A stretch of DNA of 35,820 bases, taken from NCBI GenBank assembly GCA_016871675.1, contig VHCN01000032.1, positions 1-35,820 on the forward strand, written 5' to 3'. The notes below the pieces were generated by a model. The model was not told the origin of the DNA, ran no database searches, and saw nothing but the letters and a program-made list of their open reading frames with translations. The position numbers and the translations under genes are program-made. This stretch comes from Verrucomicrobiota bacterium (lineage in GTDB: Bacteria > Verrucomicrobiota > Verrucomicrobiia > Limisphaerales > VHCN01). This document shows positions 1 through 35,820 of this stretch, piece by piece (the stretch's first letter is position 1; each line of letters begins with the position of its first letter).

Positions 1-528
1 ATGAGCCACGCCAACGAAGTCGCCGTCTTCACCACCGACCACGGCCAGATGATCGCCGAGTTCTGGACCGACGTCGCGCCGAACACGGTCGCCAACTTCA
101 AGAAGCTCGCTCAGTCCGGCTACTACGACGGCACGGCGTTTCACCGCATCATGAAGGGCTTCATGATCCAGGGCGGCGACCCGCTGACGAAGAACCCCGC
201 GATGGAACCCCGCTGGGGCACCGGCGGCCCCGGCTACCAGATCAAGGCCGAGTTCAACGACCGGCCGCACGTCCGCGGCGTGCTCTCGATGGCGCGGTCT
301 TCGGATCCCGACTCGGCGGGCAGCCAGTTCTTCGTGTGCCTCGATGAGGCGAGCTTCCTTGACGGCAAATACACGGCCTTCGGCGCGCTCGTCGCCGGCG
401 AGGATGTGCTGCTTGCGATCGGAGACCTGCCGACGGTTCGCGGCGGCGGCGGCGAGAAGAGCAAACCCGTCCAACGCGTCGGGATGCAGTCCGTGCGGAT
501 CATGGGCCGCGCCGAAGCCGGCGTCTGA
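1..528 (+). CDS. Cyclophilin-type peptidyl-prolyl cis-trans isomerase
   Basis: Small single-domain cyclophilin (175 aa as read) that catalyses cis-trans isomerisation of prolyl peptide bonds and assists protein folding. The core motif FHRIMKGFMIQGGDP is at residues 48-62, with the catalytic Arg at 49, and the GSQFFV segment follows near residue 107. No signal peptide is visible, so a cytoplasmic location is likely. The reading frame opens with ATG at the first base of the window, so I cannot exclude an upstream start or a longer N-terminus. The NUDIX gene follows 79 bp downstream on the same strand, after a heptamer repeat. The family call is secure; the specific cellular client is unknown. 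Confidence 0.93.
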   Translation: MSHANEVAVFTTDHGQMIAEFWTDVAPNTVANFKKLAQSGYYDGTAFHRIMKGFMIQGGDPLTKNPAMEPRWGTGGPGYQIKAEFNDRPHVRGVLSMARSSDPDSAGSQFFVCLDEASFLDGKYTAFGALVAGEDVLLAIGDLPTVRGGGGEKSKPVQRVGMQSVRIMGRAEAGV

Positions 529-574
529 CCCTCCGTCCGCGGCTTGGCTGGGTGCCGTCGACTCCATCGGCCAT

Positions 575-609
575 CGGCAAACGGCAATCGGCAATCGGCA
601 ATCCCCAAT
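575..609. repeat. Heptamer tandem array (unit CGGCAAT)
   Basis: Five consecutive 7-bp units: CGGCAAA at 575-581, CGGCAAT three times at 582-602, and CCCCAAT at 603-609. The last unit supplies the first two bases of the ATG at 608 of the NUDIX gene, so the array replaces the usual ribosome-binding region. The same 7-bp periodicity with other unit sequences occurs at 10087-10114, 10943-10963 and 11198-11211. Confidence 0.85.
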
Positions 610-1156
610 GCCCCTCCCCTGGCCACTCCTCCGTTCCGAGCCGCTCGGCGACCACCGCATTTTCAAGGTCCGGCGCGACTTCAAGCGCTCGCCGCGGACT
701 GGAGCCGAACATGACTTCTTCGTGCTCGAATGCCCCGACTGGGTGAACGTGATCGCCCTCACGCCCGAAGGCGGGCTCGTGTGCGTCGAGCAATTCCGCC
801 ACGGCACCAACACCGTCGAACTCGAAATCCCCGGCGGCGTCATGGACCCGCACGAGACTGACCCCGTCGCGACGGGCGTGCGCGAGTTGCGCGAGGAAAC
901 CGGCTACGAAGGCTCCCGTGCCCGCGTCATCGGCGCCGTGTGGGCCAATCCCGCGATTCAAGGCAACACCGTCCACACCGTGCTCGTGGAGGATTGCCGG
1001 CCAACGGGCACGGTCGAACCCGACTGCGGCGAGGACCTCGCCACGCGCCTGATTCCCGCAGCGGAGATCGCGTCGCTCGTCTCCTCCGGAAAGGTCCGGC
1101 ACTCGCTCGTCGTCGCCGCGCTGCTCCACTTCGAACTGTGGCATCGGGCCGGATAG
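608..1156 (+). CDS. NUDIX hydrolase, ADP-ribose pyrophosphatase-like
   Basis: 182-aa NUDIX-fold hydrolase, expected to cleave a nucleoside diphosphate linked to another group, such as ADP-ribose, using Mg2+. The NUDIX box lies at residues 77-100 and ends in the RELREETGY core that carries the metal-binding glutamates. The spacing between the first conserved Glu and REL is eight residues rather than the canonical seven. The preceding EIPGG segment is typical of the ADP-ribose/GDP-mannose pyrophosphatase branch. The frame is open further upstream, but homology begins just after the ATG at 608, so that start is chosen. It abuts a heptamer array and has no visible Shine-Dalgarno. The gene converges with the esterase gene. 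Substrate specificity is not determinable. Confidence 0.88.
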   Translation: MPLPWPLLRSEPLGDHRIFKVRRDFKRSPRTGAEHDFFVLECPDWVNVIALTPEGGLVCVEQFRHGTNTVELEIPGGVMDPHETDPVATGVRELREETGYEGSRARVIGAVWANPAIQGNTVHTVLVEDCRPTGTVEPDCGEDLATRLIPAAEIASLVSSGKVRHSLVVAALLHFELWHRAG

Positions 1157-1196
1157 CGGGCCGGGCTGGTGGTCCTCCCGTTCCGCCGTTCCACCC

Positions 1197-2396
1197 CTAC
1201 GCCTTCAAGACGAACCGCGCGGACTGCGCGTCGTAAAGGTTCAGGTCCGCCAGTTCGTGCTGCCAGCCGCAGAACAACTCCGCCGCGCCGTCCATCAGGT
1301 TCACCTGCTGGTAGGTCATCACGCCAAGCTGCCGCCCGGCATTCCAAGGGCTTTGCTGGCGCGTCGCGGCGATGAGCGTCTTGCCGATGTAGCTCCGCCC
1401 GCCCGCCCACAACAAACCGCGCGCGTGCCGTGCGACCAGCTTGCGCGACGCCGCCTTGAGCCAGCGATGGTTGTCCGTGCGGCCGAGCATCAGGTGGCTC
1501 GCGCCTTGCAAATCGGCTCGCGTCACCTCCGCGTCCGTCTTCACCAGGAGCCGCCCGCTCTTCATCGGGTAATCGCCGAATCGAAATTCCGCGATGCGCT
1601 GCGCTTCCGCGCGAAGCAGTCCGGCCTCGCGCGGCACCGGCGATGCCGACGGATGGCTGATGATGAGGCGGTCGTGAAACAGATTCTTGAACCCCGGCTC
1701 CGCGCGCGGCGCACGAACGCGCGGCGCGGGGACGGGCCGGCGGTGCTCGAGGAACCAATCCACCAGCGAGTCGCGACTGCGCTCCGGGTTGTAGAGCCAT
1801 TCCCACGAGTGATGCCCCCAGCCCGCGAGCTCGTCGTAACGGACCGTGAATTTGAGCCGGCGCAGCTCATCCACGAGGCGGCGCGACCGCTCCACCGGCA
1901 CAAGCTCGTCGAGGTCGCCGTGAACACACCACACGGGCACGCGGCGCAGGGACTTGAGCGCGGCGCGATGCCCGCCGCCGCAAATCGGCGCCACCGCGGC
2001 CCATTGCGCCGGATACTTGCACGCGAGCCGCCACGTCGCGAAGCCGCCCATCGAGAGGCCGGTGAGATACTGCCGACGCGCGTCCACGCGATAGCGGTCG
2101 CGGACCCAGTTCACCACGTCCCAAAAATCCGTCTCGCCCATGTAGCGGAAGCCGATGTCGCCGCGACCGAACGGGCTCACGACAATCACATCCTCGCGAA
2201 ACCCGCGCTCGTGCATGCGGAAACACTGCCCGGGAATCATCCGCTCGTCGCCGTCCATCCCGTGCAGCATCACCACGAGCGGATACGCGCGACGGCGCGA
2301 GTAAGTCCGCGGCACCCACGCGGCGAACGGCTGCGTCGAGTCGTCCACCGCGGAGCGATAAGTCCCGGTGAAGTAACCGGTGCGGGGAGGCGTCAC
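1197..2396 (-). CDS. Alpha/beta-hydrolase esterase with planctomycete-type C-terminal domain
   Basis: 399-aa probable serine esterase or peptidase. Residues 1 to about 225 form an alpha/beta-hydrolase domain: oxyanion-hole strand VVMLHGMDG at 42-49, nucleophile elbow GLSMGG with Ser115, probable acid Asp163 in HGDLDELVP, and His195 or His196 in GWGHHSW. Residues about 225-399 form a second domain including VKTDAEVTRADL and GGRSYIGK. I recall similar domains following esterases of Planctomycetota and Verrucomicrobiota; its function is unknown to me. The start is GTG at 2396, because no ATG occurs in the frame immediately upstream. No clear signal peptide is seen. It is last in a minus-strand series behind lpxI, 91 bp away. 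Substrate unknown. Confidence 0.8.
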   Translation of the reverse strand: MTPPRTGYFTGTYRSAVDDSTQPFAAWVPRTYSRRRAYPLVVMLHGMDGDERMIPGQCFRMHERGFREDVIVVSPFGRGDIGFRYMGETDFWDVVNWVRDRYRVDARRQYLTGLSMGGFATWRLACKYPAQWAAVAPICGGGHRAALKSLRRVPVWCVHGDLDELVPVERSRRLVDELRRLKFTVRYDELAGWGHHSWEWLYNPERSRDSLVDWFLEHRRPVPAPRVRAPRAEPGFKNLFHDRLIISHPSASPVPREAGLLRAEAQRIAEFRFGDYPMKSGRLLVKTDAEVTRADLQGASHLMLGRTDNHRWLKAASRKLVARHARGLLWAGGRSYIGKTLIAATRQQSPWNAGRQLGVMTYQQVNLMDGAAELFCGWQHELADLNLYDAQSARFVLKA

Positions 2397-2487
2397 GCGC
2401 GAAGTCTGTGCGGAGTCCGCGGCGAAGGCAACCCGTGGTCGAACGGATGAAACAGGCGGAATTTGTCGCGCTGCGACAAGTCACTGC

Positions 2488-3309
2488 TCAATCCGTGGTC
2501 ACCACGGTCACGCCGCCGGCGTGCGCGAGTTGCTCGCAGCGCTCCTGCTCGAGCAGCAGTGTGCGGCCCGGTTCGACGGCCAGCACGGTCACGCCGGACT
2601 TCGCGCACGTTTCGATCGTCAGCGCGCCGATGCAGGGAATGTCAAAGCGCATGTCGTGATCCGGCTTGGCAAGCTTCACCGCCACGGCGCCGCCCGCTTT
2701 GCCCGCGAGCTCGCCGCCGCGGGCGAGGCAACGGTCTGTCCCCTCGAAACCCTCGACCGCGAGCACCGTGCCGTCCTTGACGACGACCGTCTGCCCGATG
2801 TCCAGCCGCGACATCTCACGCGCGAGCCTCAGCCCGAACGCGATGTCCTCGCGCTGGACGTCCGTCGGTTTCGGGCCGATGCGAAATCCCGCGCCGGGCA
2901 TCAGCGGCTTGAGCCACGGGATCGCGGGCACGACGTCCACGCCGTCCTTGCGCATCTCCTCGATGATCGCGCCGAAGATGGTGTGGGCATTTTTCTCGCG
3001 AAGCTTCAGGAGCATGGCCATCGCGCGCAGGTCCGGGCGCAGGTCAAAGAGGTTTCGCGGCGCGATCTGCCCGGCCATCACGCAGTGCGTCACGCCGCGC
3101 CGGGTGAACGTCTCGATCATCCGCGAGAGCTGGCCGACGCGCAGCCATTCGATGTCATCCACGAGCGCGGCGAGCGCCGGGTCGGTCTCGCCCTCGAACG
3201 CCGCGGCGACGATGCGCCGGACGCCCATCGCCCGCGCCTGCCTCGCGAACACGAGCGGCAACTCGCGGCTCCCCGCGATGATGCCGATGGACTGGAACGC
3301 TTCGCTCAC
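2488..3309 (-). CDS. lpxI: UDP-2,3-diacylglucosamine pyrophosphatase LpxI family
   Basis: 273-aa protein of the LpxI (DUF1009) family, which hydrolyses UDP-2,3-diacylglucosamine to lipid X and UMP in lipid A biosynthesis at the cytoplasmic face of the inner membrane. It begins with the family N-terminus IGIIAGSRELPLVFARQA. HCVMAGQIAPRNLF lies near residue 95, and the C-terminal half includes VVKDGTVLAVEGFEGTD and DHDMRFDIPCIG, all consistent with LpxI. The frame extends to an ATG at 3432, but the extra 41 residues look like non-coding sequence, so GTG at 3309 is preferred and gives the usual family length. It lies alone between the FGE gene and the esterase. Its presence argues for a diderm with lipid A. 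Confidence 0.9.
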   Translation of the reverse strand: MSEAFQSIGIIAGSRELPLVFARQARAMGVRRIVAAAFEGETDPALAALVDDIEWLRVGQLSRMIETFTRRGVTHCVMAGQIAPRNLFDLRPDLRAMAMLLKLREKNAHTIFGAIIEEMRKDGVDVVPAIPWLKPLMPGAGFRIGPKPTDVQREDIAFGLRLAREMSRLDIGQTVVVKDGTVLAVEGFEGTDRCLARGGELAGKAGGAVAVKLAKPDHDMRFDIPCIGALTIETCAKSGVTVLAVEPGRTLLLEQERCEQLAHAGGVTVVTTD

Positions 3310-3337
3310 ACGGCGAGCGTAGCAAGGCACGGCTCGA

Positions 3338-3619
3338 ATGCACAGCGCCATTGGCCGGAAGAAGATCGGGAACCCGCACCCCGCGGTGAGCGTGTTCAAC
3401 TTCATCCGCATGAAGCCGGACAAGTCGTTCATCCAGTCGCCGCTGCAGGAAGGCCAGCGCGTGAGCGCGATGAGCGAGCCGGGCCGGCAATACGCGCCTT
3501 ACGTCAACGGCGGCGACACCGCGGCGCTCACCGTGGACCTGCCGAAGGGCGGCGGCCCCGTCGCGCTCAAGCCGAAGAAAGACAGGAACGGGATCACGCG
3601 GCGAATTCTCGCGCAGTAG
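3338..3619 (+). pseudogene. Remnant of a collagen-binding-like C-terminal domain
   Basis: A 93-codon plus-strand frame in the 362-bp space between the minus-strand FGE and lpxI genes. The part from about codon 17 (FNFIRMKPDKSFIQSP, then EPGRQYAPYVNGG and LTVDLPKG) resembles, from memory, the C-terminal beta-sandwich, often annotated as collagen-binding, of large secreted glycoside-hydrolase-like proteins in this phylum. It passes from the LDLPKG-like strand straight to GGPVALKP, apparently missing the middle strands, and no catalytic domain is present upstream. I read it as a gene remnant with an internal deletion. The family assignment is tentative, and a small expressed protein cannot be excluded. 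Confidence 0.45.
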
Positions 3620-3671
3620 CCGGCGCCCGAGTCACCCGGCGCAAAGGTCGGAAGCCGCCGGGGAACACGCC

Positions 3672-4718
3672 TCACTTCGTCCGCACACACCGGAAGCCCG
3701 TGTGCTGGAGGCCGGTGTCGGGCGAGGTCTTCATCCGCATCGCGGGCCGGAAGCCCGAGCAATACTGGTCCGTGCACAGGAACGAGCCGCCGCGGGAGAC
3801 GCGCTTCGCGATGCCGGGTTCGTTCGGGTCGTGGCTGCGGTCGGGGCCCTGCGGGTTGTCCTTCGGGCTCTGCGCGTAGTATTCGGGCAGATACCAGTCG
3901 AGGCACCACTCCCATACGTTGCCCGCCATGTCGTGCAGGCCGAAGCCGTTCGCAGGGTAGGAGCCGACGGGCGCGGCGAACTGATGCCCGTCACCCAGCG
4001 TGTTCTCCTTCGGGAAGCGCCCCTGCCAGGTGTTCGCAAGCAGCTTGCCGCCCGGATTCTGTTCCGCGCCCCAGATGTAAGCCGCGCCGGCGACTCCGCC
4101 GCGCGCGGCGTATTCCCACTCGGCCTCGGTCGGAAGCCGCTTGCCGGCCCACTTGCCATACGCCACCGCATCGAACCAGCACACGTGCACGACGGGGTGC
4201 TTCTCGCGCCCGGCGATGCTCGACTTCGGCCCCTCGGGGTGCCGCCAGTTCGCGCCCGCCACGTATTCCCACCATTGCATGTGATCGCGCAACGACCCGA
4301 CGACGTCGGGCGGACTGAACACGATCGAACCGGCCACCAGCTTGTCCGGCGGCACGCCGGGAAAATCCTCCGGGTTCGGCTTGCGCTCGGCGACGGTGAT
4401 GTAGCCGGTCGCCCGGACGAACCTGTCAAATTGCTCGTTTGTCACCTCGGTCTTGTCCATCCAGAACCCATCCACGACGACCTCGTGCACTGGTTTTTCA
4501 TCGGCCTGCCCATCGGTCGCGCCCATCGCGAACTTGCCGCCGGGAATCCACACCATCCCATTGGTCCACGACATGTCGGACGGGTCGGCGCCCGGCGCGA
4601 GGAAGCCGGCGGCCTTCGCGGCGGGCGCGGTTGCGGGCGGCGCGGGTTTCGGTTCGCAGGCGCCGAGAAGGACGGCGATTGCCGCGAGGACGCAACATTC
4701 GGATTGGTTCGTATTCAT
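3672..4718 (-). CDS. Formylglycine-generating enzyme family lipoprotein
   Basis: 348-aa FGE-sulfatase (SUMF1-like) domain protein. Residues 1-21 form a lipoprotein signal peptide with lipobox LLGAC and acylated Cys21, so the enzyme is probably anchored on the periplasmic side of a membrane. The fold is recognisable from MVWIPGGKFAMGA near residue 55, RLPTEAEWEYAARGG near 195, MAGNVWEWCLDW near 265, and the C-terminal GFRCVR. Unlike many relatives, it keeps two cysteines, C315 and C320, in SFLCTDQYCSGFRPAMR. These positions match the redox/copper-binding pair of true FGEs, which convert the sulfatase Cys to formylglycine. A sulfatase with a CSPSR motif is at 22482-23927. It lies 143 bp after the HtrA-like pair on the same strand. 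Confidence 0.87.
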   Translation of the reverse strand: MNTNQSECCVLAAIAVLLGACEPKPAPPATAPAAKAAGFLAPGADPSDMSWTNGMVWIPGGKFAMGATDGQADEKPVHEVVVDGFWMDKTEVTNEQFDRFVRATGYITVAERKPNPEDFPGVPPDKLVAGSIVFSPPDVVGSLRDHMQWWEYVAGANWRHPEGPKSSIAGREKHPVVHVCWFDAVAYGKWAGKRLPTEAEWEYAARGGVAGAAYIWGAEQNPGGKLLANTWQGRFPKENTLGDGHQFAAPVGSYPANGFGLHDMAGNVWEWCLDWYLPEYYAQSPKDNPQGPDRSHDPNEPGIAKRVSRGGSFLCTDQYCSGFRPAMRMKTSPDTGLQHTGFRCVRTK

Positions 4719-4861
4719 CTGGAGTTCGGGCTCGCGCGTGGCCGAGGATGCCGCCGCCGCAGGCGGGGCTCAACCGCATTTCTGCGCAGCGCCTCACCGC
4801 GCAGACCGGGCGGGGTCGGGTTCAACGGTGTGGATGCTGACGCTTCGCGGGTTGCACCGTT

Positions 4862-7057
4862 TCAGTTCGCCGCCAGCGCCTTGATTTTCACGAGGCGGCC
4901 GGTGGCCATGCGCTTCACCGAGAAGTTCAGGTCGCCCGGCTGTTTCACGAGCTTCTCGAAGTCGGCGACGTTGGACACCGGCTGGTCGTTGACGTGCGTG
5001 ATGACCTCGTAGGGCTTGATGCCGGCGACGGACACGCGGCTGCCGGCCTCGATCTTCGAGATCACCACGCCGGGCTCGTCGGACCGGCGCTGCATGTAGC
5101 GCAGCACCTCGTAGGTCAGGTTGCGCACGGTCAGGCCGAGCGGCTCGGACTTGAACCGCGGCGCGCTCTCGTAGTGCGCGGGGCTCGGCGTCACGTCGAA
5201 GTCCTTCCGCAGCGCCTTGCCGTTCGCGAAGAACTCGACCGCCACCTTCGAGCCGAGGCCGAGGTCGGTGAGGATGCGGTTGAGCGGGTTCTCCGCGTTC
5301 GGCCACGGCGCGGGCAGGCGGTCGAAGATGCGCTCGTTCAACTGGTCGAGCTGGTCCCACGGGAAGTTCGCGCCGAAACCGCCGCGGTCCTCCTGCAACT
5401 GGAGCTCGATCGCGTTCGGCTGGTCGGGCGAGCGCAGCCGCAGCAGCACCCAGCCGGGCTCGATGCCCGCCTGGTCCGCGGGCGAGCCCGCATACACGTG
5501 CGTCACGAGCGCGCCGTTGCGGCCGTCGCCCGTCTGGTCGGACACACCGTTGACGCGCGCGAGTTCCTTGTTGAGCGCCTGCAACTCGACGCCGAGCCAC
5601 GCGATGCGGTTCTCGTCCGCCTCGCTGAGCGGCGTGTTGTTCGGGTCGCTGTGCTTGTCGAGGTCCGCGAGGACCGCTGCGAGGTGGCTTGCCGCGACGG
5701 TGCGCGCGTTGCTGGCGCCGCCGCCGGTGAAGCGGCCCGTTTGCAACCGCTCGCGGCGCGCAACGGGCAGCGAGAGCAGCGCGCCCGATTCGTCGAACAC
5801 GAACGGCGTCGTCGTCGCGCCCTCGATGCCGGGATTCACCTGGCCGCGCCAGCCCGCTTGAAAGGTCGTGATGCGCGTGTGCGACGCGTAGGCCACGCGC
5901 TTGTCGCCCTGCAACGTGAGTTCCTCGGCGAACACGAGCTGGTTCTTCGCGCCGAGGATGCTCGCCGTCGAGAGCTTCAGCGACGCGGGCAGGGGCTTCG
6001 CCACGCTGATGACCAGCGCGCCGTAGTCCTTGAGCGACGCGACGAACCTGCCCTCCTGCGACGTCTCGCCGCGGTGCACGGTGATTTTTTGCAATCGCGC
6101 CGTGGTGCGCGCGCGGAGGTTCGACAGCACGAGCAACCGGTCCGGCGCGATGGCCACGCCGATCACGTTCCGCTCGGTCGCGCTCTCAATGTCCTCATCG
6201 TCGCTTCCCCCGCCGCCGAACCGGCCGCCGCCGCGGAAGCCGCCGCCGAACCCGATGCCGGTGCCCGTCTGCGTCTTCGGGCTTCGAAAACTCAGGTGAA
6301 CGCGCAGCAACGTGCCTTGCGAATCTTTCTCGACCTTTGCAAGCCGCGCGGCCATGTCGGCGGACGTGAGGAACGGCCACTTCTGCGGCGGGCCTTTCCA
6401 CGAGCCGTCGGGCGGCAGTTCGGACTGCGTGGCGAAGCCGACGGCGGCGCCGGACTTGTCGGTGACAACTGCGAAGCCGGGCGCGGCGATGAACGCCTTC
6501 CCGCGCTCGGGCAGCGTGAGCGAACCGCCGAGCCCTGAAACGCGTGTCTGCCAGTCGCCGTTCATGAACTTGTGGCTCGCGGCGAAATACGGGCCTTTCT
6601 TTGCGGCGTCGAACGCGAGCGGCTTCGCATCCGCGAGCGGTTCGGCGAGTTCAAGCAGCACCGCGTCATGCTCGCGCGCGAAGGCCTTGACCGTCGCGGC
6701 GACGGAGGCGCCGCCGTGCCGGACGCGGATCGCCTTGATGAAGCGCGGGTGCGTCTCGAGGTCCTGCGCGAGGACTTCGCGCGGCGCGAGCATGACGCCC
6801 GAAGCCTCGACGGCGCGCTCCTGCCGGATGTAATCCTCGAGCGGGTTGCCGTGGAACTCGCCGCAGTTCGGGCAGCGCTCGCCCCACGACTGCGAGCGCG
6901 GCTGGTCGCCCTTGTCGGACTGGAGCTCGTATTCGACCTTCACGAGCGACGGGGCGAGCTTCTTCGCGACGGCGGCCAAGTCGGCGGTGGAATCCTGCGC
7001 GGACGTGGATGCTGCCAGCAGAGCGAGGAGGGTAGTGATGGCGATGCGGGTGTTCAT
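4862..7057 (-). CDS. HtrA-like pseudoprotease with two PDZ domains
   Basis: 731-aa exported protein with signal peptide 1-20 (LLALLAASTSA). Residues about 23-215 and 296-465 each look like a trypsin-like HtrA barrel, but the catalytic residues are missing. The His motif is replaced by EVLAQDLET in the first and LLVLSNLRA in the second. An Asp remains in EHDAVLLEL. The GNSGGP nucleophile motif is absent, with GIEGATTTPF in the equivalent place of the second copy. A CPNC motif is at 62-65 and a glycine-rich linker at 264-285. PDZ-like domains lie at about 485-560 and 638-727. The longer frame to 7252 overlaps the active protease gene, so ATG at 7057 is chosen, 34 bp behind that gene. I infer a non-catalytic partner, scaffold or regulator. 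Confidence 0.78.
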   Translation of the reverse strand: MNTRIAITTLLALLAASTSAQDSTADLAAVAKKLAPSLVKVEYELQSDKGDQPRSQSWGERCPNCGEFHGNPLEDYIRQERAVEASGVMLAPREVLAQDLETHPRFIKAIRVRHGGASVAATVKAFAREHDAVLLELAEPLADAKPLAFDAAKKGPYFAASHKFMNGDWQTRVSGLGGSLTLPERGKAFIAAPGFAVVTDKSGAAVGFATQSELPPDGSWKGPPQKWPFLTSADMAARLAKVEKDSQGTLLRVHLSFRSPKTQTGTGIGFGGGFRGGGRFGGGGSDDEDIESATERNVIGVAIAPDRLLVLSNLRARTTARLQKITVHRGETSQEGRFVASLKDYGALVISVAKPLPASLKLSTASILGAKNQLVFAEELTLQGDKRVAYASHTRITTFQAGWRGQVNPGIEGATTTPFVFDESGALLSLPVARRERLQTGRFTGGGASNARTVAASHLAAVLADLDKHSDPNNTPLSEADENRIAWLGVELQALNKELARVNGVSDQTGDGRNGALVTHVYAGSPADQAGIEPGWVLLRLRSPDQPNAIELQLQEDRGGFGANFPWDQLDQLNERIFDRLPAPWPNAENPLNRILTDLGLGSKVAVEFFANGKALRKDFDVTPSPAHYESAPRFKSEPLGLTVRNLTYEVLRYMQRRSDEPGVVISKIEAGSRVSVAGIKPYEVITHVNDQPVSNVADFEKLVKQPGDLNFSVKRMATGRLVKIKALAAN

Positions 7058-7091
7058 GGTCGAGTTGGGGTTTCGGAAGAACCGGCCGATG

Positions 7092-8495
7092 TCAGTCCTT
7101 CTCGTAGTTGCGCGAGAAGTCCAAAACGATCTGCCGGAGCAGGCCGCCGCGGAGCACGCTGAACACGAGCCGCGGCTTGGTGGCCACGTTTCCGATGGCC
7201 TTCTTGTGCAGCCCGCGCACGTCGTCGAGGGTGAGCACGTCCTGCCCGTCAATCTTGAGCAGGATGTCGCGCGATTGCAGCCCGGCGGACTGCGCGTTGC
7301 CGGGTGACTTGGTGCCGTAGACGAACACGCCCTTGGTGCGGTGGAAGTAGAGGTCGGGGTTGTCGAACTGGTTGATGACCTTGACGGTGAAGTCCCAGCG
7401 CGGGCAGTCGAGTTCCTCGCCCTCGACGCGGCCCTTCTCGCGCGGCGTGAGCTCGATGTTCATCACGTTGCCCTGCCGGACGACTTCGAGCTTCGCGGGC
7501 TTGCCCTTCGCGAGCAGTCCGAGCCGGCGGCGCAGGTCGGGCAAATCCTCCTCGGTGGTCGCGGTGAGGCTCTCGCCGTTGAGGCGCAGGATGCGGTCGC
7601 CGGTCTGGATGCCCGCGCGCTTGGCGGGGCTCTCGGGGTCGGTCTCGGCCACGACCACGCCCTCGGTGGCGTCGAAGTAGATGTTTTTGTTGAAGTCGCG
7701 CAGCGGCTGGAGCTGGAGGCCGGTCCAGCTCCACGGAATCTTGCCGTGCGCGCGAATCTGCGAGACGAGTTCGCGGATGACGGTCGAGGGGATGGCGAAG
7801 CCGGTGTCGCCGCCGCTCATGATGCCGCGGGTGTTGATGCCGATGACTTCGCCGCTGGTGTTGACGAGCGGGCCGCCGGAATTGCCGGGGCTGATGGCGG
7901 CGTCGGTCTGGAGCCAGAGGCTGTATTCGCTCACGCCGGGCAGGAAGCGCCGCGTGCAGGACACGATGCCGATGCTCACGCTGCGCGAGAGTCCCCACGG
8001 CGCGCCCATGGCCATCACGAAGTCGCCTTCCTTGAGCTTCATGGAGTCGCCGAGCGGCGCGAAGGGCAGCGGCGGTTCGCCGGGCTTCAGCTTGAGCTGG
8101 AGCAGCGAGATGTCGGTGTCCTTGTCGAGCCCGACGATCTTCGCCTCGTAAGCGTGGCCGTTGAAGAGGAGGCAGCGGACCTCGGTGGCTTTCTCGACGA
8201 CGTGCCAGTTGGAGAGCACCTCGCCCGTGGCGGAGATGAGCACGCCGGAGCCGGAGACTTCCTGCGTCTGCTTGCGCCCGCCTTCCATGCTCTCGCGCAG
8301 GCAGCGGATGAAGACGACGGTGGGGAAGACCTTGTCCTTGGAGCCCGCGACGATCTGGCGGAAATCCATCCGCGACCATTCGTCGAGCTTGTCGGCCGCG
8401 CCCGCCGGCAGCGCGAGCGAGGCGATCATCGCGGGGACCGCGAGCATTGCGATGAAGAGGGCGCGGGCACGTCGGAGCAAGTCAGAAAGTGGCAC
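7092..8495 (-). CDS. HtrA/DegP-type serine protease with two PDZ domains
   Basis: 467-aa periplasmic trypsin-like protease of the HtrA family, which degrades or refolds damaged envelope proteins. The signal peptide spans about 7-33. The catalytic triad is intact: His98 in SNWHVV, Asp128 in DKDTDISLL and Ser206 in SPGNSGGPL. PDZ1 is near 275-365 (GVVVAETDPESPAKRAGIQ) and PDZ2 near 385-465 (GVFVYGTKSPGNAQSAGLQ). GTG at 8495 is chosen because it gives basic residues before the hydrophobic core; ATG at 8447 is possible. It is the first gene of a minus-strand series with the pseudoprotease gene 34 bp downstream. Its promoter should lie in the 150-bp divergent region before the SDR gene, where I see no clear consensus. 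Confidence 0.92.
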   Translation of the reverse strand: MPLSDLLRRARALFIAMLAVPAMIASLALPAGAADKLDEWSRMDFRQIVAGSKDKVFPTVVFIRCLRESMEGGRKQTQEVSGSGVLISATGEVLSNWHVVEKATEVRCLLFNGHAYEAKIVGLDKDTDISLLQLKLKPGEPPLPFAPLGDSMKLKEGDFVMAMGAPWGLSRSVSIGIVSCTRRFLPGVSEYSLWLQTDAAISPGNSGGPLVNTSGEVIGINTRGIMSGGDTGFAIPSTVIRELVSQIRAHGKIPWSWTGLQLQPLRDFNKNIYFDATEGVVVAETDPESPAKRAGIQTGDRILRLNGESLTATTEEDLPDLRRRLGLLAKGKPAKLEVVRQGNVMNIELTPREKGRVEGEELDCPRWDFTVKVINQFDNPDLYFHRTKGVFVYGTKSPGNAQSAGLQSRDILLKIDGQDVLTLDDVRGLHKKAIGNVATKPRLVFSVLRGGLLRQIVLDFSRNYEKD

Positions 8496-8645
8496 AGCGA
8501 TTGGGGTTGGTTGGGCGGATGCTAGTTGAAGCGAGCGCCGGGGCAAGCGGGGAAAACGGAGCGGGGCACGGGCGTCTGCCGGCCGCGAGCCGGCGGATTT
8601 TCCGCTACCCAACCACATCGGGTTGACCATACTCGGCCCGTTCCC

Positions 8646-9395
8646 ATGACGATCCACACGGAGCTTCAAGGCCGCTGCGTCCTCGTGACCGGCGGCGCCA
8701 ACGGCATCGGCGAGGCCACGGTCCGCGCGTTTCACGGGCTCGGCGCGCGCGTGTTCTTTTGCGACACCGACGCGCGGGCCGGGCAGCGGCTCGTGAAGGA
8801 GCTCGGCCACGGCGCGGATTTCCAGCGCGTGGACCTCCGCCGCGAGACGGACATCTGCCGGTGGATTTCCCGAAGCGCGGCGCGCGGCGGCGGCATCCAC
8901 GTGCTCGTGAACAATGCCGCCATCGATCCGCGCATGCCGCAGGAACACGCATCCGTGAAGTTCCTCGACGAGCTGTGGGCGGTGAACCTGCGCGCCTACA
9001 TCCTCACCGCGCGCGAGGCGTCGCGCCACATGCCCGAGGGGATGGGCGCCATCATCAACCTCTGCTCGCTGACCTTCCACACGGCGCCCGTGAACATGAC
9101 CGCCTACGTCGCGACCAAGGGCGGCGTGCTCGGCTTCACGCGCTCGCTCGCGCGCGAGCTCGGGCCGCGCGGCATCCGCGTGAACGCCGTCTCGCCCGGC
9201 TGGATCATGACCGAGCGGCAGCTTCGCGAATACGTGACGCCCGCGGTGAAGCGGCTCATCCGCGAGGCGCAGTGCATCGAGACGCTGCTCGCCCCGGAGG
9301 AAATCGCGGACGTGATTCTCTTCCTCGCGAGCGATTCGAGCCGCGCGCTCACGGGACAGGAACTTCTCGCGGACCGCGGCTGGCAGCATTCGTGA
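8646..9395 (+). CDS. Short-chain dehydrogenase/reductase
   Basis: 249-aa classical SDR that oxidises or reduces an alcohol/ketone group with NAD(P). The Rossmann motif TGGANGIG is at 15-22, NNAA at 89-92, and the catalytic Ser141, Tyr154 and Lys158 occur in NLCSLT and AYVATKGG. An Asp at residue 40, after the second strand, favours NAD over NADP. The frame is open back to 8526, but homology starts near the ATG at 8646, so that start is used. It is transcribed away from the HtrA gene and converges with the GS-family gene, leaving 155 bp between them. The substrate cannot be named. Proximity to the amine/aldehyde genes is suggestive only. Confidence 0.88.
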   Translation: MTIHTELQGRCVLVTGGANGIGEATVRAFHGLGARVFFCDTDARAGQRLVKELGHGADFQRVDLRRETDICRWISRSAARGGGIHVLVNNAAIDPRMPQEHASVKFLDELWAVNLRAYILTAREASRHMPEGMGAIINLCSLTFHTAPVNMTAYVATKGGVLGFTRSLARELGPRGIRVNAVSPGWIMTERQLREYVTPAVKRLIREAQCIETLLAPEEIADVILFLASDSSRALTGQELLADRGWQHS

Positions 9396-9550
9396 GCGGT
9401 GACGAGTGCTACGCACGACGAAGGGCAGGCTCAACTCAGCCGGGACACCGGGCGAGCGGCTGCGGGAACGTGAGGAGCAGCAGCCCGCCGGGGCCGAAGG
9501 ACATCGCGCCGGCGGTTCGACACGGGATCACGCCGCCGGTCTGCGTCCGT

Positions 9551-10939
9551 TCAAATCTGCTCGAAGTAACGCTGCTTCTCCCAGTCGGTCACGGCGTTGC
9601 CGAACGCCTCGTGCTCCAGCCGCGCGTGGTGGGTGTAGAAGTCCACCACGTCGTCGCCGAAGGCGGTGCGGGCGAGGTTGGACTTCTCGAAGAGGCCGGT
9701 CGCGGCGCGCAGGGAACTCGGGAGGCGGGCGAGCTTCGGGTCCACGTAGGCGTTGCCGTGATACTCGGGGCCGCAGTCCAGTTTCTCGCGCACGCCCGCC
9801 ATGCCGGCCGCCAGCATCGCGGCGAAGGCGAGATACGGGTTCGCATCCGCGCCCGGCATCCGGTTCTCGATGCGGAACGAGCCGTCGTGCCCCACGACGC
9901 GGAAGCCGGTCGTGCGGTTGTCCACCGCCCACGCCATGCGCGTCGGCGCCCAACTGCCGGGCTGGTAGCGCTTGTAGCTGTTGATGGTCGGCCCGAAGAA
10001 CAGGCACAGCTCCGGCGAGTATTTCATCAGGCCGCCGAGGAATTGTCGAAAGAGCTTGGAACCCTCCACGCTTGTCGTCTCGGCACTTTTGCCTTTTGCC
10101 TTTCGCCTTTTGCCTACTTCGCCCGCGAACATGTTCTTCCCACCCCTCCACAAGCTCATGTGAATGTGGCACGAGTTGCCCGCTTCGCCCGGCGCATACT
10201 TCGCCATGAACGTCACCGCCCTGCCGTGCTGCGCGGCGATTTCGCGAACGCCCTGCTTGAAGAGCGCGTGCATGTCCGCCATCGGCAGCGGGGCGGCGCA
10301 GGTGAAGTTGATCTCGTGCTGGCCGCGGCTCCACTCGCCCTTGCTGCTCTCCACCGGCACGCGCGCGGCGCACATGCCGTTGCGGATGGCGCGCATGAGC
10401 GGCTCGTCGCGCGTCGGCTGCATGAGGTGGTAATCAATCCGGTAGTCGCTCGACGGCTGGAGTTCGCGGTAGCCGCCCGCGCGCGCGGCTTCGTAGGTCT
10501 GGTTGAACAGGTAAAACTCCAGCTCGCTCGCGCAGACGCAGGTCTGGCCCTGCTTCGCGAGCAAGTCCAATTGCCGGCGCAGCACGGAGCGCGGCGCTTC
10601 CGCGACGAGCGTGCCGTCCTCGCGCGCTAGGTCGCACAGCACGAACGCCGCACCCGGCTGCCACGGCAGCACTCGCAGCGTGTCCATGTCCGCCCGGAAC
10701 ACAAAGTCGCCGAAGCCCGCGTCCCAGTTCGCGACCTTGAAGCCATCGAGCGGGTCCATGTCGAGGTTCACCGTGAGCAGGTAATTGCATCCGTGCGTCC
10801 CGTGCTTCACGACCGAGTCGAGGAAGAAGTCGGCGCGGAACCGCTTGCCCACCAGCCGGCCGAATGGATCAGGGAAGGCGACGAGGACGGTGTCGATGAA
10901 TCCGGACTTAATCTGGGATTTGAGTTGGGCGAGGGTCAT
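9551..10939 (-). CDS. Glutamine synthetase-family enzyme, gamma-glutamylpolyamine synthetase-like
   Basis: 462-aa ATP-dependent amide ligase of the glutamine synthetase fold. The N-terminal half carries FPDPFGRLVGKR. The catalytic half has ASELEFYLF (metal-binding Glu), GQHEINF, GNSCHIHMSLW, the FFGPTINSYKRY substrate region and SFRIENRMPGADANPYLA. These fit the PuuA-like branch, which glutamylates amines, rather than housekeeping GlnA, and the aldehyde dehydrogenase next door supports that. Residues about 270-290 contain a lysine-rich stretch (GKRRKAKGKS) encoded by a heptamer repeat, between the HIHMSLW strand and LFRQFLGG, where I expect only a short loop. The ATG at 10939 directly follows another heptamer array. 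Substrate, polyamine or other amine, is not proven. Confidence 0.83.
   Translation of the reverse strand: MTLAQLKSQIKSGFIDTVLVAFPDPFGRLVGKRFRADFFLDSVVKHGTHGCNYLLTVNLDMDPLDGFKVANWDAGFGDFVFRADMDTLRVLPWQPGAAFVLCDLAREDGTLVAEAPRSVLRRQLDLLAKQGQTCVCASELEFYLFNQTYEAARAGGYRELQPSSDYRIDYHLMQPTRDEPLMRAIRNGMCAARVPVESSKGEWSRGQHEINFTCAAPLPMADMHALFKQGVREIAAQHGRAVTFMAKYAPGEAGNSCHIHMSLWRGGKNMFAGEVGKRRKAKGKSAETTSVEGSKLFRQFLGGLMKYSPELCLFFGPTINSYKRYQPGSWAPTRMAWAVDNRTTGFRVVGHDGSFRIENRMPGADANPYLAFAAMLAAGMAGVREKLDCGPEYHGNAYVDPKLARLPSSLRAATGLFEKSNLARTAFGDDVVDFYTHHARLEHEAFGNAVTDWEKQRYFEQI
10087..10114. repeat. In-frame heptamer array inside the GS-family gene (unit TTTTGCC)
   Basis: Four tandem 7-bp units: TTTTGCC at 10087-10093 and 10094-10100, TTTCGCC at 10101-10107, and TTTTGCC at 10108-10114. 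On the coding strand they specify residues about 276-285, a basic run absent from the relatives I can recall. The frame is preserved across the array. The period matches the intergenic arrays at 575 and 10943. Confidence 0.85.
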
Positions 10940-10942
10940 GGG

Positions 10943-10963
10943 GCGTAATGCGTAATGCGTAAT
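10943..10963. repeat. Heptamer tandem array (unit GCGTAAT) next to the GS-family start codon
   Basis: Three exact 7-bp units plus a partial fourth (GCGTCAG, to 10970), beginning 3 bp upstream of the ATG at 10939 of the minus-strand GS-family gene. The inverted form (TTACGCA) occurs twice at 11198-11211, at the other end of this 278-bp intergenic space. Confidence 0.85.
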
Positions 10964-11197
10964 GCGTCAGAAGGCGCGTGGACTCGGGGCATCATGGCAT
11001 CGGGATAGTGCAAAGCAAGGCGGCCAAGTCTGAAGCATCGGAATCGGCTTCGTTGTCTGCTGCGGTTCGATAGGGAACCGGGTCTTCTCGCAACTCACTG
11101 CCGCGCTGGTCGGGAACCATCTTCAGCAGAAGCTTGATGACTTCGGTCAGGAGCTTCATGCGGTGCTGGGCGACTCCGGGCCCAAGCACCCTTCTTC
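10964..11197. other. Intergenic spacer bounded by inverted heptamers
   Basis: This space separates the ALDH stop from the GS-family start. A 65-codon minus-strand frame (11189-10992) is open in it, but it matches no family I recognise and its codon use looks random, so I do not call a gene. The whole unit, 10943-11211, is bounded by GCGTAAT and its inverse TTACGCA and could be a small non-autonomous element. I see no clear terminator or promoter. Confidence 0.4.
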
Positions 11198-11211
11198 TTA
11201 CGCATTACGCA
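11198..11211. repeat. Inverted heptamer pair (TTACGCA x2)
   Basis: Two exact units of TTACGCA, the reverse-complement phase of the GCGTAAT array at 10943-10963, lying 6 bp beyond the ALDH stop codon. Confidence 0.75.
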
Positions 11212-11217
11212 GCACCC

Positions 11218-12753
11218 TCATTCCGCCACATACACATTCTTCACCTCCGTATACCCCTCCATCGCCGCCATGCCCAAGTCCCGGCCCAGCCCGCTCTGCT
11301 TGTATCCGCCGAACGGCGCCTCCACATGCACGCTGCTGTGCGAGTTGATGCTGAGGACGCCGCTTTGCACGGCACGGGCGACGCGGAGGGCGCGGCGGAG
11401 GTCGTTCGTCCAGATGGAGCCGCTGAGGCCGTAGGGCGACGCGTTGACGGCGCGGAGCATCTGCTCCTCGTGGTCGAAGGGCACGATGCACACGACCGGG
11501 CCGAAGATTTCCTCGCGCCAGCAGCGGGTGGACTTGTCCACGTCCAGCAGGACGGTGGGTTCAAGGTAAAAGCCCTTGCTTGGCGACGAACACCCCTCAC
11601 CCTGCCCTCTCCCCTCATCGGATGAGGGGAGAGGGTGGCCGGAGGCCGGGTGAGGGGTGTCTTCGGCCGATGACTGGACCCGGGGCCGATTGCCGCCGCA
11701 TGCAAACTTCGTTCCGCACTTCTTCGCGTCGGTGAGGAAGTCCTCCACGCTCGCACGCTGGGCTGCGGAGACGAGCGGGCCAAGTTGCGTTGCGTCCTGC
11801 TTCGGGTCGCCGACGATAAGCTTCTTCGTGGCAGCGACGAAGCGTTCGGCGAATGCCTCGTAAATCCCGCGCTCGACGAAGACGCGGCTGCGGGCGCAGC
11901 AGTCCTGGCCGGTGTTGGCGAAGACGCTCAGCGGCGAGGTGTCGGCGGCGCGCTGCCAGTCGGCGTCCGCGAAGACGATGTTCGGCGACTTGCCGCCGAG
12001 TTCGAGCGAGACGCGCTTCAAATCGCGCGAGGCGAGTTCCATGAGGCGCCGGCCAATCTCCGTTGAGCCGGTGAAGGAAACCTTGCGCACAAGCGGATGC
12101 GTGACGAGCGCATCGCCGATGGCGGAACCCGGGCCGACGAGCACCTGCAGCACACCGGGCGGCAACCCGGCGGCGAAGGCGAGTTCGCCGAGCCGCAGCG
12201 CGGTGAGCGGCGAGAGCGACGCGGGTTTGAGCACGACGCAGTTGCCGGCCGCCAGGGCGGGCGCGGCCTTCCAGCACGCGATGGGGAATGGGAAATTCCA
12301 CGGCACGATGGCCGCGACCACGCCCATCGGCTCGCGCAGGGTGAAGTCCAGCCCGCCGCGCGCGACGGGGATGGTCTGCCCGCAGAACTGGCCGATGGCT
12401 CCCGCGTAATACTCGAAGACCCGCGAGCCGAGGCCGATTTCATCCCGCGCATCGCTGATGGGCTTGCCGATGTTCGCGCATTCGAGCTGCGCGAGTTCCT
12501 CGCGGTGCTCGCGCAGGACGCGGGCGATGTTGAAGAGGATTTCCGCGCGCTTGCCGGGCGCGAGATTGCGCCAGCTATCCTCCCAAGCCCGCTGCGCGGA
12601 CTCGACGGCGGCGCTCGCATCCGCAGGCGTGGCGGTAGCGACTTCGGTGAAAGCCTCCTCGGTGGCGGGGTTGATGAGTTGCATGGGCGATGCGCGATGC
12701 TCTCCCAGCCGGTTCGCGAGGGCAAACATCGAGTTCTTCACGGGCGCGGTCAT
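11218..12753 (-). CDS. NAD-dependent aldehyde dehydrogenase with in-frame palindrome insert
   Basis: 511-aa member of the aldehyde dehydrogenase superfamily, oxidising an aldehyde to an acid with NAD(P). Visible are the cofactor-site region IVPWNFPFPIACWK, the LELGGKSPN glutamate, the catalytic cysteine in NTGQDCCARSR, EEIFGPVVCIVPF, and the C-terminal PFGGYKQSGLGRDLG. It is PuuC/betaine-aldehyde-like, and lying beside the GS-family ligase it could oxidise a gamma-glutamyl-aminoaldehyde. Residues about 360-392, between GGNRPRV and KGFYLEPTV, are an extra 33-residue segment encoded largely by a 69-bp palindrome. Without them the protein has a normal length. ATG at 12753 is chosen; ATG at 12684 is an alternative. 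Divergent from the opp operon across 88 bp. Confidence 0.9.
   Translation of the reverse strand: MTAPVKNSMFALANRLGEHRASPMQLINPATEEAFTEVATATPADASAAVESAQRAWEDSWRNLAPGKRAEILFNIARVLREHREELAQLECANIGKPISDARDEIGLGSRVFEYYAGAIGQFCGQTIPVARGGLDFTLREPMGVVAAIVPWNFPFPIACWKAAPALAAGNCVVLKPASLSPLTALRLGELAFAAGLPPGVLQVLVGPGSAIGDALVTHPLVRKVSFTGSTEIGRRLMELASRDLKRVSLELGGKSPNIVFADADWQRAADTSPLSVFANTGQDCCARSRVFVERGIYEAFAERFVAATKKLIVGDPKQDATQLGPLVSAAQRASVEDFLTDAKKCGTKFACGGNRPRVQSSAEDTPHPASGHPLPSSDEGRGQGEGCSSPSKGFYLEPTVLLDVDKSTRCWREEIFGPVVCIVPFDHEEQMLRAVNASPYGLSGSIWTNDLRRALRVARAVQSGVLSINSHSSVHVEAPFGGYKQSGLGRDLGMAAMEGYTEVKNVYVAE
11591..11659. repeat. 69-bp palindromic element in frame inside the ALDH gene
   Basis: The outer arms, 11591-11602 and 11648-11659, are 12-bp perfect inverted repeats. 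The inner arms, 11605-11618 and 11622-11635, are 14-bp perfect inverted repeats around a CGG loop. The element resembles the CCCTCTCCCCTCATC-type palindromes that occur between genes in many genomes. Here it sits inside a coding frame, which stays open and gains a Pro/Gly/Ser-rich loop. Confidence 0.9.
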
Positions 12754-12841
12754 TTCTGCGGCACGGCGGGTCCGAACGCGCGACACGGCGCCGGGCAGTT
12801 TGAACTTCACTTGCCCTTTCCTCGCGGCCATCCTCACGCGC
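12754..12841. promoter_or_regulatory. Divergent intergenic region between ALDH and oppA-like genes
   Basis: An 88-bp space between divergent starts must contain the promoters of both the ALDH side and the Opp transporter operon. I see no strong -35/-10 pair, operator palindrome or Shine-Dalgarno. Shared regulation of uptake and catabolism is plausible but inferred only from the arrangement. Confidence 0.4.
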
Positions 12842-14515
12842 ATGAAACCACTGTGTTGGCTGGCCGCGGCCGCGTTGTCGCTGTCCGCCTGCTCGCCGAA
12901 GCAACCTTCCCCCGAACCCGCCCCCGGTTCAGGCACGGCCGCGCCCGCCAAGTCCGGCAAGGTCGAGCAAATCCTTCACAAGGGCAACGGCGCGGAGCCG
13001 GCGGACCTCGACCCGCAGATCGTCACAGGCGTCACCGAGCATCATCTCATCATGGCGTTGCAGGAGGGGCTCGTCATCGAGGATCCGAAGGACCTGCACC
13101 CCATTCCCGGCGTCGCCGAGAAGTGGGACATCTCGTCCGACGGCAAGGTTTACACGTTCCACCTCCGCAAGAACGCCAGGTGGTCCAACGGCCAGCCCGT
13201 CGTGGCGAAGGATTTCCTCGAGGCCTACAAGCGCATGCTCACGCCGTCACTCGCCTCGCAGTATGCCTACATGCATTTCGTGGTGAAGAACGCCGAGGCC
13301 TTCAACAAGGGCACGCTCACGGACTTCTCGCAGGTCGGCTACGCCGCGCCGGACGACCACACGTTCAGCCTCACCCTCGAATCGCCCACGCCCTATCTGC
13401 TCTCGCTCATGTGCCACACGTCGTGGCTTCCCGTGCACGTGCCCACGGTCGCGAAGTTCGGCGACCCCTACCAGCGCATCACGATGAGCAAGGACGGCAA
13501 GGGCGGCGCGCAAGGCAACAAGTGGACCCGCCCCGGCAACTACGTCGGCAACGGCCCGTTCGTCCTCGCCGAGTGGCGCGAGAACGAAGTCATCATCGTC
13601 AAGCGCAGCCCCACCTACTGGGACGCCGCGACGGTGAAGCTCGACGCGATTCACTTCCACAGCATCACGAGCCAGGAGACCGAGGAGCGCGAGTTCCGCG
13701 CCGGCAACCTGCACATCACCGAGACACTGCCGCTCTCCAAGATCGACGTTTACAAGAAGGAAAACCCGGCGTTGCTCAAGATCGACCCGTATCTCGGCGT
13801 CTACTTCTACCGCATCAACACCACCAAGCCGCCGCTCAACAACCGGCGCGTGCGCCGCGCGCTGGCGATGACCGTGGACCGCGAGTCCCTCGTGAAATAC
13901 GTGACCAAGGGCGGCCAGCTCCCCGCCCACAGCCTCGTGCCGCCCGACACCGCCGGCTACAACGGCACCGCGCGCGTGCCGACGGACATCGCCGCCGCGA
14001 AAAAACTGCTCGCCGAGGCGGGCTTCCCCGACGGCAAGGGCCTGCCCCCCATCCAGCTCCTTTACAACACCCAGGAAGCCCACCGCATCATCGCCGAGGC
14101 CATTCAGCAGATGTGGAAGAAGAACCTCGGCATCGAGGTCGAGCTGCTGAACCAGGAGTGGAAGGTCTATCTCGATTCGCAGCGGACGATGAACTACCAG
14201 ATTTGCCGCGCCGGCTGGATCGGCGACTACAACGACCCCAACACCTTCATGGACATGTGGCTCAAGGACGGCGGCCAAAACGAAACCGGCTGGACGAATC
14301 CCGAATACGACCGCCTCGTGCGCGCGGCCGGGGCCACCGGCGAGCAGGCGAAGCGCTACGAACTCTTCCAAAAAGCCGAGGCCATCCTGATGGACGAATG
14401 CCCCATCATCCCCATCTACTTCTACACCCGCGTCCACCTCCAGCGCCCCAACGTCAAAGGCTGGTATCCGACCATCCTCGACAATCACCCCTACAAGTTC
14501 GTGTGGATGGAATGA
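12842..14515 (+). CDS. oppA: Oligopeptide ABC transporter substrate-binding lipoprotein
   Basis: 557-aa extracytoplasmic solute-binding protein of family 5 (OppA/DppA type), which delivers peptides or related solutes to the membrane permeases. The signal peptide ends at a lipobox (SLSAC, Cys17) followed by a Ser/Pro/Gly-rich tether. Family features include GAEPADLDPQIVTG, the NARWSNGQPVVAKDF segment (the family-5 signature region), RRVRRALAMTVDR, and a C-terminal DECPIIPIYFYTRVHL. The frame is open upstream to 12458, but the ATG at 12842 gives the lipoprotein signal. It is the first gene of an operon with two permeases and two ATPases. Bound substrate cannot be read from the sequence; the symbol denotes family similarity. 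Confidence 0.92.
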   Translation: MKPLCWLAAAALSLSACSPKQPSPEPAPGSGTAAPAKSGKVEQILHKGNGAEPADLDPQIVTGVTEHHLIMALQEGLVIEDPKDLHPIPGVAEKWDISSDGKVYTFHLRKNARWSNGQPVVAKDFLEAYKRMLTPSLASQYAYMHFVVKNAEAFNKGTLTDFSQVGYAAPDDHTFSLTLESPTPYLLSLMCHTSWLPVHVPTVAKFGDPYQRITMSKDGKGGAQGNKWTRPGNYVGNGPFVLAEWRENEVIIVKRSPTYWDAATVKLDAIHFHSITSQETEEREFRAGNLHITETLPLSKIDVYKKENPALLKIDPYLGVYFYRINTTKPPLNNRRVRRALAMTVDRESLVKYVTKGGQLPAHSLVPPDTAGYNGTARVPTDIAAAKKLLAEAGFPDGKGLPPIQLLYNTQEAHRIIAEAIQQMWKKNLGIEVELLNQEWKVYLDSQRTMNYQICRAGWIGDYNDPNTFMDMWLKDGGQNETGWTNPEYDRLVRAAGATGEQAKRYELFQKAEAILMDECPIIPIYFYTRVHLQRPNVKGWYPTILDNHPYKFVWME

Positions 14516-14542
14516 CCGCGGCGCGGCATGACCCACCACCAA

Positions 14543-14670
14543 ACCCGAATGACGAACGAAGCCCGAATGACCGGTGGGAACGGTCGGCGGCTCGCACGGC
14601 CCGCGAACCTTCACTCACCATGGGCCCTTCGCCATTCCTTCGTCCGTTGTCCGCCGGCCTTCGTCATTTC
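14543..14670. repeat. Imperfect inverted repeat between oppA- and oppB-like genes
   Basis: The left part holds two copies of CCCGAATGAC (14544-14553, 14562-14571) separated by GAACGAAG. The right part (14631-14670) holds CCATTCCTTCGTCC and CCTTCGTCATTTC, which are approximate reverse complements (GAAATGACGAAGG against GAATGACGAACG). It occupies most of the 160-bp gap. The pattern resembles dispersed intergenic repeats rather than a single terminator, and there is no T-tract. Confidence 0.55.
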
Positions 14671-14675
14671 CTGAG

Positions 14676-15593
14676 ATGTTCCGCTTCATCCTCCGCCGCG
14701 TGCTGCAGACCATCCCGGTCCTGTTTGTCATCGCCACGCTCACATTCTTCATGCTGCGCTTCGCGCCGGGCGGCCCGTTCACCCAGGAGAAAAGCCTGCC
14801 GCCGGAGATTGAGGCGCGACTCCGCGCCGCGTATCGCATGGACCAGCCGCTCTGGAAGCAATATGTCCTCCAGCTCGGCGACTGGTGCCGCGGCGATTTG
14901 GGCGTGTCCACCAAGCACCTCCAGAAGAGCGTCTCCGAGGTCATCGCCAAGCACGCGCCCGTGTCCGCGCAGCTCGCGGTATGGGCGCTGCTCATCGGCC
15001 TGGTGATCGGCGTGCCCGCGGGCGTCATCGCCGCCTACAAGCCGAACACGGCGACGGATTACATCCCCATGTCGTGCGCGATGGCGGGCATCTGCGTGCC
15101 CACGTTCGTGCTCGGGCCGCTGCTCGCGCTCACGTTCGCGCTGGGGTTGAAGTGGTTCGACCCCTCCGGCTGGAACGAGCCCCGGGACATGGTGCTGCCC
15201 GCGCTCACGCTCGGCGCGCATCTGGCCGCCTACATCGCGCGGCTCACCCGCGGCGGAATGCTCGAGGTGATGAGCCAGGACTTCATCCGCACCGCGCGCG
15301 CGAAGGGCGCGAACGCGCGGCGCATCCTCGTGAAGCACGCGATGCGCGGCGGCTTGCTGCCGGTCATCTCGTATCTCGGCCCGGCGGTGGCGGGGCTCAT
15401 CACGGGCTCGTTCGTGGTGGAGACGGTCTTCAACATCCCGGGCCTCGGCCGCTACTTCGTGGGCGCGGCGTTCGACCGGGATTACACGATGGTCACGGGC
15501 ACGGTGCTGTTCTACGCGGTGCTGGTCATCGGCTTGAATACGGTCGTGGACATCGTGCTCGTGTGGCTCAACCCAAGGCTGCGATTGGAATGA
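14676..15593 (+). CDS. oppB: Oligopeptide ABC transporter permease (OppB-type)
   Basis: 305-aa inner-membrane permease of the binding-protein-dependent transport family. Starting MFRFILRRVLQTIPVLFVIA, it has the typical OppB N-terminal membrane segment at about 9-29, then a periplasmic loop with FAPGGPF and WCRGDLGVS. About five further membrane segments follow. The EAA-type cytoplasmic motif that docks with the ATPase is at RTARAKGANARRILVKHAMR, near residues 205-225. ATG at 14676 is chosen because homology begins there, although the frame is open from 14574. The length is normal for OppB. Separated from the second permease by 154 bp containing a large palindrome. Confidence 0.93.
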   Translation: MFRFILRRVLQTIPVLFVIATLTFFMLRFAPGGPFTQEKSLPPEIEARLRAAYRMDQPLWKQYVLQLGDWCRGDLGVSTKHLQKSVSEVIAKHAPVSAQLAVWALLIGLVIGVPAGVIAAYKPNTATDYIPMSCAMAGICVPTFVLGPLLALTFALGLKWFDPSGWNEPRDMVLPALTLGAHLAAYIARLTRGGMLEVMSQDFIRTARAKGANARRILVKHAMRGGLLPVISYLGPAVAGLITGSFVVETVFNIPGLGRYFVGAAFDRDYTMVTGTVLFYAVLVIGLNTVVDIVLVWLNPRLRLE

Positions 15594-15619
15594 AACCGGA
15601 AGAACCACGAATGGGAAGG

Positions 15620-15676
15620 ACACGGATTGCACGGATTCACACGGATTCAATCCGTGCCAATTCGTGGAATCCGTGT
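15620..15676. repeat. 57-bp near-perfect palindrome between the two permease genes
   Basis: The 28-bp arms at 15620-15647 and 15649-15676 match at 24 of 28 positions around a single central C. Each arm contains repeated CACGGATT units. Weaker symmetry continues outward (ACCACGAATGGG on the left near 15604; ATTCGTGTCCCC on the right near 15696), so the complete repeat may span about 15604-15720. It resembles CACGAATGGACACGGATT-type palindromes that I recall as abundant between genes in this phylum. It could form a strong hairpin in the opp transcript. Confidence 0.85.
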
Positions 15677-15747
15677 CTGCCCTTCGGCTCATCCGATTCG
15701 TGTCCCCTCGTGTCCCTGCGTGGTATCCCCTTTTCACGACTGACGTG

Positions 15748-16626
15748 ATGCCCACAGCCGAAACAACCGAGATCGAATCCGGGTCGTCGCTCGGCCACGA
15801 CGCGTGGCTGCGGTTGCGCAAGAACCACATGGCCACCGCGAGCTTCATCGTGCTCGCGCTGCTGGCGCTCGCGTGCTTCCTCGGGCCGTTCGCCAGCCCC
15901 TACACTTACGAGGGGCAGGACCTCGCCCTCGGCGCGTCGCCGCCCAGCGCGAAGCACTGGCTCGGCACCGACCAACTTGGCCGCGACCAGTTCACCCGCC
16001 TCCTCTATGGAGGCCAGGTGTCGCTCCTGGTCGGCCTCGCCGCCACCATGGTCGCGCTGCTCATCGGCGTGCCCTACGGCGCGGTGGCCGGCTACTTCGG
16101 CGGGCGCGTGGATGCCTTCCTCATGCGCGTCGTCGACATCCTCTACGCGCTGCCGTTCACGATCTTTGTGATTCTGCTGATGGTGATGTTTGGGCGGAGC
16201 AAATACCTGCTGTTCGCCGCCATCGGCGCGGTCGAATGGCTCACGATGGCGCGCATCGTGCGCGGGCAGGTGCAGGCGTTGAAGAAACAGGAGTTCATCG
16301 AGGCCGCGCAGGCGCTGGGCTTGCGCCGGCGGCGGATCATCCTGCGCCACATGGTGCCGAACGTCCTCGGTCCCGTGATCGTGTATGCCACACTGCTCGT
16401 GCCGGCGGTGATGCTGCTCGAGGCCTTCCTGAGTTTCCTCGGACTCGGCGTGCAACCACCGGACAGCTCGTGGGGCATGATGATCAAGGACGGCGCGGAC
16501 CGGATGGAAGAAAACTGGTGGTTGCTGATATTCCCCGGCGCGACGCTGGCCATGACGTTGTTCTGCCTGAACTTCCTCGGCGACGGCCTGCGCGACGCGC
16601 TCGACGTGCGGGCGTCGAAGGACTGA
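15748..16626 (+). CDS. oppC: Oligopeptide ABC transporter permease (OppC-type)
   Basis: 292-aa second permease subunit. The N-terminal cytoplasmic LGHDAWLRLRKNHMA precedes the first membrane segment (about 29-48). The conserved OppC loop HWLGTDQLGRDQFTRLLYG is near 70-90. Further membrane segments follow, with the EAA motif EAAQALGLRRRRIILRHMVP near residues 187-206. ATG at 15748 is chosen, with an adjacent in-frame GTG at 15745 as an alternative. Translation extending upstream would run through the palindromic repeat and is unlikely. The ATPase gene starts 3 bp after the stop, indicating tight coupling. Length and topology are normal for the family. Confidence 0.93.
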   Translation: MPTAETTEIESGSSLGHDAWLRLRKNHMATASFIVLALLALACFLGPFASPYTYEGQDLALGASPPSAKHWLGTDQLGRDQFTRLLYGGQVSLLVGLAATMVALLIGVPYGAVAGYFGGRVDAFLMRVVDILYALPFTIFVILLMVMFGRSKYLLFAAIGAVEWLTMARIVRGQVQALKKQEFIEAAQALGLRRRRIILRHMVPNVLGPVIVYATLLVPAVMLLEAFLSFLGLGVQPPDSSWGMMIKDGADRMEENWWLLIFPGATLAMTLFCLNFLGDGLRDALDVRASKD

Positions 16627-16629
16627 CTC

Positions 16630-17610
16630 ATGCCCCTGCTGGAAGTCCAAAACCTCCGCACCGCATTCCACACGCGCAACGGCATCGTGCGCGCGGTCGA
16701 TGGCGTGTCGTTCAACGTCGAGAAGGGCGAGACGCTCGGCATCGTCGGCGAGAGCGGCTCAGGCAAGTCCGTCACCTGCTACTCCATCATGGGCCTCGTG
16801 CCCCAGCCGCCGGGACGCATCGAGGCCGGCCTCGCGCGGTTCGACGGCGCCGACCTGCTCGCGATGCGCGAGGCGGACCTGAACCGCATCCGCGGCAGAC
16901 GCATCGCGATGATCTTCCAGGACCCGATGACGTCGCTAAACCCCTACATGCGCGTCGAGGACCAGATCATCGAGCCGCTGCTCATTCACGAGCACACGCC
17001 GCGCGCCGAGGCCGTGAAACGCGCCGTGAAAGCCCTCGAAGACGTCGGCGTGCCCGACGCCGCCCGGCGCATCCGCGGCTACCCGCACGAATTCAGCGGC
17101 GGCATGCGGCAGCGCGTGATGATTGCGATGGCCCTCATCACGCGGCCCGAACTGCTCATCGCCGACGAGCCGACCACCGCGCTCGACGTGACCGTGCAGG
17201 CGCAGATTCTCGAGCTCATCACCAAGATGCAGCGCGAACTCGGCACCGCGGTCATCTGGATTTCGCACGACCTCGGCGTGGTGGCGGGCTTCTGCCAGCG
17301 CGTGCTGGTGATGTATGCCGGGCGCATCGTCGAGAGCGGACCGACCGCGCGGCTCTACGCGCACCCGCAGCACCCCTACAACCGCGCCTTGCAGAAATCC
17401 ATCCCCGCGCTCCAGAACAAGGGCAGCGAACTCTACACCATTCCCGGCATGCCGCCCGACCTCTCGAAGCCCGTCGCCGGCTGCGCCTTCGCGCCGCGAT
17501 GTGAATTCGCCGCAGACGCCTGCCGCGTCGGTGAGATGACTCTGAATGAAATCGCGCCCGGCCACGCGACGGCGTGCGGGCGGGTGATGCGAAGCGAAGT
17601 CAAACTCTGA
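16630..17610 (+). CDS. oppD: Oligopeptide ABC transporter ATPase (OppD-type)
   Basis: 326-aa nucleotide-binding subunit that energises transport by ATP hydrolysis at the cytoplasmic face. Walker A GESGSGKS is at 40-47. The Q-loop [13 protein letters not shown], the ABC signature FSGGMRQRV and Walker [13 protein letters not shown] follow, with the switch His in WISHDLGVV. The C-terminal oligopeptide-transporter extension ([20 protein letters not shown]) contains the cysteines that in some relatives bind an iron-sulfur cluster or metal. It starts 3 bp after oppC. A nested palindromic repeat separates it from the second ATPase gene. Confidence 0.95.
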
Positions 17611-17611
17611 G

Positions 17612-17749
17612 ACCACGAATGCACACGAATGGACACGATGGCAGAAGGTGGGGCCGGTCGCGCAACAGGCCGCCGGTCGCAGCGCGACCGGCGCCACCTA
17701 ACGCTTTCGCTCTCCAACTGAATTCGTGTTCATGCGCGGCCACTCGTGG
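17612..17749. repeat. Nested palindromes between the two ATPase genes
   Basis: Outer arms begin with CCACGAATG near 17613 and end with CACTCGTGG at 17749. Over 26 positions they match at about 20. The 82-bp centre contains a second palindrome with 17-bp arms at 17647-17663 and 17682-17698 differing at one position (GGTGGGGCCGGTCGCGC against its complement). The outer element is related to the palindrome at 15620-15676. The inner one is a different GGTCGCG-type repeat, apparently inserted in the loop of the first. Confidence 0.8.
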
Positions 17750-17760
17750 CTTCCATTCCC

Positions 17761-18765
<1,005 letters not shown>

Positions 18766-18986
18766 CGCGAAGGCGCGCGGGCAAAGTTTTGGACGGCGGG
18801 GAGAGACCACAGGGGCTTCGTCCAAACTCACACCTCCCTGAAGAGTTGCTGGAAGAAACCCTTCACTGGGGAACGCCGCCAGCATGACCACCGTGCCGCG
18901 CGCCAGCAATCCACCCGATTGCCTACACAAAAATACTGAGCGGCCCTGCAGGGGAGTGCGCAGTGGCGGTATTGCATGGCGAACCA

Positions 18987-19544
18987 ATGCCGATTCGCAC
19001 GGTCCAGGTTGTTCTGAGCATCGCTGCCCTGCTCGCTGCGGGCGGAGCGAGATCAGCCGAGCCCGCGGCCAAACTGGAGCGCGGCGCGCCTGCTTCAACC
19101 GTGCGCGCGGTGGTCGTGAAGTATTGCGCGGACTGCCACGGCGCGGATGCGTCAAAAGGGGGGCTGAATCTGGAGAAGTTGCTGCCCGACGACTTGGCCC
19201 GGCACTCCGACGCGTGGGGAAAAGTCATCCGCAAGCTGCGCGCCCGGCACATGCCGCCCATCGGCAAGCCGCGTCCGGACGAAGCGACCTTCGATGCCGT
19301 CATCGCCGCGCTGGAGCAACCACTCGACCGCGCGGCGGCCGCGCAGCCAATGGCCGTGCCGGCATCTGGCGGGGTTGGGCTGCCGGTTCGCGTCGAGCAT
19401 GGCTTTGCCGCGACGATTCATGCAGGGTCAATGCCCAGCAGTAACACAACCAGAATGAAACCCGCGTTCATAAGGTTCCGCGGCGCGAGGACAGTCTGCG
19501 TCAGCCTTGTTTGCTCGACTCGCCCTTCTCCATCGCCTTCTTGA
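18987..19544 (+). pseudogene. Truncated planctomycete-type cytochrome c (PSCyt1-like) protein
   Basis: The N-terminal 120 codons are convincing: a signal peptide (VQVVLSIAALLAAGGARSA), heme-binding CADCH at 47-51, GADASKGGLNLEKLL, and ARHMPP with a likely axial Met89. This is the cytochrome domain normally fused to DUF1587/DUF1592 domains in proteins of 600 residues or more. Here homology stops near 19345. The remaining frame shows no recognised domain and runs 44 bp into the 3' end of the convergent flotillin gene. I therefore read it as a gene that lost its C-terminal domains, although a short exported cytochrome could still be made. The start is ATG at 18987; GTG at 18963 is possible. Confidence 0.7.
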
Positions 19545-21039
19545 GCGCGGGCACCTGTTCGAGCAGTTTCTCGAACTTGATGCCGGTCAAACTCTCCAGC
19601 ACGGGCGGGAGCTGGCTGATGATCTGCGTCACGTCGCCGGTGAGCTTGCTCGCGCCGCCGCCGGGGCCCGAGCCGCTGTTGATGATGACGATCTTCTCGG
19701 TCTTCGACAGCGGCTCGCTGATCTTGCCCGCGACCTCGGGCATGACGCGCACGATCATCTCGATCACCGCCGCCTCGTTGTATTGCTTGAAGCTCTCGGC
19801 CTTCTGCTTCATCGCCTCGGCCTGCGCGCGGCCCTGCGCCTCGATGATGGCGGCCTCGGCAAGACCGCGCGCCTTGTTCGCCTCGGCTTCGGCAAGGCCG
19901 GTGGCCTTCGCCACGTCGGCGCTGGCAAAGCCCGTGGCTTTCGACGCGGACGCCGCGCCGGCGGCCTCGGTTTCGAGCTGGAAGCGCCGCGCGTTGGCAA
20001 GCGTCTCGACCTTGTAACGCTCGGCGTCGGCGGGTTTTTGCACGTTCGCCTCGAGTTCGCGCTGCTTGCGGAGGATTTCCTGCTGCTGGAGCTCGATCTG
20101 CTTCTGCTTGGCGATGATCTCGACCTGGACTTCCTCGGCCTTGACGAGCTGGCCGGTCTTGTATTTCTGCAGGTCGTAGGCGAGGTCGGACTCGGCCTTC
20201 TTCTGGTTCACCGCGGCCTGATACTGCGCGACGTTCGACTGATAATCGCGCTGGGCCTCGGCGATCTTGGTGTCGGCGGCGAATTTCGCCTCCTGCCCGG
20301 CCTGCGTCGCCTGCGAAGACTTGATCATCGCGTCCCGGTCGGCCTCGGCCTGGGCGATCTGCGCGTCGCGCTTCACCTGCGCGATGCGCGGCTTGCCGAG
20401 GGCGTCGAGGTAGCCCTGCGTGTCGCGGATGTCGCGGATGGTGAAGCTGACGATGCCCAGGCCCATGTTGGCCATGTCGCCCGCCGCCACTTCCTGCACC
20501 TTCGAGGCAAAGGCGTCGCGGTTCTGGTAAATCTCCTCGACGGTCATCGTGCCGAGGATGGCTCGCAAATGGCCCTCGAGCGTCTGCATCGCGACGTTCT
20601 TGATTTCGTCCTGCGTCTTGCTCAGGAACTGCTCGGCCGCGGTGGCGATGGAGATGTCGTCGCCCTTGATCTTGATCTGCGCGACGCCGTCCACTTTCAC
20701 CGGCACGCCCTTGCTCGTGTAAACTTCCGGCGTCTGGACATCAATGGTGAGGAGTTCGAGTGAGATGATGTCCACCTTCTCCAGCACGGGCCACACGAAG
20801 GTGCCGCCGCCCTTCTTGATGCGGAATCCGCGTGTGCGCTGCACGCCGTCGGGGTCCACGTAACTGTGCTTACGACCGGAAGCGACCAGCACTTCGTTCG
20901 GGCCAACCTTCGTGTAGCGGCTCAGAAACGTCAGGAAGGCTACGCCGAAGACTACGACAACAACGATGCCGGCTCCGATGGCGAGACCGCTCTTCATCAA
21001 GTCACCGAACTGGGCGAGGACGGGGATGGGGATCATCAT
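19501..21039 (-). CDS. Flotillin-like SPFH-domain membrane protein
   Basis: 512-aa SPFH/band 7 protein that would organise membrane microdomains. A single N-terminal membrane segment at about 16-39 is followed by the SPFH domain (about 42-210; VGPNEVLVASGRK and DIRDTQGYLDALGKPRIAQVKRDA). A long Ala/Glu/Lys coiled-coil at about 210-430 contains the flotillin-typical EAEANKARGLAEAAIIEAQG. The C-terminal region (AAVIEMIVRVMPEVAGKISEPL) matches the flotillin tail. Transcribed 38 bp after the NfeD gene, the common NfeD-flotillin pairing. ATG at 21039 or the adjacent 21036 are both possible. Its 3' end overlaps the convergent cytochrome remnant frame. Confidence 0.93.
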   Translation of the reverse strand: MMIPIPVLAQFGDLMKSGLAIGAGIVVVVVFGVAFLTFLSRYTKVGPNEVLVASGRKHSYVDPDGVQRTRGFRIKKGGGTFVWPVLEKVDIISLELLTIDVQTPEVYTSKGVPVKVDGVAQIKIKGDDISIATAAEQFLSKTQDEIKNVAMQTLEGHLRAILGTMTVEEIYQNRDAFASKVQEVAAGDMANMGLGIVSFTIRDIRDTQGYLDALGKPRIAQVKRDAQIAQAEADRDAMIKSSQATQAGQEAKFAADTKIAEAQRDYQSNVAQYQAAVNQKKAESDLAYDLQKYKTGQLVKAEEVQVEIIAKQKQIELQQQEILRKQRELEANVQKPADAERYKVETLANARRFQLETEAAGAASASKATGFASADVAKATGLAEAEANKARGLAEAAIIEAQGRAQAEAMKQKAESFKQYNEAAVIEMIVRVMPEVAGKISEPLSKTEKIVIINSGSGPGGGASKLTGDVTQIISQLPPVLESLTGIKFEKLLEQVPALKKAMEKGESSKQG

Positions 21040-21077
21040 GGTGTGTGGATTTCAGGTTTGGACCGCTGGGAGTTGGT

Positions 21078-21638
21078 TCAGCCGGCCTTGACGAAACACT
21101 GCCCGGCGACGATTCGCGTTATGGTGACTGGCCGACCGGCCGGAACCGGCTCGCCGTGTTCGGTGCGGGCGGCCGCGGTGTAACGCGTGCCGGCCTGGAC
21201 ATAGGCGATTTCGCCAACACCATGTTCCGGAATCGGCGAGATGACGGTCGCGGTCATTCCCGCGAGCGTCGAGACGTGCGATTCGCTGGAACTTTCCGAG
21301 TGGGAAAAAATCTGCCGCATGACGAACAGCAGCACCGCCGCCATGACCCCGGCGCCAAGCGCGGCGAGCGGCGCGCTGACCATCGGGGCCTGCGTGGCCT
21401 CGAATTGGTGGAGGATGATGCCGAGCCCGCCAAACGCCGTCACAAAAGACGCAATGATGGTCGGGCTGAACATGGACACGCCCGGCGCATCGCTGCCATC
21501 GGCTCCCGCCTCCGCGTGCCCGCCACTGCCGGTGACGTGTCCCTCGCCGCCTCCAAACAGATGCCCCATCAACGCGCAGCCGAGCACAAATGCCGCGCCA
21601 ACAACGAGGCAGAAGAGATAGATGAAAAAAGCTGCCAT
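21078..21638 (-). CDS. NfeD-like membrane protein with OB-fold domain
   Basis: 186-aa partner of the flotillin. Three membrane segments are predicted at about 4-26, 57-78 and 90-110. The loop between the first two is Gly/His rich (GGGEGHVTGSGGHAEAGADG). Residues 123-186 form a small beta-rich domain with GMTATVISPI and the C-terminal GRPVTITRIVAGQCFV, the OB-fold of NfeD proteins. NfeD proteins are thought to stabilise or modulate SPFH assemblies in the membrane. It is immediately upstream of the flotillin gene, so the two are very probably one operon. Confidence rests on topology plus context more than on strong motif identity. Confidence 0.8.
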   Translation of the reverse strand: MAAFFIYLFCLVVGAAFVLGCALMGHLFGGGEGHVTGSGGHAEAGADGSDAPGVSMFSPTIIASFVTAFGGLGIILHQFEATQAPMVSAPLAALGAGVMAAVLLFVMRQIFSHSESSSESHVSTLAGMTATVISPIPEHGVGEIAYVQAGTRYTAAARTEHGEPVPAGRPVTITRIVAGQCFVKAG

Positions 21639-21971
21639 GCGCTCAAGTGCCGCGTCGGTTGTTGTCCGCAGTAAACGGTTGCATCGTCAGTCAAGCAAGC
21701 CCGAAAGAGTCTGGACCATCGCCTCGGCCGCGAGTTCCACACAGCTGCCAGCGTTGTCGGCAAGCCACTCGCAAGCCTGTTCCCACCACGACGGCCGACC
21801 GTCGAGCCCGTCGCCGGGAGGTTGGAGTGGCAGCGGATGGTTCACGCGACTGCGCGGAGTCAACACCGGGCAGGCGGACATCTCAGCTACAAGTTCGCGG
21901 CGTGATTGTAGGTGGATGTGAGGGCCGCTCGCGGTTTGTCTTCAGCCGTTGCGCCGTGCTAGTCTCGCGCC
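21639..21971. other. 333-bp intergenic region upstream of NfeD and the CII-like regulator
   Basis: The space must carry the promoters of the nfeD-flotillin pair (minus) and of the CII-like regulator (plus). I find no convincing -35/-10 pair, operator or RNA structure. It holds one small minus-strand frame, listed separately at 21687-21881. Confidence 0.5.
21687..21881 (-). CDS. Possible small protein upstream of nfeD
   Basis: A 64-codon frame whose second half (SWWEQACEWLADNAGSCVEL, then AAEAMVQTLSGLLD) reads as a Trp-rich amphipathic helix, ending 48 bp before the NfeD start on the same strand. Third-position GC is about 75 percent, compatible with coding but somewhat low for this window. 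I do not recognise a family. It may be a small member of the flotillin operon or a chance frame. Confidence 0.3.
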   Translation of the reverse strand: MSACPVLTPRSRVNHPLPLQPPGDGLDGRPSWWEQACEWLADNAGSCVELAAEAMVQTLSGLLD

Positions 21972-22460
21972 ATGCAATCCCACGAGCTGCTCCGGGAAAT
22001 CATCCGCGACGGCAACGCCAAGCAGCTTGCCGCCGACACGAACCTCTCGCTCTCGATGATCTACAAGTGGGCCGAGCCGCCGTCCGACGAGAGCGGCAGC
22101 GGCTCGGCCAACCCGCTGGACCGCGTCGAGCAGCTTGTGCGCAGCACGGGCGACGCCCGGCCGGTGCAGTGGATTTGCGAGCGCGCGGGCGGGTTCTTCA
22201 TCCGCAATCCGAAGACGACCCACGCGCATCCGGACTACCTCATCCCGGCGACGAACGAGATTCTGCAAGAGTTCGCCGACATGCTCGCAGTCATCGCGGA
22301 GTCCGCGTCCGACAATCACATCAACAAGACCGAGGCGAAAGCCATCCGCGGCCGGTGGGAGGAACTCAAATCCGTGACGGAGACGTTTGTGCAGTGCTGC
22401 GAGAACGGGAACTTCGCGCCCTTGAAGGAGCCGGGCGCGCTCGGGCTCGGCCGCAAGTGA
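21972..22460 (+). CDS. Phage CII-like (CP76-type) DNA-binding regulator
   Basis: 162-aa protein with an N-terminal helix-turn-helix (AKQLAADTNLSLSMIYKWAE, residues 16-35) followed by NPLDRVEQLVRSTGD and VQWICERAGGFFIRNP, then a helical C-terminal half. The pattern fits the phage regulatory CII / CP76 family as I know it: an HTH that uses LADxxxxSxxxxYKW-like helices and a 'GD' helix describing the second subdomain. No phage genes are nearby, so this looks like a resident chromosomal regulator rather than part of a prophage. Its targets are unknown. It converges with the sulfatase gene (21 bp between stops) and is divergent from nfeD. The length is plausible, with the start at ATG 21972. Confidence 0.7.
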   Translation: MQSHELLREIIRDGNAKQLAADTNLSLSMIYKWAEPPSDESGSGSANPLDRVEQLVRSTGDARPVQWICERAGGFFIRNPKTTHAHPDYLIPATNEILQEFADMLAVIAESASDNHINKTEAKAIRGRWEELKSVTETFVQCCENGNFAPLKEPGALGLGRK

Positions 22461-22481
22461 CGAGGCCGCCCGCGCGCGCGG

Positions 22482-23927
22482 TCACTTTCCCTTCTTCTTC
22501 CCCTTCGCCGACGGCGTCGCCGCGGGTGGGGCGGATTTTCCCGGCCACGGGTAGTCATTTTTCCCGGCGCCGGGATCGATCGGGCCTTCGGGCAGTTCCT
22601 TTTTCCAGGCGAGGACTTTGTCGGAGAGCCGGGCGACGACCTCGGGATGCTTGTCGGCGAGGCTGTTCACCTGCATCGGGTCGCGCGGGATGTCGAAGAG
22701 CTCGACGCGGCTGCGGTCGGGGTTCATCAGGAGTTTCCAATCCCCGTCGCGGATGGCGAGTTGCGGGCTGCGGTTGAGGGCGGGTCCCGCGACGTTGAAG
22801 CGCCACTCCCACATCAGCGGGCCCGAGCGCGGGCGCGACCTGCCGGCGAGCACGTCGCTGACGTCCTCGCCGTCGAGCTTGTGCGCGGCGGGCACGGGCA
22901 CCCCTGCGAGCTTGCAGACGGTCGGCAGGAAATCGGCCCCGGCGACGACGGCCGAATCCTCGACGCGGCCGGCCGGGACTTTGCCCGGCAACCGGACGAG
23001 GAACGGCACGCGCACGCCGCCCTCGTAAAGGCTGCGCTTGCGCCCGCGAAACGGCCCCGGCGAACCGACGCCGCTGTGGCCCGCATTCTGGATGGCGATC
23101 TCCTCGGGTCCGTTGTCGCTGCTGAAAAAGACGGCGGTGTTTTCGGCAAGCCCGCGCTGCTGCAACCCGTCGAGCAGGCGGCCGACTTCCCGGTCGAGGT
23201 CCGCCACGCTCGCGTAGAAGATCGTGCGCGCGCTCTTGTGCGGGATGTTCGGGTTGCTGAGGCGCTCGAACGGCTCGAGTTGCTCGGGCGTCGGGTTCAG
23301 CGTCGCGTGCGGGACAAGCGTCCACAGTTGGAGGTAGAAGGGCTTGTCGCGGTTGGCATCCATGAACTTCAACGCCTCGTCCACGAACAGCGCCGTGGAC
23401 TTCGCGCGGAAGTAAGGCTCCTCCCGCAACACGCCCGCGCCGCCGCGCTCGCCCGTGCCGACGAAGTCGAACCCATACGCGCCGGGCTCGGGGCCGCCCG
23501 AGTTCGAGCCGAGATGCCATTTGCCGATGTGCGCCGTCGCGTAACCGGCGGACTTGAGCAGGCGCGCGACGTTCGGCACCTGCGGGTCGAGAAACTGCGA
23601 CATGCCGCGCGCGGTGTTCTGCTCGGGCGTCGCGTAGTGCCCGTGAATCTTGTGCCGCGCCGGATACTGGCCCGTGAAAAACGCGCACCGGCTCGGCGAG
23701 CACACCGAGCCGCAAACGTAGAACTGCGTGAACAGCGTCCCCTCACGCGCGAGCCGGTCGAGGTTCGGCGTGCGAAGGACCGTGTTGCCGTAACAACCCA
23801 GGTCGCCCCAGCCGAGGTCGTCGGCGAGGATGAAGATGACGTTCGGCTTCCGCTCCGCCGCGGGTGCGGGCAGGGGCAGCAGCGCGAGCGTGAGCGCGGA
23901 CGCGAGGGCGGACAGGAGACGTTGCAT
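22482..23927 (-). CDS. Sulfatase, formylglycine-dependent (type I)
   Basis: 481-aa exported arylsulfatase-family hydrolase that removes sulfate esters, often from polysaccharides. A signal peptide spans about 1-24, followed by KPNVIFILADDLGWGD with metal-binding Asp36 and Asp37. The modification motif CSPSR is at residues 76-80, with Cys76 the residue to be oxidised to formylglycine. IGKWHLG, FFSSDNG and a C-terminal region with DGDWKLL follow. The tail is Lys-rich (SAKGKKKGK). The longer frame to 24026 is non-coding in appearance; ATG at 23927 gives the signal peptide. It needs an FGE, and one with both active-site cysteines is encoded at 3672-4718. Substrate unknown. Confidence 0.95.
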   Translation of the reverse strand: MQRLLSALASALTLALLPLPAPAAERKPNVIFILADDLGWGDLGCYGNTVLRTPNLDRLAREGTLFTQFYVCGSVCSPSRCAFFTGQYPARHKIHGHYATPEQNTARGMSQFLDPQVPNVARLLKSAGYATAHIGKWHLGSNSGGPEPGAYGFDFVGTGERGGAGVLREEPYFRAKSTALFVDEALKFMDANRDKPFYLQLWTLVPHATLNPTPEQLEPFERLSNPNIPHKSARTIFYASVADLDREVGRLLDGLQQRGLAENTAVFFSSDNGPEEIAIQNAGHSGVGSPGPFRGRKRSLYEGGVRVPFLVRLPGKVPAGRVEDSAVVAGADFLPTVCKLAGVPVPAAHKLDGEDVSDVLAGRSRPRSGPLMWEWRFNVAGPALNRSPQLAIRDGDWKLLMNPDRSRVELFDIPRDPMQVNSLADKHPEVVARLSDKVLAWKKELPEGPIDPGAGKNDYPWPGKSAPPAATPSAKGKKKGK

Positions 23928-24034
23928 GGTGCTGGTGTAACGCAGCCGCGCACCGGCGTCGAGCGCGGGCGCGGCTTTGCAGGTTTTACTTTCTTGCCGC
24001 TTTGCCGGGGCTATAACTCCGCGCAACCACCTTC

Positions 24035-25255
24035 ATGCGCATCCTCATCGCCACCGTCACCGCGGGCGCGGGAGTCGCTGCGGTTCACTGCCGCCCTGCC
24101 ACACGGCGGACGACTTCGATGAGCATGAACAACCACTCCGCGGCACCCGCACGAGTCGCCCCGGCAAGACCCGCTGGGCAGCGCGTCCCGGCCATCGTTG
24201 CGCTGCTGGTGAGTTTGTCCGCGACCGCCGCGACGCCAGCGCTCAAACCCGGCGAGCAGGTCTTCTTTTTCCCAACCATCGCCCGCCCCGTGACCAACGG
24301 CGCGTGGGAAGTCCGGATTCACGGCTGGGCGTTCGAATACGAGCGGCGCCCGCTCGGCGTGCCCGTGCTGCGCAAGTCGCTCGGCCTCGACGACGAGATG
24401 GACGGCGACGCGGACAAGGCGCTGTTCGCCACGCGCGCGCGGTGGTTTCTCACCGACAACGAGCGCGGCAAGCGGGTGACCGTGCAACTCGGCGAGCGGC
24501 AGGTGCCAATGCCCGTCTCGCAACCCAACGGACACTTCTCGACGAACGTGCTGCTCTCCGTCCCGGAACTCGCGCGACTGCGCGACTCGGGCGCGCTCGC
24601 GAACAACGTGCTCCACTTCCGCGCGGTGCTCGGCCCCAAGGACACGCGCGACTTTGCAGGCACGGCCGTGCTCGTGGGCGCCAGCGGCATCACGGTCGTG
24701 TCGGACATCGACGACACGATCAAGGTCACCGAAGTGCGCGACCGCAAGGCGACGTTGCGCAACACGTTCGCGCGGCCCTTTCGCGCCGTGGACGGCATGG
24801 CCGCGGCGTATGAACGGTGGGGGCGCGAGGCCGGCGTGGCATTTCACTACGTGTCAGCGAGCCCGTGGCAGCTCGCTCCCGGCCTCACGGAGTTTGCGCG
24901 GTCCAATTCGTTCCCCGCCGGCACGTGGCACCTGAAGGCCTTTCGCTGGAACGACGAGAGCTTCTTCAACCTGTTCCAGTCGCCCGAGGCCTACAAACTC
25001 GGCGTGCTCGAACCGTTGGTGGGCCAGTTCCCGGGCCGCACGTTTGTATTCGTCGGGGATTCGGGCGAGAAAGACCCGGAGATTTACGCGACGCTTGCGC
25101 GCAAGTTCCCCGGGCAGACCGCGCGAATCTTCATCCGCGACGTGACGGGCGAGTCCGCCGACGCGCCGCGATACAAGGACGCGTTCGGGGGAATCCCGCG
25201 TGGGAAGTGGAGCGTGTTCACCAACGCGGTGGAGCTGCCCGCGACGTTGCGTTGA
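24035..25255 (+). CDS. App1-type (DUF2183) phosphatase domain protein
   Basis: 406-aa protein with an N-terminal beta-rich part and a C-terminal HAD-like domain of the App1/DUF2183 family, whose yeast member is a phosphatidate phosphatase. The catalytic DxDxT motif is DIDDT at residues 224-228, following GITVVS. FHYVSASPWQLAPGL, PEAYKLGVLEPL and VFVGDSGEKDPEIYATL are family features. The N-terminus contains a hydrophobic stretch (VPAIVALLVSLSATAA) suggesting export. ATG at 24035 is the longest start, but ATG at 24119 or 24125 places that stretch better as a signal peptide. It is divergent from the sulfatase, and recQ starts 6 bp after its stop. Lipid substrate is inferred from the family only. 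Confidence 0.83.
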   Translation: MRILIATVTAGAGVAAVHCRPATRRTTSMSMNNHSAAPARVAPARPAGQRVPAIVALLVSLSATAATPALKPGEQVFFFPTIARPVTNGAWEVRIHGWAFEYERRPLGVPVLRKSLGLDDEMDGDADKALFATRARWFLTDNERGKRVTVQLGERQVPMPVSQPNGHFSTNVLLSVPELARLRDSGALANNVLHFRAVLGPKDTRDFAGTAVLVGASGITVVSDIDDTIKVTEVRDRKATLRNTFARPFRAVDGMAAAYERWGREAGVAFHYVSASPWQLAPGLTEFARSNSFPAGTWHLKAFRWNDESFFNLFQSPEAYKLGVLEPLVGQFPGRTFVFVGDSGEKDPEIYATLARKFPGQTARIFIRDVTGESADAPRYKDAFGGIPRGKWSVFTNAVELPATLR

Positions 25256-25260
25256 CTCCC

Positions 25261-27168
25261 GTGCCCGCTGAATCCGCCGAACTGCTCGCGCCGCTGAAGC
25301 AATACTTCGGCTTCAGCTCGTTCCGCCCGTTGCAGGAGGAGATCATCCGCGACTCGCTCGCGGGGCGCGACGTGTTCGCGCTGCTGCCGACAGGCGGCGG
25401 CAAATCGCTCTGTTTCCAACTCCCGTCGCTCGTGCGCGGCGGGCTCACGGTTGTCATCTCGCCGCTCATTGCGTTGATGAAGGACCAGGTGGACGCGATG
25501 CAGGCGGGCGGCGTGCCGGCGACGTTCCTCAACTCCTCGCTCGGCCCCGGCGAGTCGCGCCCGCGGCTGCGCGGGCTGCACAACGGCGCGTTTCGCCTGC
25601 TCTACGTCGCGCCCGAGCGGCTGATGCTGCCGGGCTTCCTCGACGACCTGCAGCGGTGGGACGCGCGGCTGTTCGCGATCGACGAGGCGCACTGCATCAG
25701 CGAGTGGGGACATGACTTCCGGCCCGAGTATCGCCAGCTCTCGACGCTGCGTGGATTGTTCCCGAAGGTCCCGTTCATGGCGCTCACTGCGACGGCGACG
25801 GAGCGCGTGCGCGAGGACGTCGTGAAGCAGCTCCACCTGCGCGACCCGCGCGTGTATGTCGCCAGCTTCAACCGGCCGAACCTCACCTACCGCGTGCAGG
25901 CCAGGAGCGGCGCCTACGAACAGGTGCTCGACTTCATCCGCGCCCGGCCGCGCGAGAGTGGCATCGTCTATTGCCAGTCGCGCAAGACCAGCGAGAGCGT
26001 CGCGGTGAAGCTGAATGCGGATGGCATCCCCGCCGCGGCGTATCACGCGGGCCTTTCGCCCGGGGAACGGACGAAGCATCAGGAACTGTTCCTGCGCGAT
26101 GAAGTGCGCGTGGTGTGCGCAACCATCGCTTTCGGCATGGGCATCAACAAGCCGAACGTCCGCTTCGTCATCCACCATGACCTGCCGAAGAACATCGAGG
26201 GCTACTACCAGGAGACGGGCCGCGCGGGACGGGACGGACTTCCCGGCGAGTGCCTGCTGCTCTTCAGCGCGGGCGACGTGGTGAAGCAAAAGGGTTTCAT
26301 CGAGGAGAAGGCGGACGCGAGCGAGCGGCAGATCGCCCGTGAGCAGTTGCAACAGATGGTCCATTACGCGGAGATCGCCGAGTGCCGCCGCGCGTCGCTG
26401 CTCGATTACTTCGGAGAGGACTTCGCGGCGACGAACTGCGGCGGCTGCGACAACTGCCTCTCGCCGCGCGCGACCTACGACGGCACGCTCGCGGCCCAGA
26501 AGCTGCTCTCGTGCGTGTATCGTGTGCGCGAGCGGACGAGCTTCGGCGTCGGCATCAACCACATCATCGAGGTGCTCACCGGCGCGGACACCGACAAGAT
26601 CCGGCGGTTCGGGCACTCGCAGCTTTCCACTTACGGCATTGGCAGGGATACCGGCCGCGCCGAGTGGGGCGCCATCGGACGCGAACTCATCCGTCTCGGC
26701 CTGCTCGCGCAGACGACGGACAAGTATCCCGTGATCCAGCTCACCGACGCGGGACTCGCGTTTCTCAAGGAGCGCAAGACCATCCAGCTCACGAAACCCG
26801 TCACCGCGCCGGCGAAGCCCGAGCGTCACGTCGGCGGGATCGCGTGCGACGAGGCGCTGTTCGAGCGGTTGCGAGCGCTGCGCAAGCGTCTTGCCGACGA
26901 GCGCGGCGTGCCGCCCTACATCGTGTTCTCCGACGTGTCGCTCCGGCAGATGGCGCGGCTGTATCCGCAGGGCGAAGGCGAGTTCACGCGCATCAGCGGC
27001 GTGGGCGAGAAGAAGCTGCGCGAGTTCGGGGCGGCCTTTCTGGGCGAGATCGCATCGCACGTTGCGGCGAACCCGCGCCAGATCTTCGCCGACGATTCGT
27101 TCGCCGACCCGGCGCCATCCGCGGCCACAACGCGACCGACGTCGAGGCGGGCGAGCCGCTCGACTTGA
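25261..27168 (+). CDS. recQ: RecQ-family ATP-dependent DNA helicase, C-terminus decayed
   Basis: 635-aa 3'-5' DNA helicase acting in recombination and fork repair. Walker A LPTGGGKS is at 42-49, the DEAH box at 141-144, followed by CISEWGHDFRPEY. The second helicase domain has FGMGINKPNVRFVIHHDLP and QETGRAGRDG. A four-Cys zinc site (CRR...NCGGCDNC) and RQC domain follow, then an HRDC domain near 535-605 (RGVPPYIVFSDVSL). The protein ends in an Arg/Ser/Thr tail after DDSFADPAPS, where relatives often continue into an HTH_40 domain. Pieces of that domain remain in other frames to 27319. GTG at 25261 is the start, 6 bp behind the App1 gene. The helicase core appears intact. Confidence 0.95.
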   Translation: MPAESAELLAPLKQYFGFSSFRPLQEEIIRDSLAGRDVFALLPTGGGKSLCFQLPSLVRGGLTVVISPLIALMKDQVDAMQAGGVPATFLNSSLGPGESRPRLRGLHNGAFRLLYVAPERLMLPGFLDDLQRWDARLFAIDEAHCISEWGHDFRPEYRQLSTLRGLFPKVPFMALTATATERVREDVVKQLHLRDPRVYVASFNRPNLTYRVQARSGAYEQVLDFIRARPRESGIVYCQSRKTSESVAVKLNADGIPAAAYHAGLSPGERTKHQELFLRDEVRVVCATIAFGMGINKPNVRFVIHHDLPKNIEGYYQETGRAGRDGLPGECLLLFSAGDVVKQKGFIEEKADASERQIAREQLQQMVHYAEIAECRRASLLDYFGEDFAATNCGGCDNCLSPRATYDGTLAAQKLLSCVYRVRERTSFGVGINHIIEVLTGADTDKIRRFGHSQLSTYGIGRDTGRAEWGAIGRELIRLGLLAQTTDKYPVIQLTDAGLAFLKERKTIQLTKPVTAPAKPERHVGGIACDEALFERLRALRKRLADERGVPPYIVFSDVSLRQMARLYPQGEGEFTRISGVGEKKLREFGAAFLGEIASHVAANPRQIFADDSFADPAPSAATTRPTSRRASRST

Positions 27169-27319
27169 ACCAGCTCCCCACACCCGCCCAGCAACGGGAA
27201 GTCGCCGCGGCGTTCAACAAGTTCGGATGGGGAAACACGGCGGACGGGCGCGAGTCGCTGGGGGGCACCTCGACCATGGACGTCTGCAGATTTTCCGCGC
27301 GATGCGGCGGCGTGCCTGA
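27120..27319 (+). pseudogene. Frameshifted remnant of the RecQ C-terminal HTH_40 domain
   Basis: In the frame of 27120 the translation AIRGHNATDVEAGEPLDL continues into PTPAQQREVAAAFNKFGWG and ESLGG. It then resumes in a third frame with HLDHGRLQIFRAMRRRA, ending at 27319. These match in order the end of the HTH_40 helicase-associated domain that I recall (a GH-x-A-x-x-I-x-x-GE-x-x-DL pattern, later 'L-R-I-F-R-A'). The first half of that domain is missing and two frame changes are needed. It overlaps the 3' end of recQ out of frame and fills the gap before the reductase gene. Confidence 0.65.
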
Positions 27320-27414
27320 ACCGGGTCAGCGCAAATCAATGTGGCGGGGCGAATCACGCCTTTACTCCCTCCTTGGGTTCTCCCATCCTCCGACCGTCCT
27401 TTCCGGCAGCGACT

Positions 27415-28131
27415 ATGGCCAAGCAAATCGTCGAGATGCCCATCACGGCGGCGAAGATGGAGCTGCCCGACACCAAGACCATCCACCTCAAGTGGCCGGA
27501 TGGGTACGAGGTGGACTTCAAGACGGGGCAATTCATCACCCTCGCGTGGCCGGACACACCCGCCTACAAGCGCGCCTACTCGCTCAGTTCGTGCGCGCTG
27601 GAGCGCGGCTTCTACGAGGTGACCGTGAAGCGCGACGGCAAGATGGGCACGCGCATCGCCGACTGGGCGAAGGTCGGCGACACGATGCTCGTGTTGCCGC
27701 CCGCGGGGAAGTTCCTGCCCGTGTATGAGCCGCAAAAGCACCTGCTGTGCATCGCGGGCGGCAGTGGTGTGACGCCGTTCCGCGGCTTCGTGCGCGAGGC
27801 GACACGCCGCAAGCTCGCCACGCGCATCACCATCCTCTACAGCGTCCGCACGACGAACGACATCATCTTCAACGCCGAGTTTCTCGAATTGGAGCAGCAG
27901 AATCCGAACTTCAACTTCTACGTCACTTGCACGCGGCTCCACGAGAAGGACCCGTGGCCCGGCCGCCGCGGCCGCATCAACGCCGACTGGGTCAAGGAGC
28001 ACGTCCACGACGCGGCGAACACCGTCTTTTACGCCTGCGGCACGAATGAACTCGTCGAAGCCACCGAGCGCCTCGTGCTCGAGGAACTCAAGCTCCCGAA
28101 GGAGCAGATGAAGACCGAGAAGTGGGGATGA
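27415..28131 (+). CDS. FNR-family flavin reductase
   Basis: 238-aa FAD- and NAD(P)H-binding oxidoreductase of the ferredoxin-NADP reductase superfamily. The FAD-binding RAYSLSS motif is at 53-59, LPPAGKFLP near 94-102, the nicotinamide-binding GGSGVTPF at 115-122, and the C-terminal FYACGTNELVEATE. No [2Fe-2S] ferredoxin domain is present, so it must use a separate electron partner or reduce small acceptors. ATG at 27415 is chosen over the in-frame ATG at 27373 because homology begins later. It stands between recQ and gcvT, 40 bp from the latter. Physiological partner unknown. Confidence 0.88.
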   Translation: MAKQIVEMPITAAKMELPDTKTIHLKWPDGYEVDFKTGQFITLAWPDTPAYKRAYSLSSCALERGFYEVTVKRDGKMGTRIADWAKVGDTMLVLPPAGKFLPVYEPQKHLLCIAGGSGVTPFRGFVREATRRKLATRITILYSVRTTNDIIFNAEFLELEQQNPNFNFYVTCTRLHEKDPWPGRRGRINADWVKEHVHDAANTVFYACGTNELVEATERLVLEELKLPKEQMKTEKWG

Positions 28132-28171
28132 GTCTGCCGCTGGCCTTTCGCGGGCGTTAATCACAAATCTG

Positions 28172-29314
28172 ATGCCGCAAACGCTTAGACGCACTCCCCT
28201 CTTCGCCGCGCACCAGCGCGCGGGCGGCAAGCTCATCGAATTCGGCGGGTGGGAAATGCCCGTCCAGTATTCCACCATCACGGACGAGCACCTCTGCGTC
28301 CGCCGTGGCGCCGGCATCTTCGACATCTCGCACATGGGCGAGGTCATCATCCGCGGTCCGGCGGCGGAGGCGTTCCTCAACGCCACACTCACCAACGACG
28401 TGCGCAAGCTCGTCGTCGGCCTCGGCCAATACACGCTGATGTGCAACGAGCGCGGCGGCGTGATTGACGACCTCTACGCCTACCGCCTCGGCGCCCGGGA
28501 ATACCTGCTCATCATCAACGCCTCGCGCATCGAGCCGGATGTGGTGTGGCTGCAAGAGCGCCTCGGGGCCTTCCCCCGGCACGCGGACGTGACGCTCGCC
28601 AATCTCTCCGACCACACCGCCGCCGCCGCCATCCAGGGGCCGAAGACGCCCGGCCTGCTCGACCAGCTTTTCCCCGCCGCGTCCACCGGCGGCACGCCCG
28701 TCGCAAAGCCGAGCGAGCTGAAGAAGAACCAGATTGCGCAGTTCACCTTCAATGGTCAGTCCGTCTGCGTGGCGCGCACCGGCTACAGCGGCGAAGACGG
28801 CTTCGAAGTCATCACGCCCGCGACGCTCATCGAGGCCGTGTGGGACAGGGCGCTGAACCTCGGCCACCCATTCTGCCTCCAGCCCTGCGGCCTCGGCGCG
28901 CGCGACACGTTGCGCACGGAGGTCTGCTACCCGCTCTACGGCCACGAACTGGACGAGCACACGACGCCCATCGAAGCCGGCCTCGGCTTCTTCGTCGCGC
29001 TGGACAAGGGCGATTTCACCGGCCGCTCCATGCTCGCGGAGCAAAAGGCAACCGGAACGAAAAAGAAACTCGTCGCGTTCAAGATGACGGACAAGTCGCC
29101 GCCGCCGCGTCCGCACTACGCGATCTGGACCGACGGCACCGCCGTCGGGGAGGTGGTCAGCGGCACGCAGAGTCCGTCGCTGAACATCGGCATTGGCATG
29201 GGCTACGTGCCGCCGCCGTCCGCCAAAGTGGGCGGCAGGATCGAGATCGAGATTCGCGGGCGCCGCTTCGCCGCGGAAATCGTGAAGAAGCCGATTTACA
29301 GCCGCGCGGCGTGA
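28172..29314 (+). CDS. gcvT: Glycine cleavage system T protein (aminomethyltransferase)
   Basis: 380-aa T protein, which releases ammonia from the aminomethyl-lipoyl H protein and passes the one-carbon unit to tetrahydrofolate. Diagnostic segments are FAAHQRAGGKLIEFGGWEMP near residue 10, the DISHMGE motif, the ARTGYSGEDGFE stretch with its conserved catalytic-region residues, and CGLGARDTLRTEVCYPLYGH. The length is as expected. gcvH follows 20 bp downstream, so these are one operon. The P subunit gene, usually next or close, is not present in the window. L-protein is also absent, as expected for a shared subunit. Confidence 0.95.
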   Translation: MPQTLRRTPLFAAHQRAGGKLIEFGGWEMPVQYSTITDEHLCVRRGAGIFDISHMGEVIIRGPAAEAFLNATLTNDVRKLVVGLGQYTLMCNERGGVIDDLYAYRLGAREYLLIINASRIEPDVVWLQERLGAFPRHADVTLANLSDHTAAAAIQGPKTPGLLDQLFPAASTGGTPVAKPSELKKNQIAQFTFNGQSVCVARTGYSGEDGFEVITPATLIEAVWDRALNLGHPFCLQPCGLGARDTLRTEVCYPLYGHELDEHTTPIEAGLGFFVALDKGDFTGRSMLAEQKATGTKKKLVAFKMTDKSPPPRPHYAIWTDGTAVGEVVSGTQSPSLNIGIGMGYVPPPSAKVGGRIEIEIRGRRFAAEIVKKPIYSRAA

Positions 29315-29334
29315 CCGCACACTCCGCGCCCGAC

Positions 29335-29724
29335 ATGAGCACGCAAGTTCCCGCCGACCTCCGTTACGCCAAGTCGCACGAGTGGCTCCGCGTCGCGGGC
29401 GAATTCGCGACCGTCGGCATCACCGACCACGCGCAGCACGAATTGACCGACGTCGTCTTCGTCGAGTTGCCCGGCGTCGGCCGCTCGCTCAAGTCCGGCG
29501 AAGCCTGCGCCGTCGTCGAATCCGTCAAGACCGCGAGCGACATCTACGCGCCCGTCAGCGGCGACGTGGTGGAGGTGAACAAAGCCCTTGAATCCAACCC
29601 CGCGCTCGTAAACACGGAACCTTACGCGGCCGGCTGGTTCTTCAAACTCAAGCTCGCGAATCCCGCCGAGGTTTCCACCCTCCTGAACGCGGATTCGTAT
29701 CTCGCCCAGATCAGCGGCTCGTAG
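29335..29724 (+). CDS. gcvH: Glycine cleavage system H protein
   Basis: 129-aa lipoyl carrier protein. The lipoylation site is Lys65 in VESVKTASDIY, embedded in the usual hybrid-sandwich sequence (YAKSHEWLRVAG, VGITDHAQHELTDVVFVELP, APVSGDVVEVN, GWFFKLKL). It shuttles the aminomethyl group between the P, T and L proteins. The surrounding frame is open much further upstream across gcvT, but the ATG at 29335, 20 bp after the gcvT stop, gives the standard length. gcvP does not follow; instead 298 bp of apparently non-functional sequence separate it from the next gene. Confidence 0.96.
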   Translation: MSTQVPADLRYAKSHEWLRVAGEFATVGITDHAQHELTDVVFVELPGVGRSLKSGEACAVVESVKTASDIYAPVSGDVVEVNKALESNPALVNTEPYAAGWFFKLKLANPAEVSTLLNADSYLAQISGS

Positions 29725-29822
29725 CCGGTTCGGGCAGCTCACGTCGCGTCCAGCACGCTGTTCGCCGTCAGGGCCCCAAACACGTCTTCCCGCGACGGTC
29801 CGGTCGCGCGGACCGCGCCACG

Positions 29823-29991
29823 GGCGCGACGGCCGAGGCGGCGGCGCTGCTTGCGGAATCCGCGGACGCCGTCCACGCGCTGGATGTGGATTCAAACTTC
29901 GAGGCGGTCGGGCAGTATTACCGCGCGTCCGGCCCCCCCGAAAGACGAGGAGGTCGTGCGATTGCTCTCGGGACAAGCCGGCCAGGAATAG
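29823..29991 (+). pseudogene. Unidentified gene tail with a C7 frameshift
   Basis: The plus strand reads AEAAALLAESADAVHALDVD then SNFEAVGQYYRASGPP up to a run of seven C residues at 29933-29939. If the run were one base shorter, the frame would continue as KDEEVVRLLSGQAGQE and stop at 29989-29991. The composition is that of a normal helical protein C-terminus, and there is no start codon with a plausible N-terminus. I read it as the tail of a lost gene, or an intact gene tail disrupted by a homopolymer error. I do not recognise the family. Confidence 0.4.
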
Positions 29992-30022
29992 TCCGGGCGT
30001 CCGCTGCGGCCAACCGGCGGCT

Positions 30023-30730
30023 TCAACATCCCGGCTGCGCCGCGCGCCCGGTTGCGCTGCGTTCCGACGGTTGCGGCAGCTTGCGCGGCGGCTTCGCAGG
30101 CAGCAGCGCGTCACGCGCGATGCTGGCACCGACCTTGAAGGCAACGGGGATCAGCTTGGCGCGCAGGTCCTGCTCCGACTTGATCTCGACGATGACCTGG
30201 TCCTCGACGCCGAGCCGATACGGGCGCGGCTCCGGCGACCGGCGCAGGTCCGTGAGCAGCAGGCGGCCGAGTGTGAGGCTGAGGGTGTCGATGCCGTCGA
30301 ACTGCAACTTGCGTTCCCGCGGCTTCATTCCGAGTCGCTTGCCGAGCGCGTCAAAGTTGGACGCGCCATCGAGGGCGCTCACGATGTGCACCTCCGCGAG
30401 GTTCACGCGGAGCAGTTTGAAGTGCAGCCGGTCCGCGCGCAGCGCGACGGGGTCGAGTTCGAGGCGAAGCTCCGGCAGGTCAATCATCGGGCCGCCGCCG
30501 AACTCCGCGGTGTTGTAGAACACGAACTTTTCCATGATGAGTTCGCGCTTGCGCAGGCCGATGGACAGGCGGCCGATCCTGACCTCATGCCCGGTCTCCT
30601 CGCGAATGCGACGCTCCACGAAGGCACGCGTCCAGTCGTCGAAGTTCACCGCGACGGTGACCACGAAGAGGACGAGCACCGCGACGGCCACGAGGCCGAG
30701 GCGCAGCGTCCATTTCCAGACCGGTTTCAT
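30023..30730 (-). CDS. AsmA-like membrane-anchored protein
   Basis: 235-aa protein with one N-terminal membrane segment at about 8-29 (WTLRLGLVAVAVLVLFVVTV). A predicted periplasmic region follows with the pattern of the N-terminus of AsmA/DUF748-type proteins: FVERRIREETGHEVRIGRLS, then ELIMEKFVFYNTAEF, LPELRLELDPVAL and a DG-ASNFDALGKRLG segment. This family is linked to outer-membrane lipid or protein transport, but this copy is far shorter than the full AsmA proteins. The frame can start at 30796, but ATG at 30730 puts the membrane segment near the N-terminus. Divergent from the DUF1501 gene. The C-terminal SERSATGRAAQPGC lacks recognisable structure and may be a decayed end. Confidence 0.65.
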   Translation of the reverse strand: MKPVWKWTLRLGLVAVAVLVLFVVTVAVNFDDWTRAFVERRIREETGHEVRIGRLSIGLRKRELIMEKFVFYNTAEFGGGPMIDLPELRLELDPVALRADRLHFKLLRVNLAEVHIVSALDGASNFDALGKRLGMKPRERKLQFDGIDTLSLTLGRLLLTDLRRSPEPRPYRLGVEDQVIVEIKSEQDLRAKLIPVAFKVGASIARDALLPAKPPRKLPQPSERSATGRAAQPGC

Positions 30731-30844
30731 GCCGTGTGGATACCACCCGCGGGCAGGCGGAACAACAGCGGACTGGCTTGGCGCCGCGCGAAACATTGCC
30801 TTTTCGCATCGCGCCCCGTTGTGCTACAGAACGGTGGATTTCGC

Positions 30845-32248
30845 ATGAACCGGCCGATGCCAACGTTCGCGGGCGCGGGCTTCCGCGCGGCGCAGCTTTC
30901 GCGCCGGCACCTCATCAGGGTCGGCGGCATGGGCATGCTCGGGCTCACGCTGCCGAAGATTCTCGCCGCGGCCGAGCGCAAGCCCGGCCCGAAGGCGCGC
31001 GCCAAGTCGGTCATCTTCCTCTTCCAATGGGGCGGGCCGACGCACATCGACACGTTCGACATGAAGCCCGACGCGCCCGAGGGTTATCGCGGCCCGCACC
31101 GGCCCATCGCGTCGAGCGCCGATGGCATCCAAGTTTCCGAGAAGCTCCCGCGCACCGCGAAGGTCATGGACAAGGTCACGCTCATCCGGTCCATGCACCA
31201 CTCGATGAAGAACCACAACTCCGCCGGCTACATCGCCCTCACGGGCCAGCCCCCGCCGACGGACGACCAGCGCCTGCGCGATTCGCTCTCGCTCCATCCC
31301 GCGTATGGGTCGGTGGTGGACAAGCTCGCGCCCGGCCCGTCGGGCGTGCCGACGTTCGTCGCGTATCCGCACGTCATCACCGACGGCTCCGTCACACCGG
31401 GCCAGCACGCGAGCTTCCTCGGCAAGGCGCACGACCCGCTGCTCATCTTACAGGACCCGAATGCGCCGGACTTCGCGCTGCCCGAATTGAGCCTGCCCTC
31501 GAACCTCCCGCTCGAACGCATCGAGGCGCGGCGCGAAATCCAGAAGCTCATCGACCAGCAGGCGCGGCTGCTCGACCACTCACCCGCCGCGAAGGGCCTC
31601 GACCGCTATTACGACCGCGCGCTTGGCATGCTCAACTCCACGCGGCTCCGCGAGGCCTTCAACCTTTCCGCCGAACCGCAGAAAATCCGCGACAGTTACG
31701 GCCGCACCACCTACGGGCAGGGCTGCCTGCTTGCCCGCCGGCTCGTCGAGGCGGGCGTGAAGTTTGTCACGGTTTACTTCGACTCGACCATCGGCGGGCG
31801 CACGACCGACTCGGGCGGCTGGGACACGCACGGCTTCGACAACACGCGCATGTTCCCCATCATCGAGAAGCGCCACCTGCCCATCACCGAGCAGACGCTG
31901 CCGACGCTGCTCACCGACCTCGACCAGCGCGGACTGCTCGACTCCACGCTCGTGGTCTGGATGGGTGAATTCGGACGCACGCCCAAGATCAACGCGAACA
32001 TCAGCCGCGACCACTGGCCACAGTGCTACACCGCGCTGCTCGCGGGCGGCGGCGCCAAGCGCGGCTACGTCCACGGCGAATCCGACAAGACCGCCTCGTA
32101 TCCCGTGAAGGACCCGGTCAAGCCCGACGACCTCGCGGCGACGATTTATCACCTGCTGGGGATTGATCCTCACGCGGAAGTCTTCGACACGGCGAACCGC
32201 CCCTTGCCCATCTCCTCCGGCAACCCCGTCATGGGCGTGGTCGGCTGA
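30845..32248 (+). CDS. DUF1501 domain protein with Tat signal
   Basis: 467-aa secreted protein of the DUF1501 family, related in fold to sulfatases/alkaline phosphatases and very common in Planctomycetota and Verrucomicrobiota; its reaction is not established. A twin-arginine signal is visible as SRRHLIRVGGMGMLGL (Arg20-Arg21). Family features are SVIFLFQWGGPTHIDTFDMK, HHSMKNHNSAGYIALTGQ, GGWDTHGFDNTR and VVWMGEFGRTPKIN. These genes usually neighbour a PSCyt1/DUF1549/DUF1553 cytochrome gene. Here no intact partner is present, although a truncated cytochrome of a related type is at 18987-19544. ATG at 30845 was chosen; the long upstream frame is antisense to the AsmA-like gene. Confidence 0.93.
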   Translation: MNRPMPTFAGAGFRAAQLSRRHLIRVGGMGMLGLTLPKILAAAERKPGPKARAKSVIFLFQWGGPTHIDTFDMKPDAPEGYRGPHRPIASSADGIQVSEKLPRTAKVMDKVTLIRSMHHSMKNHNSAGYIALTGQPPPTDDQRLRDSLSLHPAYGSVVDKLAPGPSGVPTFVAYPHVITDGSVTPGQHASFLGKAHDPLLILQDPNAPDFALPELSLPSNLPLERIEARREIQKLIDQQARLLDHSPAAKGLDRYYDRALGMLNSTRLREAFNLSAEPQKIRDSYGRTTYGQGCLLARRLVEAGVKFVTVYFDSTIGGRTTDSGGWDTHGFDNTRMFPIIEKRHLPITEQTLPTLLTDLDQRGLLDSTLVVWMGEFGRTPKINANISRDHWPQCYTALLAGGGAKRGYVHGESDKTASYPVKDPVKPDDLAATIYHLLGIDPHAEVFDTANRPLPISSGNPVMGVVG

Positions 32249-32408
32249 CGACTCCGCGCGGCCGGTTCCCGCCGGCGGGACGAACCCTGTCGACCCGAGA
32301 ACGTCAGACTCCCCAACGACAGGGGGCGCAATCACAGCGGAGAGTGTAACGCAACTTGCCGGACGGGCGTGAATCGCTAATCTGAATGCGCCATCGAGAA
32401 AACTGCCC

Positions 32409-33290
32409 ATGCTCAACATCCATCACCTCGAACTCTTCTACTACGTCGCGCGCCACAAGGGCATCAGCGAGGCGGCGCGCCGCATGCCCTACGGCATCCA
32501 GCAACCCGCCATCAGCGGCCAGATCATCCAGCTCGAGGAGCACCTCGGCGTGACGCTCTTCCAGCGCCGGCCGTTCGAACTCACGGACGCGGGCCAGCGG
32601 CTGTTCGCCTATATCGAGCCGTTCTTCGCCGGCCTCGACACGATTGAGGTCGAGTTGCAAGGCGGCGCCGTCCACCAAATCCGCATCGGCGCGGCGGCGA
32701 TGGTGCTGCGCGATCACCTGCCGCACTTCATCCGGAACGTCCGGCGGAAGTTTCCAAAACTGCGGCTCACTCTGCGCGAGGGCTATCAGCCCGATCTCGA
32801 GGAGTGGCTTGCGAAGAACGAGATCGACCTCGCGGTGACGTTGCTCAGCGGACGAACCTTTGCCGGCGTGAGTTCGGCCGGCCTGCTCAAACTGCCGCTG
32901 GTGTTGCTCGTGGAAAAGAACAGCCGCATCCGGGCCGCGGACGACCTGTGGTCACGCGACCGGATCACCGAGCCGCTCGTGGCACTGCCCGCGAGCGAGA
33001 CGATCTGCAAGAATTTCCAGGCCGAGCTCGGCCGGCGGAAGATTGACTGGTTCACGAGTGTCGAGGTCAGCTCGCTCGAGCTGGTCGAGACGTATGTCGC
33101 CAGCGGCTTCGGCGTCGGGCTCTCGGTCGCCGTGCCGGGGCAGAAACTTGCGCCCGGCGTGCGCGCCCTGGCACTCGCAGGATTCGAACCCGTGGAGGTT
33201 GGCGCGCTCTGGCGCGGGAAGCTGCTGCCGGTCTACAAGGAGTTCGTGGACGAAATGCAGCGGCGGGTGAAATCCCTGGCCGCGGGATGA
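32409..33290 (+). CDS. LysR-family transcriptional regulator
   Basis: 293-aa regulator with an N-terminal winged helix-turn-helix (residues 1-60; HHLELFYYVARHKGISEAAR and QPAISGQIIQLEEHLGVTLF) and a C-terminal periplasmic-binding-like effector domain (about 90-290; IRIGAAAMVLRDHLPHFIR, DLAVTLLSG). The HTH reads PYGIQQPAISGQI in place of the usual SQPAVS arrangement, slightly longer than typical. LysR proteins generally regulate a divergent or adjacent gene. Here the neighbours are DUF1501 upstream and argH downstream, both on the same strand, so the target is not evident. The 160-bp gap before it may contain its operator; none is clear. Confidence 0.92.
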   Translation: MLNIHHLELFYYVARHKGISEAARRMPYGIQQPAISGQIIQLEEHLGVTLFQRRPFELTDAGQRLFAYIEPFFAGLDTIEVELQGGAVHQIRIGAAAMVLRDHLPHFIRNVRRKFPKLRLTLREGYQPDLEEWLAKNEIDLAVTLLSGRTFAGVSSAGLLKLPLVLLVEKNSRIRAADDLWSRDRITEPLVALPASETICKNFQAELGRRKIDWFTSVEVSSLELVETYVASGFGVGLSVAVPGQKLAPGVRALALAGFEPVEVGALWRGKLLPVYKEFVDEMQRRVKSLAAG

Positions 33291-33351
33291 AACGCCGTTT
33301 CAGTAGTGACTTTGATGCGCTTGCCCCGCAGATTCCCCCCGCAGTTTGAGC

Positions 33352-34767
33352 ATGAAAAAGCCCTCTTCCAGCCCCGCGCCGGTCTCGCGCAGCGGACGCT
33401 TCGCCGGCGGGCCGGGCGCGGATGCGGCGGAGTTTTCCGAGTCCATTTCCTTCGACTGGCGGCTGTGGAGGCACGACATCGCGGGCTCCATCGCCCATGC
33501 CACGATGCTTCAGAAGATCGGCGTGCTCTCGCGCGCCGAACGGTCCGCCATCGTCCGCGGGCTCAGCCAGATCGGCCGCGAGATCGAAGCCGGGAAGTTC
33601 AAGTGGAAGTCCGCGTTGGAGGACGTCCACATGAACATCGAGGCGGAACTCACGCGCCGCGTCCCGGCGGGCGCGAAGTTGCACACGGGCCGCTCGCGCA
33701 ATGACCAGGTCGCGCTCGATGTGCGGCTCTGGCTGCGCGACGAGATCGTCCACCTCTCGCTCGAAGTCCGGCGGCTCCAGTCGGCGCTGGTCGGCCTGGC
33801 CGACGCGAACCGCGAGGTCGTGATTCCCGGCTACACGCATTTGCAGCGCGCGCAACCCGTCTATCTCGCGCACCACCTGCTGGCCTTCGTCGAGATGCTG
33901 TGGCGCGACTGCGAGCGGCTGGCCCACTGCTTTGGGACCGTCAAAATCTGCCCCCTCGGAAGCGGTGCGATTGCCGGTTCGACGCTGCCGCTGGATCGCG
34001 AACACGTCGCAAGGCTGCTTGGCTTCACCGATTCGAAGGGCAGGCCGCAGATCACGCAAAACTCGATGGACGCCGTGAGCGACCGCGACTTCGTCGTGGA
34101 GTTCTGCGCCGCGGCGGCGTTGATCGCGGTTCACTTGAGCAGGCTGGCGGAGGACGTGATCCTGTGGGCGACGAGCGAGTTCAACTTCATCAAGATCGCG
34201 GACGCCTACACGACCGGGTCGTCGCTCATGCCGCAAAAACGCAATCCCGACGTGGCTGAACTCGTGCGCGGCAAGTCGGGACGCGTCATCGGCAACCTCG
34301 TCTCGGTGCTCACGCTGTTGAAGGGGCTGCCGATGACCTACAACCGCGACTTGCAGGAAGACAAGGAACGGCTCTTCGACACCGCCGACACCGTGCGCGC
34401 GTGCGTGCGGCTGATGGCGGCGATGCTCCGCCACACGACAGTGAACGCGGTCGCCTGCGCGCGCGCCGCCGGCGACCCGGGAATGCTCGCGACAGACCTC
34501 GCGGATTATCTCGTGCGCAAGGGCGTGCCGTTCCGGCAGGCGCATCACGCGGTCGGCGCGGTGGTCGCGCTCGCGGAGAAGTCCGGCATGGCGCTCAACC
34601 AGGTTTCGCTCACCCAGCTCAAGTCCGTGGATGCGCGGTTCGGCGACGATGTGACCGGGCTTTTCGACGTGCGCCGCGCGCTCGCCGCCCGCGAGATCAC
34701 CGGCGCGCCCGGCCCGAAGGAAGTTCGCCGCCAGCTTGCGCGATGGAAGCGGTTGTTGTCCGGCTAG
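33352..34767 (+). CDS. argH: Argininosuccinate lyase
   Basis: 471-aa enzyme of the fumarase/aspartase superfamily that cleaves argininosuccinate to arginine and fumarate, the last step of arginine biosynthesis. Diagnostic segments are EDVHMNIEAELT, TGRSRNDQVALDVRLW, YTHLQRAQPV and the flexible signature loop GSSLMPQKRNPDVAE (from residue 289) with its catalytic Ser. NRDLQEDKERLFDT follows. An in-frame TTG at 33346 precedes it, but the ATG at 33352 is preferred. Slightly longer than usual at the N-terminus because of a Ser/Pro-rich leader (KKPSSSPAPVSRSGRFAGG). The synthase gene starts 13 bp after its stop, suggesting one transcript. Confidence 0.96.
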   Translation: MKKPSSSPAPVSRSGRFAGGPGADAAEFSESISFDWRLWRHDIAGSIAHATMLQKIGVLSRAERSAIVRGLSQIGREIEAGKFKWKSALEDVHMNIEAELTRRVPAGAKLHTGRSRNDQVALDVRLWLRDEIVHLSLEVRRLQSALVGLADANREVVIPGYTHLQRAQPVYLAHHLLAFVEMLWRDCERLAHCFGTVKICPLGSGAIAGSTLPLDREHVARLLGFTDSKGRPQITQNSMDAVSDRDFVVEFCAAAALIAVHLSRLAEDVILWATSEFNFIKIADAYTTGSSLMPQKRNPDVAELVRGKSGRVIGNLVSVLTLLKGLPMTYNRDLQEDKERLFDTADTVRACVRLMAAMLRHTTVNAVACARAAGDPGMLATDLADYLVRKGVPFRQAHHAVGAVVALAEKSGMALNQVSLTQLKSVDARFGDDVTGLFDVRRALAAREITGAPGPKEVRRQLARWKRLLSG

Positions 34768-34780
34768 CGGACGTCCTCGC

Positions 34781-35782
34781 ATGGAGCATCTCCGCCCCGA
34801 ATTGCTCACGGACATCCTCAAAGGCGTCTCGCGCTCGTTCTACTGGACGATGCGCGTGCTGCCGCTGGACATCCGCCCGCAAATCAGCCTCGCGTATCTG
34901 CTCGCGCGCGCCACGGACACCATCGCGGACACCGGCCTCGTGCCGGTGCCGGAGCGGTTGGACGCGTTGCGGGCGTTGCGCGGGCGAATACTCGGCGAGT
35001 CCGCGGCGCCACTCGACTTCGGTGCGCTCGCGTCGAATCAAGGCAGCCCGGCCGAGCGCGTGCTGCTCGAACGCGCCGAGGAGGCGCTCTCGATTCTTCC
35101 CCAGTTCAGCTACTCCGACCAGCAGCGCATCCGTGAGGTGCTCGACGTCATCACGGGCGGGCAGGCGCTGGACTTGCAGCGCTTCGGCGGTGCGAGCGAG
35201 AAGCAAATCGTCGCGCTGCAAACGGACGCGGAACTCGACGACTACACGTTTCGCGTCGCGGGCTGCGTCGGGGAATTCTGGACGCGCCTCTGCCGCGCGC
35301 ATCTCTTCCCAAACGTGCCGGTCAACGAGGCTGAATTGCTCGCGAACGGAGTGCGTTTCGGCAAGGGCTTGCAACTGGTGAACATCCTGCGCGACCTGCC
35401 GCGCGACCTCCGCGACGGGCGCTGCTACATCCCCGCCGAGCGGCTTGCCTCGGCGGGACTCGCACCCGCGGACTTGCTCAGCCCGGCAAACGCGCCACGG
35501 TTCAACGCGCTTTATCACGCGCACCTTGACGTCGCGGAGGCGCATCTCGTCGCGGGCTGGAGTTACACGAACTCGCTGCCGCGCTTGTGCGCGCGCGTCC
35601 GGCTCGCGTGCGCGTGGCCGGTCTTGATCGGATTGCGCACGCTGCGCCTGTGCCGCAAGGCGAACATCCTCGACCCGCATCAACGCGTGAAGGTGAGCCG
35701 CGGCGAAATGCGCGGGCTCGTCGCGCGCACCGTCCTGTTCTATCCGTGGCCGGCGGCGTGGCGGAAACTGGCGGCGGATTGA
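34781..35782 (+). CDS. Squalene/phytoene synthase family protein
   Basis: 333-aa trans-isoprenyl diphosphate head-to-head synthase. The first aspartate-rich motif is DTIAD at 46-50 in LARATDTIADT, and the second is in NILRDLPRDLRDGRCYIP (Asp205 and Asp209); both bind Mg-diphosphate. The SRSFYWTMRVLP segment near 17-28 is typical. Similarity to eukaryotic squalene synthase (farnesyl-diphosphate farnesyltransferase) seems stronger than to phytoene synthases, so squalene for hopanoids or sterols is the likely product; that is inference. The C-terminal part is hydrophobic, consistent with membrane association. ATG at 34781 is chosen over an earlier frame start inside argH. The 38 bp remaining in the window contain no further gene. 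Confidence 0.9.
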   Translation: MEHLRPELLTDILKGVSRSFYWTMRVLPLDIRPQISLAYLLARATDTIADTGLVPVPERLDALRALRGRILGESAAPLDFGALASNQGSPAERVLLERAEEALSILPQFSYSDQQRIREVLDVITGGQALDLQRFGGASEKQIVALQTDAELDDYTFRVAGCVGEFWTRLCRAHLFPNVPVNEAELLANGVRFGKGLQLVNILRDLPRDLRDGRCYIPAERLASAGLAPADLLSPANAPRFNALYHAHLDVAEAHLVAGWSYTNSLPRLCARVRLACAWPVLIGLRTLRLCRKANILDPHQRVKVSRGEMRGLVARTVLFYPWPAAWRKLAAD

Positions 35783-35820
35783 GCCGACGAACAGCGGTCG
35801 AAAGCCGGTTCGCCGCTTAT

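Follow-up and report, generated by a model that had tools for sequence, protein, structure and literature searches.

A dispersed palindromic repeat matching the BoxC/TM pattern lies in frame in an aldehyde dehydrogenase gene and in other genes of a Verrucomicrobiota genome

How a DNA palindrome came to lie within the open frame of a conserved enzyme, and what becomes of it in the protein, is the question raised by an aldehyde dehydrogenase (ALDH) gene of a Verrucomicrobiota bacterium. The gene is located in a stretch of 35,820 nucleotides (contig VHCN01000032.1 of assembly GCA_016871675.1), hereafter called the window, which is contig C32 of the genome G000, a draft of 3.6 Mb in 149 contigs, 97% complete. 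An earlier note, made from the letters of the window, had drawn attention to 33 extra residues in the ALDH and to the palindrome under them. The gene and its insert are placed as follows:

11218 to 12753, minus strand: aldehyde dehydrogenase gene (stop codon at 11218-11220; matched by PF00171 and by its AlphaFold model)
11578 to 11676, minus strand: 33-codon in-frame insert, without counterpart in 60 of the 62 other orthologues (alignment of 63)

Apart from the insert, which lies in frame between GGNRPR and KGFYLEPT, the protein is intact, as had been claimed: the frame is open and the residues invariant across 40 aligned orthologues are retained, including N153, K176, E251 and C285. The match to PF00171 (E 2.6e-167) comes in two stretches interrupted at the insert, and the AlphaFold model resembles betaine/aminoaldehyde dehydrogenases with a TM score of 0.87. 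The closest orthologues belong to Verrucomicrobiota labelled subdivision 3, Limisphaerales or Pedosphaera, and the ALDH search of the genus and family returned no genome besides the window's own. To our knowledge, this lineage is not known as intracellular.

Inserts at this loop are confined to the window gene and to two orthologues, L032 and L033, which form one clade with it (bootstrap 100, SH-aLRT 99), the other 60 of the 63 aligned orthologues having none. The record of one of these, L098, holds a masked stretch with its two sides in different frames, and it was placed in the tree as two pieces. Orthologues sharing the 33 residues were looked for as counter-evidence and were not found; in fact, the L032 insert at this loop has a different sequence, GVPPSSGRGVLPPKGGTPN. 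In the AlphaFold model the insert residues 363-390 have pLDDT below 50 and are flanked by two confident strands, in a fold mostly above 90; thus, the insert is predicted, on this model, to be a disordered loop. The earlier note had considered that it might be functional protein sequence; a neutral disordered loop is the more likely of the two.

The DNA under the insert contains a palindrome, here called element A, whose parts are listed below:

11591 to 11659, no strand assigned: palindromic element A, 69-bp core (dispersed in its own genome; fold z -8.2; covariation across 20 copies)
11591 to 11602, plus strand: outer arm, 5' (12 bp)
11605 to 11618, plus strand: inner stem, 5' arm (14 bp)
11622 to 11635, plus strand: inner stem, 3' arm (14 bp)
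11637 to 11647, plus strand: minor hairpin GGCC-GGA-GGCC (4-bp stem)
11648 to 11659, plus strand: outer arm, 3' (12 bp)
11594 to 11635, minus strand: putative BoxC/PIT/TM triplex-motif core CCCTCTCCCC-loop-GGGGAGAGGG-CA-GGGTGAGGG, by pattern match to the motif of PMC4666352

The coordinates and the 12- and 14-bp stems that had been reported for this palindrome were borne out, and a third stem of 4 bp was added to them. The predicted fold has an energy of -39.9 kcal/mol, against -18.5 +/- 2.6 for shuffled sequences (z -8.2; none of the 200 shuffles reached it), and codon shuffles of the ALDH gene gave no hairpin stem longer than 11 bp, compared with 14 bp in the real gene. Moreover, in an alignment of 20 copies (16 from the window's own genome and 4 from relatives) the three helices, comprising 30 pairs, are paired in 98% of the cells, and 29 compensatory cells were counted versus 9.5 in shuffles, a control that does not amount to a probability since the copies are related. 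The ALDH copy consists of the core only, without the outer ends of a larger unit. We also observed that at L005, L007, L008, L011, L012, L013 and L018 element A is nested in such a unit, whose outer ends are TGAACC and GGTTCA. The 99-bp insert is about 30 bp longer than the palindrome, and these about 30 bp are not element A.

Element A is not confined to the ALDH gene. As had been supposed, it is dispersed in the host genome, in about 30 copies, a count limited by the first-look filter that the search applied; 31 copies were examined. By a codon-usage gene finder, 16 of the 31 are intergenic and 15 lie inside genes, all 15 open and in frame, with no gene-breaking copy among the 31. The gene finder is crude, its training set being eleven genes from the same genome: over the whole window it chose one start wrongly and missed the ALDH gene itself. 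For many of the hosts the assignment can be read from the protein families, since Pfam or PDB matches flank the element on both sides, or span it, in the ALDH, Gfo/Idh/MocA, MlrC, PSD1, tandem ABC ATPase, anthranilate-synthase-type, UvrB, MidA, UvrD and EPSP synthase genes; for the DUF7133 (twice), FG-GAP/DUF7133, DUF2064 and MetE-like hosts it rests more on codon usage. Long ORFs running across the intergenic copies L003, L011 and L012 were discarded as genes, being without Pfam match. The possibility that the ALDH insert is a single accident or an assembly artefact, with no wider pattern behind it, might be raised for a draft genome in 149 contigs, but the same arrangement recurs across many genes whose flanks differ, and also in several further genomes, and these other copies refute it, leaving it the least credible of the explanations that we weighed.

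The gene-located copies make use of all three codon phases and of both orientations, which implies that no single peptide is being kept. Element A is open in 66% of the strand and phase combinations, so that a random insertion into a gene would be both open and in frame in about 22% of cases, and the chance of finding 15 of 15 genic copies in frame is p about 1e-10. If all frame-breaking copies were lost and nothing else mattered, 57% of the copies would be expected in genes, a figure that uses the window's coding fraction of 0.857 and is accordingly rough, and 48% were observed; selection against broken frames is thus sufficient, and no frame-sensing insertion is needed. These numbers bear also on the idea that the segment is never translated, either because it is cut out of the mRNA or because the ribosome jumps over it, in the manner of an intron or a hop element. 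The very stable hairpin in the message and the fully conserved protein around it would suit such a removal, which, however, needs no open, frame-preserving insert, yet the 15 gene-located copies are all of this kind; no Rfam family was matched when the window was scanned, and we consider this idea very improbable.

The reading that we prefer, to which we give a probability of roughly 85%, is that a BoxC/TM-type repeat has spread by untargeted insertion, that the copies breaking frames have been lost, and that those in frame remain as translated, neutral loops of enzymes that keep working. Element A would thus spread through the Verrucomicrobiota genome with regard neither to frame nor to strand, and copies breaking conserved frames would be eliminated, the survivors being about half intergenic and about half in frame in permissive loops. 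One copy would have entered the ALDH gene with the frame retained, in a loop that joins two strands, and most likely it is transcribed and translated there as a flexible, disordered loop while the enzyme still works. Frame conservation by itself is not proof of a working protein. On the sequence evidence used throughout, the dispersal of the element, its in-frame state, its absence from the orthologues, the conserved fold of its DNA and the recurrence at the same loops are shown; that the inserts are translated and neutral, and how the repeat spreads, is what we infer. As for this route, the flanks showed no excess of repeats over shuffled pairs (p 0.94), and hence no sign of the target-site duplications of a MITE moved by a DDE transposase, and no PF01797 match, indicative of a Y1 (HUH)/RAYT transposase, was found in the 3.6-Mb, 97% complete genome, in which the controls were positive. 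In the flanks of 22 copies, inspected by eye without formal scoring, no uniform unpaired GTAG or CGTC tag was seen.

The earlier note had pictured the ALDH loop as the site of a single element. Element A is indeed there, but an unrelated palindrome in the same loop of the sister lineages had been missed: the DNA of the L032 and L033 inserts forms another palindrome, GTTTGGAGTCCCGCC...GGCGGAACTCCAAAC (element B). Its forms, between 61 and 113 bp long, are dispersed over both of these genomes, and it did not turn up in the genome of the window. In the ALDH of L033 element B is partly decayed as a palindrome, with the frame retained. The right flank of the ALDH copy in the window, CGCCAAGC, is similar to CTCCAAAC of L033, and we considered that the extra 30 bp could be remnants of element B from a common ancestor, eight similar bases being too few to decide. 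As a separate observation, L132 and L135, two genes from G002 and G001 that look orthologous, are both open and each contain a 67-bp copy of element B, which suggests an old shared insertion.

A similar picture, also absent from the earlier note, emerged for UvrB, whose orthologues in the order either lack an insert or carry, at a single site, between 14 and 57 additional residues. The site is occupied by element A in the window's genome, by element D followed by A in G030, and by a GTAG-like element C in G007, each of these palindromes being dispersed within its own genome. In addition, the UvrD of G060 has an insert of similar size and different sequence. In our reading, the same permissive loops have been struck repeatedly, in separate lineages, by unrelated palindromes whose copies then decay to lineage-specific loops. 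That this is general in the order, with dispersed palindromes continually supplying housekeeping and repair proteins with new loops, is a proposal whose odds we regard as about even.

The recurrence in repair proteins could also suggest that the inserts are useful, the repeat providing a loop, or an mRNA or DNA structure, that is kept by selection. In line with this, element A is found in UvrB and UvrD, and in RecQ of G030, the frame of element B is retained in two diverged species, and repair genes are reported to host many intragenic REPs (PMC3733652). On the other hand, the hosts are many unrelated proteins, with three phases and both strands giving no common peptide, the UvrB insert sequences vary freely among lineages, many of which have no insert, and purifying selection alone already predicts an intact frame. 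Usefulness thus appears unlikely, and neutral loops left by untargeted insertion would account for the same observations.

As to its kind, element A belongs by sequence pattern with the BoxC/PIT/TM triplex-type repeats. The motif of this class (a pyrimidine block, a loop, the complementary purine block, a short spacer and a second purine block) is matched in relaxed form by 17 of 22 copies, the ALDH copy included, and most copies share with the repeats described in PMC4666352 the core CCCTCTCCC-loop-GGGAGAGGG-2/3 nt-GGGTGAGGG. Dispersal is also common to both, and palindromic variants exist. By contrast, the palindrome of element A is longer and has three stems, one of them an additional minor hairpin; and, while the BoxC/PIT/TM repeats of E. 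coli are reported to be always intergenic (PMC4666352), about half of the examined copies of element A are genic and in frame, location not being part of the motif definition. The earlier comparison with the in-frame palindromes of Rickettsia and the assignment of the repeat to an intergenic-type family were both supported; the reading was too narrow in leaving out these genic copies and the unrelated palindrome at the same loop of sister lineages. Rickettsia RPEs are dispersed palindromes found in frame within unrelated protein genes (PMC3733652), and element A works in a like way, being dispersed, in frame in conserved genes and without counterpart in orthologues; the likeness drawn here is one of mode, and the host is of a different phylum. 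Intragenic GTAG/CGTC REPs have been described in Opitutus terrae, in uvrB of R. conorii and in UvrD/REP helicase genes, among others, with different REPs at about the same recB site in two Xanthomonas species (PMC3733652). Element A resembles them as a short palindrome in frame in genes, repair genes among its hosts, and differs in its greater length, in having, by eye, no GTAG/CGTC tag standing out at its borders and in the lack of a Y1/RAYT transposase in the genome searched.

Since RPEs and intragenic REPs have already been reported, in-frame palindromes are a known kind. What appears to be new is a BoxC-type repeat as protein sequence, for which no earlier report was found in the literature searched, with subscription journals mostly outside reach; moreover, one UvrB loop has received three palindrome families and the ALDH loop two, which exceeds the single recB precedent. 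Repeats described so far as intergenic structure elements without an established role are here part of the open coding sequence of many genes, and repeats like element A may become new protein loops. Orthologues with, without, or with different palindromes at one loop make both palindrome spread and loop origin directly testable.

The element A family was matched in 28 of 58 genomes of the order, and its consensus had no match among 72,556 plasmids. The genic share is smaller in two relatives, 4 of 25 copies in G004 and 7 of 20 in G030, where, besides UvrB, the ValRS, RecQ and MnmA genes hold copies.

Other repeats were noted in the window. The glutamine-synthetase-like gene beside the ALDH has, at 10082-10117, a loop made of in-frame AAAGGCA-type heptamer repeats (KRRKAKGKSAETT), and the same loop of the L098 orthologue carries repeats of another heptamer, CGGAGTC. 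Repeats of a GCGTAAT unit (10945-10966 and 11198-11211) lie on either side of the space that separates the glutamine synthetase gene from the ALDH gene. Finally, an inverted repeat of 29 bp, built from CACGGATT-type units, lies at 15619-15677, directly past an ABC permease gene, and is probably another dispersed repeat.
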